This document shows positions 1-64,000 of a stretch of DNA of 64,000 nt, piece by piece. Origin of the DNA: Bacteroidia bacterium (GTDB lineage Bacteria; Bacteroidota; Ignavibacteria; SZUA-365); contig JAOSJT010000001.1 in assembly GCA_027493955.1 (NCBI GenBank), positions 3,893,131 to 3,957,130 of the forward strand, read 5' to 3'. The notes beneath the pieces are model-generated. The model did no database searches. It saw only the letters and a list, made by a program, of their open reading frames with translations, and was not told the DNA's origin. A program made the translations under genes and the position numbers. The stretch's first letter is position 1. Every line of letters starts with the position of its first letter.

Positions 1-1325
1 CCTGTATAATTTCCTTCGGCTATTGTCATAAGTCTCCTGCCCAAGGTGTCGTGCAATGTGAGTCGCAGGTCGACATTCTGTGGAATTGCCACCTGGATTG
101 TCACCGGGCTGGAATTGGATTTCCGCAGCGGAGAGGGGTGAATGTCGAGAGCCGCGTTGTCGGGCAATCGGGAGGCCTGGATGGCGTTGACGAGCGGTTT
201 GAATTTGAAAATTGCGCCGCTGAAGGTACAGATGTATAATTCCTTGGACTGATCTACACCGAATGAAGAGATGTTCTGACCTGTTTCCAACAGAAGAGTG
301 TTTTTCACCTTGCCGGGTCCGTCGTACGTAAGGCCCCAGAGCCGACCGGAGACAAAATCTGCATAAAGGTACTGTCCTTGCAGAGTGGGTACATTGCTGC
401 CGCGATACACATGTCCGCCGGTCACAGAAACGCCAAGGGTGCGCTCGTATACATGCACGGGGGGAATGAGACCGGTTGTGTCGCACCCTGAGGCGGGATT
501 AAAGCACGAAAAGCCTTCCATGATCCGCCACCCGTAATTCCCTCCTTTGACAACAATATCGATTTCCTCGAAGCGATTCTGACCGACATCGGCGGTCCAC
601 AACCTATCGGTTGATGGGTCAAAACTGAAGCGCCATGGGTTGCGTAAACCGTAGGCCCATATTTCTTCCCGGAAACCAGCGTCATTGTTTTTATAGGGAT
701 TGTCCTCAGGTATACCGTATTGTTTTCCGCCGGACGGGGTGTCGACATCGATACGAAGAATTTTTCCTAGCAGGTTCGCGCGGTTCTGACTATTGTTCTG
801 GGGATCACCTCCCGAGCCGCCATCACCCGTCGCGATATAGAGAAATCCATCCGGTCCGAAAGCAATTTGGCCGCCATTATGATTGCTGAACGGTTGAGCG
901 AACTCGAGAATTACTTCTTCGCTGGACGGATCCGCGCTGTTCGGATCAGAAGCGGATCGCTGGAAACGGGAGATAACAGTTCTTCGCGGTGAGCTTGCGG
1001 TATAATTGACGTAAAAGAAGCCGTTCGTAGCAAATGAAGGATGAAATGCAAGTCCCAGCAATCCTTCTTCGTTACCGCTGCTGTTGACACGGTTCCGTAT
1101 ATCGAGGTAGAGAACGGTATTTGCGACTGCGGGCTGGTTCTCAAAAACGAAGATTCTCCCGGCTTGCTCGACCACGAAAAGCCGATTTGAGCCGTCACCC
1201 GGATGTTGCAGATCGACAGGTCGGTTGAAGGAGAGAGCGGGAAAGGCGTTTTGAAGCTCGATCTGTGAATATGCCGACATGGCGAATAGCACGAATGAGC
1301 AAAATGTATAGATCAGATACTTCAT
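1..1325 (-). CDS. Secreted PQQ-type glucose/sorbosone dehydrogenase-like protein, T9SS cargo (3' end cut by window edge)
   Basis: Read in reverse from an ATG at 1325, the frame stays open for 441 codons to the window edge, so the C-terminus is missing. It begins with a signal peptide ending near AYSQ. The body resembles the soluble aldose sugar dehydrogenase (GSDH/YliI) beta-propeller: LFVVEQAGRIFVF, EEGLLGLAFHP, NHNGGQIAFGPDG, YIATGDGG, GKILRIDV, AYGLRNPWRFSFD and GNYGW are family hallmarks. Family members oxidise sugars with PQQ; whether this one binds PQQ cannot be told. The last visible residues (RLTLHDTLGRR) start a T9SS C-terminal sorting domain, implying export through the outer membrane. 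It is the last gene of its strand here and is preceded by a terminator. Confidence 0.85.
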   Translation of the reverse strand, partial: MKYLIYTFCSFVLFAMSAYSQIELQNAFPALSFNRPVDLQHPGDGSNRLFVVEQAGRIFVFENQPAVANTVLYLDIRNRVNSSGNEEGLLGLAFHPSFATNGFFYVNYTASSPRRTVISRFQRSASDPNSADPSSEEVILEFAQPFSNHNGGQIAFGPDGFLYIATGDGGSGGDPQNNSQNRANLLGKILRIDVDTPSGGKQYGIPEDNPYKNNDAGFREEIWAYGLRNPWRFSFDPSTDRLWTADVGQNRFEEIDIVVKGGNYGWRIMEGFSCFNPASGCDTTGLIPPVHVYERTLGVSVTGGHVYRGSNVPTLQGQYLYADFVSGRLWGLTYDGPGKVKNTLLLETGQNISSFGVDQSKELYICTFSGAIFKFKPLVNAIQASRLPDNAALDIHPSPLRKSNSSPVTIQVAIPQNVDLRLTLHDTLGRRLMTIAEGNYT

Positions 1326-1389
1326 GGCATCCTCGGGATATGATGGTGATGCGGATACCTGAACAACAGCCTGATTACAGGAAGGGTTC

Positions 1390-1420
1390 AAAAAAAACTC
1401 CCCCGCGGGGAACGGGGGAG
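1390..1420 (-). terminator. Rho-independent terminator after the AhpD-like gene
   Basis: On the minus strand a GC-rich stem (CTCCCCCG pairing with GCGGGGGAG around a short loop) is followed by eight T residues. It lies downstream of the minus-strand AhpD-like gene ending at 1529 and upstream of the sugar-dehydrogenase gene, separating the two transcripts. Confidence 0.85.
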
Positions 1421-1528
1421 ATACCAAGCGTTTATTCTAATCCCGGTAGGGAGGGCCGAGATTAGAGCTATTGGCACATGAAATCTACGACATTTTGCAG
1501 CGAAAGTAAAGAGAAAAATGAGGTGCGC

Positions 1529-1903
1529 TCAACTTTGGTTGTCGGTAGAAACAGAGTCAGCGTATAGCTGATCCAGCACTTCCATTGCATAGCGCAGATG
1601 CGGGATCACGATGCTTCCGCCAACGACGAGCGCGATGTTCATCGCCTCAAGAACTTGATCCTTCGTTGCGCCTTCTGTGACACAACGATCAAGATGGTAA
1701 AAGATGCAATCATTGCAGCGAAGCACCATGGAAGCAACCAACCCCATCAGTTCCTTCGTCAGAACCGGCAAAGCCCCCTCGCGATAAGCAGCGGTATCGA
1801 GCGCGAAAAAGCGGTTGAATTCCTTCAATCCCGCGGACAGGATACGCTCATTCATCTCGCTACGGTAGAGACGGGTTTCAGCGATTGATTTACTCATCGC
1901 CAT
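1529..1903 (-). CDS. Carboxymuconolactone decarboxylase / AhpD-like family protein
   Basis: A 124-residue protein of the CMD/AhpD fold. It carries the redox motif C-x2-C-x3-H (RCNDCIFYHL) near residue 60, followed by an amphipathic helix (EAMNIALVVGGSIV) typical of the family. Members are small alkylhydroperoxidase-type thiol proteins or decarboxylases; substrate unknown here. The open frame extends 11 codons further upstream into pepT, but the ATG at 1903 lies five bases beyond the pepT stop and is preceded by AAAGG, so it is preferred. Co-transcription with pepT is very likely. A specific symbol would be a guess. Confidence 0.8.
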   Translation of the reverse strand: MAMSKSIAETRLYRSEMNERILSAGLKEFNRFFALDTAAYREGALPVLTKELMGLVASMVLRCNDCIFYHLDRCVTEGATKDQVLEAMNIALVVGGSIVIPHLRYAMEVLDQLYADSVSTDNQS

Positions 1904-1907
1904 AATC

Positions 1908-3161
1908 TCATGCCTTTTCTTCAAACAACGCGGCAATGGCGACGATGGTCTGAACCGCCTTTTCCATATCTTGCACGCTTACCCATTCGCGTTTGCTGTG
2001 GAAACTGTGCTCGCCGGCAAAAATATTCGGGCATGGGAGACCCATGTATGAGAGGCGGGCACCGTCCGTACCGCCACGGATGCTCCCGATCTCGGGGACG
2101 AGGCCGATACGCTCCATCGCCTCCTTTGCGTAGGCAAGAACCTGCGGATGTTCGTCGAGAACATAGCGCATGTTTCTGTAGGATTCATCAACAGTTACGG
2201 TCGCGTCTCCTTTCGGGAACTCAGTGAGTGTCTGTCCGACGAGGGAGCGAAGGAACGCCTCCTGATCGCGCAGCTCCTCAGTTGTAAAGGCGCGCAACAG
2301 GAATTTTATCGTGCACTGCTCGATACCGCCGGAAATCCCATGAGGGTGGACGTACCCTTGTTTCAGTTCCGTAGTCTCGGGAGAGAGCGACTCCTTCGGC
2401 AGCATTTCAATGAAACGCGACGCCATTTTTACCGCGTTGACAAGTTTCCCCTTGGCAAAACCAGGATGGATGCTGACACCTTTGAAGGTCACGGTAAGAC
2501 TATCAGCGCAGAAGGTCTCATTCTCGATCGAGCCAAGCTGTTCACCGTCGACGGTGTATGCGTACGTGGCGCCAAATTTCTGCACGTCGAAGTACTTTGT
2601 TCCCTGGCCGATCTCCTCGTCGGGGGTAATGCAGATGCGTACAGTACCGTGTTTGACTTCGGGATGCGTGAGCAGAAAATATGCCGCGTCAAAAATCTCG
2701 GCGATGCCGCATTTGTTGTCCGCACCCAGTAGCGTCGTGCCATCAGCGGTGATGATGGTCTCACCGAGCTTGGTGCTGAGGTGTGGGTTGTCGGCAACGG
2801 TTATGACAATGGAGGGATCGGCCGGGAGAACGATGTCGCCACCGCCATAGCCATGGTGGAGTACAGGTTTGACGTTTGCGCCACTGACATCAGGCGAGGT
2901 ATCCATGTGCGCAATGAAACCAACAACCGGAACATCAGGCTTGTCTGTATTGGCGGGGATGGTCGCCATGACGTAACCGTACGTATCCATTTCAGCGTCG
3001 TGGAGACCCATAGCCTTCAGCTCCTCCACGAGTTCGGCCGCGAGAACCTTTTGCTTTTCAGTGCTTGGAAAGGTCTCGGAGTTCTCATCGGACTGCGTAT
3101 CATACGTCACATATTTGAGAAATCTGTCGACACAGGTGTAATGATAATCGGAAGGAATCAT
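1908..3161 (-). CDS. pepT: Peptidase T (aminotripeptidase)
   Basis: A 417-residue M20B metallopeptidase of normal PepT length. The di-zinc site is visible in order: AHMDTSPD, LLGADNKCG, the catalytic TPDEEIGQG, YTVDGEQLG and GEHSFHSKREW near the C-terminus. The RGGTDGARLS segment is also typical. PepT removes the N-terminal residue from tripeptides in the cytoplasm and feeds peptide-derived amino acids to metabolism. It heads a two-gene unit with the AhpD-like gene, five bases downstream. No signal peptide is seen, as expected. Identification rests on motifs and full-length resemblance and is firm. Confidence 0.95.
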   Translation of the reverse strand: MIPSDYHYTCVDRFLKYVTYDTQSDENSETFPSTEKQKVLAAELVEELKAMGLHDAEMDTYGYVMATIPANTDKPDVPVVGFIAHMDTSPDVSGANVKPVLHHGYGGGDIVLPADPSIVITVADNPHLSTKLGETIITADGTTLLGADNKCGIAEIFDAAYFLLTHPEVKHGTVRICITPDEEIGQGTKYFDVQKFGATYAYTVDGEQLGSIENETFCADSLTVTFKGVSIHPGFAKGKLVNAVKMASRFIEMLPKESLSPETTELKQGYVHPHGISGGIEQCTIKFLLRAFTTEELRDQEAFLRSLVGQTLTEFPKGDATVTVDESYRNMRYVLDEHPQVLAYAKEAMERIGLVPEIGSIRGGTDGARLSYMGLPCPNIFAGEHSFHSKREWVSVQDMEKAVQTIVAIAALFEEKA

Positions 3162-3330
3162 GACGGTCGCCTTACAAAGTGATAAAGGACGTTTTTCTGT
3201 TCAATAAAAGTCGGTACATCTCGCGCTTCTGTGCCCGGGGATGCAGGTTCTCCGAAATCCCTCCGGGTCTCCAGGAACATTTCATGAGCCGTACAGGAGA
3301 ATGGCTGTCGGGACATCGCACGCGGGGTAA

Positions 3331-4566
3331 TTATTCATATCGGAGCGCCTCGATGGGATCGAGATTCGACGCTTTCCACGCGGGGTACACGCCAAAAACG
3401 ATACCGATAATGCTTGTGACAAGCACTCCCAGCGCGGCCCAGCCGACAGGAAGTACTGGAGGAATTTCCAGCATAAGCGCGAGGATATTGCCACCTCCAA
3501 GCCCCATGATGATTCCGATCAGACCGCCTATTTGGCAGATCACCACCGCTTCGATGAGGAACTGCGTCAGGATAGTGCGTCGGGTCGCACCTATCGCCTT
3601 TCGGATGCCAATTTCGCGGGTTCGTTCCGACACCGAAACGAGCATGATGTTCATGATACCGATTCCCGCAGCGAGAAGGGCGATTGCGGATACCGCTCCT
3701 GTACCTACCCGAATCATGAAGGTAAGATTGTTGACTTCACCGATAAGGGATTCGTTGGAGACAACTTCGAAGTCGTTCTCCTCGCCGGGAGGGACGCGGC
3801 GGACGGTACGCATCAGGCCTATCGTTTCATCCACCATCGCATCGTAGGTATCTTTATCCGCCGCCTTGACCTGCAGCGCTACCCAGCGGGCATCGCCGAA
3901 GATGTTCGTGAAGCTTGATAAGGGAAGGATGATGAAATTATCGGCGCCTCCTCCGAAGAGGCCGCCTTTCTTTGCGATGACACCGACGACAGTCAAGGGA
4001 ATACCGTTTACGCGCACACGTTTGCCAACAGGGTATTCATTTGGAAAAAGGAAGCGAACAATTTCAGCGCCGAGTACCACGACATTCCGCGCATACTCGA
4101 GTTCCTGTTCAGAGAACATACGGCCCTCGGAGACCTCCCGGTTGTGCGTATAGACCATTTCCGGCGTAGCGCCGATGACCTGCACATTGGGATTAGTCTT
4201 CCGGTTGCCGAATTGAACAGTCCCGCCCATGACATTGGCCTGAATGTTGACGTGCTCTGCCAGTCTCGCATTACGTCTGAGGTACATTCCCTGGTCGATG
4301 GTTATATCTTTGCGATTGCGGTACTTCATCCGGGAATCGGGTCCCCCGTGTATGGGTGGATATTTTTGTATGTTCAGGGTATTCGATCCGAGCACATCGA
4401 AACTCGATTCGATTGAATCCTGCAACACGCTTATTCCCGTCATCACACCGATGAAGGAAAAGACACCTATCACGACGCCGAGGAGTGTCAGCATAGCGCG
4501 GAGCTTGTTCGCCTTGAGTGCTCCCATGGCCATGGCGATACTTTCAGTAATGTTTACGGTTCGCAT
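3331..4566 (-). CDS. MacB-type ABC transporter permease
   Basis: A 411-residue permease with the MacB layout. An N-terminal membrane helix (LTLLGVVIGVFSFIGVMTGI) is followed by a large periplasmic domain of about 240 residues and a C-terminal FtsX domain with three helices. The cytoplasmic coupling segment EIGIRKAIGATRRTI is the family signature. Such permeases work with a MacB-like ATPase and an adaptor in lipoprotein or efflux mechanotransmission. Neither partner is adjacent in this window, so the exported substrate is unknown. The nearest genes on the same strand are a DMT exporter upstream and pepT downstream, with gaps over 100 bases. Confidence 0.9.
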   Translation of the reverse strand: MRTVNITESIAMAMGALKANKLRAMLTLLGVVIGVFSFIGVMTGISVLQDSIESSFDVLGSNTLNIQKYPPIHGGPDSRMKYRNRKDITIDQGMYLRRNARLAEHVNIQANVMGGTVQFGNRKTNPNVQVIGATPEMVYTHNREVSEGRMFSEQELEYARNVVVLGAEIVRFLFPNEYPVGKRVRVNGIPLTVVGVIAKKGGLFGGGADNFIILPLSSFTNIFGDARWVALQVKAADKDTYDAMVDETIGLMRTVRRVPPGEENDFEVVSNESLIGEVNNLTFMIRVGTGAVSAIALLAAGIGIMNIMLVSVSERTREIGIRKAIGATRRTILTQFLIEAVVICQIGGLIGIIMGLGGGNILALMLEIPPVLPVGWAALGVLVTSIIGIVFGVYPAWKASNLDPIEALRYE

Positions 4567-4683
4567 ACTCTCATAACCGGAATGAATCGTAGGGTAATAT
4601 AGCGGAAATCATGTTTCCCCGCATTCACTGCGGTACGCACCGCGCAGGGCAAGGTTTCAACAGAAAAGACTGAAGAGTCCTGT

Positions 4684-5580
4684 TTATTTGCGGACGGGTG
4701 TCGTGCTCGTCCATACCAGTCCGAGAACAATCAAGGCGAATCCGGCCATTTCCCGAATGCCGAAGTACTCTCCGAGCAAGAGAATCGCAAGAATGGTGGC
4801 AACCACCGGCTGCAGTGTCGTATACGCCGCCACCAGTGAGGAGGAAGAGCGCTTTACCGCCCAGACATTGAGAACGTAATTTATCAGCGTGGGCAGGAGA
4901 AGGATATAGGCGATGGACAGCCACACCTCAGACGGAAGCGTCATGAACGGTGTTGTGATGAAATCCTCGAATCCCAGAGCGACAACGCCCACACCACCGA
5001 ACAGAAAGGACCAGGCCGTGACAGTGAGTGGAGGGATGCGCAGCAGTACAGGACGCGCCAGAACCAGGAACAATGCATAGCTCGCGCAATTGATGAGGAT
5101 GAGCAAGTTTCCGAGGGCGGCATCACCGCTGAAGGTAAGATTGCCGATATTCAGGATGATCAAGGCTCCAATCACCGCCGCTGCGATACCAGCGATGCGT
5201 GTTTTGGTGAGGCGCTCGATGCGCATCAACAGTGCAATGGCCGTCGTAAACACCGGAATAGACGGCATGAGAATGGCTGCGTTGATCGCGCTGGTGTAGT
5301 TCAGCCCGATGATGAAGAGGACTTGATTGATGAAGACACCGAAAAAGCCCAGAAGCGCGAGCTGCGGAATTTCTTTGACAGCAGGGAGTGCACGATCATG
5401 CTTCAGCGCGATGAGCAGAAGAACGGGACCAGCGAACAATACACGCATGGATGCCATCGCGAGCGGTTCGATGTGCGTGAGCGCATACTTGCCTACGACA
5501 CTGAAACCGCCGAAGGTGATTTGCACAAACAGCAATGCAAGATGCGTGCGATAATCTGTGGGTGTCTTTCTCCCGTTCAT
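4684..5580 (-). CDS. EamA/DMT-superfamily membrane transporter
   Basis: A 298-residue protein with about ten hydrophobic helices arranged as two EamA repeats (FGGFSVVGKYALTHIEP in the first half, YTTLQPVVATILAILLLGEY in the second). Members export amino acids, nucleosides or metabolites; substrate not predictable. The frame is open further upstream to 5745, but that would overlap hypA on the other strand. The ATG at 5580 gives a normal N-terminus and sits just downstream of a promoter-like element. Transcribed divergently from hypA. Confidence 0.88.
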   Translation of the reverse strand: MNGRKTPTDYRTHLALLFVQITFGGFSVVGKYALTHIEPLAMASMRVLFAGPVLLLIALKHDRALPAVKEIPQLALLGFFGVFINQVLFIIGLNYTSAINAAILMPSIPVFTTAIALLMRIERLTKTRIAGIAAAVIGALIILNIGNLTFSGDAALGNLLILINCASYALFLVLARPVLLRIPPLTVTAWSFLFGGVGVVALGFEDFITTPFMTLPSEVWLSIAYILLLPTLINYVLNVWAVKRSSSSLVAAYTTLQPVVATILAILLLGEYFGIREMAGFALIVLGLVWTSTTPVRK

Positions 5581-5584
5581 AGTG

Positions 5585-5600
5585 CAAATGTACGAAAATT
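5585..5600 (-). promoter_or_regulatory. Promoter-like element for the EamA transporter (possibly leaderless)
   Basis: The minus strand reads TTTTCGTACATTTG, containing TAcaTTTG, which fits the Bacteroidota -7 consensus TAnnTTTG. It ends four bases before the ATG at 5580, so transcription would start at or very near the start codon. Inference from motif only. Confidence 0.4.
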
Positions 5601-5647
5601 GCGTTGCCCGCGCTGCGTGCGCGCTGCACCGTATCGCAGCGTCGGGA

Positions 5648-5663
5648 TTTTTCGTACCTTTCC
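5648..5663 (+). promoter_or_regulatory. Promoter-like element for hypA-hypB
   Basis: The plus strand reads TTTTTCGTACCTTTCC about 55 bases before the hypA ATG. It matches the TCGTA(T/C)(N)TTT element seen before several other genes in the window. Divergent partner of the EamA element; motif-based inference only. Confidence 0.35.
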
Positions 5664-5716
5664 TGGTCATACCGCTTATGTGCAGTATGACCAGGTGACT
5701 ACGCGGAGTACGCTCA

Positions 5717-6061
5717 ATGCACGAAGTATCCATAGCTGAAAGCATCGTCGATATCGCGAGAGATTATGCGGGTCGAGAAAACGTTCCCTTGTTTTCCGCG
5801 ATAGAGCTTCAGATAGGTACACTCTCCGGTATTGAAATCGAGGCACTGATGTTCGCGATGGATGTCGTCTGCCGCGGTACGGTGCTCGAGGGTGCCGAGA
5901 TCCGCATACAGAGCGTTGCAGGTCGTGCGCGTTGTGAGGGCTGCAATTTCGAGTTTCCGGTTGAGGATCAGTTCTCTCCCTGTCCCGCCTGCGGCGAGCT
6001 GCGTTCATCGATCATCAGCGGAGAGGAACTCCGCGTTTCTTCCCTACTTTTCAGCGAATGA
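5717..6061 (+). CDS. hypA: Hydrogenase maturation nickel metallochaperone HypA
   Basis: A 114-residue HypA of standard size. It begins MHEVSIAESI, with His2 and Glu3 forming the nickel site, and has the structural zinc site as two CxxC pairs (CEGCNFEF and CPACGE) near residues 73 and 90. HypA delivers nickel to the [NiFe]-hydrogenase large subunit together with HypB. The hypB start lies 16 bases past the stop with an ACAGGAG ribosome site between, so the two form an operon. Hydrogenase structural genes are not in the window. Some HypA also supply urease, but no urease genes are seen. Confidence 0.95.
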   Translation: MHEVSIAESIVDIARDYAGRENVPLFSAIELQIGTLSGIEIEALMFAMDVVCRGTVLEGAEIRIQSVAGRARCEGCNFEFPVEDQFSPCPACGELRSSIISGEELRVSSLLFSE

Positions 6062-6077
6062 CAGGAGTCTTGCCACC

Positions 6078-7052
6078 ATGTGTGATACTTGCGGCTGTAC
6101 CCAACCCGATGATGCAGTGACAATTCGTACACCAGAGGAAATGCATGCGCACGAACATGAACATACACACGCGCACCCCCATACGCACACGCACTCCGAC
6201 ACGCACACACATGATCAGGGCGTAGCCCATGCACACGCACATGTCCATGTACATCCGCACACGCATGACCACGGACATACCCATGCGCACGGAGAAGCGC
6301 AAGATCATACGCATGATCACCATACCCACGATCATGGACATCCGCATGAGCACGAACATCGGCACGGGGAATCCCATACGCACACGCACAACCCCTCCGG
6401 ATATCGGAGTATTGTCGTCGAGACCGACATCCTTGCAAAGAACAACATCCGCGCCGAGCGCAATCGCGGGTATTTTGAAGCAAAATTCATCCGAGCACTG
6501 AATCTGGTTTCCTCGCCCGGATCAGGAAAAACCAGTTTGCTTGAACGCACGATCCGCGAACTCGCCGGCCGTATTCCCCTGGCGGTGATCGAGGGTGATC
6601 AGCAAACGATGAATGATGCCAACCGCATCCGTGAAGCCGGTGCTCCTGTGGTGCAGGTCAATACCGGCAACGGCTGCCATCTCGATGCGGACATGGTGCA
6701 TAGGGCAATGGACAAGCTCCAACCCATCGAGGGATCGCTGCTGATGATCGAAAATGTGGGGAATCTTGTCTGTCCCTCTCTGTTTGACTTGGGTGAGGAG
6801 ACCCGGGTTGTGATTATGAGTGTGACCGAGGGTGAGGATAAGCCACAGAAGTATCCGAATATGTTCCGAAGCTCACAGCTCTGCGTGATCAATAAGATTG
6901 ACCTTCTTCCCTATCTCGATTTTGATCTGGAGAAGGCGAAGGACTACGCATTACAGGTCAATCCCAATCTGCATTTCATTGAATTGTCGGTAAAAACGGG
7001 AGAAGGCTTCGAGGACTGGATTTCCTGGCTGACGACTGCGAAGAAGCACTGA
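6078..7052 (+). CDS. hypB: Hydrogenase maturation GTPase HypB with long His-rich nickel-storage region
   Basis: A 324-residue HypB. Residues 1-7 hold the high-affinity nickel motif (MCDTCGC). Residues 23-104 are extraordinarily histidine rich, about 36 His in 82 residues, mostly alternating H-x. The G domain follows: P-loop SSPGSGKT at 145-152, EGDQQT, the metal-binding segment NTGNGCHLDADM, and NKIDLL. HypB hydrolyses GTP to drive nickel transfer with HypA; the His tract is known in some homologues to store nickel. The ATG at 6078 is preferred over an upstream in-frame start inside hypA because it opens with the CxxCGC motif and has a good ribosome site. Confidence 0.95.
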   Translation: MCDTCGCTQPDDAVTIRTPEEMHAHEHEHTHAHPHTHTHSDTHTHDQGVAHAHAHVHVHPHTHDHGHTHAHGEAQDHTHDHHTHDHGHPHEHEHRHGESHTHTHNPSGYRSIVVETDILAKNNIRAERNRGYFEAKFIRALNLVSSPGSGKTSLLERTIRELAGRIPLAVIEGDQQTMNDANRIREAGAPVVQVNTGNGCHLDADMVHRAMDKLQPIEGSLLMIENVGNLVCPSLFDLGEETRVVIMSVTEGEDKPQKYPNMFRSSQLCVINKIDLLPYLDFDLEKAKDYALQVNPNLHFIELSVKTGEGFEDWISWLTTAKKH

Positions 7053-7070
7053 AGGTGCGGACTTCGGGGA

Positions 7071-8360
7071 TTATTGCCGGGTGCTTGTCGCAGCTGTGAC
7101 GGGGAGTTCTCTTCCGCCCACCCAGTGACGGAGTACGCGTTCGCACGACGTCGTGTAGACGAGCGTGGAAGCGAGGTCCACTGCTGTCAGGCTGCGAAGT
7201 TCACTACTATCCAGGGAATTTCCGGGAAAGGGAATGACGATGATATCCGCGCTTTTCCCCGGCGTCAGTGAGCCGGTTTCATCCTGTAAATTCAGGGCCT
7301 GTGCGCCACCCAGCGTCGCGAGAAAGAGCGGAAGGAGGGGGTGTAAGCTGCGACCCTGCACATGACACATGGAGCGCATGACCGAAAGCATGTTCAGTGT
7401 CGTACCGGCGCCGACATCGGACGCAAGCGCGACACGGATACCATACTGCTCGTGAAGTTCCAGAGGAAAACGTCCGCTGCCGAGGAACAGGTTGGAGTCA
7501 GGACAATGCGCGACGGCTGTTCCCGATTCCGCGAGGAGCGTCATCTCGGAATCGCTGGTGTGGACGCTATGTCCGAGTACGGTTTTCGAAGCAAGAATGC
7601 CGGCTTCGTGGTAAACAGCAGCGTAATGTGCGGTCTGCGGAAATATCGCGCGTACAGACGTGATTTCCTGAAGGGATTCATTGAAATGCGTTTGAATGTG
7701 GAGATCATATTTCGCAGCCAACACTCCAGCCTGACGGAGCAATTCCGAACTGCATGCCGGGGCGAATCGGGGACTGACGGCAAAATGCAGCAGGGGAGTA
7801 GCGCGGTGCCAACGCTCGATCAGTCTCTCGGTTTCGATCATCGCCTGCATCGCGGGTACGCACAATTGCTCAGGTGCACCGCGATCCATCAATGTATTGC
7901 CCATGATGACGCGTAATCCGCTTGCTTCCGCCTCTTCGAACGCGATGTCCGTTGCGCGGCTGTGAGAAGTGCAAAATACCATCGCTGTGGAGGTACCCGC
8001 ATCGGTCAGCGCCTGAAAAAAACGTCGCGCGACATCACGCGCAACCGCGTCGTCCTCGAAGAGAGATTCGGCCGGATAGATGAAATCGTGGAGCCAGTTC
8101 AGAAGCGACGTACCAAAGCGGCCACGGCAGTCCAATTGCGGGAGATGCACATGCGCGTCGATGAAACCGGGAAAAAGCACGCCCCCGACACGCTGCTGAG
8201 CGACAGGCTGCCACTGTTCGGGCAACGCGGCGGCTTTTCCGGCGTAGCGAATTATCCCCTTTTCATCAACGGCGATCGTTGCGTCGGGCCAGAAGTCCAT
8301 TTCTCTGGACCCGCGCGGATTCGCCGCCGCACCTCTGAGTACAAACGGCGTGCGAATCAT
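7071..8360 (-). CDS. guaD: Guanine deaminase
   Basis: A 429-residue amidohydrolase matching guanine deaminase throughout: PGFIDAHVHLPQ (metal site), RFAPACS, QTHFNES, LGHSVHTSDSE, AHCPDSNLFLGSG and ASDVGAGTTLNM. The enzyme converts guanine to xanthine and ammonia with one zinc, in purine salvage and catabolism. Its ATG overlaps the stop of the upstream permease gene by four bases (ATGA), suggesting translational coupling. It is convergent with hypB, 18 bases apart, with no clear terminator between. Chlorohydrolase relatives such as AtzA/TrzN are less likely because the SNLFLGSG and DVGAGT segments are GuaD-specific. Confidence 0.92.
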   Translation of the reverse strand: MIRTPFVLRGAAANPRGSREMDFWPDATIAVDEKGIIRYAGKAAALPEQWQPVAQQRVGGVLFPGFIDAHVHLPQLDCRGRFGTSLLNWLHDFIYPAESLFEDDAVARDVARRFFQALTDAGTSTAMVFCTSHSRATDIAFEEAEASGLRVIMGNTLMDRGAPEQLCVPAMQAMIETERLIERWHRATPLLHFAVSPRFAPACSSELLRQAGVLAAKYDLHIQTHFNESLQEITSVRAIFPQTAHYAAVYHEAGILASKTVLGHSVHTSDSEMTLLAESGTAVAHCPDSNLFLGSGRFPLELHEQYGIRVALASDVGAGTTLNMLSVMRSMCHVQGRSLHPLLPLFLATLGGAQALNLQDETGSLTPGKSADIIVIPFPGNSLDSSELRSLTAVDLASTLVYTTSCERVLRHWVGGRELPVTAATSTRQ

Positions 8361-9067
8361 AACCCGAGCAATTGAATCGCCAGACCCGAGAGGGCTATGG
8401 TCCCTCCCGCGATGGCGTGTGTATAGCGTATCAGACCACGAAGGGGGATGCGTTCGATACCCGCGGATACAAGCGATACCATTATCAGCATCGTGGCAAT
8501 GGTGACAACGCCAAATACCGATGCGATGAGGAGCATCGCAGGTATACTGTGTGTCGCGGCAGGATACATCAGGATGGGGATAAGTGGTTCACACGGTCCG
8601 AGTATGAACACGACGAACAACGCCCAGAACGTGGTCTCCTTGTGATGGATCACCGAATGCGCGCCGGAACCGAACAAGTGCACATGGGTGTGTGAATGAG
8701 CAACGCCGTCGTCGTGTGTGTGCTCGTGTACGTGGGCTTCCGTGTGCCACGCCTTGCGGAGGCCCCAAAGCGCATACAGAATCCCGAAGGAAATCAGCGC
8801 CCAGGCAGCGATGCTGCCTCGCACACCCTCGATGAGTTCAAGCTGCTGCAAGGCAATTCCGAAAGCGATGCCTACGACACCGAGAATAACGGATCCGAAC
8901 ACATGGCCAAGCCCGCAGACCAGAGTTATCATCATCGTGCGGGAGCGCGACCAGCCACGGGCCTTGGCCATCATGATGAATGGAAGGTAGTGGTCGGGAC
9001 CGATGATGGTATGGATGAAACCGATGGAGGCGGCGGTTCCGGCGAGTATCCAGAGGCTCTCGTTCAT
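8357..9067 (-). CDS. NicO/UreH-type nickel (cobalt) transporter-like membrane protein with His-rich loop
   Basis: A 236-residue membrane protein with about six helices. The first helices carry FIHTIIGPDHYLPF, resembling the H-x4-D metal-selectivity motif of nickel/cobalt permeases, and TLVCGLGHVFGS. A cytoplasmic or periplasmic loop near residues 105-150 is His rich (HVHEHTHDD, HSHTHVHLF). A later helix has FILGPCEPLIP. Location among hyp genes supports nickel handling for hydrogenase, but direction of transport is not shown, and TauE/SafE-type exporters are an alternative. The frame is open to 9127, overlapping dut; the ATG at 9067 is preferred because it clears dut. The downstream junction with guaD is ATGA. 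Confidence 0.75.
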   Translation of the reverse strand: MNESLWILAGTAASIGFIHTIIGPDHYLPFIMMAKARGWSRSRTMMITLVCGLGHVFGSVILGVVGIAFGIALQQLELIEGVRGSIAAWALISFGILYALWGLRKAWHTEAHVHEHTHDDGVAHSHTHVHLFGSGAHSVIHHKETTFWALFVVFILGPCEPLIPILMYPAATHSIPAMLLIASVFGVVTIATMLIMVSLVSAGIERIPLRGLIRYTHAIAGGTIALSGLAIQLLGL

Positions 9068-9089
9068 TTGTGCATACTGTGTAAGCGAT

Positions 9090-9551
9090 TCAGTGTGTGC
9101 CGCTGTGTCCGAAACCGCCGCTGCCACGATCGGTCTCGGAAAGCGTGTGTGTCTCCTTCCACTCGACGTGGAAGACCGGGGCGATGATCAGCTGCGCGAT
9201 GCGTTCGCCACGTCGAATGACGTAGGGATCCGTGCCGATGTTGGACATGATGACCTTGATCTCGCCGCGATAATCGGCATCAATGGTGCCTGGACTGTTC
9301 GGGAGAATGATACCGTGCTTGAGCGCGAGTCCGCTTCGGGGGCGGACCTGGGCTTCGAGATGCGGCGGGAGTTCGATAGCGAGATTCGTCGGTACCGCGA
9401 TGATACCACCCGGTGCCAGTTCGATGTCAGCATCTATGGCGGCGCGGAGATCCGCACCGGCGGCATGGGGTGTGGCATATTCCGGCAACGGGATGTCGTC
9501 ATAACCCGGACGCAGGCGGGTGACTGGTATTGATATGATATTTTTTTCCAT
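9090..9551 (-). CDS. dut: Deoxyuridine 5'-triphosphate nucleotidohydrolase (dUTPase)
   Basis: A 153-residue trimeric-type dUTPase with all five motifs in order: [41 protein letters not shown] and the C-terminal [10 protein letters not shown] arm. It hydrolyses dUTP to dUMP and pyrophosphate, keeping uracil out of DNA and supplying dTMP synthesis. The ATG at 9551 is preferred over an upstream TTG at 9569. It heads a probable operon dut, nickel permease, guaD. In many Bacteroidota dut sits beside the TPR-DUF4292-LytM genes, which in this window lie about 25 kb away. Confidence 0.95.
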
Positions 9552-9569
9552 GACGAAATTGAATGACAA

Positions 9570-9591
9570 AGGGCCGGCACATGCCGACCCT
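9570..9591 (-). terminator. Possible weak terminator or leader hairpin between T9SS gene and dut
   Basis: AGGGTCGGCA and TGCCGGCCCT can pair with one mismatch around a two-base loop on the minus strand, after the T9SS gene stop at 9625 and before dut. The following bases (TTGTCATTC) are not a strict T-run, so function is uncertain. Confidence 0.35.
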
Positions 9592-9624
9592 CAAAAATAC
9601 GGATTATCGGGATGGGTTCGGAAG

Positions 9625-10932
9625 TCAATGCACCACGGACACGTTGGTGGTGAGCACGGTGCCACCACTGCTCATTCGGATGATGTACGTCCCGCTGTTG
9701 AGCGCACCTTGCTCCGTCAACGGTGCCCATGATCCTTCGTACATGCCGGCCGGATGGATGTTGTTTGTCACGACGGCAAGTTCACGTCCGAGCATGTCAT
9801 GCACACTGATGCGTACATGCTGTTCCTCCGGTACCCGGTAGCGAATGCGGGCGAGTTGCGAGGAGGACGCGAGCAGCGGATTCGGGTACACCGGCATAAG
9901 CTCGAATCCCAGAGGAGACAGATCCGTGAGAAGGACCTGTATCGGGGGAAACACAGAGACGGTTCCGTCAAAGTCATGTTGTCGGAGGCGATACCAGAAC
10001 ACGGGCGTATGACCCGCGAAGTCGGCTAGCGAGAAGCGGTCCCGGTGCTCATAGTCTCTCGGCTGCGTTGTTGTGCCGAAGCCCGGCACGAAGGCACGGG
10101 ATTCCCACGGACCATCGGGTGTGAGCGCTCGTTCGATCTGGAAATGATAATTGTTGGTTTCCGTTTCCGTGCGCCAACGAAGAAGGACGACGTCATTCTC
10201 CACCCGGGCATTGAATGCTGAAAGCTCAACCGGGACCCATTTGTTGCAGCAGATTTGCGCTTCGTTGATCCAGTCGACGCTCTGGCCGACAGCAGTGGAT
10301 GCCGGGATAAGCCCCGAAGGAGTGACTTTGAAGGTCATCGGAGGATTCGAAAAAAGAGCGGGTGTCGTAAAGCGCCACTTCACGACATGGCCACTATCGC
10401 CAACCACTTTGTAGCCGACGAGTATGTCCCGCGCCGGCGATATCACGGGACGAACGAAGGGAGGAACGAGCGGTTGCTCGACTTCGACCACGCCGCGATT
10501 CTCACCCTGACGCGCGATGAACCACGTGGAGTACAAGACCGTAAAGGGAGCGTTGGCATTCCGCACATAAAAGCGAATCGTGTCCTTGTCGAACAGTGTC
10601 GTGTTCAGCAATTCAAAATCCACCATCTGTGTCCATACTGTACAAACGGATGCCTGCGTTGACGTCGGAATGGGAATCTTCATCGCCCATTCAGAGGAAA
10701 ACGGCAGAGTCTCGTTCAGGTACGCGTAGCTGGGATTGAGGCCGTTCTGATAGTAGAGAAATTTCGGGCAAATCGAGTGCGGTACGTTCGCTGTTTTCAG
10801 CAGCTGACCAGCGAGTTGTTCGAAGGGTGAATTCAGGGGGATTTGACGGGCCGCTTCAATGGCCGCTTCATCTTGCGCCGATGCGAGCATCGGAAACAGG
10901 AGAATGGAAAATATACACAGATGCCATTTCAT
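9625..10932 (-). CDS. Secreted protein of unknown function with T9SS C-terminal sorting domain
   Basis: A 435-residue protein starting with a signal peptide (MKWHLCIFSILLFP, cleavage near ASAQ). The middle contains no catalytic motif I recognise; residues near 270-350 (VELSAFNARVENDVVLLRWRT, truncated here) resemble the fibronectin-like module common before T9SS tails. The C-terminus is a type-A sorting domain: YPNPLLASS, ISVHDMLGREL, GMYEGSW and GTYIIRM. It should cross the outer membrane through T9SS and be anchored or released. The ATG at 10932 is chosen because it starts the signal peptide; the frame opens 18 codons earlier. It lies between the hyp genes and dut with no obvious link. Confidence 0.8.
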   Translation of the reverse strand: MKWHLCIFSILLFPMLASAQDEAAIEAARQIPLNSPFEQLAGQLLKTANVPHSICPKFLYYQNGLNPSYAYLNETLPFSSEWAMKIPIPTSTQASVCTVWTQMVDFELLNTTLFDKDTIRFYVRNANAPFTVLYSTWFIARQGENRGVVEVEQPLVPPFVRPVISPARDILVGYKVVGDSGHVVKWRFTTPALFSNPPMTFKVTPSGLIPASTAVGQSVDWINEAQICCNKWVPVELSAFNARVENDVVLLRWRTETETNNYHFQIERALTPDGPWESRAFVPGFGTTTQPRDYEHRDRFSLADFAGHTPVFWYRLRQHDFDGTVSVFPPIQVLLTDLSPLGFELMPVYPNPLLASSSQLARIRYRVPEEQHVRISVHDMLGRELAVVTNNIHPAGMYEGSWAPLTEQGALNSGTYIIRMSSGGTVLTTNVSVVH

Positions 10933-11079
10933 GAGATAATCACTCCTCCGTTGCTGTTCAGACATATTCGCGTATCGAGCGCGCACAAGTATGTGGAATA
11001 GGTTCAGACAAGATCAGTGCGGAAATGTAACGAAGAAAATCCTTCCTGTCAATGCAATTCGGATGAACCTGTGTCGAGA

Positions 11080-12090
11080 TCAACAAATTCGCGGCAGCAT
11101 CTCTCCTGATGGCATAGCAATAACCCGTGTACCGCCGATTCCGGTTTTCATTCGTACCAATCCGGGCATGTCTGCGATAGTGTTGCCGATATGGCAAGCG
11201 TATTCACCTTCAGGCATGGCACGCATCGCGTGGAGCAGAGCGTCGGCGCAGGTCTCGGGTACAAAGGCCACCAGGGCGCCCTCGTTGGCGAGGTAGAGCG
11301 GATCGAGTCCCAGCAGGTCGCAGGCACCCTGTACTTCGGCAGTGATGGGTAGTGCTTCTTCATTGATCTCAATACCCACAGTAGATTGAGACGCAATCTC
11401 GTTCAGTGTTGCTCCGAGTCCACCGCGTGTTGGATCGCGCATGACGCGGATGTCGGGACAGACAGCAAGCATACGCTGCACCAGACGATGCAATGGCTTA
11501 CTGTCCGTCACAACCGGAGTGGAGAAGCGCACACCGCGGCGTTCGGACATGACCGCGATTCCATGCTCGCCGATGCGCCCGGACAACAGGATGGCGTCAC
11601 CCGGCCTGGCGCTACCGCCGTCGATGTGTACGCCGTCGGGGATGACGCCGATACCGGCTGTATTGATGAACAGCTTGTCGCACCCGCCACGTTCGACCAC
11701 TTTGGTGTCACCGGTGACAATAGGAACCCCGGCGTCCCGTGCCGCAGTGTGCATGGCCTGTACGATACGTCTGAGAGTATCGATCTCCAGCCCTTCCTCG
11801 ATGATCATACCGACGCTGAGGCCTAGAGGCATTGCCCCGCCCACAGCGAGGTCGTTGATAGTGCCATGTACGGCGAGATCCCCGATGCAGCCACCGGGAA
11901 AGAACAGCGGCTGAACGACATAGGAATCCGTGGTGAACGCAAGTCGTCCGTCCTGTTTTTCGAAGACTGCCTGATCGTTACCTTTGCGCAGTTCGGCGTT
12001 GTCGAAAGCGGGGAGAAAGAGGTCGTTGATCAGATCGTGCATCATGGCGCCGCCGCTGCCATGAGCGAGGAGAATGTGTGTGTGCTTCAT
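11080..12090 (-). CDS. hypE: Hydrogenase maturation protein HypE (carbamoyl dehydratase)
   Basis: A 336-residue AIR-synthase-fold protein. It opens ILLAHGSGGAMMHDLI, has VTGDTKVVERG and MRDPTRGGLGATLNE for ATP binding, and ends in PRIC, whose terminal Cys accepts the carbamoyl group from HypF and is dehydrated to the thiocyanate that becomes the active-site cyanide. The start overlaps the hypD stop as ATGA, so the upstream in-frame extension inside hypD is rejected. Last gene of the hypF-C-D-E operon. Confidence 0.96.
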   Translation of the reverse strand: MKHTHILLAHGSGGAMMHDLINDLFLPAFDNAELRKGNDQAVFEKQDGRLAFTTDSYVVQPLFFPGGCIGDLAVHGTINDLAVGGAMPLGLSVGMIIEEGLEIDTLRRIVQAMHTAARDAGVPIVTGDTKVVERGGCDKLFINTAGIGVIPDGVHIDGGSARPGDAILLSGRIGEHGIAVMSERRGVRFSTPVVTDSKPLHRLVQRMLAVCPDIRVMRDPTRGGLGATLNEIASQSTVGIEINEEALPITAEVQGACDLLGLDPLYLANEGALVAFVPETCADALLHAMRAMPEGEYACHIGNTIADMPGLVRMKTGIGGTRVIAMPSGEMLPRIC

Positions 12091-13205
12091 TGCTCTGTCG
12101 CGTGCCGTGTCTTGGTATGCGTAGACTGGTGAAAATTGTAGTAGGCCGCGCAGCTTCCTTCGCTGGACACCATGCAGGGACCGAGGGGCTGCTCCGGAGT
12201 GCAGGCTGTCCCGAACACTTTGCAGTCCACTGGTTCGATCACGCCGCGGAGCACTTCTCCGCAGCGGCATGCAGGATGTTCAACGCTGTCGGGGATGTCG
12301 ATGGGGAAACGGTGCTCAGCGTCGTATTCCGCATACTGCGGTCTGAGCGCCAGTCCACTGTCCGGGATGTTGCCGAAGCCGCGCCAGGAGGAAGCGCAGG
12401 TTTCGAAGACCTCCGTTACCGCGCCCCAAGCCTTCGTGTTTCCGCCGGGCTTGACGATGCGGCTGTAGAGATTCGCCAGATCGGCATTTCCCTTCTCCAG
12501 CATGGCGAGCAGCGCATCGATGGAGGCGAGAATATCCAGTGGCTCAAAACCGCTAATGGCCACAGGAACCCGGTAGACATCGGGCAGAAAGCGCCAGGCA
12601 TCCGCGCCGATAATGGACGAAACATGTCCGGGGCCGATCACACCCTGTACTCTCACTTCTCCCATATCCAGAAGCGCACGGGCACCCGGGATGGTGAGCT
12701 TCATGACGGAACAGATTGAAAAATTCTTCAGTCCGCGTGCGCGTGCCTGCAGCACGGCGGCGGCGGCGGCGGGAGCGGTCGTCTCAAAGCCAATGGCAAA
12801 AAAAACGATCTGCTTATCGGGATGCTGCCCCGCGAGACGCAGCGCGTCCAGAGTGGAGTACACGATTTCGACAGGGTAGCCCTGCGCGCGCACCTGCGCC
12901 AGAGATTCACGGCTGCCAGGCACTTTCAACATATCACCGTAGGTGGTGAGTATCACACCGGGAAGTTTCGCCAGCGCTGCGGCTCGGTCGAGATCCATGT
13001 TCGAGGTCACGCATACGGGACATCCCGGGCCGGAGAGCATTCGGATGTGTTCCGGGAGGACGGAGCGAATCCCGCTGCGAAAAATGGCGACCGTGTGACC
13101 GCCGCAGAATTCCATCAGTGCAACGGGGCCAGTCTCGCGTGCACGGATGCGTTCAAGCAGGGGTGCGGCACGACTGCTGTCGCGAAAAGAGGCGAGCACA
13201 CTCAT
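12087..13205 (-). CDS. hypD: Hydrogenase maturation iron-sulfur protein HypD
   Basis: A 372-residue HypD of standard length. Signature segments are MEFCGGHTVAIFRSG, LSGPGCPVCVTSN (redox and Fe(CN)2CO scaffold cysteines), FAIGFETTAPA, GPGHVSSIIGA, and a C-terminal four-cysteine cluster site within CRCGEVLRG, VDCKVFG and GPCMVSSEGSCAAY. HypD with HypC assembles the Fe(CN)2CO unit and receives cyanide from HypE. Overlaps hypC and hypE by four bases at each end, a tightly coupled operon. Confidence 0.96.
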   Translation of the reverse strand: MSVLASFRDSSRAAPLLERIRARETGPVALMEFCGGHTVAIFRSGIRSVLPEHIRMLSGPGCPVCVTSNMDLDRAAALAKLPGVILTTYGDMLKVPGSRESLAQVRAQGYPVEIVYSTLDALRLAGQHPDKQIVFFAIGFETTAPAAAAAVLQARARGLKNFSICSVMKLTIPGARALLDMGEVRVQGVIGPGHVSSIIGADAWRFLPDVYRVPVAISGFEPLDILASIDALLAMLEKGNADLANLYSRIVKPGGNTKAWGAVTEVFETCASSWRGFGNIPDSGLALRPQYAEYDAEHRFPIDIPDSVEHPACRCGEVLRGVIEPVDCKVFGTACTPEQPLGPCMVSSEGSCAAYYNFHQSTHTKTRHATEQ

Positions 13206-13471
13206 ACGTCATCCTCCGTGAGCGGAGGGGAGGCGGACCCAAAGGCCTCGTCCGTCAGCGACAAGTCCGCGAAGAGCTCGAGTGTACGCAATGCTTCCTC
13301 CTCGTCGATGCGCTCGATCGCATAACCCACGTGAATGAGTACATAGTCACCCACTGCCGCTTCGCCGTCAAGCACCATCAAACTGATTTCGCGTTGTGTG
13401 CCCTGAATATCGACAACGGCCATGTTGTCCGGACGGAGTTCGCAAATGCGGGCGGGAACAGCTAAACACAT
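13202..13471 (-). CDS. hypC: Hydrogenase assembly chaperone HypC/HupF
   Basis: An 89-residue HypC beginning MCLAVPARI, with the essential Cys2 that bonds iron and the large subunit, then a small OB-like barrel (VDIQGTQREISL, VGDYVLIHVGYAIERID). It works with HypD as the scaffold for Fe(CN)2CO. It follows hypF by four bases and overlaps hypD by four. The acidic C-terminal tail of about 20 residues is somewhat longer than in minimal homologues. Confidence 0.95.
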   Translation of the reverse strand: MCLAVPARICELRPDNMAVVDIQGTQREISLMVLDGEAAVGDYVLIHVGYAIERIDEEEALRTLELFADLSLTDEAFGSASPPLTEDDV

Positions 13472-13475
13472 ATCG

Positions 13476-15806
13476 TCAACCTTGCAAAAGAGTTCTGGTA
13501 ATCACGGCTTGTCCGAGCGAGATTCCGCCATCGTTGGCGGGCACCTGATGGTGCGTCAGTACAGTGAGAGACGCATTGCGAAGGATCTCGACCAACCCCT
13601 CGAGAAGGAGGCCGTTTTGAAAAACACCGCCGGAAAGTACAACGGTGGAACAGTTGTTCACCTCGGCGAGCATGCGGACCATCGTGGCGCAACCGTGTAT
13701 CACCGTATTGTGAAAACGACGTGACATCACGGCAATGGATTCGCCGTTGTGCACATCCTGAACAATTTCCCGAATGGCGGGGAGAAAAGAAAGCTGATTC
13801 GGCATACCCGACGTTTCGCTCTCAACGACATCGAAACCGTATGCTTCGCGCGATGAACGGCCGGCGGCGTGCTCAAGAGCGATTGCCGCTTGCGCTTCGA
13901 AGGTCACCGTATCCGCAATGCCGATAAGCGATGCCACGGCATCGAACAGGCGTCCGCAACCGGTAGTGGTCGGAGTGTTTGTCTGGGTTGCCAGAGCGTA
14001 ATGAACCGCCTGGCGCTCCGATTCGCTTCGCCGTTGACTGAATGCCGCGAAATCTCTCTCCGGGTGCAGTCCTGCCTCTATCATCGCGGACCAGGCCATG
14101 CGCCATGGCTCACGCACCGCCGTATCCCCGCCCGGCATAGGCAGAGGATGAAAATGCGCCTTTCGCTGAAATTCCCGGACATCACCGAGCAGGAACTCTC
14201 CTCCCCAGCTTTCGCCATCCGTACCGTAGCCCGTGCCATCGAGAATCACGCCAATTGCCCGTCCGGAGTGACCGTTCTCCGCAAGGCAGGAAGCAAAATG
14301 CGCATGATGATGCTGTACAGCGATTCGGGGTAATCCGGCGAATTGTTCCCGTAGTTGCGGCGTGAATGGCTGCCGAGCCCATTGTGAGCCCAGATAATGC
14401 GGATGCAGGTCATGCGCTATCGCTGCGGGAGCTATGTCAAAGACGCGAAGCAGATGGACCAATGCCTCCTCGAAAAAATGGATCGCTTCCAGGTTTTCAA
14501 GATCGCCGATATGCTGGCTTACAATGGCCGCGCGGGAGGATGCGAGACAGAGCGTGTTTTTCAATTCGGCACCGACGGCCAGTACTGCGGGGCCTGCGTC
14601 CCGGAGCAGCACGGGCCTCGGTACATAGCCTCGGGCTCTGCGGACAAGCTGCGTCTCGCTGTTGATCACGCGAAGAACGGAATCATCGCATCGCTGCAGA
14701 ATGTCACGATTGTGATGCAGGAAGCCGTCCGCGATATTTGCCAGGCGCGCCTCCGCTTCGGCAACGGCGATGCAGATTGGTTCCTCGCTGATATTGGCGC
14801 TGGACATTACGAGCGCGGGCAGCTCTTCCGTGAGAAGGACGTGCAGCGGGGTGTAGGGGAGCATGACCCCGATCGTAGGATTGTCCAACGATACCGCGGG
14901 AGCGATACCGTGTCCCTGGCGGCGCGACAGGATGACGATGGGATGTTGAGACGCTTTCAGGGCCCGGGCTTCGACAGGAGAAATGATGCAGTGCCGTGCT
15001 GCTTCATCGAGATCGCGAAACATGACCGCCAGCGGTTTCTCGAAGCGGCGCTTACGCTTGCGCAATTCCATGATTGCGGTGTCGTTTGCCGCATCGACCG
15101 CGAGATGATAGCCGCCGAGTCCGCGCACGGCGAGTATGCCACCGGCGCGGAGGAGGCGCACAGCGGCTGTGAAGGCCGCGTCTCCGATATGCATCCCGCT
15201 CGCGTCCTCCGCTGTCCGATACTGCAGCCAGGGCCCACATTCGGGACAGGCGTTCGGCTGCGCATGGAAACGTCGGTCCGTCGGATTCTCGTATTCTTCG
15301 AGGCAGAGTGTACACATGGGAAACACCCGCATGGACGTCTGCGGCCGGTCGTAGGGTATGGCAGCGGTGATGGTGTAGCGGGGTCCGCAATTCGTGCAAT
15401 TGATGAAGGGGTAGCGATAGCGGCGGTCATGCGGGTCAAGTAACTCACGACGGCAATCATCACAGAGCGCAACATCAGCCGGAATCAGCGCGGTTTTGGC
15501 GACACCGCCGTCACTTTGCAGAATGCGGAAATCCGTCGGTGTATCGGCGTTGCACTCCTCCACAGCAATGTCGGTGATCAGTACGAGCGGTGGTGCTTCC
15601 TTCGGCAGACGGTTCAGGAATTCGCTCGCTCGCTCGCCGAAAAGCTCGAGAAGTACGCCTTGTCCTGTATTGCGTACGCTCCCCGTCAATCCGCAATCCA
15701 ACGCGAGGCGGTAGACATAGGGACGAAAACCCACGCCCTGCACAATCCCGGAGACGGTTGCGCGTATACCATGGCTGCGTGTATGTGATTCAATCGAATC
15801 CATCAT
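13476..15806 (-). CDS. hypF: Carbamoyltransferase HypF
   Basis: A 776-residue HypF with the full domain order. The acylphosphatase domain has GIVQGVGFRPYVYRLA. Two zinc fingers follow (CDDC to CTNC, CTLC to CPEC). The YrdC-like domain starts about residue 210 (GGILAVRGLGGYHLA). The Kae1-like domain has HHHAHFASCLAENGH and GVILDGTGYGTDG, and ends with LSGGVFQNGLLLEGL. It transfers a carbamoyl group from carbamoyl phosphate, via carbamoyl-AMP, to the HypE terminal cysteine. First gene of hypF-C-D-E. Two adjacent ATGs at 15806 and 15803 are equally possible starts. Confidence 0.96.
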   Translation of the reverse strand: MMDSIESHTRSHGIRATVSGIVQGVGFRPYVYRLALDCGLTGSVRNTGQGVLLELFGERASEFLNRLPKEAPPLVLITDIAVEECNADTPTDFRILQSDGGVAKTALIPADVALCDDCRRELLDPHDRRYRYPFINCTNCGPRYTITAAIPYDRPQTSMRVFPMCTLCLEEYENPTDRRFHAQPNACPECGPWLQYRTAEDASGMHIGDAAFTAAVRLLRAGGILAVRGLGGYHLAVDAANDTAIMELRKRKRRFEKPLAVMFRDLDEAARHCIISPVEARALKASQHPIVILSRRQGHGIAPAVSLDNPTIGVMLPYTPLHVLLTEELPALVMSSANISEEPICIAVAEAEARLANIADGFLHHNRDILQRCDDSVLRVINSETQLVRRARGYVPRPVLLRDAGPAVLAVGAELKNTLCLASSRAAIVSQHIGDLENLEAIHFFEEALVHLLRVFDIAPAAIAHDLHPHYLGSQWARQPFTPQLREQFAGLPRIAVQHHHAHFASCLAENGHSGRAIGVILDGTGYGTDGESWGGEFLLGDVREFQRKAHFHPLPMPGGDTAVREPWRMAWSAMIEAGLHPERDFAAFSQRRSESERQAVHYALATQTNTPTTTGCGRLFDAVASLIGIADTVTFEAQAAIALEHAAGRSSREAYGFDVVESETSGMPNQLSFLPAIREIVQDVHNGESIAVMSRRFHNTVIHGCATMVRMLAEVNNCSTVVLSGGVFQNGLLLEGLVEILRNASLTVLTHHQVPANDGGISLGQAVITRTLLQG

Positions 15807-15808
15807 TG

Positions 15809-15821
15809 AAAAATACGAAAA
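15809..15821 (-). promoter_or_regulatory. Promoter-like element for hypF-C-D-E
   Basis: The minus strand reads GATTTTCGTATTTTTC, ending three bases before the hypF ATG. It matches the TCGTAnnTTT element found before other genes here and implies a very short or absent leader. Motif-based inference. Confidence 0.35.
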
Positions 15822-16030
15822 TCCCTGTCATCACCTTTGTCGCTGAAGACTTACGGAGCTCGTCCCGTATGGAAGGTCAGCGTCGTGTCGTTGTGACGCA
15901 CGTGTCGCTGCCCCCATGACGTCGTTCCATGTGTCGACCGGACAACCTCGTGGCAGTATGATTGCTTGTTCTTTCGGAAACACCATGCTCTCCTGTGGCG
16001 ACGACAGGGCAATCCGGAGGGTGTTGAAGC

Positions 16031-17986
16031 TTGTGCGCGCTATCACGATATTTCGTAATGGTCGTCCGAATCGCTTTCGTCTTACTGAGTTGCCTTCTCT
16101 TCACGCCGCCGTTACACGGTCAGGCACTGCCGCCGATTCAACTATCGTATGCTTCCACAGTGTTCGCAGGGGACGGTACGTTGCTCGCCTATTATGGTTC
16201 CGAGCGGCGTGTGGAATTACCAAGTACGGGCTCTGTGTCAAAATGGGTCATCCGCTGTCTGCTGGCGACCGAGGACAGGGACTTCTACAATCACGACGGA
16301 GTCTCTCTCAAAGGTCTCGGTCGCGCCGTACTTGAAACGCTTTCCGGCAACACGCAGGGCGGAAGCACCCTTACCATGCAATTGGCGAGGAATCTGTTTC
16401 TTACTCATGAGCGTAGCGTCAGCAGAAAAGTGAAAGAAATCGAGCTTGCGCGTCAGCTCGAGAAAAAATTCAGCAAGGATGAGTTGCTGCTCCTCTACCT
16501 CAATACCGTGTATTTCGGTAATGGCGCGTACGGCATCTGGGCTGCAGCCCGCGAATATTTTCAGAAAGATCCCGCCGATCTCAACATGACACAAGCCGCG
16601 ACACTGGTCGGGCTTGTGCAGGCTCCCTCCCGATATAATCCCGCGAAGCATCCGGATCGAGCACTGCGACGCAGAAACGAGGTATTGCACAACCTGGTTG
16701 AAGTCAAGCGCATTTCAAAGCAGGAATTCGAACAAGCGAGAAGGGAAGGCCTCGGACTGAATCTTCGCGAGGAGACAGCCACGCACTTTGCCGAATATGT
16801 GCGTCGCGAAGCGACAGCCATCCTTTCTCAGCAAGGCAGGAGTTTGCAGAACGGGCAGTACAGAATTTTTACCACACTGGATCCGACGTTACAGAAAATT
16901 GCGGAACGTTCGGTGTCAGCGCAATGGAGTGAACTGCCTTCAGCGATGAAGGAAGCCCAGGTCGGTTTGGTGACGATCTCCGTGGGGAATGCGGCCATAC
17001 TTTCCATGGTGGGCGGTAATCCCGCTTCAAACGGTCGCGATCTCAATCATGTATCACAGATCAGGAGACAGCCCGGCTCCTCGTTTAAACCATTTCTCTA
17101 CGCGGGACTTTTGGAGGAAGGATACACATTGGCCACGCCGATAGATGATGTTCCCATCGTCGTGGATTCGGGAATGGGGTGGGAATGGCGACCATCCAAC
17201 GATGACGGGAGTTATACCGGAGCGCCCGTACCGATGATTCATGGAATACAGCATTCGCTGAATCTCGTGGCCGCTCATGCCATGACCCGGCTCACAACGC
17301 CTACCCGAGTCGCCCAGTTCGCAGCCCGCTGTGGTATATCTTCCGAGTTACGGGAATATCCATCGCTGGCGCTCGGGACGAGCGAGGTGTCTCCTCTCGA
17401 AATGGCAGCCGGCTTTTCGGTGTTCGCCGCGGGTGGGCTTCGGGCAGCGCCGTTCGCCATCTCGCGTATCGAGGATGCGCAAAAGCGAGTTCTGTTTCGG
17501 GCGCGACCCGACACTGCCACAGTCCTGGATTCCGCAACGGCATTTCTCATGACCACCGCGTTGCAAGCGGCGGTGGACAGTGGCACCGGCAGATCGGTAC
17601 GAAGATTTTACGATGGACCCGCTGCCGGGAAAACGGGCACCACACAGCAATCCACCGATGCCTGGTTTGTCGGATACACTCCCCGTTATGCGACGGCAGT
17701 GTGGGTGGGCTTCGACAATCCGGCGCGTAAGCTCACCGGCGCATTTCGTTACGGCGGCGGTGTGTGTGCGCCGATCTGGGGCAGGATGATGGCGGCTGCC
17801 GACCGTGTGCATCCTCCGGCGGATACAACGTTCAGCACGCCGGGCGAGATCACGGTGATGCCGCTCTGCCGGCAGAGCGGCATGCTTGCCGACGAGGATT
17901 GTCCGGAAACCGTTCTCTGCCCGGTGAATGCGGCTATGTTGCCCGGTGTGTGCAACGAGCACGGCGGCTGGTTATTCGGCTGGTAA
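16031..17986 (+). CDS. Class A penicillin-binding protein (bifunctional glycosyltransferase/transpeptidase)
   Basis: A 651-residue class A PBP anchored by an N-terminal helix (MVVRIAFVLLSCLLF). The GT51 domain shows ATEDRDFYNHDG with the catalytic Glu, then QGGSTLTMQLARNL and VKEIELARQLE. The transpeptidase domain has the active-site serine in PGSSFKPF, the SLN motif in QHSLNLVA and KTGTT. It polymerises and crosslinks peptidoglycan. The TTG at 16031 has GGAGG ten bases upstream and is used; the ATG at 16058 is the alternative. A cysteine-rich tail (CRQSG, EDCPETVLCP) resembles that of some PBP1C-like proteins. Confidence 0.9.
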   Translation: MCALSRYFVMVVRIAFVLLSCLLFTPPLHGQALPPIQLSYASTVFAGDGTLLAYYGSERRVELPSTGSVSKWVIRCLLATEDRDFYNHDGVSLKGLGRAVLETLSGNTQGGSTLTMQLARNLFLTHERSVSRKVKEIELARQLEKKFSKDELLLLYLNTVYFGNGAYGIWAAAREYFQKDPADLNMTQAATLVGLVQAPSRYNPAKHPDRALRRRNEVLHNLVEVKRISKQEFEQARREGLGLNLREETATHFAEYVRREATAILSQQGRSLQNGQYRIFTTLDPTLQKIAERSVSAQWSELPSAMKEAQVGLVTISVGNAAILSMVGGNPASNGRDLNHVSQIRRQPGSSFKPFLYAGLLEEGYTLATPIDDVPIVVDSGMGWEWRPSNDDGSYTGAPVPMIHGIQHSLNLVAAHAMTRLTTPTRVAQFAARCGISSELREYPSLALGTSEVSPLEMAAGFSVFAAGGLRAAPFAISRIEDAQKRVLFRARPDTATVLDSATAFLMTTALQAAVDSGTGRSVRRFYDGPAAGKTGTTQQSTDAWFVGYTPRYATAVWVGFDNPARKLTGAFRYGGGVCAPIWGRMMAAADRVHPPADTTFSTPGEITVMPLCRQSGMLADEDCPETVLCPVNAAMLPGVCNEHGGWLFGW

Positions 17987-17991
17987 AGAAA

Positions 17992-18020
17992 TCGCCCGCC
18001 GAAAGGGACGTGGCGGGCGA
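17992..18020. terminator. Hairpin between convergent PBP and BtuG-like genes, likely bidirectional terminator
   Basis: TCGCCCGCC pairs perfectly with GGCGGGCGA around an 11-base loop, just after the PBP stop and 24 bases before the end of the minus-strand lipoprotein gene. On the minus strand it is followed by TTTCTTT, supporting termination in that direction; on the plus strand the T-run is poor. Confidence 0.6.
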
Positions 18021-18043
18021 CACTTTCGAGTATCGTCATATCC

Positions 18044-19087
18044 TCATTTCGTGAACGCCATCGCGCCGGGTATGATGCCAGTCGGATGGGAAGCCCGCTT
18101 CGTTCCCATGTAGTCATAGATCTCGAGAGAGCCCGCTTGAACGTAATCGGCGGCATTCGTGAAATACAGGCGGTTGTGTACCGTATCCGCTATCGCCGAA
18201 TAAAACCATCCGGAAATGAAACCGGGTTCAAAGGTCTTCGTGGGCATATGTATACGCGTGACGCCTGCTTCCAGTATGTAGGCATAGCCCTGGTCATCCA
18301 TAATGAGGCGCATCGGGTGACCGGGAAGCGGTAATGAATCCACTTTAGCGCGTGTGACGGGATCGATCAATATCAGCGAAGCGGGCGTGTCGTCGTTCGG
18401 ATCGTTGAAGTCGTTGTACGCACCGGCACACAGCACACCGACGCTGCCCCCCGGCATGTTCATCACGGCGGTGGGATAGTCTCCCACGTGCACGGTGGCA
18501 ATCACTTCCTTGCGGGCGACGCTGATGATGCTCACGGTGTTGGCCACGCCGAAGCCGGAATTCGCTACGTACACATTGCCCAGTGCCACCGCGATGCCGT
18601 CAGGATTCGGACCAACGGGTATATTTTTTGTGATGGTGTTGCTCTCATCGTCATACACGGAAACGCTGTTCGCATAGAGGTTGGTGATGTATCCCGTACC
18701 GCTTTCGTCAAAGGCAATGGCTCTCGGGCTGGAACCGGGAGGACAGATGATGCTTTTGATACTTTTATGTGTCGAAGGATCGATCACTTCGATCCGGTGC
18801 GAATTGTTGACGACGATGTATGCGCGCCCTTTGTGCATGGTGATGCTGTTCCCGACATCTCCAAGCGGACGGCCATTGACGGACTGAAAGACATTATTGA
18901 ACATGACAGCCGAGTCGGGAACGAAGAAACTCAGGGAAGCATTGCCACGCATGAAATTCCCTTCATTAACAATGTACACTCCTCGGGGTACCGTGGGCAC
19001 TACGGGTGTGGGATTGGCGCCGTTGTCGTCCGAACAGGCCGCGAAGAGGATTCCGAGAAGAAAGACGGAAAGCAGTCGGTTGATCAT
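18044..19087 (-). CDS. YncE/BtuG-like beta-propeller lipoprotein, probable surface cobalamin-binding partner of BtuB
   Basis: A 347-residue lipoprotein: the signal peptide ends in lipobox LFAAC with Cys18, followed by SDDN. The body is a YVTN-type seven-bladed propeller with repeats such as IEVIDPSTHKSIKSI, VSVYDDESNTITKNI and VSIISVARKEVIAT. It starts 15 bases after the TonB receptor stop, in the same transcript under the cobalamin riboswitch. In Bacteroides, propeller lipoprotein BtuG binds B12 with very high affinity over BtuB; a similar role here is inferred from fold and context, not from residue conservation. A generic YncE-like role is the alternative. Confidence 0.75.
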   Translation of the reverse strand: MINRLLSVFLLGILFAACSDDNGANPTPVVPTVPRGVYIVNEGNFMRGNASLSFFVPDSAVMFNNVFQSVNGRPLGDVGNSITMHKGRAYIVVNNSHRIEVIDPSTHKSIKSIICPPGSSPRAIAFDESGTGYITNLYANSVSVYDDESNTITKNIPVGPNPDGIAVALGNVYVANSGFGVANTVSIISVARKEVIATVHVGDYPTAVMNMPGGSVGVLCAGAYNDFNDPNDDTPASLILIDPVTRAKVDSLPLPGHPMRLIMDDQGYAYILEAGVTRIHMPTKTFEPGFISGWFYSAIADTVHNRLYFTNAADYVQAGSLEIYDYMGTKRASHPTGIIPGAMAFTK

Positions 19088-19102
19088 TGGTGTTCCATTA
19101 CA

Positions 19103-21046
19103 TCAGAATTGAGTGATGAGTGTGATGCGTACGGTGCGTCCGGGCATGGGATAAAAGGCGATGACCTCATAGGCTGCATCCAGAGCGTTGAGTACGTCGG
19201 TCTTGAGCGTGCATTCGGCGAATGGCCGCGGCAGTCGCAATTGTGCGGAAACATCCAGCACCGCGTGCGCGGGTAGCGACGCATCGTTGGTTTCGGTGTA
19301 ATAACGAACATCGTTCACACGCTGCGTGATGGAAAACGTGAGACGATCCGACAGGCGCGCCAGTAACGTCGCTGTTCCACTATACCGCGGTACGTATACA
19401 AGCTGTTTTCCCTGCGTCGCATCACCTGCAAAGGATGCATTTTCTTTCACTGCGGAAATCCACTGTCCTCCCAGACGCAGGGTCAGGGCGTCATCTGCCA
19501 ATACAAGGTCCGTGCGTACTTCGATGCCTTCCGATACGACGTGCTGCACGTTGCGCGGGGACCACCAGAGCCCTAGTCCGGGCATCCAGACGATTTTATC
19601 GGTGATGTCGTGATGGAAGAACGTTATGTCAAAATCTCTCAGCAAGCCTGGATGCCTGAAGTGCAGACCCGCGTCCACCGTCGTCGCGTGCTCCGGACGG
19701 AGCGAGTTGTTCCCACCCATTCCCCAGTACAGCTGATTGAAGGTTGGGGCGGTGAAGTTTCCCGCAGCGCGGAGTCGCAAGGCCAGTCGCTCCGGGAGCA
19801 ATGCAAAATGCAGTCCGAGGGAGGGACTGAAGGCGCTCCACTGATGGTGTCCGGGATCGTCGAAGAGACCGTCGAACCGTAACGAGGGATAGAGATGCAG
19901 CGGAAGGCCTGCCGGTGCGAGCAAGCACTCAGCGGAAACGTATGCGGCGAGCTGACGCCTGACAGGATCACCGGGAACTTCACCACTGCGCAGATGGTCG
20001 AGGCCCGCTTCCACACCTGCTGCTATGCGTATTGCGCGATGCACATTTCCGTCCCAGCCTCCCGACACCAGAACGTGTGTGTTATCATACCGTGCATCGA
20101 GACCGTGACCGTTCAGCGACACGGCGGGGTCGCGGTAATTCTGACCGGCTGCGCGACCACCGACACCGAGCGTCAGCGTTCCGCCGCCGGCGTTCATTGC
20201 GAGACGCGTGGAGAGTAACAGCTGGGTGTCGTCCTGACGTGCGCGACCCTGATCTGACGAAAACAACGGGCCCGGAACGCCGACACGTGTATCGTAAGCA
20301 TCCGCCTGCACCGACAGCACTGCGGATCCCAGGAGCAGAGTACCCCCGAGGGCGATCGATCTCCGCTGCATCGAGGCATTACCCCGGAAGAGTGTGGGGC
20401 CACCCCAGGATGGATTCACTGGATAGTCGTTCTCCGCTTCTTCATAGCCGGCATCCACGGAAAGCCGGCCGCTCCGTCCCGAAATTCCCGCCGTTACGGA
20501 AGCAAGTTTCCATCCGAAAGACCCGAGCCCGAGATGCACATTCGGCGGCGGGGCATCGCGACGGGACAGGATGTTCACCACACCGCCCAGAGCGTTGCTC
20601 CCGTAGAGCGAAGCGAAACCGCCGCGGACAACCTCGATACGCTCGATGCCGCGCAACGAGAGTCGTCCCACGTCTACGGTTGCGTTCTGACTGTCGTTGA
20701 TGCGAATACCATCCAGATACACCAATGTGTACTCCGCGCCCATGCCGCGCATGGATGCCAATTGCAGACTGCCTGACGGACCGTAGCTGCGCATGATCGT
20801 GCCCGGGGTGAGGGAGAGTATGTCCGAGAGCGTAGATACCGGCAGGGAAGCGATGCTGGCGGCATCAAACACATCAACGGAAGCGGGCGCGTGCGACAGG
20901 GAAACCGGCAGCCGCGCCGCAGTGACCGTCACCATCTCGTCGTACGCGAAGCTCAGCGTGTCGTCGGAAACGTACTGCGTCTGCCCACCGGCGGAAGACG
21001 CGAGCAGAAGCAGGGGAAGAAGAGATAAAAAAAACCGCAGGACCAT
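19103..21046 (-). CDS. btuB: TonB-dependent receptor, BtuB-like cobalamin transporter
   Basis: A 647-residue TonB-dependent receptor. A signal peptide (FFLSLLPLLLLASSAGGQ) is followed by the TonB box region (DEMVTVTAARLP). The plug domain has SDILSLTPGTIM, VYLDGIRIND and GIERIEVVRGGFASLYGSNAL. The rest is a 22-stranded barrel ending in the aromatic TLITQF. Size, plug and the upstream cobalamin riboswitch identify it as a B12/corrinoid receptor. The ATG at 21046 starts the signal peptide; an upstream in-frame start at 21121 would place the riboswitch terminator inside the coding region and is rejected. Confidence 0.9.
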   Translation of the reverse strand: MVLRFFLSLLPLLLLASSAGGQTQYVSDDTLSFAYDEMVTVTAARLPVSLSHAPASVDVFDAASIASLPVSTLSDILSLTPGTIMRSYGPSGSLQLASMRGMGAEYTLVYLDGIRINDSQNATVDVGRLSLRGIERIEVVRGGFASLYGSNALGGVVNILSRRDAPPPNVHLGLGSFGWKLASVTAGISGRSGRLSVDAGYEEAENDYPVNPSWGGPTLFRGNASMQRRSIALGGTLLLGSAVLSVQADAYDTRVGVPGPLFSSDQGRARQDDTQLLLSTRLAMNAGGGTLTLGVGGRAAGQNYRDPAVSLNGHGLDARYDNTHVLVSGGWDGNVHRAIRIAAGVEAGLDHLRSGEVPGDPVRRQLAAYVSAECLLAPAGLPLHLYPSLRFDGLFDDPGHHQWSAFSPSLGLHFALLPERLALRLRAAGNFTAPTFNQLYWGMGGNNSLRPEHATTVDAGLHFRHPGLLRDFDITFFHHDITDKIVWMPGLGLWWSPRNVQHVVSEGIEVRTDLVLADDALTLRLGGQWISAVKENASFAGDATQGKQLVYVPRYSGTATLLARLSDRLTFSITQRVNDVRYYTETNDASLPAHAVLDVSAQLRLPRPFAECTLKTDVLNALDAAYEVIAFYPMPGRTVRITLITQF

Positions 21047-21081
21047 GATATCCGATAATAGGAGCCCGCGGGGTGCGCATG

Positions 21082-21111
21082 AAAAATCCCCGTGTCCGAT
21101 GGACAACGGGG
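21082..21111 (-). terminator. Intrinsic terminator in the btuB leader, expression platform of the riboswitch
   Basis: On the minus strand CCCCGTTGTCC folds onto GGACACGGGG around ATC and is followed by ATTTTT. It lies between the cobalamin aptamer and the btuB ATG at 21046, the expected place for a B12-responsive attenuator. Confidence 0.8.
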
Positions 21112-21171
21112 CAAGATGCAATGGTGCGCTGGAGTACCACGAACCTCACCCACGAAGGCTCAGTGCAACGT

Positions 21172-21339
21172 ACGTCCTGGCAGGTCTCCTGACTCGCAGC
21201 CCGGTTTTCTGAACCAGCACGCACTCCTTCCCGGGTGAACCCAGTGGTTGCTGCGCGTGCTTGCGCTGCTTACAGTTGCGGGGCAGTTGCCGATTCCCAC
21301 GGCATTCCCATTTTCGTTCCAACAAGGAAACCAGAACGT
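21172..21339 (-). ncRNA. Cobalamin (B12) riboswitch aptamer
   Basis: On the minus strand the conserved blocks appear in order: a 5' core with GGGAAT, then CAACTGCCCCGCAACTGTAA, CCACTG, GGGAAGG and the B12 box AGTCAGGAGACCTGCC. The closing helix P1 pairs ACGTTCTGG (5' end) with CCAGGACGT (3' end), nine pairs with one wobble, which fixes the boundaries. It controls btuB and the BtuG-like gene; B12 binding should favour the downstream terminator. Confidence 0.95.
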
Positions 21340-21666
21340 CATGTCAAAGAACGCCTTGGTAACCTACGGCGGCAGGAGGTGAGATGCAACACTTGCACTG
21401 CGACCCGCATTCGTCGGGGAATACGTACACGGATGTCGCGGATGGTACGCTGATCTGCGCAGAGGTCCATTATGAGGATGGAAACGTGGATATCACGGAT
21501 GAACAAGCGTACGCGCTCAACAGCTCTTCGGTGGCTGCAGCAGGCAGTTTCCTTGTGATCTCAGCAACCCGGCACTACCTCCGCATTTTTCCAAGGAATG
21601 TGTTCCGTGCGTCATGAAGGTCATACAGCGGCGAGACGGCTCCGGCACAATCCCCGAAACAGGAGC
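21340..21666. other. Gap between riboswitch and tadA, no gene recognised
   Basis: Short open frames are present on both strands but have no recognisable motif, signal or ribosome site. The segment presumably contains the tadA 3' end region and the promoter for the riboswitch transcript; no clear promoter element was seen. Confidence 0.4.
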
Positions 21667-22122
21667 TTACCCTCTGACGGCTCCGAAGAATCCCTTGAGC
21701 AGCGCCGTGGACCTGTCGTCGAGCACGCCGGGGATGACGTGCACGCGGTGGTTGAGACGATGGTCTTCAACGATGTTCATGAGCGTGCCGCAGGCGCCGG
21801 CTTTGGGATCATAGGCGCCGAAGACGAGGACTGGGATGCGCGCGAGCACGATGGCCCCGGCACACATCGCGCAGGGTTCCAGTGTGACGTACAGCGTACA
21901 ATCGGTCAGCCGCTTGTCGCCAGTGGTGTTCGCGGCTGCGGTGATGGCAAGAATTTCCGCATGGGCGGTCGGATCCTTCAGCCGTTCATTTTGATTGTAT
22001 CCCTTCCCAACGATCTGCCCTTCACGAACGACCAAGGCACCGACGGGCACTTCATCCTCGTCCATCGCCCGTTCGGCTAGACGCAGGGCCTGTTCCATCC
22101 AGCGTTCATGTTCGGTCTGCAT
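21667..22122 (-). CDS. tadA: tRNA-specific adenosine deaminase TadA
   Basis: A 151-residue cytidine-deaminase-fold enzyme. The zinc and catalytic motifs are TAHAEILAI (His and Glu) and [11 protein letters not shown] (two Cys), with the N-terminal helix [22 protein letters not shown] typical of TadA. It converts adenosine-34 of tRNA-Arg(ACG) to inosine. Guanine deaminases of this fold (GuaD/Nud) are less likely given the N-terminus. The start codon overlaps the upstream lipoprotein stop (TAATG), so the in-frame extension upstream is rejected. Last gene of a four-gene minus-strand run. Confidence 0.92.
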
Positions 22123-22721
22123 TATTTCACCACAAGTGAAGCGAGCACACTTTGCTGCACCTCGAAGAGTTTTCTGTTCCCTGCCGGTGTGATGGTGTTT
22201 GAGGCGGGGAACATAGTGCATTCCATAAAACGCGATCCGGTGTCGAAGACCACCACACGAATCAGCGCCTCGGCGGTTCCGGTGCGGTATTCATAGGCAG
22301 CGCAGATTTTTCCCGCGATACGAAACAACTCCACCGGTTGCACAACGTGAACGACATCGTCCGCCGAGCGCTGCTTGAGACCAAGACTGACCTTGGCGAC
22401 TGCTTCGATGCCGTCTTTCCGGAGGGTTTCGTACAGGGCGGGATCCATCTGCATGTGCACGAAGGTGAGGGACGCGCTGTATTCCTCGTTCACCAGCCAG
22501 AGAACGATGGAAGGGGCTTCCGCTTCATCGGAGGTAAGCAGCCAACCTTCCGGACGCAGCACGCCGATGCTGCCGTCGCGCGCGGCAAGGTAGTCGCGCG
22601 ACATTTCCGCGAGCGCGGCGTATCTGTACGGTGCGGGTGGCGGTGTGCTCTCACGCGTTTCCGGCGCCGATGAGCAGGCAGAGCACAACGCGAGGCATAG
22701 GAGCAGCAGTCTAGTGCGCAT
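22122..22721 (-). CDS. Lipoprotein of unknown function
   Basis: A 199-residue lipoprotein with signal peptide [16 protein letters not shown] and lipobox cysteine at 16. The mature part is a compact globular domain with segments such as [14 protein letters not shown] and [13 protein letters not shown], which resemble PsbP/MOG1-like folds that carry a Pro-Glu-Gly-Trp turn. That resemblance is weak. The start overlaps the DUF1684 gene by 11 bases and the stop overlaps tadA by one, so it is certainly co-transcribed. No function can be assigned. Confidence 0.75.
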
Positions 22722-23379
22722 GTTTCAAAGGGTAGCGTTTTTCGCCGGCGCGGATGAACACCGGCAAGACATTGTCCACGGGCGGAATGGGGCAGTCGTA
22801 GCGCTCGTTATACGCGCAGTACGGGCTGTAGGCATAATTGAAATCGAGGAAGGTGCTGTCCGAACTGGTATCATCTATATCGATATAACGGCCGCCGGCG
22901 TACGTGTCCTCGTCATTTGTTTGATCGGCGAAGGGGATGAACCAGTACGTACCGTCACTCGTATCTTTCGGCGCATACACCTGCAGTGTGCAGGGCTGTC
23001 CTTCGATGTCGAAGGAGAAGTAGCCGATGCGCAGCATGCTGCGGGGCTTGTCCTTCGAGGTGGCCATGACGATTTCCTCCGGTTCGGCGAGTCGTTGCAG
23101 GACGACCGGGATCGCATACCGTTTATCCGGCGGGAAGTACGCCAGCCCCTTGAAGAGGGTGATGTCCGAGGCCTTCACGGGCGTATCCGGACTCGAAAGG
23201 AAATATTTATCCTTTTCGAGTCTGTCCTTCAGGACCTCCAGCGTGTAGACGTCCGAGGTGTCGACGGCGGCGGTTTGCTGCTCATCGCGTTTGCTGCCGC
23301 AAGCGGAAACAAGCAGCAGGGCGGAGAAAAGAAAAACCGCGAGTGCGCGCTCACGGTTTTGGAAAAATCGGTCCATCAT
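22711..23379 (-). CDS. DUF1684 domain lipoprotein
   Basis: A 222-residue lipoprotein; the lipobox is LLVSAC in the first 27 residues. The mature protein matches DUF1684: GRYIDID, LDFNYAYSPYCAYN, YDCPIPPVDN and VFIRAGEKRY are the family's conserved blocks. The family is common in Bacteroidota and its biochemistry is not established. Two adjacent ATGs (23379 and 23376) follow the PorV-like gene stop by seven bases. Upstream in-frame codons within the PorV-like gene are rejected because they add no signal peptide. Confidence 0.88.
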   Translation of the reverse strand: MMDRFFQNRERALAVFLFSALLLVSACGSKRDEQQTAAVDTSDVYTLEVLKDRLEKDKYFLSSPDTPVKASDITLFKGLAYFPPDKRYAIPVVLQRLAEPEEIVMATSKDKPRSMLRIGYFSFDIEGQPCTLQVYAPKDTSDGTYWFIPFADQTNDEDTYAGGRYIDIDDTSSDSTFLDFNYAYSPYCAYNERYDCPIPPVDNVLPVFIRAGEKRYPLKHAH

Positions 23380-23386
23380 GTGTCCG

Positions 23387-24418
23387 TCACTCCGTGCGTG
23401 CGAATTTCGTTTCTTCGAGCACGAGCCGCAGCGAGATGCGATGCGACGCATCCTTGAAATCGCTGAACAGGTCGTTCTGCCCGAATGCGTAGTCAAGATA
23501 CAATTTCGGGAGATGAATTCCCGCGCCGAACGTCAGATCCTGTGTATCGCTGTAGCCGCCGCGAATGGCGAAAAGATCGCGGAAGCGGTATTCCAGCCCT
23601 GCACGAGGATTGACGCTGATAGTGCCGACGTTGAACGTGGACGCGTACTCCCTGCCCTCGGCCATGAGGTCAAAGTCCAGCGCGGGGGTGATAGTACCGC
23701 CAAGTACGTTCAGTTGATAGGCGGCACCGAGTTTGAGTGTAGGCGACACAAGTTCGTTGCGTCCCGTGCTCCAGGCCATGAGTGTGGTGGTGACGTCCTG
23801 CACCGTCGCGCCGAGAAAGAGCTGCTCTGTTGCCTTGTACTGTGCGCCGACATCGAAGCCCACGCCGGTGGCCGATTCGATGTGATGCGCCCGATGCACG
23901 AATTTCAGATTGACACCGAGGGCGAGGTCGCTGCTGCTTTTGAACGCGAAGCTGGCATAGGCCACCCAGTCCGCAGTGCTGAACATCGTGACCTTGCTGG
24001 GATCGAGGCGCTCGTTGTCGTCGAGGATGCCGTTGCCGTTCAGGTCGATGAGTGCGTTGCGCGTATCGGGAATATCGTCCACACCGAGGCGGGTGACGCT
24101 GAGGGCTACGGTTGAGCGGGAGCCGAAGGGCCAGGCCACACCGCCGTAGTTGTAGCTGAGCAAACCGCCGAAGCGCTGTTCGTGCATGAGTCCGATTTCC
24201 GGATAGCCCATGCGCATGAGACCGGCGGGATTCCAGTACGCCGCTGTTACGTCGGATGCGAGGGCCGTATGTGCTCCGCCCATGGCGAGTGCGCGGCCGC
24301 CGAAGCCCGTAGCCATGAATTCACCGGCATATTTCGCGATTTCCGTTTGTCCGTGCACATGCGGAACGATAATCGTCAGCATCACGAGCGTCAGACAGGT
24401 AAACAGAGCTGATTTCAT
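23387..24418 (-). CDS. PorV/PorQ-family outer-membrane beta-barrel protein
   Basis: A 343-residue barrel with signal peptide ending near HVHGQ. The N-terminal part (AGEFMATGFGGRALAMGGAH, ASDVTAAYWNPAGL) is the hallmark of the PorV/PorQ (UPF0164/FadL-like) family, followed by alternating strands and a C-terminal strand. PorV shuttles T9SS cargo to the sortase PorU, and related proteins are abundant in this phylum, so the T9SS role is plausible but not proven. Heads the operon with DUF1684, a lipoprotein and tadA. The frame opens 96 codons upstream without a signal peptide; the ATG at 24418 is used. Confidence 0.85.
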   Translation of the reverse strand: MKSALFTCLTLVMLTIIVPHVHGQTEIAKYAGEFMATGFGGRALAMGGAHTALASDVTAAYWNPAGLMRMGYPEIGLMHEQRFGGLLSYNYGGVAWPFGSRSTVALSVTRLGVDDIPDTRNALIDLNGNGILDDNERLDPSKVTMFSTADWVAYASFAFKSSSDLALGVNLKFVHRAHHIESATGVGFDVGAQYKATEQLFLGATVQDVTTTLMAWSTGRNELVSPTLKLGAAYQLNVLGGTITPALDFDLMAEGREYASTFNVGTISVNPRAGLEYRFRDLFAIRGGYSDTQDLTFGAGIHLPKLYLDYAFGQNDLFSDFKDASHRISLRLVLEETKFARTE

Positions 24419-24731
24419 CGGGAATCCTGCATACAATGATCCCAAAATATGCGGAAGTCGCCATTCTCTCGCAAATCCCGGACAGGGTGAAAATGCGTCC
24501 CCCAACACCGGGGCGCGTGAGCTGAGAGCGGAGTCCGCAGATGAACCCGAGCAACATCGTTCGAGATGCATGCCAGATCTGCGCTCTGCGTGTGGCCTCC
24601 AGCTGAAGCTGGGGGTGAGAGGAAGTGGCGTCAGCCTCAGGCTGAGCTGGTGATCCGGATCTCCTGCCCCTTTACCCTCCTCACCCTTTACCTCGCCACC
24701 TATCACCCTGCAGACTCATCCCTAAACCTCC

Positions 24732-24766
24732 AACGATTCTCGATTAACGATGAACGATTCCCGATT
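24732..24766 (+). repeat. Degenerate heptanucleotide array (AACGATT type, 5 copies)
   Basis: Five consecutive 7-mers read AACGATT, CTCGATT, AACGATG, AACGATT, CCCGATT. The same family occurs at 32155-32182. Confidence 0.75.
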
Positions 24767-24833
24767 TCACATTTCACTGATGTGCCGTCTTGGTTGGATA
24801 AGAACACACCCTCAATCGCTATTCCCACCGATT

Positions 24834-24848
24834 CTCCGTATTTTAAAG
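24834..24848 (+). promoter_or_regulatory. Promoter-like element for the glycosyltransferase
   Basis: CTCCGTATTTTAAAG lies about 20 bases before the ATG at 24867 and matches the CGTATnTTT element seen elsewhere in the window. Motif-based inference. Confidence 0.35.
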
Positions 24849-24866
24849 GATGCAATCTGCTGCACC

Positions 24867-26195
24867 ATGAAGCACGTACTGATCGTCACATATTACTTCC
24901 CTCCTTCCGGTGGTCCGGGAGTACAGCGCGTGCTGAAATTCACGCAGTATCTGTTGGAGTTCGGTTGGAATCCGGTGATTCTTACCGTGAAGGATGCGGA
25001 CTACCCCGCACGGGATGAATCGCTCCTGAAAGAAGTACCGTCCGAAGCCATTGTGTATCGCACACCGATACTCGAGCCCTACGACATCTACCGACGCTTT
25101 ACCGGGAAGAAGAAAGGCACACCGGTGGACGTCAACACCATTCCCAAACCGGGCGAGAAACGTTCGTTGACGGAGCGTCTTGCGGAGTTCATACGCGCGT
25201 CGCTGTTCATCCCCGATGCGCGCATCGGCTGGCTGCGTCCCGCCGTGAAGGAAGGGCTGGAGATTATCCGTGCGCACGATATCAAGGCGATATACAGCTC
25301 CTCGCCTCCGTACACATGCTCAATGATTGCGCGCCGTTTGAAACGTGAGGCGGGTTTACCCTGGATAGCGGGCTTTCGCGATCCATGGACGGGTTTTCTC
25401 TCAGCGCCAAAGCGCTGGTGGCTGCCCGCGATGATCGACAGGCATTTCGAGAAATCGGTGTTCGCGGAATGCGACCGCATGGATGTCGCCTGGGAAGGTA
25501 TTCTCAAGGATTTTCACGCGAAATATCCCAACATCGCGACGGATAAAGTGCATCACTTGCCGAACGGTTTCGACAGCAGGGATTTCCCGACGGTGGAGGT
25601 GATGGACAGTGACCATTTCACCATCACGTATACCGGTTCGATGTACGGCAAGCGCAATCCCGAGACGTTTTTGAGGGCTGTGGCATCGCTGGTTGAAAGC
25701 GGCAAAGTGGACCTTGCGAAGATTCGCCTGAAGTTCATAGGCCGCTTCGGTGTCGAGGTGCGCGAGATGTTCGAGCATCCTTTGCTGCGCGGGTCCATTG
25801 TCGTCCACGAGTATATGCCGCATGCGGACAGCGTACGCCATCTCTTTCAGTCCGACGCGCTGCTGATGGTGGTAGATGATTTCCAGGGCAACGAAGAAAT
25901 CGTGCCGGGCAAAGTGTACGAATACATGGGCTCAGGGCGTCCTGTGATCACGCTCGCGCCCGAGGGTGCCGTCACGAAAGTTATTGAGGAAACACGGTCC
26001 GGCCGATGCGCCCGATCCAACGATGTTCCGGGTATCGCCGACGTCGTCCTCGACATGTATCGTCAGTGGCAGGAAGGCAGGCTCGGAGGCGATCAGCGCC
26101 GCGATGAAGTGAAGCAGTACGAGCGCCGCGAAGTCACGCGGCGGCTTGCATCCCTGCTCGATGAAGTATCGGAGAGCGGAGAGCATACAGTGTAG
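24867..26195 (+). CDS. Family 4-type glycosyltransferase
   Basis: A 442-residue GT-B glycosyltransferase. The N-terminal domain opens VLIVTYYFPPSGGPGVQR, the glycine-rich acceptor loop typical of this group. The C-terminal donor domain has HHLPNGFDSRDF, ITYTGSMYGKRNPE and the E-x7-E type motif region GNEEIVPGKVYEYMGSGRPV. It probably adds sugars to a surface polysaccharide or protein glycan; donor and acceptor are unknown. It is a lone gene here, not in a polysaccharide cluster. The ATG at 24867 starts the conserved N-terminus. The last codons contain two AGAGC heptamers (26168-26181). Confidence 0.88.
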   Translation: MKHVLIVTYYFPPSGGPGVQRVLKFTQYLLEFGWNPVILTVKDADYPARDESLLKEVPSEAIVYRTPILEPYDIYRRFTGKKKGTPVDVNTIPKPGEKRSLTERLAEFIRASLFIPDARIGWLRPAVKEGLEIIRAHDIKAIYSSSPPYTCSMIARRLKREAGLPWIAGFRDPWTGFLSAPKRWWLPAMIDRHFEKSVFAECDRMDVAWEGILKDFHAKYPNIATDKVHHLPNGFDSRDFPTVEVMDSDHFTITYTGSMYGKRNPETFLRAVASLVESGKVDLAKIRLKFIGRFGVEVREMFEHPLLRGSIVVHEYMPHADSVRHLFQSDALLMVVDDFQGNEEIVPGKVYEYMGSGRPVITLAPEGAVTKVIEETRSGRCARSNDVPGIADVVLDMYRQWQEGRLGGDQRRDEVKQYERREVTRRLASLLDEVSESGEHTV

Positions 26196-26354
26196 GGTAC
26201 GTTGCCCGACCGGATGTACCCGGACGACATCGTACACCAGCATAATCACCACGAAGCAAATCACAGCATTCCAATAACAATGCAGTAACGTCGGGTTGAG
26301 TTTTCGTAGAGAGTGCTCGCAGCTCTGTGCCCTCGGCTCTTCGCTTCTCCCTCC

Positions 26355-28043
26355 ATGTCCCAGCGATTCGAACCAAAACTGATCACCGCAATCCGGGAGG
26401 GTTACGGGAAACAAACCTTTTTCGCGGATCTCACCGCCGGCGTGATTGTCGCTATCGTGGCGCTGCCGTTGGCCATCGCATTCGCCATCGCGTCGGGTGT
26501 AAAACCCGAGCAGGGATTGTACACCGCCATTATCGCCGGAGCCACCATTTCCGTACTGGGAGGCAGCCGCGTGCAGATCAGCGGTCCCACCGGGGCGTTC
26601 ATCGTGGTTATTTACGGTATTGTCCAACAATACGGCTATAACGGTCTCGCAATCGCCACCGTCATTGCAGGTGTATTACTCATCGGGATGGGCCTGGCGC
26701 GCATGGGCACCTTGCTCAAGTTCATCCCCTATCCGCTGACCGTGGGCTTCACCAGTGGCATTGCACTCATCATACTTTCGTCCCAGGTAAAGGATTTGCT
26801 GGGACTGGAGACGGGTGCCGTTCCTGCGGACTTCATCGAGAAATGGGGTGTGTACGCTCAGGCGATCCATACGGCCAATCCGGCAGCCATCGGTGTGGCG
26901 ATCATGTCCATACTCATCATCGTATTGTGGCCGAAGGTGACCTCGAAGGTCCCGGGTTCACTCATCGCCATACTGGCCGCGACGTCAGCGGTGCATGTAT
27001 TCAACATCCCCGTCGAGACCATCGGCAGCCGCTTCGGCTCCGTCCCGACCGATTTGCCCACGCCGGAGGTCCCGACGATCACCTGGGCATTGGTACGCGA
27101 GCTGTTTTCCCCGGCGTTGACCATCGCACTGCTCGGCGCCATTGAATCGTTGCTCTCCGCCGTTGTCGCGGACGGCATGATGGGTACCCGACACCGGTCG
27201 AACATGGAGCTTGTGGCGCAGGGTGCGGGAAACATCATTTCGCCCATATTCGGCGGTATACCAGCCACGGGTGCCATCGCACGCACAGCAACGAATATTC
27301 GCAACGGAGGTAAAACTCCTGTATCGGGGCTCGTGCACTCCTCGGTGCTGCTTCTGATCATGCTGTTCCTCGGTCAGTGGGCCGCACTGATCCCGATGCC
27401 AGCTCTGGCGGCCATTCTCGTCGTCGTGGCCTACAATATGAGCGAATGGCGCACGTTCAGGAAACTCCTGAAAAGCCCGAAGAGCGATGTGCTTGTTCTG
27501 GTGGTCACGTTTGGCCTCACCGTCATCATCGATCTTACAGTGGCAATTGAAGTCGGCATTGGTCTCGCCGCACTGCTGTTCATGAAACGCATGAGCGATA
27601 CCACCGAGGTGCAGATTATCACGCGAGGCCTCAGCGAAGGAGAGAAAGAGGAGGAAACGGCGGATGATTTCAGCCTGGCCTCACGCGACGTACCCGATGA
27701 TGTTGCTGTATTCGAGGTCCAGGGCTCGTTGTTCTTCGGTGCCGTCGAGCAGTTCAAGGAAACGCTCAAGGATATCCGTCTCAAGCCGGTGGTCTTCATT
27801 CTTCGTATGCGTAACGTCATCGCCATCGACGCGACGGGTTTACTGGCCATCGAAGATCTCGTGACGAGCATGAACAGGCAGGGTATTTACTTCCTGCTCT
27901 CCGGAGCGCACGCGCAGCCGCTCTTCGCCATGCGCGGATCAGGACTGCTCGACCTTATCGGTGATGACCGCCTCTGCGGGAATATCGACGAGGCCCTTCG
28001 GAAAGCGCGTGAATATCTGGGAGTGGTAAAAGGCCAAGAATAA
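26355..28043 (+). CDS. SulP-family anion transporter with STAS domain
   Basis: A 562-residue SulP/SLC26 transporter. The N-terminal region has the sulfate-transporter signature (FFADLTAGVIVAIVALPLAI, SGVKPEQGLYTAIIAG) and SGPTGAFIVVIYG, followed by about 12-14 helices. The C-terminal STAS domain spans roughly residues 450-560 (VAVFEVQGSLFFGAVEQF, VIAIDATGLLAIEDL). Members move sulfate or bicarbonate; the substrate is not determined. No carbonic anhydrase is adjacent. The ATG at 26355 is preferred to an upstream TTG that adds 14 unremarkable residues. Short AGAGC heptamers lie just before the start on the opposite strand. Confidence 0.93.
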   Translation: MSQRFEPKLITAIREGYGKQTFFADLTAGVIVAIVALPLAIAFAIASGVKPEQGLYTAIIAGATISVLGGSRVQISGPTGAFIVVIYGIVQQYGYNGLAIATVIAGVLLIGMGLARMGTLLKFIPYPLTVGFTSGIALIILSSQVKDLLGLETGAVPADFIEKWGVYAQAIHTANPAAIGVAIMSILIIVLWPKVTSKVPGSLIAILAATSAVHVFNIPVETIGSRFGSVPTDLPTPEVPTITWALVRELFSPALTIALLGAIESLLSAVVADGMMGTRHRSNMELVAQGAGNIISPIFGGIPATGAIARTATNIRNGGKTPVSGLVHSSVLLLIMLFLGQWAALIPMPALAAILVVVAYNMSEWRTFRKLLKSPKSDVLVLVVTFGLTVIIDLTVAIEVGIGLAALLFMKRMSDTTEVQIITRGLSEGEKEEETADDFSLASRDVPDDVAVFEVQGSLFFGAVEQFKETLKDIRLKPVVFILRMRNVIAIDATGLLAIEDLVTSMNRQGIYFLLSGAHAQPLFAMRGSGLLDLIGDDRLCGNIDEALRKAREYLGVVKGQE

Positions 28044-28118
28044 AACACGAATAGGGTCGAAGCTGTACTCCTTGTACCTGTACATCGTGTATGGAATGTA
28101 CGCTTTCCGCTTCACCGG

Positions 28119-28718
28119 CTAGAGCACAAATCCCACGCCGAGCAGCAGCGCGAGTGAACTGACAGTGTGGTCCATCGTGTACAACGCATCACCCGTTTCA
28201 TACATCTGAATCCGGTAATTCGCTTCGATGCGGATGAGTCCCCGGCCGGCGGGGCGGATTTTCAAGCCCGCACCCAGACTGATAATCCCGACGTCGAAGC
28301 CGTCTGTCAGGCGAGAGATGTTGTCGTAGACAGGTACGGCCAGCCCATTCGCTACGCCGTAGCCTCCGCGTAAAAACCATGCGACGATGCTCCGACGCCG
28401 GCTCTGTGTATAGGATAGATGCAGCACCGCCGACTGTGCGGGACGCACACCTTTGAGCGTGCGAAGGCCCAGTTCCAGTTCTGCCGAGAGACCGTTGATC
28501 AGGTAATACGCCGGTGTGGCCGCGACGTACAGGTACAGTCTCTCGCTCGACGAAGTGCTGCCGGGAACAGACGGATCGGCGAAGGTCAGCTCTGTCGTTG
28601 TCGTGACCGAGCCCACCGTACCAAGGAGTATCAGCTCACCGTCACCCTGCCTGTATTGCGCATGCCCAAGCGTGGAGAAAAAAAAGCACATGAGGGAAAG
28701 AATCAAGAATTGTCGCAT
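28119..28718 (-). CDS. Small outer-membrane beta-barrel-like protein
   Basis: A 199-residue protein with a clear signal peptide (FLILSLMCFFFSTLGHAQ). The mature part consists of alternating amphipathic strands (ERLYLYVAATPAYYLI, LSAELELGLRTLKG, IIRIEANYRI-like stretches) and ends in hydrophobic VSSLALLLGVGFVL, consistent with an eight-stranded OmpA-type barrel. No enzymatic motif is present and no family name can be given safely. It is convergent with the SulP gene, 75 bases apart. Confidence 0.7.
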   Translation of the reverse strand: MRQFLILSLMCFFFSTLGHAQYRQGDGELILLGTVGSVTTTTELTFADPSVPGSTSSSERLYLYVAATPAYYLINGLSAELELGLRTLKGVRPAQSAVLHLSYTQSRRRSIVAWFLRGGYGVANGLAVPVYDNISRLTDGFDVGIISLGAGLKIRPAGRGLIRIEANYRIQMYETGDALYTMDHTVSSLALLLGVGFVL

Positions 28719-28796
28719 GCATCCTCCGCTTGCTGAAATTCATGGCTGCTGGTACGTGGCGTACGTGTGTGTGCGCTAGACTGAAAGTGACATCGG

Positions 28797-28811
28797 CGGA
28801 AATATACGATG
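28797..28811 (-). promoter_or_regulatory. Promoter-like element for the beta-barrel gene
   Basis: The minus strand reads ATCGTATATTTCCGC about 80 bases before the ATG at 28718, the best match in the window to the CGTATATTT element. Motif-based inference. Confidence 0.4.
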
Positions 28812-28924
28812 TGCTCCGTCAAGGTTCAAACGACTGCCACGAGAGCCAAAGACACGGGATACCGGCCATCGGTTTTTGTCGTGTCCCCTAATACCCCCTA
28901 TTGATTTTTCACCCCGTCTCCCCA

Positions 28925-29950
28925 TCAACGAATCACCTTGGAGGCGGCCTTGCCAAGGCGATTCATAACCGCATAACCGATGCCCTCCTCAGGAATGCCG
29001 GGACAGAAAATGATGTCCGCACCTCCGGCGTCGAGTGCCCGTAGCCCTGCGTACATCATACGCGCATAGTCCACCGCAGCGCCTTCCCCAAGACTGAAGC
29101 GCAGATCCGCCCCGGTGGAATCGAAACGCTCTGGTGCGAGCAAAGCCGTCCGTTTACCGGTGCGCTGTGCCTGAAGCATACGGCGTTTGAGAGTTCCTTC
29201 CGCATCGGGATGCTCACTGCGTATCACGACCAGCTCCGCCTCCGGAGCATAATGCTTGTACTTCATTCCCGGAGCGGCCGGCCGGTCAGGGATGTCTGTC
29301 GCGAAATAGACGCGTGATTGAATAACATCTTCGAGGTCTTCGCGTGTCACGGTACCTGGACGGAGTATGGTCGGCAGATCTGTGGTCAAATCAAGCACCG
29401 TGGACTCTATTCCGACATCACAGCTCCCTCCGTCGAGCACGGCGAAGATCAAGCCCTTCAAATCGTGATACACGTCGAGACCGCTGGTAGGGCTGGGCCT
29501 CCCCGATATATTCGCCGATGGTGCGGCAACGGGCACAGCTGCTGCACGCAGAAACTCCCTGGTGAGCTGGTGATCCGGCATACGCAGCGCGACAGAGGAG
29601 AGCCCCGCAGTCACGATGTCCGGAACCGCTGCATTGCGCGGTACGACCATCGTCAGCGGACCCGGCCAGAATTCATTGGCCAGTTCGGTGAACAGAGGGG
29701 GCACGTCCTGCATTAGCTCTGTCGCCTGTTTGCGTGAATGTACGTGCACGATCAACGGATTGTCCTCAGGGCGCCCTTTCACACGAAAAATTTCCCGGAC
29801 TGCCCGCTCGTCAAGCGCGTTTGCTCCGAGCCCGTACACCGTTTCGGTTGGAAAGGCGACAAGCTTTCCCTGCCGCAATGCGTCCGAGGCTTTGACGACA
29901 CTGTCGCTGCGTTGCGACGCTGTCTGTGTCTGGAGAAAAATGGTTCTCAT
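28925..29950 (-). CDS. L-threonylcarbamoyladenylate synthase (Sua5/YwlC type)
   Basis: A 341-residue long-form Sua5. The YrdC domain carries VAFPTETVYGLGANALDE, KGRPEDNPLIVHV and APSANISGRPSPT. A linker (APGMKYKHYAPEAELVVI) leads to the C-terminal Sua5 domain. It makes threonylcarbamoyl-AMP from threonine, bicarbonate and ATP for the t6A37 modification of tRNA; the long form includes the extra domain absent from TsaC. It stands alone with the hypothetical gene at 30050-30661 about 100 bases upstream on the same strand. Confidence 0.94.
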   Translation of the reverse strand: MRTIFLQTQTASQRSDSVVKASDALRQGKLVAFPTETVYGLGANALDERAVREIFRVKGRPEDNPLIVHVHSRKQATELMQDVPPLFTELANEFWPGPLTMVVPRNAAVPDIVTAGLSSVALRMPDHQLTREFLRAAAVPVAAPSANISGRPSPTSGLDVYHDLKGLIFAVLDGGSCDVGIESTVLDLTTDLPTILRPGTVTREDLEDVIQSRVYFATDIPDRPAAPGMKYKHYAPEAELVVIRSEHPDAEGTLKRRMLQAQRTGKRTALLAPERFDSTGADLRFSLGEGAAVDYARMMYAGLRALDAGGADIIFCPGIPEEGIGYAVMNRLGKAASKVIR

Positions 29951-30049
29951 ACCGGGCTGCCTGCAAGCGGTTGGAGTTGCCAGCGGAACGGGAGCGAAAA
30001 AATGAATGGATCGCTCCGATGTATTTCGAGGAACGGATTCCGCAAAAAG

Positions 30050-30661
30050 TCAGAATAGTTCTTCCTGTTCCAGAATACGGTCACCGGAGGTGTTCTTGTC
30101 CGGGGTCTGATACAGTTCTTCCATGAAAAAATCGTTGGCGCTGCGAAGGAGACCGGTCACCTCGCCCACGGTGTGCGGTATGCCCTCAAGAGAGTCCCGC
30201 GCGAGCTGCGCGGCGACGGTGGTAAACGCCCTGCCAAGTATCAGCGTGCGCAGGATGCTGTCCGCACTCCAGGTGTGCAGCGCTATGCTGCAGTGCAGGG
30301 AATTCCCGCCGGAAAAGCTCATGCGGATTCCGAAGGTTTCCGCTGCCTGTGCGAGTGTATCCCAGCCAACATAGGCACGGATGAGAAGATCGGTAAGCAG
30401 AAAATGATCGTCCTCGACGACAAAGCGCACCTCCTCGCGGAAACCCTCGCGAAACACTCTGGCCGGGAAAGGATACACGGTGTCGAAGAGGCGGAGGAGT
30501 GCTTCGTCCTCGTGCTCTTCGAAGCGGACGCGTTGCAGCACCTTGCCCTGAATGCGGTAAAACACCCCCGATTCGGAAGCGAACGGGTGCCAGCAGCCAT
30601 CCCGCTGCAGCCAGGCGGAGGCTTTCGAAAATCGTGATGTCGGTGTCTGCTGGTATTTCAT
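30050..30661 (-). CDS. Protein of unknown function
   Basis: A 203-residue soluble protein with no signal peptide or membrane helix that I do not recognise. Its composition is balanced, with segments such as YRIQGKVLQRVRFEE, FREEVRFVVEDDHFLL and HTWSADSILRTLILG, suggesting an alpha/beta domain of the CesT/YbjN chaperone-like type; this is only an impression. The ATG at 30661 is used; the frame runs to 31252 but that part is antisense to the CBS-domain gene. A CGTATTAT element lies about 20 bases upstream. It is divergent from the CBS gene and precedes sua5. Confidence 0.65.
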   Translation of the reverse strand: MKYQQTPTSRFSKASAWLQRDGCWHPFASESGVFYRIQGKVLQRVRFEEHEDEALLRLFDTVYPFPARVFREGFREEVRFVVEDDHFLLTDLLIRAYVGWDTLAQAAETFGIRMSFSGGNSLHCSIALHTWSADSILRTLILGRAFTTVAAQLARDSLEGIPHTVGEVTGLLRSANDFFMEELYQTPDKNTSGDRILEQEELF

Positions 30662-30857
30662 AGCCGGTCTGATAATACGAAATTTTTCGATGCGGGGGGG
30701 ACGCTGAGTTCGCAGATCAACGAGGAGAGTGAGCATGGCTCCAGTCAGACCTCCTCGGCCCCCGTAGACAGCAGACAGAACGCTCTCTTGCATTTTCATT
30801 CCGCAATTCCTATCGTTCAGGCGGTACTTCCATTTCAGTTGTCGCAGGAGTGTTCGC

Positions 30858-31293
30858 ATGAAGATCAAGGATATCGTCAAAGCCAAGGGCGCCACCGTGT
30901 TCAGCATCCACCCGGACAAGACGGTACGCGATGCCATCGGCATGCTGGTGCAGTACAACATCGGCTCGCTGCTTGTCGTGGAAGACGCGCGCCCCGTCGG
31001 CATCTTCACAGAGCGCGATACGCTGCGCATCTGCGCGAAAGAGGATGTACGCCTGGAGGACGTCCGCATTGCCGATGTCATGACCAGGGATCTCATTATC
31101 GGAGAGCTCGAAGACGACGTTGAAGACATGATGAAAGTCATGACCTCCAAACACATTCGCCACCTCCCCATTCTCGAAAATGGGTATCTCGCCGGCATGG
31201 TGTCCATCGGTGATCTCGTCAAATCCCAGTTGGACGAAAACGCTGTCACCATCCATTACCTGCGCGACTACATTACCGGGAAGGACATGCGGT

Positions 31294-31295
<2 letters not shown>
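30858..31295 (+). CDS. Tandem CBS-domain protein
   Basis: A 145-residue protein made almost entirely of two CBS motifs: the first ends LVVEDARPVGIFTERDTLRI, the second ILENGYLAGMVSIGDLVK. Such stand-alone pairs bind adenosine nucleotides (AMP, ATP, SAM) and act as energy sensors for partner proteins, which are unknown here. A GGAG ribosome site is present eight to ten bases before the ATG. The stop codon is embedded in the first unit of a heptamer array that fills the 3' flank. Confidence 0.9.
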
Positions 31296-31352
<57 letters not shown>

Positions 31353-31493
31353 ACGCTCGTGCGTTACGAACGTCCGTGTAGCGAACAATATCCGCTGTTT
31401 GGGTATTGTGCTCATCCGACCGTCCCGCCTTCTGAAGTCAGGTGCCAGCACGATTCGAGCCCCCCGCACGGCTGTGCGCTTTGCTCTACATTT

Positions 31494-32152
31494 CCCGCCT
31501 GCGCCAAAACAAATTATCGGGATCCCGCAGCGCTGTGCAATGGCTTCGGCGGGCAGGCCCTATCCTCCTGAACTGGGGTGCTTGTACAATGCGAGCGATT
31601 CCGCACAGACATGCTCTCTGCTCTTCGCTCTCCCCGCCTGCGCCAAAACAAATTATCGGGATCCCGCAGCGCTGTGCAATGGCTTCGGCGGGCAGGCCCT
31701 ATCCTCCTGAACTGGGGTGCTTGTACAATGCGAGCGATTCCGCACAGACATGCTCTCTCCGCTTCGCTCTCCCCGCCTGCGCCAAAACTAATTATCGGGA
31801 TCCCGCAGCGCTGTGCAATGGCTTCGGCGGGCAGGCCCTTTCCTCCTGAACTGGGGTGCTTGTACAATGCGAGCGATTCCGCACAGACATGCTCTCTGCT
31901 CTTCGCTCTCCCCGCCTGCGCCAAACAAATTATCGGGATCCCGCAGCGCTGTGCAATGGCTTCGGCGGGCAGGCCCTATCCTCCTGAACTGGGGTGCTTG
32001 TACAATGCGAGCGATTCCGCACAGACATGCTCTCTACGCTTCGCTCTCCCCGCCTGCGCCAAAACAAATTATCGGGATCCCGCAGCGCTGTGCAATGGCT
32101 TCGGCGGGCAGGCCCTTTCCTCCTGAACTGGGGTGCTTGTACAATGCGAGCG
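31494..32152. repeat. 139-bp tandem repeat array (about 4.7 copies)
   Basis: Five units start at 31494, 31633, 31772, 31911 and 32049, so the spacings are 139, 139, 139 and 138. The last unit stops after about 104 bases. Units are nearly identical, differing by single substitutions (e.g. ACAAATT to ACTAATT, CCCTATCC to CCCTTTCC) and one deleted A. Each contains a perfect CGGGATCCCG palindrome and, on the minus strand, three AGAGC heptamers. The preceding 50 bases look like a decayed copy. The array fills the space between convergent CBS and EnvC-like genes. Reading frames through it are artefacts: 139 is not a multiple of three and the same peptide recurs in different frames. Confidence 0.97.
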
Positions 32153-32154
32153 CA

Positions 32155-32182
32155 AATCGTTAATCGGCCTTCGTAAATCGTT
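32155..32182 (-). repeat. Degenerate heptanucleotide array (AACGATT type, 4 copies) at the EnvC-like gene stop
   Basis: On the minus strand the four 7-mers AACGATT, TACGAAG, GCCGATT, AACGATT begin at the first base after the TAA stop of the EnvC-like gene. Confidence 0.7.
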
Positions 32183-33430
32183 TTACCGCTTCGCGAGCCA
32201 TTGCAATGGATCGAGCTTTTGGCGTTTATACCAGAGTTCGAAATGCAGTCGAGGACCGCTGATGCCTTCGCCGCTCCTCGCTATGCTCTGACCTGCCGTT
32301 ACCTGCTGGCCTTTGCGGGCATTGATCTGCGAAAGGTGGGCATACACAGTAAAGAAGCCGCCCGCATGCTCTACGATGATGAGACTACCGTAGCCGGGAA
32401 TGAACTCCTGCATCTTGACCGTACCATCGGCGACGGCCTTGACGGTGGATCCAAGTGGCGCCGCTATGTCAATCCCGGGACTGATGGTAACGGTACCAAG
32501 TGTCGGATTGACGTTTTCTCCGAAAAATTCGACGACCGCCCCTGTGCCACCGGGCCAGGGAAGCCGACCTTTCAGTTTTCCGATAGCGGTATTCGCGATG
32601 GGTACGCTGGGTAATTCCTTATAGTCGCTGCCTTTCTTGCCGCCCGGAGTTTTTTTCCTGGATTCACTTTCCATGCGACGACGCTCACGCTCGATGAGAT
32701 CGGCAATGATGCGTTCGACACGTTTGGCTGCTTCCTGCTTGCGGCGAAGCTGTGTCTCGTACGACTGCCTGTCCTGACGCACCTTGACGAGCAGTTGTTG
32801 ATGCTCCTGTACTCGTCGCTGCAGATTCTGCTCTTCGCTCCGTTTTTCGCGGATGTTCTGCTGTTGTTCGTTCAACTTCTGCTCAAGCAGAGTCTTCTGC
32901 AGAGCGATCTTTTCCTTGCGTAAGCGGATTTCCTCCGCATCGAGACGGGCACGTTCCGAATAGGCTTTCAGATATTTCGAACGGATGAACAATTCATTGA
33001 CACTTCCTGAGCTGAATAACAATTCGGTATCATGCGTCCGTCCGCGACGGTACATATTCACGATCGTGCGCGCGTACTCGCGCTTCAGCTGTTTAAGCTC
33101 GTTCTCGGCGACACTCAGATTCAATTGTGCAACGGCGATTTCCTTCTGATTCTGAGCAATATCCTCGGTCAGTTTGTTCACCAGCGACCGAATCAGCAGT
33201 GTTTGTCTGTCGAAGTCGTCAAGACGCTGAATGGTGCTCTGTTCACGTTTCCGGTTTTCCTGAATCTGCTTCTCGAATTTTTTGATTTCCTCGCGCAGGG
33301 ATTTCAATTCGGCCTCTCTGCTCTTGACCCCGCCGGAGCGCTTCTGAGCGGATGCATCAACCGATACCAGAAGTTGCTGGAGTGCAAGGAAACACACGAT
33401 GGAAAATATGATGCCGGGACGAGCTTGCAT
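32183..33430 (-). CDS. EnvC-like degenerate LytM (M23) protein, murein hydrolase activator
   Basis: A 415-residue periplasmic protein. A signal sequence (IIFSIVCFLALQQLLVSV) leads to a long coiled coil (about residues 35-265), then a LytM/M23 domain at about 305-415. The domain retains ISPGIDIAAP, GYGSLIIVEHAGGF and VYAHLS, but lacks two zinc ligands: the His of HxxxD is replaced, and the HxH motif reads GPRLHFEL. Like E. coli EnvC it should therefore activate amidases at division rather than cut peptidoglycan. Start at 33430 is chosen because the signal peptide follows; ATG 33481 and TTG 33487 are alternatives. TPR, DUF4292 and M23 genes in this order form a common Bacteroidota cluster. Confidence 0.88.
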   Translation of the reverse strand: MQARPGIIFSIVCFLALQQLLVSVDASAQKRSGGVKSREAELKSLREEIKKFEKQIQENRKREQSTIQRLDDFDRQTLLIRSLVNKLTEDIAQNQKEIAVAQLNLSVAENELKQLKREYARTIVNMYRRGRTHDTELLFSSGSVNELFIRSKYLKAYSERARLDAEEIRLRKEKIALQKTLLEQKLNEQQQNIREKRSEEQNLQRRVQEHQQLLVKVRQDRQSYETQLRRKQEAAKRVERIIADLIERERRRMESESRKKTPGGKKGSDYKELPSVPIANTAIGKLKGRLPWPGGTGAVVEFFGENVNPTLGTVTISPGIDIAAPLGSTVKAVADGTVKMQEFIPGYGSLIIVEHAGGFFTVYAHLSQINARKGQQVTAGQSIARSGEGISGPRLHFELWYKRQKLDPLQWLAKR

Positions 33431-33901
33431 GGGGTGAGGATATGCTACAGATATTCGCAAGTTACGTGTTTTCACCAGCATTGACAATGTAAAATGAATG
33501 GGTTACGGCGATGAGCTGACATCTGGCTTCAAGAATTTGCGCAAATGCATAGCAATTGGTTGTCTGATAGCAAACGAACGCCTGCCTGCTGGAACGGGAT
33601 CCAGCCAATGGATGCTCCATTTGATGTACACCGGATCAAGGCGGAATGTCGTAGTTTTCGGCGCCCCGTGGCGCAGGCAATAGGCGGGGCGACAGACCTT
33701 CATTCCGACCTCCGGGATAGGAACTGCGCGTGCCGGACAAACAACCGTCGGTGCGCACGGGACCGCACCCGGACAGCACGAAGAACTGAAGACTTCCGGT
33801 CTATGTGTCGAAGACCAGATTTTCAGGGAAGGAGTCGTACGGGAGACCCGCCGGTCAATCGTGTATAGATCGGCGGATGTATGAAGTTCCTTGGGGAGAA
33901 A
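33431..33901. other. Intergenic region between EnvC-like and DUF4292 genes, no gene recognised
   Basis: Short open frames on both strands lack recognisable motifs or ribosome sites. Small GC-rich inverted repeats (e.g. GCGCCCCG with CGGGGCG near 33660-33700) are visible but without a T-run. It may hold the EnvC-like gene promoter. Confidence 0.4.
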
Positions 33902-34696
33902 TCAGAAATACACGCGTTTGGCCGACCGCGGTGCCGTGAAGGAAAACTGCACCGGATAATCGTTCACCGTCTGGTTCTGAAACACGAGCGAGAGGCTTTC
34001 CTCGGAGGCCGGCCTCGAGATGGACATGACTTGTGGCAGATGATGCTGTCCGCGCTTGCGGAAGTCTTTGTAGTTGACTTCCTCCAGAATGTCGCCCGTA
34101 CTGTCGCGACGGATGTAGCGGCGGACAGCGCGGTATCGTAAATCAACGGTATACTCCCTGCTTCCTGCGTTGTCCTTCCAGGTGAGAACGTAATTGTCAT
34201 TGTCGCGAAAGCCTTCAGGCGACGCGAGAGACTCGTCGGGCAAGCGGATAGCACCGGAGACAATATCCAGGATATCCTCGAATTCCAGACCCACACGGAG
34301 CACTCTCCGCAAATTCTCCGACGTCGTCGGACCCTCGGCTACCGTATTGTTGAAACCATCATAAAAAATGAAGGAAGACCTGGTGACGAGACTGCGCACC
34401 ACGGTGACACCGAACGGGCCGTTGATATCCAATTGCAGGGAATCGGGCCGGAGCATCTTGACGGAGATCGAAGCACTGTTGGACATTTCCGGTGAGTCGA
34501 TGGAGATGGTGCCATATCCTTCCACGGCATTAATGGCCTTATTCCTCTCTGCAACGAGGCGGAGCACCTCGCGCGTTTCGATTGGTCCGGACGTATCAAT
34601 ACCCGGCGTGGAAGAGCAGGCGGCGAGCAGGAGCACGCTCAAAACGAATGAAAGAAAAGGAAGCACGTGGTTCGGACGTTGAAATTCAATGGCCAT
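33902..34696 (-). CDS. DUF4292 lipoprotein (LolA/LolB-like fold predicted)
   Basis: A 264-residue lipoprotein; the signal peptide ends in lipobox LLLAAC near residue 28, followed by SSTPG. The mature domain follows the DUF4292 pattern (AINAVEGYGTISIDSPE, VKMLRPDSLQLDINGPFG, SFIFYDGFNNTVAEG). The family is thought to resemble LolA/LolB-type lipid- or lipoprotein-binding shells, though function is not established. Its start overlaps the TPR gene by 11 bases, so the upstream frame extension inside that gene is rejected. Confidence 0.85.
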   Translation of the reverse strand: MAIEFQRPNHVLPFLSFVLSVLLLAACSSTPGIDTSGPIETREVLRLVAERNKAINAVEGYGTISIDSPEMSNSASISVKMLRPDSLQLDINGPFGVTVVRSLVTRSSFIFYDGFNNTVAEGPTTSENLRRVLRVGLEFEDILDIVSGAIRLPDESLASPEGFRDNDNYVLTWKDNAGSREYTVDLRYRAVRRYIRRDSTGDILEEVNYKDFRKRGQHHLPQVMSISRPASEESLSLVFQNQTVNDYPVQFSFTAPRSAKRVYF

Positions 34697-36425
34697 GTTC
34701 TGCGGGTAATTGTTGGAGAAGTTTCCTGATACGGTCATTGTCGGGTTGGAGTTCCAATGCGCGCGTCCAGGCGCGTCGGGCGTAGGCGTGTTTTTCAAGG
34801 GCATGAGAAATGGCACCCAGGTGTTCGAACAGTACAGGGTTGTTTGGCGTGCGTGCGACCGCGTCTTCGGCGAATGAGAGCGCTTCAGCATTTCTTCCAA
34901 GCCGATGCAGCACCCAGGCACGCGTATCGAGATAGGAGCTGTTGTCTGGTTCCTGTTCGCAGGCTTCCTCGCTCATTGCGAGCGCCCGTTCCAGTTGCAG
35001 CCCGCGTTTCGCAAGCGAGTACGCCCAGTTATTCAGGAGGAGATAGTACGTATCGTCCTTGACGCTTCCCTCCAGTTGATACGCGTGCACGGATCGCTCG
35101 TACAGCGGATCAGATTTCTCGAAATTCCCGGATTCATCGTAGGCGAGCGCAAGGGAAACGAGTGCTTCCATATTGGATGGATCCATGTGCATCGCACGCT
35201 CCAGTGCCTGCATGGCCTCTTCCTCGTTCCCACGGCTGGACTCGGCGTATCCGAGCAACAACCAGGACTCCGCCGACGCGGCGTTGCGATCGATGAGGGC
35301 GTGAAGCGTATCCACGGTTTCGTCGTAGCGCTCGAGAGTCAGCAGGGTGCGAGCAAGGATGTTCGCAGCGTCCGTATTGGAGGGAACGCGTTCGAGCACA
35401 CGGGAGAATGATCGGGCCGCGTTTTCGAAATCACCTTTACTGAATTCCACGGCGCCACGGAACCACAGCGGCCGCCAGTCGTCGGGATACTCGCCATGGA
35501 TATGACGGAGCACATCGATTGCGTCGTTGGACGTCTCTGCATGCTCCATCGCGTGTTGAAAAAAGAGTCGTCCGATTTCCACCTTGTCCTGTTGACCGAC
35601 ATCCTTGTGCATCACTGCGCGTTTCATTCGCTGCGAGGCCTCCGTCCATTCACCCATGGAAAGAAGGGCCTCGGCAAGCTGCAGCTCATAGGCGGGTTCG
35701 CCCGGATGCAGCGCGCAAAGTTTTCGGTACTGTGTCGCCGCAGCATTCCAATCGCCCCGTCCGATGGCTATCTGCGCGAGACTCTGCAGGAGAGCGTCGC
35801 TCTCTCCGTCGAGTTTGCGGAGCGTCTCGAGGACGGCTTCCGCCGAATCCGCTTCACCGCGCAGCGAGTAGAGGCGGGCGAGGTTGAACGCTGTCTCAGG
35901 CGAGGGAGCGTTGCGCAGCAAGTGCTGATACAGGAGGATAGCTTCTTCCGGAGAATGTTCTTCAAGAAGACCGGCCAACATGTCCATCGACTCCAGATCG
36001 CTGCTGTCAGACCGCAGCAGACGACGGTATACGACAGCAGCCGAGTCGTATTGTCCGGCTTGGATATGGATATCGGCAAGCATTCGCAAGGCGACACTAT
36101 TTTCGTCCCCGGTGGCGGTTGCGGCACGCAGATGCTCCGCCGCGGCGTCGGCTTTTCCGGCCGCAGCCGCACAGAGGGCGGCAACAAGATGAATGGCGGG
36201 ATTGTCGTCGTACAGCAAGGCCGCTCGGTATGCGGTGAGCGCTTTGTCCGGCTGCTCGGAGATTTCGAACGCGCTACCGACGGCAAAGGCGTTGAGCGCG
36301 ATGTCCCGCCGCTGCTCGAGGGGCATGTCCGGGGCCGGCGGTTGAATCCATCTCCCGGACTGCGCCGCGGCGAGATGTACCGACATCAGGAGAAGTGGAA
36401 CAACGAAGAAACACGTGCGGATCAT
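34686..36425 (-). CDS. Secreted TPR-repeat protein
   Basis: A 579-residue protein with a signal peptide (FFVVPLLLMSVHLAAAQ) and about 14 tetratricopeptide repeats spanning the rest, e.g. AVGSAFEISEQPDKALTAYR, YLDTRAWVLHRLGRNAEA and LFEHLGAISHALEKHAYA. TPR superhelices mediate protein-protein contacts; in Bacteroidota this gene type regularly precedes DUF4292 and M23 genes and may form an envelope assembly module with them. No enzymatic motif. The ATG at 36425 starts the signal peptide. Confidence 0.9.
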   Translation of the reverse strand: MIRTCFFVVPLLLMSVHLAAAQSGRWIQPPAPDMPLEQRRDIALNAFAVGSAFEISEQPDKALTAYRAALLYDDNPAIHLVAALCAAAAGKADAAAEHLRAATATGDENSVALRMLADIHIQAGQYDSAAVVYRRLLRSDSSDLESMDMLAGLLEEHSPEEAILLYQHLLRNAPSPETAFNLARLYSLRGEADSAEAVLETLRKLDGESDALLQSLAQIAIGRGDWNAAATQYRKLCALHPGEPAYELQLAEALLSMGEWTEASQRMKRAVMHKDVGQQDKVEIGRLFFQHAMEHAETSNDAIDVLRHIHGEYPDDWRPLWFRGAVEFSKGDFENAARSFSRVLERVPSNTDAANILARTLLTLERYDETVDTLHALIDRNAASAESWLLLGYAESSRGNEEEAMQALERAMHMDPSNMEALVSLALAYDESGNFEKSDPLYERSVHAYQLEGSVKDDTYYLLLNNWAYSLAKRGLQLERALAMSEEACEQEPDNSSYLDTRAWVLHRLGRNAEALSFAEDAVARTPNNPVLFEHLGAISHALEKHAYARRAWTRALELQPDNDRIRKLLQQLPAEHGH

Positions 36426-36687
36426 CAGACAGCTTGCCCTTTCATAAGAAAATAATATAGGCGCGCATCGCAGGCCGAACAAGCGCATTCCGCGTGACCA
36501 TCACCCAATACCGCCTTGACTGCGTACCGAATGACGGGCAAATCCGCCGGAGATAACTTCGGCCCGAAAGCGGCGATTGGAAAGAATATGCGTGCGGATT
36601 TTGCGGGGGGCATGCCTGTCATACACAGGATCATCCCGGCCACTCATGGGCTTTGCCCGGCTTCCTGCAGCAAAAATTCATGCACAC

Positions 36688-36716
36688 TTGACTCTTGTCC
36701 GGAAATTCCCTAATTT
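36688..36716 (+). promoter_or_regulatory. Sigma70-type promoter of rplU-rpmA
   Basis: TTGACT at 36688-36693 and TAATTT at 36711-36716 are separated by 17 bases. The L21 start codon follows 48 bases later. This is the best classical -35/-10 pair seen in the window. Confidence 0.6.
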
Positions 36717-36764
36717 CAATATTCTTGTAGAGTGCAGGAAAATGCAGGAACAAAAGGAAAAACA

Positions 36765-37076
36765 ATGTACGCGATCGTGAATATCAGCGGGAAGCAGTTC
36801 AAGGTGACGACGACGGAAAAAGTATTCGTCCCGCTTCTCGAAAGCGCGCCCGGCAGCAAGGTGGAATTCTCCGAAGTCATGTTGTACTCCGACGACAGTG
36901 GTGTGCTCGTGGGTTCGCCCACCATCGCTTCCGCGAAAGTAACCGCCACCGTACTCGAGCATGTCAAGGATGACAAAGTGCTCGTGTTCAAGAAGAAGCG
37001 CCGCAAAGGGTACCGTGTGCTCAACGGTCACCGTCAGCAGCTGACGCGCATCGAAATCGACAGTATCGAGAAATAA
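36765..37076 (+). CDS. rplU: 50S ribosomal protein L21
   Basis: A 103-residue bL21 of normal length: [14 protein letters not shown] at the N-terminus, [20 protein letters not shown] in the rRNA-binding C-terminal part. It binds 23S rRNA in the large subunit. An in-frame upstream start at 36732 adds 11 residues not seen in the family; ATG 36765 follows an AAAGGAAA ribosome site and is used. Followed 16 bases later by rpmA, the usual operon. Confidence 0.98.
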
Positions 37077-37092
37077 TAGAACGGAGTGTAGC

Positions 37093-37359
37093 ATGGCTCA
37101 TAAAAAAGGTCTTGGAAGCTCCCGCAACGGACGCGACAGCAATCCCCAGTATCTCGGCGTGAAGGCCTACGGCGGCACGTTCGTCACCGCTGGTTCCATC
37201 CTCGTCCGTCAGAGGGGCACGAAGTTTCATCCCGGCGTGAATGTCAAGCGCGGCAAGGACGATACCCTGTTTTGCGTTGTGGACGGCACCGTCACATTCG
37301 AGCGCGTCGGTCGCGACCGGCAGCAGATCAGCGTGTATCCGGCGTCTGCGGACGCCTGA
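37093..37359 (+). CDS. rpmA: 50S ribosomal protein L27
   Basis: An 88-residue bL27 beginning [17 protein letters not shown], with [20 protein letters not shown] and [14 protein letters not shown]. Its N-terminus reaches the peptidyl-transferase centre. The N-terminus lacks the cleavable extension found in Firmicutes. Ends 20 bases before a strong terminator. Confidence 0.98.
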
Positions 37360-37377
37360 TCCGTACCAACGACGATT

Positions 37378-37410
37378 GTAAAAGGGATGTCGAACAGACA
37401 TCCCTTTTTT
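37378..37410 (+). terminator. Rho-independent terminator of rplU-rpmA
   Basis: AAAGGGATGTC pairs with GACATCCCTTT around GAACA and is followed by a T-run, a textbook intrinsic terminator 20 bases after rpmA. Confidence 0.93.
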
Positions 37411-37472
37411 CGTATATTCCTCTCATGGTATCACGAGGATCACTTTCTCATAGGAACAGGAGTTTTTACCGT

Positions 37473-38333
37473 ATGAGCTTCCGCAGAATAGCCACGCTGC
37501 TGCTGGCCTTTGCCATGCCGGCTACGCTCACCTTCATCGGGTGCAGCGACGACGACACACCAACCGATCCCAATGCCGGAATTCAGCAGGTGAATATCCG
37601 CATGCATGCCGGTGATCAGTTTACCTACGACCGCTGGGACCTCGACGCCAACAACCAGAAAATCGCGACGTCGAAACGGGGATACGATATCGAGATCAAC
37701 AAGGGTGTCGGTCTTGTCGGGCAGTACAGCGACTGGTTTTTCCGTCTTGGTAAAGATCAGCAGTCGCAAAAACGGGACACGCTGTTCATCCGCACCGAAA
37801 CCGTCACACGCCAAAGTAACGGCTCATCCTACACGGAGGAGGTCATGGCGTATGGTTTCGGTTACAAAGTCCTGCAATCCTTCATTGCTGAAGTGATGAA
37901 GCTCGGCAATGTCGGTGTCCCGACCATCGCTGCGCCGCAGTGGAACACTATCGCGCGGTACTACGACAAGAGCGGCAATGCCATTCCCGTGGGCTCCGAA
38001 TGGTTCATCGGTCCGGAAGATGGCGTGACTATGAATTTCACCATCAACGGATTCCCCATCGGCGTGAACGCCAAGATCAAGGGCACGTATGCCGCGCGAG
38101 AAGAGAAGATTCAGGCCGGGAACCAGCAGGTAACGACGTGGAAATCCACGATCACCGCCAGTTTCACCCTGCAAGGACAAACGATCGTTGAGTCCAAAGT
38201 GCATCTCTGGTTCTCCGACGATCCCGACGGTCAGATCCGTGTCCTGCAGGAAAGCGCACGCGCCACGATTCCGGTCGTGGGAATCACCTTCGACATTCCC
38301 GGCGAAACGCAGGAGCTCGTCTCCTGGTTCTGA
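37473..38333 (+). CDS. Lipoprotein of unknown function
   Basis: A 286-residue lipoprotein. The signal peptide (ATLLLAFAMPATLTFIGC) ends in a lipobox Cys near residue 24 and is followed by an acidic SDDDTPTDPN stretch, a common surface-export-like pattern in Bacteroidota. The mature part is beta-rich (FTYDRWDLDANNQ, MNFTINGFPIGVNAKIKGTY, GITFDIPGETQELVSWF) with no recognised motif. A CGTATATTC element lies about 60 bases upstream, directly after the rpmA terminator, so it is transcribed separately. Function unknown. Confidence 0.8.
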   Translation: MSFRRIATLLLAFAMPATLTFIGCSDDDTPTDPNAGIQQVNIRMHAGDQFTYDRWDLDANNQKIATSKRGYDIEINKGVGLVGQYSDWFFRLGKDQQSQKRDTLFIRTETVTRQSNGSSYTEEVMAYGFGYKVLQSFIAEVMKLGNVGVPTIAAPQWNTIARYYDKSGNAIPVGSEWFIGPEDGVTMNFTINGFPIGVNAKIKGTYAAREEKIQAGNQQVTTWKSTITASFTLQGQTIVESKVHLWFSDDPDGQIRVLQESARATIPVVGITFDIPGETQELVSWF

Positions 38334-38393
38334 GAAACGTAGAGGTGGCTCCGTTCGTGTAGCTGCCCCGCAGACCAAAGAGTCACGTACAAG

Positions 38394-38421
38394 GCGGAGA
38401 GCCTCAGAACTCTCCGCTTTT
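38394..38421 (+). terminator. Rho-independent terminator of the lipoprotein gene
   Basis: GCGGAGAG pairs perfectly with CTCTCCGC around eight bases and is followed by TTTT, 60 bases after the lipoprotein stop. Confidence 0.85.
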
Positions 38422-38572
38422 GTATTATTATGAGCCTGAATCGCGGGTATTGCGCACACAGGGGAGTACGGGCGGTTGCGTGATCGCCAGGGGCAGGAAG
38501 TCTCGGCCAGAAAAATCCCGACGAAAACGCGATGATCAAGCGGGATGATGCGCTTCACCAGGGCGGTAATAT

Positions 38573-38600
38573 AAAAGGCCCGGCTGACGCCGGACCTTTT
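38573..38600. terminator. Bidirectional hairpin terminator
   Basis: AAAAGGCCCGGC and GCCGGACCTTTT pair with one mismatch around TGAC, giving A- and T-flanks that suit termination in both directions. It could end transcription from the DUF2892 gene side as well. Confidence 0.7.
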
Positions 38601-38897
38601 CGCCTGATAGTGTGATGAGAGGAATAGAGGAGGAGGGAAGGTATGTGAGCGGAGTGTGGCGCGGGGCCACACATTCTAGGGATTTCGAAGTTTCAAAGAA
38701 CGTTTATGCAAACATACACATTTCTTTTGCATAACGCCAGTAGTAAGGCAAGATATGTGCCACTTTTTTTATCGCTTTCTAAAATGTTTGTTTTCAACAA
38801 AATGTTAGATTAGCGGGAAATGAGTGTTCGGATATCGAACAACATCGCCGGACACATGTTAAAAAATAAGACAGCAGGCGCGCTTATGCGTACCTTC

Positions 38898-39101
38898 TCA
38901 GGAACGTTTTTCCACAGGGCAACTGCTGATTCCAAGTATGGAATACAGCGGACAGCTACGCATGAGCGCTGTAGCAAGAGGGATTATTCCGATCAGACCG
39001 AAGAAGCGCACATTGCCTTCGAGGAGGAAGAGAAGGCTGAAAAGCCCTGCGCCGACGATGATTCGGATGATGCGGTCTGCCGACCCGACATTGGTTTTCA
39101 T
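38898..39101 (-). CDS. DUF2892 (YgaP-like) small membrane protein
   Basis: A 67-residue protein matching DUF2892: MKTNVGSADRIIRIIVGAG at the N-terminus, then two membrane helices (LFSLLFLLEG and FFGLIGIIPLATALM), and the terminal CPLYSILGISSC. The family is the membrane part of YgaP-type proteins, often linked with rhodanese domains; here it stands alone. Function unknown. The frame continues upstream to 39248 but the conserved N-terminus starts at the ATG at 39101. Confidence 0.88.
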   Translation of the reverse strand: MKTNVGSADRIIRIIVGAGLFSLLFLLEGNVRFFGLIGIIPLATALMRSCPLYSILGISSCPVEKRS

Positions 39102-39440
39102 ATGGTATTCTCCAGGTGTTAGGTAGAAAATGTATATCGAAAGGTAACACAGCTTGCGCCGGACTTCAGTGATTTCGTCACGCTCTTGCCTTGGACGGGT
39201 AGCGATCAGCGCAGAGCGATGCTGATTACACGAAGCTCGAGGGTACAACTCATGCTAAGGAAAATGGGTTCTAAAAGCGCGATCTGCGTCTGTGTGAAAC
39301 GGCGACCTGGCGGTGAGGTCGAAGCCGCTTCCAAAGGACGTGTGTGCAACTGCATTGACAGGATGACGAAGAGGCGCGGAGTCCGTATATTAGTCAGATC
39401 ATGGTCGCATACAGCCGTGCCGAAAAATACAGGATTTCCT
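39102..39440. other. Divergent intergenic region before the PNGase F-like gene
   Basis: No gene recognised. GTCCGTATATTAG at 39381-39393 matches the promoter-like element and lies about 50 bases before the ATG of the PNGase F-like gene. An open frame from 39186 merges with that gene but lacks a signal peptide. Confidence 0.4.
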
Positions 39441-42400
39441 ATGTTCAACCGCCACCTGCTCACTGCATGCATTGCTTCGCTTTTCATGGCGATATCTGTT
39501 CATACATCATCCGCGGGTCCCGGTGACACGCTGGTCGTACAGACGTTCACCTGGGGATGGCCGGTGAATCCCGGCTGGTTGAGTCCGAAGGAAGGGAAAT
39601 TCTGGTTCCCGACGCAGGGAAAACAATTTGAAAAAATACTTCTCTATTACACGCTGAAATGTGATCCTTCGCAGAACCCGGCTTGCGGCGAATGGGATTA
39701 TCTTACCTACACGCGGCTCTTTGAACACACCGGTGTGTTCGATTCCACACAACTCACGCATCCCAATTTCACGGTGTTCGGCGCCACACCCGATACTTTG
39801 CATTACATGAACGCACCGCTGCCCACACTGCACCGGCGGCAGGAAAGGACGGCACGCTACGCATCGGTCACGCGTCTCGATTCCGCAACGCTCGGAACCG
39901 GGGTAAGTTCAACGGACGCACTGTTCTCGTCGCCGGTGGATGATACACGCAGCTATATTCTCTGGACGCGATCACAGCTCGAAGCGGCGGGTATTTCCAC
40001 GGACACGCTCACAGCGCTGCGCTTCCGCGTCGAAGGTGCGGGCGGACGGGCCGGACGCGTCACCGTACGCCTGAAACGATTTACCGGGACGCAATGGCAG
40101 GACGACATTCCGCTGCAGCGTAGCGGCTACACGACGGTGTATGATGCCGCACTGGATCTGCCGGAGAATGACTGGGTCTCCGTTGTGTTTACGCAGCCCT
40201 TTCTTATTTGGGGAGGAGGTCTCCTGGCGGAAATTACCGTGGACGGAGCGCCGGGTGTACGCGTGGCGGCAGATCCGCTCGCCGGCGAAGGTTTCGCCTA
40301 TGTCGCACGCGATGAAGACCGCTTCCTCAATTTCCAGTATCGCAGTCATGTGCAGTGCGGTGACGTAGCGGAGCTGAACGCTGCCCAGTCCTTTACTGCG
40401 GAAGCATGGTTCAAGGCGGACGTGTTGCGAAACTGGAGCAACGTTGTCATTCGTGCGCAAAGCAACGAACATCGCATCGCGATTCAGCTTGGTGGTCTGG
40501 AAGCGGGCAGAGTCGATGTGTACGGCATTGTCGGTAACGGCGAGAATTCCTACGGCTACACTAGCGGACGTCCGGTTGCGGAGGGAAATTGGTATCATGT
40601 CGCGCTGGTGTATGACGGAACGGCGAATCAGCAAGCGGAGCGGTTGAAAATCTATCTCAATGGAGTGGCGCAAACGCTGCGTTTCAACGGCACCATCCCT
40701 TCAATCACAACAACAATTTCGCAACCCTTTACCATCTCCTCGTCGGGTACGAACACGATGACCGGCGGCATGGACGAGATTCGCATCTGGCGCAGCGCGC
40801 TTTCCGCTGCGGATATCCGCTTGCGCATGCATGCACACATCACAGCACAGGATCCGTTGTACGCCGATCTCATCTCGGCATGGTCCTGTGATGAGGAGAG
40901 CGGCGATGTGCTGACGGACCTCACCGGACGCTATCCCGGGCGTCTGGCTTTTCCGCAGCGCAGCGCGTATCGGGGAGACAGACCACGTGGTTATGCACCA
41001 ATGGACGCTCGGCCATCCGTGGTACTGGAACGTGGCAATGTGACTCTGACCACCACGACGAGGAACGTCATTGATTCGCTGCTCCCCGCCCCTTTGATGA
41101 TCGTCCTGTACGGCGATACGTCACGCGCAAATATCCCCACGGATACCGTGGTGGGTTGGCCGGCCGGCTTCACGTATAGGTTGACGCCGGATAATTCCAT
41201 TCAGGACTCTTCGGCCGTGAACCCCGATCACACGCTGCTCAAGCAGCTGCATTTCTACTACGGGACGCCCTTCGAGCTCACCAGGCGGTATGAGCTCGGC
41301 CGCTATATCACACCGTACGGAATCGGGTTGAGTCTGGGCGAAGGCTGGACCTGGGTTTGGGATGTGACGGATTTCGTCCACCTGCTCAAGGACACCGTGC
41401 ATCTGACTGCCGGGAATTTCCAGGAGCTTCTGGATATGAAGTTCGTTTTTATCGAAGGTACGCCCCCCAGGGATGTCGTGCGCATAGAGAATGTCTGGCA
41501 GGGGGATTTTGCGCTCAAGGATTTTGCGGCTCGCGTACAGCCGAGGCGGATCGCGCTCGATCCCGCCGCAAAAACCTTCAAACTCCGGACCACGGCCACA
41601 GGACATCAGTTCAGCAATGCGACGAACTGTGCCGAGTTCTGTCCGAAAATCCACTCCGTGCTCGTCGATGGTCAGACACGCTGGAGCTGGCAGATCATTC
41701 AGGAGTGTTCCACGAATCCGCTCTATCCGCAGGGCGGCACCTGGATTTACGCGCGAGCAGGGTGGTGTCCGGGCATGGAGGCCATGACCAAGGAATTTGA
41801 GTTGACACCGTTCATCACCGGTTCCGAAGTGGAGATCGATTACGAATCCCAGTACGACGAATTTGGCAATTATGTGTTCGAGTCACAGCTGGTATCCTAT
41901 GGTGAAATCCATCATCAGCTCGACGCTGCCATTGATCGTATCATTGCTCCGAGCAATTATGAACTCAACGGCCGCTTCAATCCGACCTGCGGTCGGCCAC
42001 GCATTGCCTTGCAGAATCGCGGTGCGCAGAATCTGACGAGCGTGGACATCACCTACGGGTATCGCGGTGGTGCGATGCAACGCTACACCTGGCGAGGGAC
42101 TCTCCGCTTCATGGAGAAAACCGAGGTGTGGCTCCCGCCGCTGGCGGAGCAGCCACCGGCGGAGAACCGGATATTCGATGTCGTGTTGAGTGCGCCGAAT
42201 GGAGGTACGGATGAGTACGCACGGAACGATAGTCAGCACAGCCACTTCACCACGGTACCAGTGTACGACAAGCGTTTGATCGTGCTGTTTCGGACGAATA
42301 ACGCGCCCGGCGAGAACCGCTACGAAATACTGGATGCGGAAGGCACGGTGGTGCACAGCCGTTCGGGCTTCGCGGCGAATACGACGTACCGCGACACCTT

Positions 42401-42857
42401 GCGTCTTATGCCCGGGTGTTACGAATTCATTCTGCACGACAGCGGTGAGGACGGCATCGCGTGGTGGGCGAACAATGATGGAACCGGATCGTTGCAATTC
42501 CGTCTCGATGGCGGCGAACTTTGGAGTACGGTCAATCCGGACTTTGGCAAGCAGGCGCGGTATCCGTTCATCTACTCCGGTCTTGTGGCTGTGGGAGACG
42601 TGGCAACTCCCGCAACGTCGCTCGACATATTTCCGAATCCAGGAACCGACGTATTGCACGTACGTTACGATGCTTCCCCGGGCCAAAGACTTCAGTATAT
42701 CATCCACGACATGCTCGGGCAAATCGTGGCGCAGGAAGATTTCAGCAAGGCGAATGATGGAATCACAGTATCGACGTTACTGCCCGGGACGTATGTTCTG
42801 AGCATTGTCAATGGTGCGGTGGTGCAGGCGCAGCGGCAATTCAGCATTGTGAGATAG
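39441..42857 (+). CDS. Secreted PNGase F-like protein with inserted LamG domain and T9SS tail
   Basis: A 1138-residue protein with signal peptide (about 1-25). The first PNGase F part contains ACGEWDYLTYT, with Asp86 aligning to catalytic Asp60 of flavobacterial PNGase F. A LamG/concanavalin-type domain lies at about 296-466 (SFTAEAWFKADV, YHVALVYDG, MDEIRIWRSAL). The second PNGase F part follows from about 620: GRYITPYGIGL, FVFIEGTPPRD, NCAEFCPKIHS with Glu732 aligning to Glu206, and ARAGWCPGM. A T9SS sorting domain ends the protein (FPNPGTD, IIHDMLGQIV, LPGTYVLSIV). Expected role: surface removal of N-linked glycans. The start is set at the signal peptide. Confidence 0.85.
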   Translation: MFNRHLLTACIASLFMAISVHTSSAGPGDTLVVQTFTWGWPVNPGWLSPKEGKFWFPTQGKQFEKILLYYTLKCDPSQNPACGEWDYLTYTRLFEHTGVFDSTQLTHPNFTVFGATPDTLHYMNAPLPTLHRRQERTARYASVTRLDSATLGTGVSSTDALFSSPVDDTRSYILWTRSQLEAAGISTDTLTALRFRVEGAGGRAGRVTVRLKRFTGTQWQDDIPLQRSGYTTVYDAALDLPENDWVSVVFTQPFLIWGGGLLAEITVDGAPGVRVAADPLAGEGFAYVARDEDRFLNFQYRSHVQCGDVAELNAAQSFTAEAWFKADVLRNWSNVVIRAQSNEHRIAIQLGGLEAGRVDVYGIVGNGENSYGYTSGRPVAEGNWYHVALVYDGTANQQAERLKIYLNGVAQTLRFNGTIPSITTTISQPFTISSSGTNTMTGGMDEIRIWRSALSAADIRLRMHAHITAQDPLYADLISAWSCDEESGDVLTDLTGRYPGRLAFPQRSAYRGDRPRGYAPMDARPSVVLERGNVTLTTTTRNVIDSLLPAPLMIVLYGDTSRANIPTDTVVGWPAGFTYRLTPDNSIQDSSAVNPDHTLLKQLHFYYGTPFELTRRYELGRYITPYGIGLSLGEGWTWVWDVTDFVHLLKDTVHLTAGNFQELLDMKFVFIEGTPPRDVVRIENVWQGDFALKDFAARVQPRRIALDPAAKTFKLRTTATGHQFSNATNCAEFCPKIHSVLVDGQTRWSWQIIQECSTNPLYPQGGTWIYARAGWCPGMEAMTKEFELTPFITGSEVEIDYESQYDEFGNYVFESQLVSYGEIHHQLDAAIDRIIAPSNYELNGRFNPTCGRPRIALQNRGAQNLTSVDITYGYRGGAMQRYTWRGTLRFMEKTEVWLPPLAEQPPAENRIFDVVLSAPNGGTDEYARNDSQHSHFTTVPVYDKRLIVLFRTNNAPGENRYEILDAEGTVVHSRSGFAANTTYRDTLRLMPGCYEFILHDSGEDGIAWWANNDGTGSLQFRLDGGELWSTVNPDFGKQARYPFIYSGLVAVGDVATPATSLDIFPNPGTDVLHVRYDASPGQRLQYIIHDMLGQIVAQEDFSKANDGITVSTLLPGTYVLSIVNGAVVQAQRQFSIVR

Positions 42858-42931
42858 TGCGTCGGTCTCCTTCCGGACGTCGGTGCGAAGCCTTCTGAAC
42901 GCACTGTTCTGAGTTCTCCCTATCCAAGGAA

Positions 42932-43510
42932 ATGAACGGACGCATCGTCATAGTACTTCTCTTCCAGACCTTCCTGTGCGGAGTTGTTACCGCACAGGAA
43001 ACGCCGGACAGTCTGGTCTCCACCGCCGGGCTCTCACTGCTCACGCCAGAACATCGGCTGCTTCTTGCTTATCCATCCGAATTGAAAATCCTGGCATTCC
43101 GCTCCTACGACATCTCCCGGGAAATGGAAATCGCTGAGCAGTCGGAGTTCGCGGCGATGGATTTGCCTGTACCGGATCACAGCGAGAGCTCAGGGATAGA
43201 GACGAGAGGTCATCAGCGTGCGCATCTCACCCTGCCGCTCAACCCGCGGGGAGATCAGCTGACGCTCGAAGGCGCTGGTCGTTTTGTGTTATTACAGGCC
43301 CTCCGTCTGGGATATCAATTCTTCAGAGAATCAACGAGACGCGGGTCGCTCACGGAATTCGATTATCTGGAATTGCCTCAGGGAACAGGGATGCTGCGTA
43401 CCTTTGAGGAAGTGCAGCGTGAAGCGCAACTTCGCGGTGAAATGCAATCCCTGCGTACCCATGAGGATAAACGCGAGCGGGAAAAGAATAAGGTTCCGAA
43501 GGAGGAATGA
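42932..43510 (+). CDS. Exported protein of unknown function
   Basis: A 192-residue protein with a signal peptide (IVIVLLFQTFLCGVVTAQ). The mature part is polar and without recognised motif; the C-terminal 40 residues are highly charged (EVQREAQLRGEMQSLRTHED and a Lys/Glu-rich end) and likely helical. It follows the PNGase F-like gene by 74 bases on the same strand and may be co-transcribed. No T9SS domain. I do not recognise a family. Confidence 0.65.
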   Translation: MNGRIVIVLLFQTFLCGVVTAQETPDSLVSTAGLSLLTPEHRLLLAYPSELKILAFRSYDISREMEIAEQSEFAAMDLPVPDHSESSGIETRGHQRAHLTLPLNPRGDQLTLEGAGRFVLLQALRLGYQFFRESTRRGSLTEFDYLELPQGTGMLRTFEEVQREAQLRGEMQSLRTHEDKREREKNKVPKEE

Positions 43511-43662
43511 GTAGCTGTATATCCCCGCGGTGCATACCGCATCATTGCAACGCAAAGGAATATTCGTACCAGGGTCAGGAGTGCGGCTTCATGTGATGAC
43601 CCGAATTTCGGGGGGGAGATGAGAGACGATTCAAAGCTGCATGAACCGCGAGGTGATGTATT

Positions 43663-44223
43663 TCACCGAGTTGTGATGATCGTGTGTGATGCGTGGAACG
43701 TGGCGCTCGCAAGACTGTAAACAAGGTCACAATCTTCCATTTCAGTATCCAGACGGGTGTCAACACGCCCGCGAAAGACAAATCCGTTGCGCTCCACCAA
43801 ATTGAGCGCAGGCTGATTCTTGCTGAAGATGCGCGCGGTGATCATATGCATATGCATCGTAGAGAAACAGTACCCGATGAGCCCGCGTAAGACCTCACCC
43901 GCAAATCCCTGATGCTGCGCTTCGCGTTTTAGCGTAATGCCGAGCTCGGCACTCGCAGGATCGTCAAGTGACACATGTACTCCACAGTCGCCCAAGAGAT
44001 CATCCGAGTGCAGGGAAATTATCGCCAACTGATACCAGATTCCCGGCATACCGGGGATGCACCCGCTCTGTTCTCTGATGTAGTCGCGTATTTCGCGGAG
44101 ATCGACAGGATGCCAGGTCTGATAGCGGATGATGTCGGGATCGGAACGGTAGGCCAATACCGCCTCCGCATCGGCTGTCCGCAGAGGACGGAGCAGAAGC
44201 CTTGGCGTCGAAATTGTAAGCAT
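43663..44223 (-). CDS. GNAT-family N-acetyltransferase (RimJ/RimL-like)
   Basis: A 186-residue GNAT protein of the RimJ/RimL type. It begins ISTPRLLLRPLRTADAEAVL and has GDCGVHVSLDDPASAELGITL, the acetyl-CoA loop (HQGFAGEVLRGLIGY) and ARIFSKNQPALNLVERNGF. These enzymes acetylate protein N-termini or small amines; the substrate is unknown. The ATG at 44223 begins the conserved N-terminus and lies 22 bases after a promoter-like element; the upstream frame extension is rejected. Confidence 0.9.
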   Translation of the reverse strand: MLTISTPRLLLRPLRTADAEAVLAYRSDPDIIRYQTWHPVDLREIRDYIREQSGCIPGMPGIWYQLAIISLHSDDLLGDCGVHVSLDDPASAELGITLKREAQHQGFAGEVLRGLIGYCFSTMHMHMITARIFSKNQPALNLVERNGFVFRGRVDTRLDTEMEDCDLVYSLASATFHASHTIITTR

Positions 44224-44664
44224 GTATTTCCACCTCCATGAATATCGAAATATACGATGCTCCGGTGACTCGCTCAATCGGAATATTGCATCCGCAGGTA
44301 CGAAGCATCGCGTTCCCCCCCGGATCGGGACACAGTGACTGAGGCGGGTACCTCCGAAGCTGCAGTCGCACCCCTCTGGGTGTCACCGAAGGCACGTGTG
44401 CAGACGCTCCCGGGTATGCTCGACAGGAGAGGCGTTCGAAGTCCGGATGTTCTCCTTTTCCGAAGTGTCCATCGGGTTCGATTCCGCAGGGCAGCGCATT
44501 GACAGGACCGTTTCCTGACACCGGGCATTGATCGTCTCCTTCACGAACGAACATCGTGCCGCAGGTTGAGACGATCAGAGGAATCCCTCGCGACGCTGAG
44601 CAAAGAAGGGCGACGTTGAAATGCGTTGCGTACGGGACAGCTTTTTGCTAATTTTATTTTCTGT
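44224..44664. other. Intergenic region between GNAT and a small exported-protein gene
   Basis: No gene recognised. The left end holds the GNAT promoter-like element; the right end has an AT-rich GCTAATTTTATTTTC box just before the ATG at 44665 that may be a promoter. Open frames on both strands lack motifs. Confidence 0.4.
44246..44259 (-). promoter_or_regulatory. Promoter-like element for the GNAT gene
   Basis: The minus strand reads CATCGTATATTTCG, 22 bases before the ATG at 44223. It is almost identical to the element before the beta-barrel gene at 28797. Motif-based inference. Confidence 0.4.
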
Positions 44665-45066
44665 ATGAAAAACACCGACGCAAGCTTTCTGCTCCGTTTT
44701 TTGGTCGTCCTGACATCGGGAATACTTCTCCTGACACATGTTGTCCAGGCGCGCCAGGGATTACTGCCTGGCGGCAACGGTGAGTGTTTCGAGGAACTCG
44801 ATATCTTTGAAGCGGAATACCGCCTCACACCGGTGGATATTTCCGGGGGCGACAAGGAAGCGAGCATTATTGAAGCTCCGCTGCTCATTCCCGCCCTCAC
44901 AGGTGTTTTCCCATCGGTTGATCACACACTTGCCTCCGCCATCGCAGGCCTTGCCACGAACGCGAATCCGACGATCCACGGGACGCGGCGGGACTATTGC
45001 GGGGATGGACGGCAGTCATTGTTTTTTATCCCGCCGCTTCCTTTCTCCTCGGTTCTTCGCTTATGA
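44665..45066 (+). CDS. Small exported or membrane-anchored protein of unknown function
   Basis: A 133-residue open frame with one strong hydrophobic segment near the N-terminus (FLLRFLVVLTSGILLLTHVV), either a signal peptide or an anchor. The rest is short and contains two Cys (GNGECFEEL and RDYCGDGR) with no known motif. The ATG at 44665 is preceded by an AT-rich box; an upstream in-frame start at 44626 is possible. It precedes a 38-residue membrane peptide gene by 110 bases on the same strand. Could be a real orphan gene; evidence is limited to the leader and frame. Confidence 0.5.
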   Translation: MKNTDASFLLRFLVVLTSGILLLTHVVQARQGLLPGGNGECFEELDIFEAEYRLTPVDISGGDKEASIIEAPLLIPALTGVFPSVDHTLASAIAGLATNANPTIHGTRRDYCGDGRQSLFFIPPLPFSSVLRL

Positions 45067-45176
45067 GATACGGCAGAATTCCGCGATAGCGGAATTCACG
45101 TGACGTTTTCCGCGCCGGGCTCGAATTCGGCGCGGCCGTTTATCCGTATCAAATCCACATTCAGAAGAACACCACA

Positions 45177-45293
45177 ATGGCGAACAACACACAGAACACC
45201 AAACCGCAACTCGGTTTCTACGCATTCATGGGGCTCATGCTTGTCGGCTTTGTCGGCATCCTGGGCTTTGTCATCTATTTGATGTTCCAATAA
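45177..45293 (+). CDS. 38-residue single-helix membrane peptide
   Basis: A short frame from ATG 45177 to TAA 45293. A polar N-terminus (MANNTQNTKPQ) is followed by one continuous membrane helix (FMGLMLVGFVGILGFVIYLM). The amphipathic design, clean Lys/Asn-rich start and single helix look like a genuine small membrane protein rather than chance. Function unknown; it could be a subunit or regulator of a larger membrane complex not in the window. Confidence 0.5.
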   Translation: MANNTQNTKPQLGFYAFMGLMLVGFVGILGFVIYLMFQ

Positions 45294-45584
45294 GAAAAGT
45301 TCCAGAAACACATCCTGGACACGACACACTGATGCGCGGCGAGGGCATGCTTCATGCTCCGCCGCGCATCGGTGCTATTATACGGTTTGCCATGTTGGGG
45401 AGGGAGAGGGCTTGCAGCTGTCTCCATGCCACGGTGTTCAACGCGTTTCAGCGGGGACCTGTCAAGCATCCTCCGCTTGAGCGTGGGCCGATGATGGCGT
45501 GTCTGATAGCTCGTCCATCGAAGACCCCGACCACACGCTGCCGTATGATGATCAGCAGGAGATACTCGTTGCTGCTCGCACGAC

Positions 45585-47771
45585 TCATCGCAAAATGACT
45601 TTGGAGGCCCGCACACCGTCCACACCAACGAGCCGCAGAATGTACACACCCGGAGGCATGACCGAGGAGCTGCGGCCTGTCGTGAATGTTGCGACGTGTA
45701 GTCCGCGTTGATGCACCCCTTCGGTAAGCACGACAGTTTCGCGGCCGAGCATATCGCAGATACTGAGACGTATGTGCTGCTCCCGTTCCAGCGCGAAAGG
45801 GATACGAAGCACAGCGTTGGATGCCAGAGTCAGGGGATTCGGCCAGGCGTCGCCGAGTTGCAGAGCATCGGAGATGTCGCTCAGAGTTTCGACTCCCACC
45901 ACGCCGCCGGTTGTGGTTTTTTGTATCAGTCCGCCATAGCTGAACGCCCAGCCGGTATGCCGGTCCAGGAAGAACCAACCGTTCCAGTACACCTGACCGC
46001 CGAGTGATTCGCGATTCCAGGTGCCGCCTCCATCGTTCGTCCTGTACAGCCAGGCCCAGTCGTCGCTGCCGCTTTCGCTGGAAAGCAAAATGCCATTTGA
46101 TGCATCGAAGAAATGGTACAGTTCCGTATTGAGCTGGGAGATCCGTTTCCAGTTCTGCCCCCCGTCTGTTGTGGAGCAGAGGCGCCCCTGTATTGTGGAG
46201 AAACCACGGTTGATATCCAGAAAACGCATGTCCAGCATCGAAGAACCGGAAGGATCCTGCCGCACATCCCAGGTCTGACCGTCATCCGTGGACACCGCGA
46301 GCGCATTATACAGACTGTAGTAAATCGTGGAGGGAGGGAAAAACTGCATTTCCGATCCAGTGAGAAAAGGCATATTCCCGGCTGTCCTGACGAAGGAGGA
46401 ATCCCAGCTCATACCCGCATCCGTACTTCGATACAGCCGCGCATAGCTGACACCGATAAGCAGCTCCTGGTCGGATATCGCAAGCAGGGATTGCGGGATC
46501 AATTGATCGAACGGGGTATACCGGATGGGAAGTGCGGTGCCGACGGCTTCCCAATTGTGGCCGCGATCCGGACTGCGGAAGAGCTGGTAATCGTTGGACG
46601 TCGAGAAGCCGATGGCATACATCAGTCCGGACGGTGCGACGGAAAATTGCCGCAGCGTGTGACCGCTCGAAGGAATGGACTCATCCCAGCGGTCGCCCCC
46701 GTTCGTGGTGAGCAAGACGGTATTGGAGTATGTGAAAGCGATACCGTCCCGCTGATCGAAGAAATGAATGCCTGCTATCGTACCGATATAGCCCAGCCCG
46801 TGGACTACAGACCAGGACTGCCCCCCATTCTCCGTTCGTAAAATGCGTCCGCCGTCACCCACAAGAAAACCCAACCGGCTGTTGGCGAAGGTCATGGCCG
46901 AAACGTTTGCGTCGGCGAAGGCGGACTCCGTGAGGCTGATATTCCATGTCGCCCCGGCATCGGAGGATTTGTTCACCAAATACCTGCCGGTGCTGAGGCA
47001 GTACACGTCGTTGCCGAGAGCGTTGCCGGCCGCGACATCCATTACGACGCCGAAGCCGAAAATATTCATCTCTTCCCAGGTGGTGCAGCCGTCGAAGGTA
47101 CGCAAAAGTTGTCCCTCGCGACATTGGAACCCGGTGAGACTGTCTGTGAACACGAAACGTTGTAAGCCACGAGCAGGGTAGGCATCATTGGCCAGATTCC
47201 AGGTCTCTCCCGCAGTATTGGTCACCCATGTGTTGCGATTGGTGATCAGCCACCAGGTGTTGGGAGATTGAATGGATATGGACCGGGGTGTTTCCGAGAA
47301 CAGACTCAGCGATGTGATGGCTTGCCAGGTCAGACCGCCATCAACTGATTTGACCAATTCAGCGCCATTGAGAAACGCAACGACGGTTCTTTCGTCCACG
47401 CGGGCGATCTCAGAGGTATAGCCGGCGGCCTGCGTGCTGCCTTGATACACGAGCGTCCAGGAATATGCATTGTCCGTGGATCGGAGGATACGCCGTCGAT
47501 CCGCCGCAATGAGCAGGGTACCGTCGTCCATGCGCACAATATCATGGAGGTCCACGGTGGCGATACGGTAAGACGCCCAGCTGTTCCCTCCGTCGGCGCT
47601 CCAGAGCATAATGCCGTCGTCACATACGGCAACACCGCGCAACTCGTCCAACATGGTGAGGGCATGGACTGTATTGCCACGTGGCAGAGGATTCTGCCAT
47701 TGCCAGCCTTGCGCGGAACTGAGCAGGGGAAGCAGTGGAAAGATGACGAACAACACGCATATTCGCTTCAT
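45585..47771 (-). CDS. Secreted BNR/YCF48-like repeat protein with T9SS domain
   Basis: A 728-residue protein with a signal peptide (ICVLFVIFPLLPLLSSAQ). It carries about a dozen sialidase-type BNR/YCF48 beta-propeller repeats, e.g. VAVCDDGIMLWSADGGNSW, RILRTENGGQSW, LFRSPDRGHNW and RLCSTTDGGQNW. The C-terminus is a T9SS sorting domain (AWPNPLTLASN, LSICDMLGRETVVL, PPGVYILRLV). No sialidase Arg triad or FRIP motif was seen, so an adhesive or structural role is more likely than catalysis. The start codon sits in the arm of an 11-bp inverted repeat. Confidence 0.82.
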   Translation of the reverse strand: MKRICVLFVIFPLLPLLSSAQGWQWQNPLPRGNTVHALTMLDELRGVAVCDDGIMLWSADGGNSWASYRIATVDLHDIVRMDDGTLLIAADRRRILRSTDNAYSWTLVYQGSTQAAGYTSEIARVDERTVVAFLNGAELVKSVDGGLTWQAITSLSLFSETPRSISIQSPNTWWLITNRNTWVTNTAGETWNLANDAYPARGLQRFVFTDSLTGFQCREGQLLRTFDGCTTWEEMNIFGFGVVMDVAAGNALGNDVYCLSTGRYLVNKSSDAGATWNISLTESAFADANVSAMTFANSRLGFLVGDGGRILRTENGGQSWSVVHGLGYIGTIAGIHFFDQRDGIAFTYSNTVLLTTNGGDRWDESIPSSGHTLRQFSVAPSGLMYAIGFSTSNDYQLFRSPDRGHNWEAVGTALPIRYTPFDQLIPQSLLAISDQELLIGVSYARLYRSTDAGMSWDSSFVRTAGNMPFLTGSEMQFFPPSTIYYSLYNALAVSTDDGQTWDVRQDPSGSSMLDMRFLDINRGFSTIQGRLCSTTDGGQNWKRISQLNTELYHFFDASNGILLSSESGSDDWAWLYRTNDGGGTWNRESLGGQVYWNGWFFLDRHTGWAFSYGGLIQKTTTGGVVGVETLSDISDALQLGDAWPNPLTLASNAVLRIPFALEREQHIRLSICDMLGRETVVLTEGVHQRGLHVATFTTGRSSSVMPPGVYILRLVGVDGVRASKVILR

Positions 47772-47772
47772 G

Positions 47773-47818
47773 GCGCACCTTTCAGTTTTCGGGTGAAGCA
47801 CAATTACGAAAGGTGCGC
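47773..47818 (-). promoter_or_regulatory. 11-bp perfect inverted repeat over the start of the BNR protein gene
   Basis: GCGCACCTTTC at 47773-47783 is the exact reverse complement of 47808-47818. On the minus strand the 3' arm contains the AAAGG ribosome-site-like stretch directly before the ATG at 47771, so folding would hide it. It also covers the stop codon of the upstream DUF2231 gene (47804). A regulatory role is inferred. Confidence 0.55.
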
Positions 47819-48298
47819 AGAAATTTTCGCAGGTGCAATCACATTTTCCGTCCCTGTGCTGTCCGGAAGAATGAATCGTTCAGGAGTATGCCGGATGCGG
47901 CCGCCATGCATTGCAGCAAGGTAGACGCTCACAGCCGCGAAGGTAATGACGAAAACGTAGGCGACTTTGCGCTTGCCGGTATACTGTCGTTTGAAATGCA
48001 GGAAAGTCCGCCACAGGGCAGCGGCGAAAAAAACCCAGACGGCGATATTGGCATACGAGATATGGTTCTGCAGATGTGCTGCGGGCGTCACGGCGCGCGC
48101 ATAGGGCTCGGCGAGGTTTCCGCTCAACACCGCAAGGAGAAGGAATGGCAATGCCGCGATCATGAGCGTAAGACCTGTTTCTTCGAAGCGGCGCCGTTGC
48201 AGGAAAAAATCCAGTATGTCAAAAACAGCGCTTCCAATAGCGAACGCGACTGCAAAGTGCACAAGAAATGGATGCCAGGATGCTATGGTTTCGGTCAT
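47804..48298 (-). CDS. DUF2231 family membrane protein
   Basis: A 164-residue membrane protein with four helices. The N-terminal WHPFLVHFAVAFAIGSAVFD matches the DUF2231 signature HPxLVHF. Further histidines at helix ends (LQNHISYANIAV, MHGGRIRHTPE) agree with the family, in which they are suspected heme or metal ligands; this is not proven. The ATG overlaps the YraN stop by four bases. Last gene of the Omp85-UbiA-RNase HII-YraN run before the BNR gene. Confidence 0.83.
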   Translation of the reverse strand: MTETIASWHPFLVHFAVAFAIGSAVFDILDFFLQRRRFEETGLTLMIAALPFLLLAVLSGNLAEPYARAVTPAAHLQNHISYANIAVWVFFAAALWRTFLHFKRQYTGKRKVAYVFVITFAAVSVYLAAMHGGRIRHTPERFILPDSTGTENVIAPAKISAHLS

Positions 48299-48666
48299 GA
48301 TGTATGCATGGCTGTAAATGCGTTTTCGTAATGTACGATGTGCGGCTTCCCCGCGCGAAATATCACGACAATGACATCGAAGCGGCAGTTCAGTTCGCCG
48401 AGGTTTTTGACGTACATGTAGCCCTGTGCTACACGCATCAGTTGCTTCTGCTTTGCAGGTGTTATGGAGTACAGCGCCTCCTCCGGAGCACCGTGACTGC
48501 GCGTTTTCACTTCCACGAACGCAGTCACCTCGCCTTTGGACGCGACAATGTCGATTTCCCCATTGCGACCGAAGTGGAAATTTCTGGTGTGTACGTCGTA
48601 CCCGTTCCGTGCAAGGTAGGCCGCCGCTGCGTCTTCGCCCTCACGGGCCAATTCCTGGGTTGTCAT
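48295..48666 (-). CDS. YraN/UPF0102 endonuclease-like protein
   Basis: A 123-residue protein of the YraN family, which has a PD-(D/E)xK nuclease fold. The core is GRNGEIDIVASKGEVTAFVE followed by VKTRS, preceded by GEDAAAAYLARNGY. It is usually encoded directly after rnhB, as here, but its function is unknown. The start at 48666 lies inside the end of rnhB (26-base overlap); upstream in-frame starts would give no YraN sequence. Overlaps the DUF2231 start by four bases. Confidence 0.93.
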   Translation of the reverse strand: MTTQELAREGEDAAAAYLARNGYDVHTRNFHFGRNGEIDIVASKGEVTAFVEVKTRSHGAPEEALYSITPAKQKQLMRVAQGYMYVKNLGELNCRFDVIVVIFRAGKPHIVHYENAFTAMHTS

Positions 48667-49300
48667 CGAATATCCCTGTTTGTGATGAGATGGATTTGAG
48701 AATGAAGCTGCGTCGGTGCTGCGGACATCTGCCGTGCGCGCGTATCGCCTCGATATGCGCGCGTGTCGCGTACCCCTTATGCACCGCGAAGCCATATTGC
48801 GGAAATTCCTTATCCAGGCGGCGCATGATTGCGTCCCTGTGTGTTTTTGCAAGTATGGACGCGGCGGCGATGCTGAAGCATTGACTGTCGCCTTTTACCA
48901 CCGCCGTGGCGGGAATATCGGAGGGAAACTTCTTATTACCATCAATAAGCAGATGTCCGGGACGGACGCGCAGTCCGTCCACCGCCCGCCGCATTGCCAG
49001 CAGTGTGGCCTGGAGAATGTTTCTGTCGTCAATTTCATCCACCGTGGATTCTGCGATCGCAAAGGCGAGGGCTTTCGCGCGAATGTCCATCGCCAGTAAA
49101 TCACGACGAGCTTCGGAGAGCGCCTTGGAGTCTGCGACGCCCCGGATGACGGTACCGGGTGCGAAAACCACGGCTGCGGCGACAACGGGACCGGCCAGAG
49201 GGCCTCTTCCGGCCTCGTCCACACCGCACACCAGCACCGAGCCGCCCATCATGTACCGCTCTTCGATGCTGCCGTGAGTCTGAAGAAGCGGGGCGGTCAT
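48641..49300 (-). CDS. rnhB: Ribonuclease HII
   Basis: A 219-residue type 2 RNase H. Catalytic acids are visible in CGVDEAGRGPLAGPV (Asp, Glu), HLLIDGNKKFP (Asp) and SIAAASILAKTHRD (Asp), with the C-terminal YATRAHIEAIRAHG. It cuts RNA-DNA hybrids and single ribonucleotides in DNA. The ATG at 49300 overlaps the ubiA stop (ATGA), so the frame extension upstream is rejected. Operon with ubiA and yraN. Confidence 0.95.
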   Translation of the reverse strand: MTAPLLQTHGSIEERYMMGGSVLVCGVDEAGRGPLAGPVVAAAVVFAPGTVIRGVADSKALSEARRDLLAMDIRAKALAFAIAESTVDEIDDRNILQATLLAMRRAVDGLRVRPGHLLIDGNKKFPSDIPATAVVKGDSQCFSIAAASILAKTHRDAIMRRLDKEFPQYGFAVHKGYATRAHIEAIRAHGRCPQHRRSFILKSISSQTGIFDDNPGIGP

Positions 49301-50166
49301 CGGAGACTCCCCGCCGTAAATGCCACTATGCCCGCAACCATTCCCAATTTCAACAGGATACTGGAGCGGCGCAGCACTGCGGGCTCTGTCGTGCGGGTGA
49401 GCGGCAGGACGGCCGCCAGAATGAGCGCATCGACCAGAAAGACGAGAGGCAGGTACCAGAAGGTGAATTGCCGGAGGGTCCACGGCAGCACGGTGGCCAC
49501 GGCGGTGGCGAACAGCAGAATGCCGGCAAGTCGAAGCGATGGCTGCGCCCCGATGAGCAGCGGCAGGGTGCGATGACCGCCCGCCTGATCGCCCGGCATG
49601 TCCTCTACATCCTTGATGATCTCCCGTCCGATATTCACAGCGCAGGCGAAGAAAGCCGGTACGACACCGGCAAAGGGCGCGCCTGCGGCAACTCCGCCAT
49701 AAAGGAATGCCGCACCGGTAACGAGACCGACAACGAGGTTACCCACAATAGGTATGCGCTTGAGCATCGCACTGTAGAGAAACAGGAGCAGTACGCTGCC
49801 GAGGGCAATGGCGAATGCTCCCGGTCCGAGTATCGAGCCAAGCAGCACTCCCACGAGTCCGCATATCGCAGCCCAAACCATGCCTGCTCCGGGAGAGACC
49901 ATGCCTGAGGCGATGGCGCGCCGTGGTTTGTTTATCCGGTCGATACCTCTGTCGAACACATCGTTGATAATGTTACCGGCGGAACCGATCAGCGCAGCCG
50001 ATACGGCGGCCAGGAGCATCGCGGTACTGCTCCACCATGTACCGGTCGCAAGTATGCCGACGGAGAGAATCGCCAGAACGGTCACCATCGCATTCAACGG
50101 ACGCATGAGGGACAGATAGCCCTTCATCACCGTCAGTGCAGGTATGGAGTCAGTTTCCCTTCTCAT
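49297..50166 (-). CDS. UbiA-family prenyltransferase (GGGP-type geranylgeranyltransferase likely)
   Basis: A 289-residue integral membrane protein with about eight or nine helices. Two Mg-binding acidic motifs are seen: NIINDVFDRGIDRINKPRR and REIIKDVEDMPGD. The lack of a ubiquinone-type loop and the motif style match geranylgeranylglycerol-phosphate geranylgeranyltransferases and related UbiA enzymes found in Bacteroidota; substrate is not certain and menaquinone or chlorophyll-type prenylation cannot be excluded. The start shares one base with the Omp85 stop (TGATG). Confidence 0.85.
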   Translation of the reverse strand: MRRETDSIPALTVMKGYLSLMRPLNAMVTVLAILSVGILATGTWWSSTAMLLAAVSAALIGSAGNIINDVFDRGIDRINKPRRAIASGMVSPGAGMVWAAICGLVGVLLGSILGPGAFAIALGSVLLLFLYSAMLKRIPIVGNLVVGLVTGAAFLYGGVAAGAPFAGVVPAFFACAVNIGREIIKDVEDMPGDQAGGHRTLPLLIGAQPSLRLAGILLFATAVATVLPWTLRQFTFWYLPLVFLVDALILAAVLPLTRTTEPAVLRRSSILLKLGMVAGIVAFTAGSLR

Positions 50167-51935
50167 CAGAATTCGTTTATCAGTCCGAAATGAATCTTTC
50201 CGTCTCCCAGCGCATCACCGTAGCCCAGTGCATAGCTGACGCTCATGATACCGAGGCCGGTTTCCAGACGCAGCCCCAGGCCGTAACCGCCGCGGGAAAG
50301 AGACGTCTCTTCGCGTCCCTGTTCCGGGTCGGCGGATTGAAACATATAACCGATATCGTAGAAAGAAAAGGCGAAAGATCGTCGCCCCAGACTGTAGCGC
50401 ATTTCGGCGTTGATCCAGCCGAGCCGTGTTCCGGTGAATTGCTCCTCTCTATAGCCCCGCAAGCTGGCGGCGCCGCCCAGGCGGTACAAGTCGCTCAAGT
50501 CCAATGCACCTCCGCGCAACTCGCGCCCGTGCAGAGAAACAGCGGCGACGACACGGGGCAGAAGTTCGCGATAGGCGGCCGCATCGAGCTCGATGCGTTG
50601 CACGAAATGCGTGGTACGTTCCGATGTCGCGGTGATCGTACGGGTTTTTGTACCGCCATTCCAGGAGTTGCGCAGTTGAATGCCGCTGCGCGGATTATAC
50701 ACATCATCCCTGGTATCGATGAGCAACTGTGCGCCGCCGCTCCACGTCGTGCTGGAAGTGAGGCCCATGATGGTGCTGAATTCCGAAGGGATGACGTCGG
50801 TACGTATCCCACGGGCGGTGAGCTGAACGTCGCGGCCGGCGAGCAAGGTCACCGATGCATCGACGCTGCGGCGTACGTAGGAAGAGTCCTGCTGACGCTG
50901 AAACAATCCCGCCTGAATGTTGAGCGGAAGGCCGAGCAACCAGGGTTCCAGATAGCGGATTTCAAGCTCGGATATGCTCTGTGTTGTCCGTTCCCAGCGA
51001 GCGTCCATGCGCCTGCCGGTACCGAAAATGTTCCTGAACGACACATTCACCAGGCCGGTCAGGTACCCCTCCTCGCCGTCTCGTCGCGGCGGCTGATACC
51101 CGATGACGCCATCGAACAGGTTGGTGCTTCCTTCAGCCACACGCAGCAGGACGCCACCGCGGCCATCGCGGACGTACAATTGCGGATCGGCGACAGATGA
51201 AAAAAAGCGCAGACGCTCGAGACTGCGGCGTGCATCACTCAGCTTCTCGGGGTCGAAAATGGATCCTGTTTCAAGACGCGTTTCACGAAGGATGACCTGT
51301 GTTTTCGTCAGCGCGTTCCCCTCGACGGTGATTTCCGAAATGACGAACAGCTCGCCTTCCTCAATAGTGACGCGGATGTGCGCGCAGGCAAGGTCATCAC
51401 GCTCTGTTACATCGAATGCGGCGAGGTGCAAGGACGCGAAGGGATAGCCCCGCTGCTCGTACAGGTCGAGAATGCGTTCCATGTCTGCGGCGAATACCGC
51501 TTCCGAGAAGAGAGCATTTTCTTTGCTGTCACAGGCCTCGGCCAGCTCCGCGCCGCTCACCGCCGTGCCACCGGAGAAGAGAAGCTCACACACGACAAGA
51601 GCGGGCCCTTCATCCACAGCTATCCGTATGGTCACGTCGCTACTGTCTGTACTCCAGATGTACTCGGAACGGATTACGGAAGCGAAATACAACCCCTGCT
51701 GCAGCGCTCTTGCTTCGATAATACGCGTCGCGGCCAGAGACGCGACGCTGTCGGGACGCAACACACCCGCGGAGCGCAGTTCGCGTTCCAGGTCGCGGTC
51801 ATTCAGGCGCGACAGTCCTTCGAACGCGACATCGACGCGCGTCTGCGCTTCGAGTGCCGAAGCCCGGCAGAAGATGGCCAGCGGAAGAAAAACGTAGCGC
51901 AGCAGGAAAGTTATGTGTCTGTGACTGCGAAACAT
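50166..51935 (-). CDS. Omp85-family outer-membrane protein (BamA/TamA-like)
   Basis: A 589-residue Omp85 protein: signal peptide (FLLRYVFLPLAIFCRASA), about three POTRA domains to residue 260 (e.g. VCELLFSGGTAVSG, VISEITVEGNALTKTQVILR), and a C-terminal 16-stranded barrel with the diagnostic GGAASLRGYREEQF lid-loop motif. It probably inserts or secretes outer-membrane proteins; the small number of POTRAs and the neighbours suggest a TamA-like or accessory paralogue rather than the main BamA. The ATG at 51935 gives the signal peptide; it is divergent from the cytochrome gene. Confidence 0.9.
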   Translation of the reverse strand: MFRSHRHITFLLRYVFLPLAIFCRASALEAQTRVDVAFEGLSRLNDRDLERELRSAGVLRPDSVASLAATRIIEARALQQGLYFASVIRSEYIWSTDSSDVTIRIAVDEGPALVVCELLFSGGTAVSGAELAEACDSKENALFSEAVFAADMERILDLYEQRGYPFASLHLAAFDVTERDDLACAHIRVTIEEGELFVISEITVEGNALTKTQVILRETRLETGSIFDPEKLSDARRSLERLRFFSSVADPQLYVRDGRGGVLLRVAEGSTNLFDGVIGYQPPRRDGEEGYLTGLVNVSFRNIFGTGRRMDARWERTTQSISELEIRYLEPWLLGLPLNIQAGLFQRQQDSSYVRRSVDASVTLLAGRDVQLTARGIRTDVIPSEFSTIMGLTSSTTWSGGAQLLIDTRDDVYNPRSGIQLRNSWNGGTKTRTITATSERTTHFVQRIELDAAAYRELLPRVVAAVSLHGRELRGGALDLSDLYRLGGAASLRGYREEQFTGTRLGWINAEMRYSLGRRSFAFSFYDIGYMFQSADPEQGREETSLSRGGYGLGLRLETGLGIMSVSYALGYGDALGDGKIHFGLINEF

Positions 51936-52070
51936 ATTGAGACAAAATACGGCCCCCGGCAGCGCAGAGAAAGGGTAAAGCGCAGAACGCGCAGCGGGCG
52001 TCTTCACACGACGGGGCTTCATTCCTTCATCGTCCTTCCGTAGCTTGTAAAGGTACATTCCGGAGTCCCG

Positions 52071-53779
52071 ATGCGCACGGTCAAAACGCTCGCGCTTCTT
52101 CTCATGCTCACTGCCTCACTCTCCGCGCAGCATCATCCGGGGGAGGGGTGCGTCGACTGTCATGCGAATCTTGCGCTCGGTGGAACGGTGTTCGTATCCA
52201 ACGATGGAGGCGGCACCAGCGAGGGTGCGGCCATTTCCCTTGTTCGGGAGGACGGTAGCCGTATCATCCTTCCCGCCTCGGACGGAGACGGCCGTATTTT
52301 CTCGCCTTCGCTTGACAGCGGACGCTATCTGATGCGGCTTGGAGCGATCCGGAGCCGTAGCTGGCATACGCTTCCCGCACAGCGGAACTGCAACTCGTGT
52401 CATATTCCCGGCGGCAATCCGGAGGGGATGCGAAGCAAGCGTTTGCCATCGCTCCACACGGAAATTCCTGCGGACAACAGCTGTTTGCCTTGTCATCACT
52501 ATCCGGCCAGTATGAACCTCGCGCAGCTGGTAACCCCGGGGACGCTCAACGCCACCGCCATCAGACCCGCGACGCAGAGCTCCGCGGTAGTCATTCGCGG
52601 AAACACGTATACATTCGATCCGGCGGATTACCGCATTCAGACCCTGCGACCCGATATTTTCGCGGAAGGTCATTACTCCCTCTTCGATGTACTGATCGCT
52701 GTTGCCCGGAGAAACGGCCACAGCGTTGCCCTGCACTGGGACGCCGATTGTATGACGCACTTCATCGATTCCGTGGACGGTATCGCGGGGGATTTCTGGT
52801 ATCATTTCAGTTATGACGCGGGAAGCGGAACAGCCAACGAACTGCAGCATCGTCGTCAGATTCGCTGGGACGAACTTCTCTATCAGCCAGGCGCATGGGT
52901 ACGGCTCGTGGTCGGCGAAGCGGTAAGCGAATTGAAGCAGGAATACCGGGAAGAAATTCAGCGCCAACGCCAATACGGTCACATGATCCCCCAGGTGCGC
53001 ATTGCTATCAACCCCTCGAACTATCACGGAAATCCACCGGAGAGCAATCGGATTACCGTCACACGGAACTGGAGGGACGTGACCGTCAGCGCTCATGACC
53101 TGCGGGCGGAGGGTAGTGATTCTCTGTATCGTTCACCGTTTCAACCTGGTGTAGTCACCGCCATGGACGTGTTATTCTCGCTGCGGGCTCAGGGTTTGCT
53201 CGATGTTGTCGGTACAGCCTATTTCACGCATCTCGCCGGCAAGGTGATGGAAAGCTATCGCGTGCGCAGTCTTGGCTTCCCCGATGCTGGTCTGGCGCAT
53301 GCGTCGGGCAGGCAGGGCTTCGTGTATACGACGGGTAACGGGAGCTTCACGCGACTGGCCAACGATGCCGATGCCAAGCAGCATGTCCATGCGGATATTC
53401 ACGTGATTCACGCCCCCGACTTTGCCGTATGGCGCTGGATCGAGTTGGGAAATCCTTTTTACGAGACGGAGACACCCACAGGACTGGACGAGGTGCTGGC
53501 GGATTACGAGGCCCGGGACAGAGGGTTTCGCTTACAGAGACCCTGGCCGCAACCTTCATCCGCCGCTGTCAACATATCCTGCAATATTTTCGAAGCGGGC
53601 AGCTTCGTGATCGATATTGTGGATGTCGCGGGTCGGCGAATCGCCCTGCTGCATGATGGACCTATTGACCATGTCGGCGTTCATCGCTTCATCTGGGAGG
53701 AAGGGCGGGATTGTATTTCATCCGAATGACGGACGGGAAGAACCTGGATATGCAGAGGGCGTTGAGCGGTATCCGCTGA
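52071..53779 (+). pseudogene. Exported triheme cytochrome c with T9SS tail; frameshift near the 3' end
   Basis: The main frame (52071-53729, 552 residues) has a signal peptide and three CxxCH heme sites: C27-H31, C107-H111 and C138-H142. The C-terminus starts a T9SS-like domain (FVIDIVDVAGRRIALL, GVHRFIWEE) but then breaks to a short tail ending at 53729. In the -1 frame the expected ending continues from about 53700, reading AGLYFIRMTDGKNLDMQRAL and stopping at 53777-53779. So a one-base indel, sequencing error or programmed shift lies near 53690-53710. Divergent from the Omp85 gene. The heme part should act in periplasmic or surface electron transfer; partners unknown. Confidence 0.75.
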
Positions 53780-53918
53780 ATGCGGTCCACAGCACGATCA
53801 GCGGCGCTTGCGCCTGAAAAGCGCGACACATTTTCTAAGCACGCATTCGCCACGGAGGAATGATGCGCTATACGATTGATCTTCGTACATTGATCGTTGC
53901 ATCATCGTTCATTTCGTC

Positions 53919-55106
53919 ATGGAATTTCTCGATATACTCCTTCTCATCGGCTCAGCGCAGGGATTTTTTCTCGCCGTGTTCCTGCTGCACCGCCATCGCC
54001 GTCTGTATGCCACCCGCTTTCTCGCCGCGTTGCTCTTCCTCTACTCGGTTGTCCTGCTGCATCTCTTCATCGGCGACAGAGACTGGTACCACGCCGCCCC
54101 GCGCATCATGCTGGTGCTCAGCGGACTTCCGCTGGTAACAGGACCGCTGCACTATCTGTACGCCCGTCATCTCATTGATCCAGCGCGCCGATTACGGCAG
54201 AAGGACGCAGTGCACGGAATTCCGTATGTAGTGTACCTTCTTGCGATGCTGCCTCTTTTTCTGCTGCCGGCCGAATCCATTATTCCCGCGTTATTCCGGA
54301 ATTCCTGGTACGGTTTTCCGCGGCATTTCATGGTGCTCAACTGGGTGCTTGTGGTACAGGCGCTCAGTTATTTAGGGGCAACGTTGCTGTTGTTGTTTCG
54401 GTATGAGCGCGAGGTGTGCGATTTATTTTCCTGCATTGAACGCGTGCGCCTGACCTGGCTGCGGAACATCACCCTCGTCGTTATCTCCGGCTGGGTAGCG
54501 TTCCTCGTGGAAAATATCCTGCTGGTAAGCGGACTCCATTCACCGCAATTGTTTGGCATGTCGGGTATTCTGGGTGTGGTATGTGTCTATGCGATGGGCT
54601 ATCTCGGGCTGACGGCTTCGGGGGTGTTCAGCGATCCCGAGGTGGACGCTTCCATTCGTGAGATCGCCGCCAAACATGAGCGGCACGTTCCCGAAAGCAC
54701 ACCGCAACGGACGGCGCGGTATGAAAAATCCGGTCTGAGCGCAGAGCGTGCCGAAGACATCATGCATCAATTACTGGACGTGATGGAAAACGAGCGCCCG
54801 CATCACGACAGCGACCTGACCCTGCCCAGATTGGCAAAGCGTCTGGATATTTCGCCGCATAATCTTTCCGAAGTCCTGAACACCCGCACCGGGATGAACT
54901 TTTTCGATTTTATCAATTCCTATCGCGTGGATCAGGTAAAGCGCGATCTGGCCGATCCCGCAAAGCAACAGTACAAGGTTCTGGCCCTGGCCTTCGATGC
55001 GGGCTTCAGTTCAAAAACCACCTTCAACACGATTTTCAAGAAATTTACCGGTATGACGCCTTCCGAGTGGCGGGAACACGCGGAGCGGGTGGAGCAAAGA
55101 GCGTAG
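53919..55106 (+). CDS. Membrane-anchored AraC-family transcriptional regulator
   Basis: A 395-residue protein. The first 235 residues contain about seven hydrophobic helices (ILLLIGSAQGFFLAVFLLH, FLAALLFLYSVVLLHLFIG, MLVLSGLPLVTGPLHYLYA and others). The C-terminal AraC helix-turn-helix pair spans about 285-390 (LTLPRLAKRLDISPHNLSEV, VLALAFDAGFSSKTTFNTIF, FTGMTPSEWRE). Bacteroidota encode such 7TM-AraC fusions that may sense signals in the membrane; ligand and target genes are unknown. The stop codon lies within an AGAGC heptamer array. Confidence 0.9.
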   Translation: MEFLDILLLIGSAQGFFLAVFLLHRHRRLYATRFLAALLFLYSVVLLHLFIGDRDWYHAAPRIMLVLSGLPLVTGPLHYLYARHLIDPARRLRQKDAVHGIPYVVYLLAMLPLFLLPAESIIPALFRNSWYGFPRHFMVLNWVLVVQALSYLGATLLLLFRYEREVCDLFSCIERVRLTWLRNITLVVISGWVAFLVENILLVSGLHSPQLFGMSGILGVVCVYAMGYLGLTASGVFSDPEVDASIREIAAKHERHVPESTPQRTARYEKSGLSAERAEDIMHQLLDVMENERPHHDSDLTLPRLAKRLDISPHNLSEVLNTRTGMNFFDFINSYRVDQVKRDLADPAKQQYKVLALAFDAGFSSKTTFNTIFKKFTGMTPSEWREHAERVEQRA

Positions 55107-55143
55107 AGCAAGGAGAGCCGAGAGCAAAGAGCTTAGAGCAGAG
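55093..55143 (+). repeat. Degenerate heptanucleotide array (AGCAAAG/AGCGTAG type) at the araC stop
   Basis: About seven 7-mers (AGCAAAG, AGCGTAG, AGCAAGG, AGCCGAG, AGCAAAG, AGCTTAG, AGCAGAG, with one two-base phase slip) run across the regulator's TAG stop at 55104-55106. Confidence 0.85.
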
Positions 55144-55217
55144 AGTTCTCATCTCGAATATCCCTGGCCATTGACAGCTACCCGTTCTTCGCATACCCGG
55201 GGAAGTAGCACCAGAAA

Positions 55218-55256
55218 TAAAAAGAGGGATGAGTCTTTATACTCGCCCCTCTTTTG
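55218..55256. terminator. Bidirectional terminator between the AraC-type regulator and aconitase
   Basis: AAAAGAGGG with ATGAGT pairs with ACTCG and CCCCTCTTTT around a short loop, with A- and T-flanks, between two convergent genes. Confidence 0.8.
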
Positions 55257-55289
55257 TTTAGAGCTCGATTCTTAGAGAGACAGGCGCTT

Positions 55290-55325
55290 CCGCTCTCTGC
55301 TCTCTGCTCTCAGCTCTACGCTCCT
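55290..55325 (-). repeat. Degenerate heptanucleotide array (AGCAGAG type) at the aconitase stop
   Basis: On the minus strand the 7-mers AGCGTAG, AGCTGAG, AGCAGAG, AGCAGAG, AGCGGAA follow the aconitase end; the TAG stop (55316-55318) is part of AGCGTAG. Inverted relative to the array at 55093. Confidence 0.85.
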
Positions 55326-57574
55326 GCCGCCGCAATGAGATTCAGCGCGCTGCCGGCTTTCCACCACTCGATCTGTTGTGCGTTCATGGTGTGGTTGAGC
55401 ATAACGGTGTCGGTGCCACCGTCGGCGTGATGCAGAAGCATAGTGAGCTGTGTGCCGGGAGCGAGTTCGTCGACCTTCAGCGTGATACGATCATCTTCCT
55501 GAATTTTGAGATAATCCGCCGGATCGTCAAAGGTGAGCGGAAGCATGCCTTGCTTCTTGAGATTGGTTTCGTGAATGCGCGCGAAGGATTTTACGATAAT
55601 GGCCTTTCCTCCGAGATGACGCGGCTCCATAGCTGCATGTTCGCGGGAGGAACCCTCGCCGTAGTTTTCGTCGCCGATCACCACCCAGCCCTTGCCGGCG
55701 GCTTTGTACTCGCGCGCCACCGCCGGTACCTCGGCATACTCTCCGGTGCGCTGGCTCTTCACTTTGTTCGCGACACCGTTGTATTCGTTGATGGCTCCGA
55801 TGAACATGTTATTGGAAATGTTGTCCAGATGACCACGGAATCGCAGCCAGGGACCCGCCATGGAAATGTGATCTGTTGTACACTTCCCGCGTACCTTGAG
55901 GAGTAAATGTAACTGCTCGTAATCTCCCGCCTGTGGCGGGGCGAACGGCGTAAGCGCCTGCAGACGGTTGCTCGCGGGATCGATGATGACGTCAACGCCG
56001 GAACCGTCTTCGGCGGGCGCGACGAATCCTTCGGTATCCGGAAGAAATCCGTTGGCGGGGAGTTGTTCGCCCTGCGGCGGATATAATCGTACCTCCTCTC
56101 CGCGATCATTGCGCAGCGTATCTTTCGTGAAATCAAACGTCAGCGTACCAGCCAGTGCCAAAGCTGCCACGGTTTCCGGGCTGGCGACGAATGCGTGTGT
56201 GTCGGGATTCCCGTCGTTGCGTCCGGTGAAATTGCGGTTGAAGGAGGTGATGATGCTGTTCTTGTCGCCCTTTTGCACGTCATGACGTTTCCACTGGCCG
56301 ATGCACGGCCCACAAGCATTTGCGAGCACCGTACCGCCTATGCCTTCCAGCAACGCGAGCTGTCCGTCGCGTTCGATGGTGGCGCGCACCTGCTCGGATC
56401 CGGGGGTGATGGTGAACTCCGAACGGGCCTTGAGGCCGTTGGCTTTCGCCTGACGGGCGATGGAGGCCACGCGATCAATATCTTCATAGCTGGAGTTGGT
56501 ACATGAGCCAATCAGTGCGACGCGGAGTTCCTCTGGCCAGCCGTTTTCGCGGACGGCATTGGCGAACTCCGAAATCGGAAAAGCGCGGTCGGGTGTGAAG
56601 GGTCCGTTGATATGCGGTTCGAGCGTATCCAGATCGATGTGAATGACCTGATCGTAATACTTTTCGGGATCGGCTTCGACTTCCGGATCGGCCTGTAAAT
56701 GCGCCGCGACAGCATCCGCCGCGTTTGCGACATCCTCGCGATCGGTGGAGCGAAGATAGGCCGCCATCTGGTTGTCGTACGGAAAGAGCGAGGTCGTAGC
56801 GCCGATCTCTGCGCCCATATTACAAATTGTACCTTTACCCGTTGCAGACAAGCTCCGCGCACCATCGCCGAAGTATTCCACAATGGCGCCGGTCCCGCCT
56901 TTCACGGTAAGTATGCCAGCCAGCTTGAGAATGATGTCCTTGGGCGAGGTCCAACCATTGAGGCTTCCCGTCAGTCTGACGCCGATAAGTTTCGGGAATT
57001 TGAGCTCCCAGGGCATGCCGGCCATCACGTCCACGGCATCCGCGCCGCCGACGCCAATGGCGATCATACCGAGACCGCCGGCATTGGGAGTGTGGGAATC
57101 CGTGCCGATCATCATGCCGCCGGGGAAAGCATAATTTTCCAGCACAACCTGATGAATAATACCCGCACCTGGTTTCCAGAAGCCGATGCCGTATTTCTTC
57201 GAGACGGATGCGAGGAAGTCGAATACTTCTTTATTCGTGTCCAACGAGGATGCGAGATCCTGCGTTGCGCCATGCTCGGCGAGAATGAGATGGTCGCAAT
57301 GTACGGTGGACGGCACAGCCACCTTAGGGATACCCGCGCTCATGAATTGCAGTAAGGCCATTTGCGCAGTGGCGTCCTGCATGGCTACACGGTCGGGACC
57401 GAAGTTGACGTAATCCTTTCCGCGTGTATATGGGGTTCCGGTCGCTTCCCACTGATGCGAATAGAGAATTTTTTCGGCAAATGTCAGGGGACGGCCGAGC
57501 AGCGCACGGGCAGCGGCCGTCTTTTCCGGCAGGTTCGCGTACACCCGCTGGATCATGTCCAAGTTCATCGTCAT
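55316..57574 (-). CDS. acn: Aconitate hydratase (mitochondrial/AcnA-like type)
   Basis: A 752-residue aconitase. The [4Fe-4S] cysteines are in [12 protein letters not shown] and [10 protein letters not shown]. Other signatures are [38 protein letters not shown] and the C-terminal swivel motif [15 protein letters not shown]. It interconverts citrate and isocitrate in the TCA cycle. Length and the short N-terminus fit the mitochondrial-type aconitase rather than AcnB. The first two possible starts are close together (MTMN). No other TCA gene is adjacent. Confidence 0.96.
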
Positions 57575-57953
57575 AGTGTCCTCACTGGGATAAAATTCAG
57601 GGTCAATCTCTTAATATAGAAATTTGATGCGCGAGGGGCAAAAAGTGCTGGTATCCGTGGAGCGGGTACTCAGCGTTCGGTTTGCTACATCAGTTGCTGA
57701 TGAGCAGCACCCCGAATGACCCTACCAGTACGTGGGATCGCCATACCGCCAACATCATGTGACCGGATGGGTGCTACCGATGTACTCATCGGCTCGCACC
57801 TCCCTCTTTGCTCTCATCGGCCCGATGAGGTCTCCGTATGTCTGGATGACCACGGTCCATCTGAGGGAATCAGTATCACCAATTGAAAGGTACTTTATTG
57901 TACACTTTCGACATGCTTCAATACCATGCTCAGATCGGGCCTGGATTGATACG
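57575..57953. other. Intergenic region upstream of aconitase, no gene recognised
   Basis: Between the aconitase start and the 3' end of a secreted protein gene. Only short frames without motifs and a small CATCAG-TTG-CTGATG hairpin near 57689-57703 were seen. Probably includes the aconitase promoter. Confidence 0.4.
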
Positions 57954-60032
57954 TTAGCGCTCCAGCAATAAAGCGTTCTGCCAGATGTGCAAACCATGAC
58001 GTACTCGGCAAAAATACAGACCAGCCGACAGCGATCCGGAACGAAATTCCAGGCTGTGTCGCCCTGCCTCGAAAGGTCTCTCCGCAAGCAGTGCCACCTC
58101 ACGACCCAGCATATCATGAACACTGATACGTAACGCTGCGTTGCTCGCCGCGGTAAACGAGATCGTGGTAGCATTGGAAAACGGATTGGGGTAGTTCTCC
58201 AGCAATAGAAGTTCCGACGACAGACGGTTCATTGGCTGTCGTACTACCAGTACCAGTTCTGCGATTGGACGGGTCCAGATACCACCAACCCCACCTGCGA
58301 CAACATGGGTCGTAGTGAGCGTAAGAGCGCGGATGTCGCTGTTCTCCATACCTTCACTTGCCATTGCCCACGTCCCCCCGGCATCTGTGGAGAGAAACAC
58401 TCCTCCAGCGGTTCCGGCCAATACCGTGCTTCCATATAATGCGAGTGAATGAACGTTGGTGCTACTCAAACCGTTGTTCGCTGCGGCCCACGTCGTACCC
58501 TGGTCCTGTGATACGTAAATCCCCTCGTTCGTCCCCGCGATTACCTGCGATGAAGACGCCACGAGCGAACGCACCTGTGCATAGATCATGCCGCCGTGTG
58601 CGGCCGTCCAACTCCCTCCGCCGTCGGTTGAGCGGAATACACCATCGCCGCCCGTCCCTGCGTAGAGCATACCATTCGATTCCACGAAGGAGTAGATCCG
58701 ACTGCTCTGCAAGCCGGTGTTTGCAGGCATCCAATCCAGCCCATTGTCCAATGACCTGAACACACCGTTTGCGTCTGTTCCACAGATCAAAAACTGTCCG
58801 TGGTTGACGAGCGCGTTGATTCTCAAGTTTGTCAGGCCACTATTGCGTTGGTCCCATGTCCTTCCGCCATCGATTGAGACGTACACTCCTCCGCCTCGTG
58901 TGCCGGCAAAAAGCATGTTCCCCTTGCTATTAACACATCGCACATCCGCTACACCGATGCCAGCGTTCGTCGGCACCCATTCACTGCCATTATTTTTTGA
59001 GACGAACACCCCCCCGGCGCCGCTGCCGGCAAACAGTTCCGTCGCGGTAGCATGCAGTGCGAACACAGTGTTCTTCCGGATTCCTGTTGCTACCAACTCC
59101 CAAAGCGCGCCCTCATTCGAGCTTGCGAACAGGCCGGCCCCGTAGGTGCCGATATACAATCTGCCATTGTGAGATGCCAGACAGTTTGCCCCACTGAGCG
59201 TTAGACCAGTGTTCATCTTTGACCAGTTGGATCCCTGGTCAGACGATACATACAGCCCGTTGTTCGCTGTACCGGCGAAGAGCTTCGTGCCGGCAGAATA
59301 CAGAGAATGAACATATTCACCAGCCATCCCGTTGCTCACAGATGCCCAGGTCAATCCATCATCGATGGATTTGAACACACCGTCACCATCTGTACCAGCA
59401 TATATACCTTCAGGAGTGACCAGCATGCAGCGTATGTATGGATTCGAAAGACCTGTGTGTGCTGCTTCCCAGCTTTCGCCGGAATCGGTGGAACGATAGA
59501 CCTTGTCTCCAAACGTCCCTGCAAGCAGCGAGCCTCCCGTCTGTACAAGAGTGTATATTTGCTGACTCGCCATGCCAGTGGTGTTTACGGCAGACCAGCT
59601 GTTTCCGGCATCAGCCGACTTGAAGATGCCGCCGCTCGTACCGATAAACACTGTGCTGCCATCCACCGCCATGCACCGCACATCATTTGTGATTGTGCTG
59701 CCGCTTCGCCTCGTCCAGGATGCGCCATCATCTGTCGAGAAGTACACGCCTCCTTTCTCTGTACCGGCAACGAGCAGCGATCCGTTCGCTGCCAGCACCC
59801 AAACCGTCATTGGTCCCATGCCCTCGCTCGCCGCGGACCAGCTCTGTCCGCCGTCTGTGGAGCGGTACACGCCCGCTCCCTGGGCTCCCAGGAAGAGCGA
59901 ATTACCGCTCGAAGCAAGACAGAATATGCTGCCTCCTTCGGGTCCCGCAGAGGGCGACCACTGCGCGGAAACCGTTTGAAATGCTCCGACAGCAATAATG
60001 CAAGCAACCATGAGTGGAGACGATAGACGCAT
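57954..60032 (-). CDS. Secreted BNR-repeat beta-propeller protein with T9SS domain
   Basis: A 692-residue protein with signal peptide (LMVACIIAVGAFQTVSAQ) and about fourteen near-identical BNR-like units of roughly 42 residues, e.g. GAGVYRSTDGGQSW, DGVFKSIDDGLTW, GGGVYVSIDGGRTW and GIYVSQDQGTTW. This equals two propellers' worth. The end is a typical T9SS sorting domain (ENYPNPFSNATTISF, ISVHDMLGREVALL, AGLYFCRV). No catalytic residues recognised; adhesin-like or structural surface role inferred. An AAGGAG ribosome site supports the start. Confidence 0.85.
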   Translation of the reverse strand: MRLSSPLMVACIIAVGAFQTVSAQWSPSAGPEGGSIFCLASSGNSLFLGAQGAGVYRSTDGGQSWSAASEGMGPMTVWVLAANGSLLVAGTEKGGVYFSTDDGASWTRRSGSTITNDVRCMAVDGSTVFIGTSGGIFKSADAGNSWSAVNTTGMASQQIYTLVQTGGSLLAGTFGDKVYRSTDSGESWEAAHTGLSNPYIRCMLVTPEGIYAGTDGDGVFKSIDDGLTWASVSNGMAGEYVHSLYSAGTKLFAGTANNGLYVSSDQGSNWSKMNTGLTLSGANCLASHNGRLYIGTYGAGLFASSNEGALWELVATGIRKNTVFALHATATELFAGSGAGGVFVSKNNGSEWVPTNAGIGVADVRCVNSKGNMLFAGTRGGGVYVSIDGGRTWDQRNSGLTNLRINALVNHGQFLICGTDANGVFRSLDNGLDWMPANTGLQSSRIYSFVESNGMLYAGTGGDGVFRSTDGGGSWTAAHGGMIYAQVRSLVASSSQVIAGTNEGIYVSQDQGTTWAAANNGLSSTNVHSLALYGSTVLAGTAGGVFLSTDAGGTWAMASEGMENSDIRALTLTTTHVVAGGVGGIWTRPIAELVLVVRQPMNRLSSELLLLENYPNPFSNATTISFTAASNAALRISVHDMLGREVALLAERPFEAGRHSLEFRSGSLSAGLYFCRVRHGLHIWQNALLLER

Positions 60033-60379
60033 GACAGGTACTCCTTGAATGTGTAATACGGTACTGATGGAATATTTCTGATCGCAACGTTTCCTGCGGC
60101 GACATTCCCCCGACCGCTCCGGGACTCAATAACACGAGGAAGCGCGACCTTCCAGCCTGACGCATGCAGTCGACAAGTGTGTGATGCAGATAGTGCAGTA
60201 CTGAATCATGTAACCTGGCCGGGGTACGACAATTCAAATGGGATAGTATGAGTCAAATATCAGGAATAATCGGATCAGCTGCAATTCGCGTGAGGCATCC
60301 TGCTCTAACGAGAATGGTGCTGCAGACAGCGCATAAAAGAGTTTGATTCAGGGTTGTTGTTCGGATCAATTGCGGATTG
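60033..60379. other. Intergenic region between two secreted-protein genes, no gene recognised
   Basis: Both flanking genes are on the minus strand. Short frames lack motifs. A CGTATTACAC stretch just before the 60032 start resembles the promoter-like element. Confidence 0.4.
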
Positions 60380-62572
60380 TCAGCGAAAGCGCTGCAACAA
60401 TGCGCTGCTGCTTCCTCCTCCCGTTACCACACGGCAGATGTACATTCCAGCCGGCAAAATCGACGCATCGAAGACCGCAAAATACACGCCCGGACTCCGC
60501 CTCGCATCCAGCACCACGACGACCTCCCTGCCGAGCATATCGTGAACACTGATGCGAACAGATCCATGCGAGCGTACGTTATACTCGATCGTCGCAGATG
60601 CGGACACAGGATTGGGATAGACGAACACCGGTGTCGAGGCATTGGCGACGTCCCGCGCTCCGATGGTGTTAACTGCATCCATACGTTCCCATCTGACATC
60701 CGCGCTGTGCTCCTGCCCCATTTCATCAATTTCGTACCAACTGTAATGCTTGCGAATAATTCCCTTACCTCTGGCTGCGGTAAATGTTATCAGGGGATAC
60801 GCCCACATCCGGAGACCGATGGTGAACTGCATACTGTCCGTATCGGCAAACACGGATGAGGGATAATGGCATAGAAATGGTCCGGAGGATTGGTAGAGCA
60901 TAGTGGAATCATTCTCGATTTCCAGCGGCGTCAGTCTTTCAAAGCCGAGAATACCGAAGGATGGAAATCCACAGGGCTGTGCAAAACTCGGTTCCGGACC
61001 GCGATATTCATGAAGGCAGTCCCGTGCCTGCAGTGTGTCGCCTTTAGGAGAGATCACTGTAACTTCAAACGTATGCACCCGCTCCCACCTTGACGAGTCG
61101 ACGTAACCACGATATGTACAAGTCAGGATGTTGGCTGCAGGTCCTCCACCACCAGCAGCAACTGGATATCTGAATTTGATTGGCTCATCTCTGGGTTGAA
61201 GGATATAGGACAGAAAATTCACATACACATCCGGCAGCGCTGTGAGTGTATCAGAGATTTGCCGTATCGAACCTTCGGGCGTAATCAGCGTCACGCGATA
61301 GCGGACCGAGTAACCAGGAGTGAGCATCTCATCGATGAAGTACTGATCCGGCGGTAGCACAGAACCGACGTGTACCCACTCTGATCCCGCATATGATCGC
61401 TCAACGGCAGCACTCTTGTAGCTACCACAGCTCGGATCGCTCCACGTGAGGGTAATCCGCGGAGCATCGAAGCTGCTCGTGTTCTTTGCTGTGAGAATGA
61501 ATGACCTCTCATCGGTGAGCGTTACCCGCAGCAGTCTGTCTTCCCGTGTTCTGAAAAGTACCACCCCCGGTGCAATACCGATGGCTGTGTGCAGCGCATC
61601 CGGAGCTTGGGTCCTGAACCAGCGCTCCCCGCCATCACTGCTGAAATAAATGTAGCCCTTACTGTGACTACGTCCGGGATATGAAGGAAGCCCGATTGTG
61701 CTGTAAAACCCTCGATGCAGTGAGTCGATATAGATGTACTCGCTGTGTTCCGAATAGGCGAGTTCCCAACCCGAAGGAACCCCGGTCGGTTCCAGAGTAA
61801 TCTCGTGTGGTGCTGTTGCATACACATCCCGCGCGACTGGGCCACCTTGAAGTATCCCTCGCCCGCTGGGATGCAATTCGAATTTCCTGACGATCACCGG
61901 CAGCTCAGGTTGTGACCAGGTAGCACCGCCATCCGTCGTTACATGAAGCTCTGTGTCGTTTTCCCTGATATGCCTGACAATCTGCATCCATCCGAATTGA
62001 CCGTCGAAATGCAAATTGTTCACATACCCCGGTTTTTCGATATGATAATAGGTCCTGCCTCTGTCCTTTGTCCCGTACAATCGTGCATCGACAATGGTGA
62101 AGAAGCTTGAATCTCCGGTGAGTTGTATTGGCGAGAAGGCACCGTACGTTTTGGAGAATCCAAAGCGCTCGCTCGGGATGAATTCGTCAACAGTCCAATG
62201 CGCGCCGCAGTCCTCCGTCCACGCGAATACATAGCCTCCGGCAATCGTGGATGAAGCAGCGTGTAACAGTCCGGAAGCATTGTCCCGCCACACCATCGCG
62301 ATTTTTCCAACATCTCGCATCTGATCCGGCAGCGGCAGAGGCTCCCAGCTTTGACCATCGTCCCTGGAATGGAGCACGGCATCATTGGTTTTCAGGAACA
62401 GATCGCCTGACTTCAACCGGACGAGCGAACTCACTCGCTGCGCATTCAGTAAGGTATCGATGCGCAGCTGGGCGATGCAGGGTGTAAGCAGCATGCTCTG
62501 CAACGCGAGCAACATGAGCAGTCCGGTACGCAGCTTCGAGTCAGTGCGTCCCTTTTGTGTCATCTCATTCAT
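60380..62572 (-). CDS. Large secreted T9SS protein with sialidase-like N-terminal part
   Basis: A 730-residue protein with a hydrophobic signal (LLMLLALQSMLLTPCIAQ). The first 330 residues have loose BNR-like turns (LHSRDDGQSWEPL, LHVTTDGGATWSQ, IYFSSDGGERWFR), suggesting a propeller; a fibronectin-like module follows (ITLTWSDPSCGSYK, VRYRVTLITPEG). The C-terminus is a T9SS domain (VYPNPVSASATIEY, ISVHDMLGREVVVV, PAGMYICRVV). GGAGGG lies six bases before the ATG and supports this start. Function unknown; probably a surface protein like its BNR neighbour. Confidence 0.82.
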   Translation of the reverse strand: MNEMTQKGRTDSKLRTGLLMLLALQSMLLTPCIAQLRIDTLLNAQRVSSLVRLKSGDLFLKTNDAVLHSRDDGQSWEPLPLPDQMRDVGKIAMVWRDNASGLLHAASSTIAGGYVFAWTEDCGAHWTVDEFIPSERFGFSKTYGAFSPIQLTGDSSFFTIVDARLYGTKDRGRTYYHIEKPGYVNNLHFDGQFGWMQIVRHIRENDTELHVTTDGGATWSQPELPVIVRKFELHPSGRGILQGGPVARDVYATAPHEITLEPTGVPSGWELAYSEHSEYIYIDSLHRGFYSTIGLPSYPGRSHSKGYIYFSSDGGERWFRTQAPDALHTAIGIAPGVVLFRTREDRLLRVTLTDERSFILTAKNTSSFDAPRITLTWSDPSCGSYKSAAVERSYAGSEWVHVGSVLPPDQYFIDEMLTPGYSVRYRVTLITPEGSIRQISDTLTALPDVYVNFLSYILQPRDEPIKFRYPVAAGGGGPAANILTCTYRGYVDSSRWERVHTFEVTVISPKGDTLQARDCLHEYRGPEPSFAQPCGFPSFGILGFERLTPLEIENDSTMLYQSSGPFLCHYPSSVFADTDSMQFTIGLRMWAYPLITFTAARGKGIIRKHYSWYEIDEMGQEHSADVRWERMDAVNTIGARDVANASTPVFVYPNPVSASATIEYNVRSHGSVRISVHDMLGREVVVVLDARRSPGVYFAVFDASILPAGMYICRVVTGGGSSSALLQRFR

Positions 62573-62878
62573 TGCGCCCTCCTATGGCCACTGTTCAGTA
62601 CTGGAGCAATTTCGCGCCATCATTTCTCAGAGAAAGACGGGGCGATCCGCGACGCCCTGTATCCACCCGGAACAGAGGTCTGTCAGTAATTTCGACACTG
62701 CCCATCTCCCGCGCCTCCCATAGATATGTGATTTTTCATCGACGCTGAAAATATTTTCCGGATTAGCAGAGCCTCGATGTGCGGAGTGATTCTGGCGGAT
62801 TGCCGCTGCTTTTGCTTCGCTTTCTGCCCGTTCCGCGCTATTTTCCTGAAGATCCATATACGAAACAGGATATCCGCG
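62573..62878. other. Divergent intergenic region, no gene recognised
   Basis: Lies between the T9SS protein start and the UDPGP gene start, so it should carry both promoters. A long antisense frame from the UDPGP gene ends here but is judged a shadow. Confidence 0.45.
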
Positions 62879-64000
62879 ATGCCTCAACTTCCGGGAGACT
62901 TCGATACAACCTTCCTCCCCTTCCAAACGAAGATGGAAGCAGCCGGCATGCCGACGCTGCTGATCGAAGCATTCCGGCGAAATTTGGTTCAGCTTGTCTC
63001 GGGCGCATCCGTCACGCTCGGTCGTGAGCAACTCGCCGAACTCGCAGACGTCCCCGACGCGGACACGCTCAACGGCTATGCCGCCACCGGTGCCGAGGCG
63101 CTGAAGCATACCGTGCTGATCAAGCTCAACGGCGGACTCGGCACGAGCATGGGGCTGGACAAGGCGAAGAGCCTGATCCGGGTGCGGGACGGCCTGCGCT
63201 TCATTGACATCATCGCGAGGCAGGTACTGAAGCTGCGCGAGCGCGCGAACTCTGCCATCCCGCTGCTGCTGCTGGACAGCGCGACGACGCAGGCCGACAG
63301 TGTCGCCGCTCTCGCAGAATGGGCGATACAGAGGGATGATCTTCCCGCAAGTCTCCTGCAGCATCGCGTACCGAAAGTCGTGGCCTCGTCGCTCGCGCCG
63401 GCGGAATGGCCGGAACAGCCCGCGCTCGAATGGTGTCCCCCGGGTCATGGCGATCTGTACCTCGCTCTCGAAACCTCCGGCCTGCTCGACGAATTGCTCT
63501 CGCGCGGCTACCGCTACGCCTTCGTGAGCAATGCCGACAATCTTGGCGCCGTCATGGACACCTCCATTCTTGGCTATTTCGCGGAAGAAAAAATCGACTT
63601 CCTCATGGAAGTGGCCGATCGAACACCGGCGGATCGCAAAGGCGGCCATTTGGCGAAGTTGAAAGATGGCCGTCTTACTCTGCGGGAACTCGCACAGTGT
63701 CCCGAGAATGAAGCAGAAGAGTTTCAGAACATCACCCTGTACCGCTATTTCAACACGAACAGCATCTGGCTGCATCTGCCCGCCCTTCGGGCGCTTATCG
63801 ACCGGTACGCCGGCATTCTGCCCTTGCCGTTGATCCGCAACCGGAAGAATCTGGACCCGCGCGATCCTGCCTCACCTATAGTGTATCAACTCGAAACGGC
63901 CATGGGCGCAGCCATATCCCTGTTTGATCGTGCGTCGGCACTGCGGGTATCGCGGACACGCTTTGCGCCTGTGAAAACCACCGACGATCTGCTGGCCGTG
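62879..64000 (+). CDS. UDPGP-type UTP-sugar-1-phosphate uridylyltransferase (3' end cut by window edge)
   Basis: The frame runs 374 codons from ATG 62879 to the window edge. It matches eukaryotic-type UDP-glucose pyrophosphorylase (UDPGP family): HTVLIKLNGGLGTSMGLDKA is the nucleotide-binding loop, GHGDLYLALETSGLL and FVSNADNLGA the uridine- and sugar-binding parts, and FNTNSIWLHL a further hallmark. It makes UDP-glucose (or UDP-GlcNAc) from UTP and the sugar 1-phosphate. A CAGGA ribosome site lies eight bases before the ATG. The gene runs off the edge, so its C-terminal domain is unseen. Confidence 0.9.
   Translation, partial: MPQLPGDFDTTFLPFQTKMEAAGMPTLLIEAFRRNLVQLVSGASVTLGREQLAELADVPDADTLNGYAATGAEALKHTVLIKLNGGLGTSMGLDKAKSLIRVRDGLRFIDIIARQVLKLRERANSAIPLLLLDSATTQADSVAALAEWAIQRDDLPASLLQHRVPKVVASSLAPAEWPEQPALEWCPPGHGDLYLALETSGLLDELLSRGYRYAFVSNADNLGAVMDTSILGYFAEEKIDFLMEVADRTPADRKGGHLAKLKDGRLTLRELAQCPENEAEEFQNITLYRYFNTNSIWLHLPALRALIDRYAGILPLPLIRNRKNLDPRDPASPIVYQLETAMGAAISLFDRASALRVSRTRFAPVKTTDDLLAV

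Follow-up and report, generated by a model that had tools for sequence, protein, structure and literature searches.

What kind of sequence makes up the near-perfect 139-bp tandem array that separates two convergent genes of this Bacteroidia bacterium, and how might it have arisen there? The window analyzed here, 64,000 nucleotides in all, spans positions 3893131-3957130 of a genome assembled as a single 5.24-Mb contig. In our judgment the array quite probably arose when the right half of a composite repeat of MITE/BOX-like character, non-coding and dispersed through intergenic sequence, was multiplied via slippage or unequal recombination at heptamers. The observations that carry this reading are the modular make-up of the unit, the dispersal of element cores, the near-empty gaps at the same site in relatives, the inverted arms, the turnover of their heptamers and the varied sizes of tandem units elsewhere in the genome.

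Table 1. Features of the array, its flanks and related elements (window coordinates)
Feature	Position	Strand	Identification or remark
CBS-domain gene (PF00571)	30858..31295	+	Flanking gene of the array
Left heptamer arm, (NNAGAGC)8 at 31297-31352	31294..31352	+	Begins at the CBS gene stop codon
Basic element: inner left arm, TIR-like AGAGCACGCTCGTGC, core, TIR-like GCACGGCTGTGC	31330..31487	+	73% identical to the L017 element
Original right half, ancestral diverged B with degraded heptamers	31424..31493	+	Alignment with module B
Unit 1	31494..31632	+	A 31494-31559, B 31560-31632
Unit 2	31633..31771	+	A 31633-31698, B 31699-31771
Unit 3	31772..31910	+	A 31772-31837, B 31838-31910
Unit 4, 138 bp, A short by one base	31911..32048	+	A 31911-31975, B 31976-32048
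Unit 5, partial	32049..32152	+	A 32049-32114, B cut at 32152, before the heptamer tail
M23 peptidase gene (PF01551), convergent	32183..33430	-	Flanking gene of the array
Second heptamer-armed element, convergent-gene gap, unrelated core	55096..55319		Heptamer arms, gene context

The array and its two modules

TRF calls the array at 31494-32152 with a period of 139, 4.7 copies and 97% matches, and unit alignment likewise recovers the four full copies and one partial copy, spaced 139/139/139/138, that a preliminary description of the locus had listed. That description also held that the copies had hardly diverged, and this is borne out: pairs of full units match at 134-137 of 139 positions, the partial fifth unit matches the rest at 102-103 of 104, and the units are 96-99% identical overall. 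Five columns vary among the units; column 69 reads A, A, T, A, T, and differences at 127/129 fall in the heptamer tail. In TRF a 277-bp period outscores the 139-bp one by a small margin (1290 vs 1262), and the variants at columns 69 and 127/129 fit duplication of a dimer, units 2 and 3 giving rise to units 4 and 5. Judged from the assembled sequence, the distinguishing variants of the units and the one-contig genome argue against an assembly artefact. Long ORFs run across the array because its period is not a multiple of three in stop-poor sequence, and so are not evidence of coding. A coding array was rejected, since the frame shifts with every unit and no ORF is conserved, in line with the earlier view that the repeat has no coding logic.

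Each unit consists of two modules: A (66 bp), whose ends on the minus strand are GCCTGCCCGCCGAAGC and GCGCAGGCGGG, and B (73 bp), which finishes in GCTCTNN heptamers. The AGAGC heptamers previously noticed on the minus strand are indeed present in the array; the plus-strand (NNAGAGC)8 arm, also present, had not been connected to it. Searching the host genome with the unit, as had been proposed, returned 28 matches, many covering just the first ~65 or the last ~70 bases, and A and B recur separately and in varied order—as B-B-B arrays, as A beside B, and as A between heptamers. The A-B copies in L011 are only ~80-83% like those of the window, so the near-identity within the window reflects local amplification after divergence. 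Module B corresponds to the right half of an intergenic element that is dispersed over the genome and that A often trails. The decayed upstream copy of the preliminary description is real, but it aligns with module B only and represents the element's original right half. The label of minisatellite, similarly, fits the array itself yet overlooks the composition of its unit from two modules that belong to element families spread over the genome.

Module A has a wide distribution of its own. Its minus-strand start, GCCTGCCCNCCGAAGC, occurs exactly 43 times in this genome, compared with 3 occurrences of the reversed-pattern control with one mismatch allowed, and is rare in family members. Most of these copies belong to a 62-bp cousin that has both ends in common with A but another interior, and that often lies beside ACGATTT-like heptamers; as the left end of A was the search key, the independent evidence is solely the conservation of the other end, GCGNAGGCGGG. 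In L233 (977-1299), a 71-bp tandem repeat (GTGTCGCCCTTCGGACCAGGAGAACGGGTGAG...) adjoins a 62-bp A-like array, and similar sequence lies in L194; this is another amplified intergenic repeat.

Inverted heptamer arms across the genome

The element to which B belongs has a consistent layout: an (NNAGAGC)n arm leads into a TIR-like ACGKYCGTGC and the core, after which the TIR returns inverted, ahead of a (GCTCTNN)n arm and often a trailing A. At other loci the same order reads as (NNAGAGC)n arm, AGAGCACGGTCGTGC, core, GCACGGCCGTGCTCT and (GCTCTNN)n arm. Searching with 164 bp of L017 brought up six further near-full-length copies, that of the window among them, making seven in total with L017. Basic elements measure ~160 bp plus arms, and the amplified window element, which occupies the gap from the CBS stop codon up to the M23 gene, ~860 bp. 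The second element of the window has both arms touching the ends of its flanking convergent genes. A lone heptamer doublet, GGAGAGCGGAGAGC, lies at window 26171-26184.

Heptamers of this type are abundant: the triple AGAGCNNAGAGCNNAGAGC occurs 249 times in the genome and its reversed-pattern control 0 times, so that 7-nt direct repeats exceed chance as in long simple sequence repeats (SSRs). As elements in this genome were counted through searches, their number is a minimum. Among fetched loci, the AGAGC arm precedes the GCTCT arm in all 20 clusters that bear both orientations, an outcome with a probability of ~1e-6 under independent orientation and somewhat higher when each set of related copies counts as one. 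Of 40 inner ends, 23 match ACGGCCGTGC in at least 6 of 10 positions, vs 3% of random window 10-mers, and in 11 of 20 left/right pairs one or both sides match the TIR consensus at fewer than 6/10. The cores are mostly unrelated in sequence, though many inner ends have ACGKYCGTGC in common.

Some cores, nonetheless, are shared among distant places. L202, L205 and L251 are nearly identical across ~200 bp, trailing A-like module included, and lie in unrelated flanks; their left arms hold about 31, 10 and 1 heptamers. The neighboring elements L030a and L030b have almost identical cores with arms of (GGAGAGC)12 vs (AGAGAGC)7. Near-identical cores in unrelated flanks, together with differing arm counts, indicate that cores disperse and that arms turn over quickly. 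L015 and L017 also have ~100 bp of right flank in common. Nor is the window element alone in being amplified, as others form tandems of 47 bp (with occasional steps of 54 = 47+7), 55 bp and 74 bp, and an A-like 62-bp unit is repeated six times. The elements in L011, L012, L015 and L017 adjoin another palindromic repeat, GTAGAGACGCCCGGCCGGGCGTCTCTAC-like, which is common to L015 and L017.

Relatives, folding and competing explanations

The CBS/M23 pair is kept convergent in seven genomes of the same family, where the genes are separated by 6, 12, 24, 44, 111, 117 and 118 nt, measured between aligned coding ends with stops mostly included; the gap in this genome is 893 nt, stop codons included. 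Most of the relatives are represented by assemblies in fragments, a kind prone to losing repeats, although the gaps used are continuous sequence. The array unit is absent from all 11 other family genomes searched, a fourfold AGAGC-heptamer array is present in only 7 of 296 sampled genomes of the phylum, this one included, and the relatives are too diverged to provide an exact empty site at this gap. The recent expansion proposed in the preliminary description is thus supported by the near-identical units, the higher-order dimer and the nearly empty gap in relatives, and the same evidence makes instability likely, in keeping with its suggestion of copy-number variation between strains. One relative (G011, L214) carries in the same gap its own 8-bp repeats, GGTGAGGC, and an A-like palindrome, CCCGCCGAAGC...GCGAAGGCGGG, and the gap may therefore have been colonized independently there.

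The element might instead serve as a functional bidirectional terminator or mRNA 3'-end stabilizer, its inverted arms forming a long hairpin between convergent genes that extra units would strengthen. Its position between convergent stop codons suits such a role, as does the strong fold of the basic element (z -7.8, with 90% of cells pairing), although that fold arises because the arms are inverted repeats. For the basic element, covariation does not clearly exceed that of column shuffles and lends no support to a selected RNA, so the hairpin may merely reflect the inverted repeats; a terminator/promoter scan stands at chance level, with 1 terminator-like site vs 1.0 expected from shuffles. 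The unit itself folds no better than shuffles on either strand (z -0.5 and -0.6), which leaves unsupported, for the unit, the structured RNA array that had been offered as one option. Gene context, taken from codon-score gene calls, places 13 of 37 clusters in convergent, 20 in same-direction and just 4 in divergent gaps; the scarcity of the last favors a role at transcript ends, but the convergent share is not significantly above that of window gaps (13/37 vs 9/51, p=0.08), and enrichment between convergent genes is suggestive only. Relatives, moreover, manage with gaps of 6-118 nt. We regard a terminator or stabilizer function as unlikely. At gathering score, the Rfam scan has no match in the array and a single one in the window, a cobalamin riboswitch at 21162-21350 on the minus strand (99.6 bits).

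Could replication slippage alone, without any mobile element, have produced a plain minisatellite or heptamer simple-repeat locus? According to PMC4679880, citing Mrazek 2007, heptamers outnumber other classes of long simple repeat in most of the bacterial genomes studied. No cause for this abundance is generally accepted. Heptamer arrays also lead the exact short tandem repeats of our sampled loci (period 7 in 45 of 51 triplets, a biased sample). Similar direct arrays occur in many phyla: among the matches listed (L063-L142), AGAGC-type arrays are found in Lentisphaerae, Verrucomicrobia, Planctomycetes, Desulfobacteraceae and Bacteroidales. Slippage leaves unexplained, however, the strictly inverted arms, the common TIR-like ends and the cores that are near-identical between distant loci although their flanks are unrelated, and we think it improbable as the whole account. 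Inverted arms were also sought elsewhere and set aside, as the heptamer arrays at the 80 other-genome loci listed are almost all direct-only; a single one of these loci, L103, has opposed arms, ~5 bp apart. Least plausible of all, to the point of being very improbable, is a protein-binding-site or nucleoid-organizing array, that is, spaced cis-sites for a DNA-binding protein. The regular 139-bp spacing of near-identical sequence would fit it, and the palindrome CGGGATCCCG of the preliminary description is found in every array unit. A binding-site array centered on that palindrome is not supported, however, as the palindrome is missing from all six other module A copies read and is not conserved among A copies; spacing also varies among elements (47, 55, 62, 74 and 139 bp).

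Possible origin and likeness to known repeats

If the array is indeed the amplified half of a dispersed composite repeat, the genome-wide pattern, from which arrival and duplication steps are inferred, suggests a sequence of events. In this lineage a basic element, perhaps mobilized in trans, would have arrived between the CBS and M23 genes, and heptamers would have grown outward from its GAGAGC edge. Short homologies among the heptamers may then have primed a tandem duplication of right half, right arm and A, giving the first A+B copies, and unequal exchange or slippage, including the dimer duplication, could have brought these to 4.7 units. Copies of the element could instead have spread without transposition, via segmental duplication or gene conversion. 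Between convergent stop codons the array is probably neutral or mildly selfish, and looks less like machinery with a dedicated function, and any effect on transcript 3' ends via hairpin formation would be secondary.

Evidence on mobility comes from flanks, ends and transposases. No clear target-site duplication was seen in the flank alignments (L202/L205/L251; L015/L017), where heptamer arms blur the borders. GAGCACGKYCGTRC occurs in 12 places only, none an obvious IS-sized pair of ends, and Y1-family matches, the one family searched, include no mobilizing transposase with matching ends. A plasmid or phage origin was rejected, with no match among plasmids and phages and no viral contig carrying the end of module A. 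It had been anticipated that the unit might prove to be part of an element already known; it is indeed part of a larger repeat family, but no previously described family with that sequence was found among plasmids, phages or Rfam.

Prokaryotic MITEs (Correia, Nezha, Chunjie, QMITE; PMC10969869) offer one template. Like them, the element has inverted TIR-like ends, a basic size below 500 bp and a dispersed, multicopy, intergenic distribution, its sites are near-empty in relatives, its cores have diverged more than its ends, and near-identical copies lie at unrelated sites. It differs in being GC-rich rather than AT-rich, in heptamer arrays that extend outside the TIR, and in the target duplications and partner transposase not found in the flank alignments and Y1-family search. 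Pneumococcal BOX elements, composed of boxA-(boxB)n-boxC and reported to be over-represented between convergent genes (PMC3049150), offer another: both are composite intergenic repeats with distinct ends, variable tandem internal modules and a strong foldback. In this genome the left end is fixed and copies of B or A+B vary in number, but the right end lies within the repeated module, so that one end of the element is itself amplified. In further contrast to BOX, the ends carry heptamer arms, and the modules measure 73 bp (B) and 66 bp (A). The comparison concerns architecture and claims no sequence relation; by this analogy the window element would work like BOX rather than being BOX.

REP/RAYT systems (GTAG, CGTC families; PMC3733652) resemble A and its 62-bp cousins as short, palindromic-ended, dispersed repeats that are sometimes tandem, but REPs measure 20-40 bp, vs 62-66 bp here with mainly the ends pairing. 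Membership of module A was rejected, as the genome's only Y1 transposase match, the Y1_Tnp locus L232 (4215650), is unlinked to it, having neither A-type ends nor heptamer arms nearby.

Heptanucleotide SSRs are the remaining comparison. Cyanobacterial STRRs are period-7 intergenic arrays, phylogenetically scattered and essentially direct repeats. The TAACTGA (PMC4679880) and GGGAATC (PMC4692102) SSRs are likewise reported essentially as direct repeats, the latter being a G-quadruplex heptamer reported in Xanthomonas. The arrays described here share the period of 7, the intergenic setting and the phylogenetic scatter, and differ in that their arms are inverted pairs around a core. In the literature searched on heptamers and repeats we found no description of inverted heptamer-armed elements. 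It is conceivable, if doubtful, that they form a previously undescribed class of composite bacterial element in which heptamer SSRs are integral to the mobile unit and always inverted. After insertion, heptamers would then grow from the outer edge of the TIR (GAGAGC) and serve as handles for recombination, which would amplify the right half. Such a class, if real, would trace heptamer SSRs, which are common across bacteria and lack an explanation, to mobile elements. The inverted, fast-changing arms provide a concrete system for testing how repeats originate and how larger tandem duplications follow, and the array is a good candidate locus for strain typing (VNTR). This genome also holds arrays of the AATCGGG class, a rotation of GGGAATC, and further period-7 arrays of GGGAATC-type, AATCCGC, AAGAGTG and AAACGTT occur in L204, L016 and other own-genome loci.
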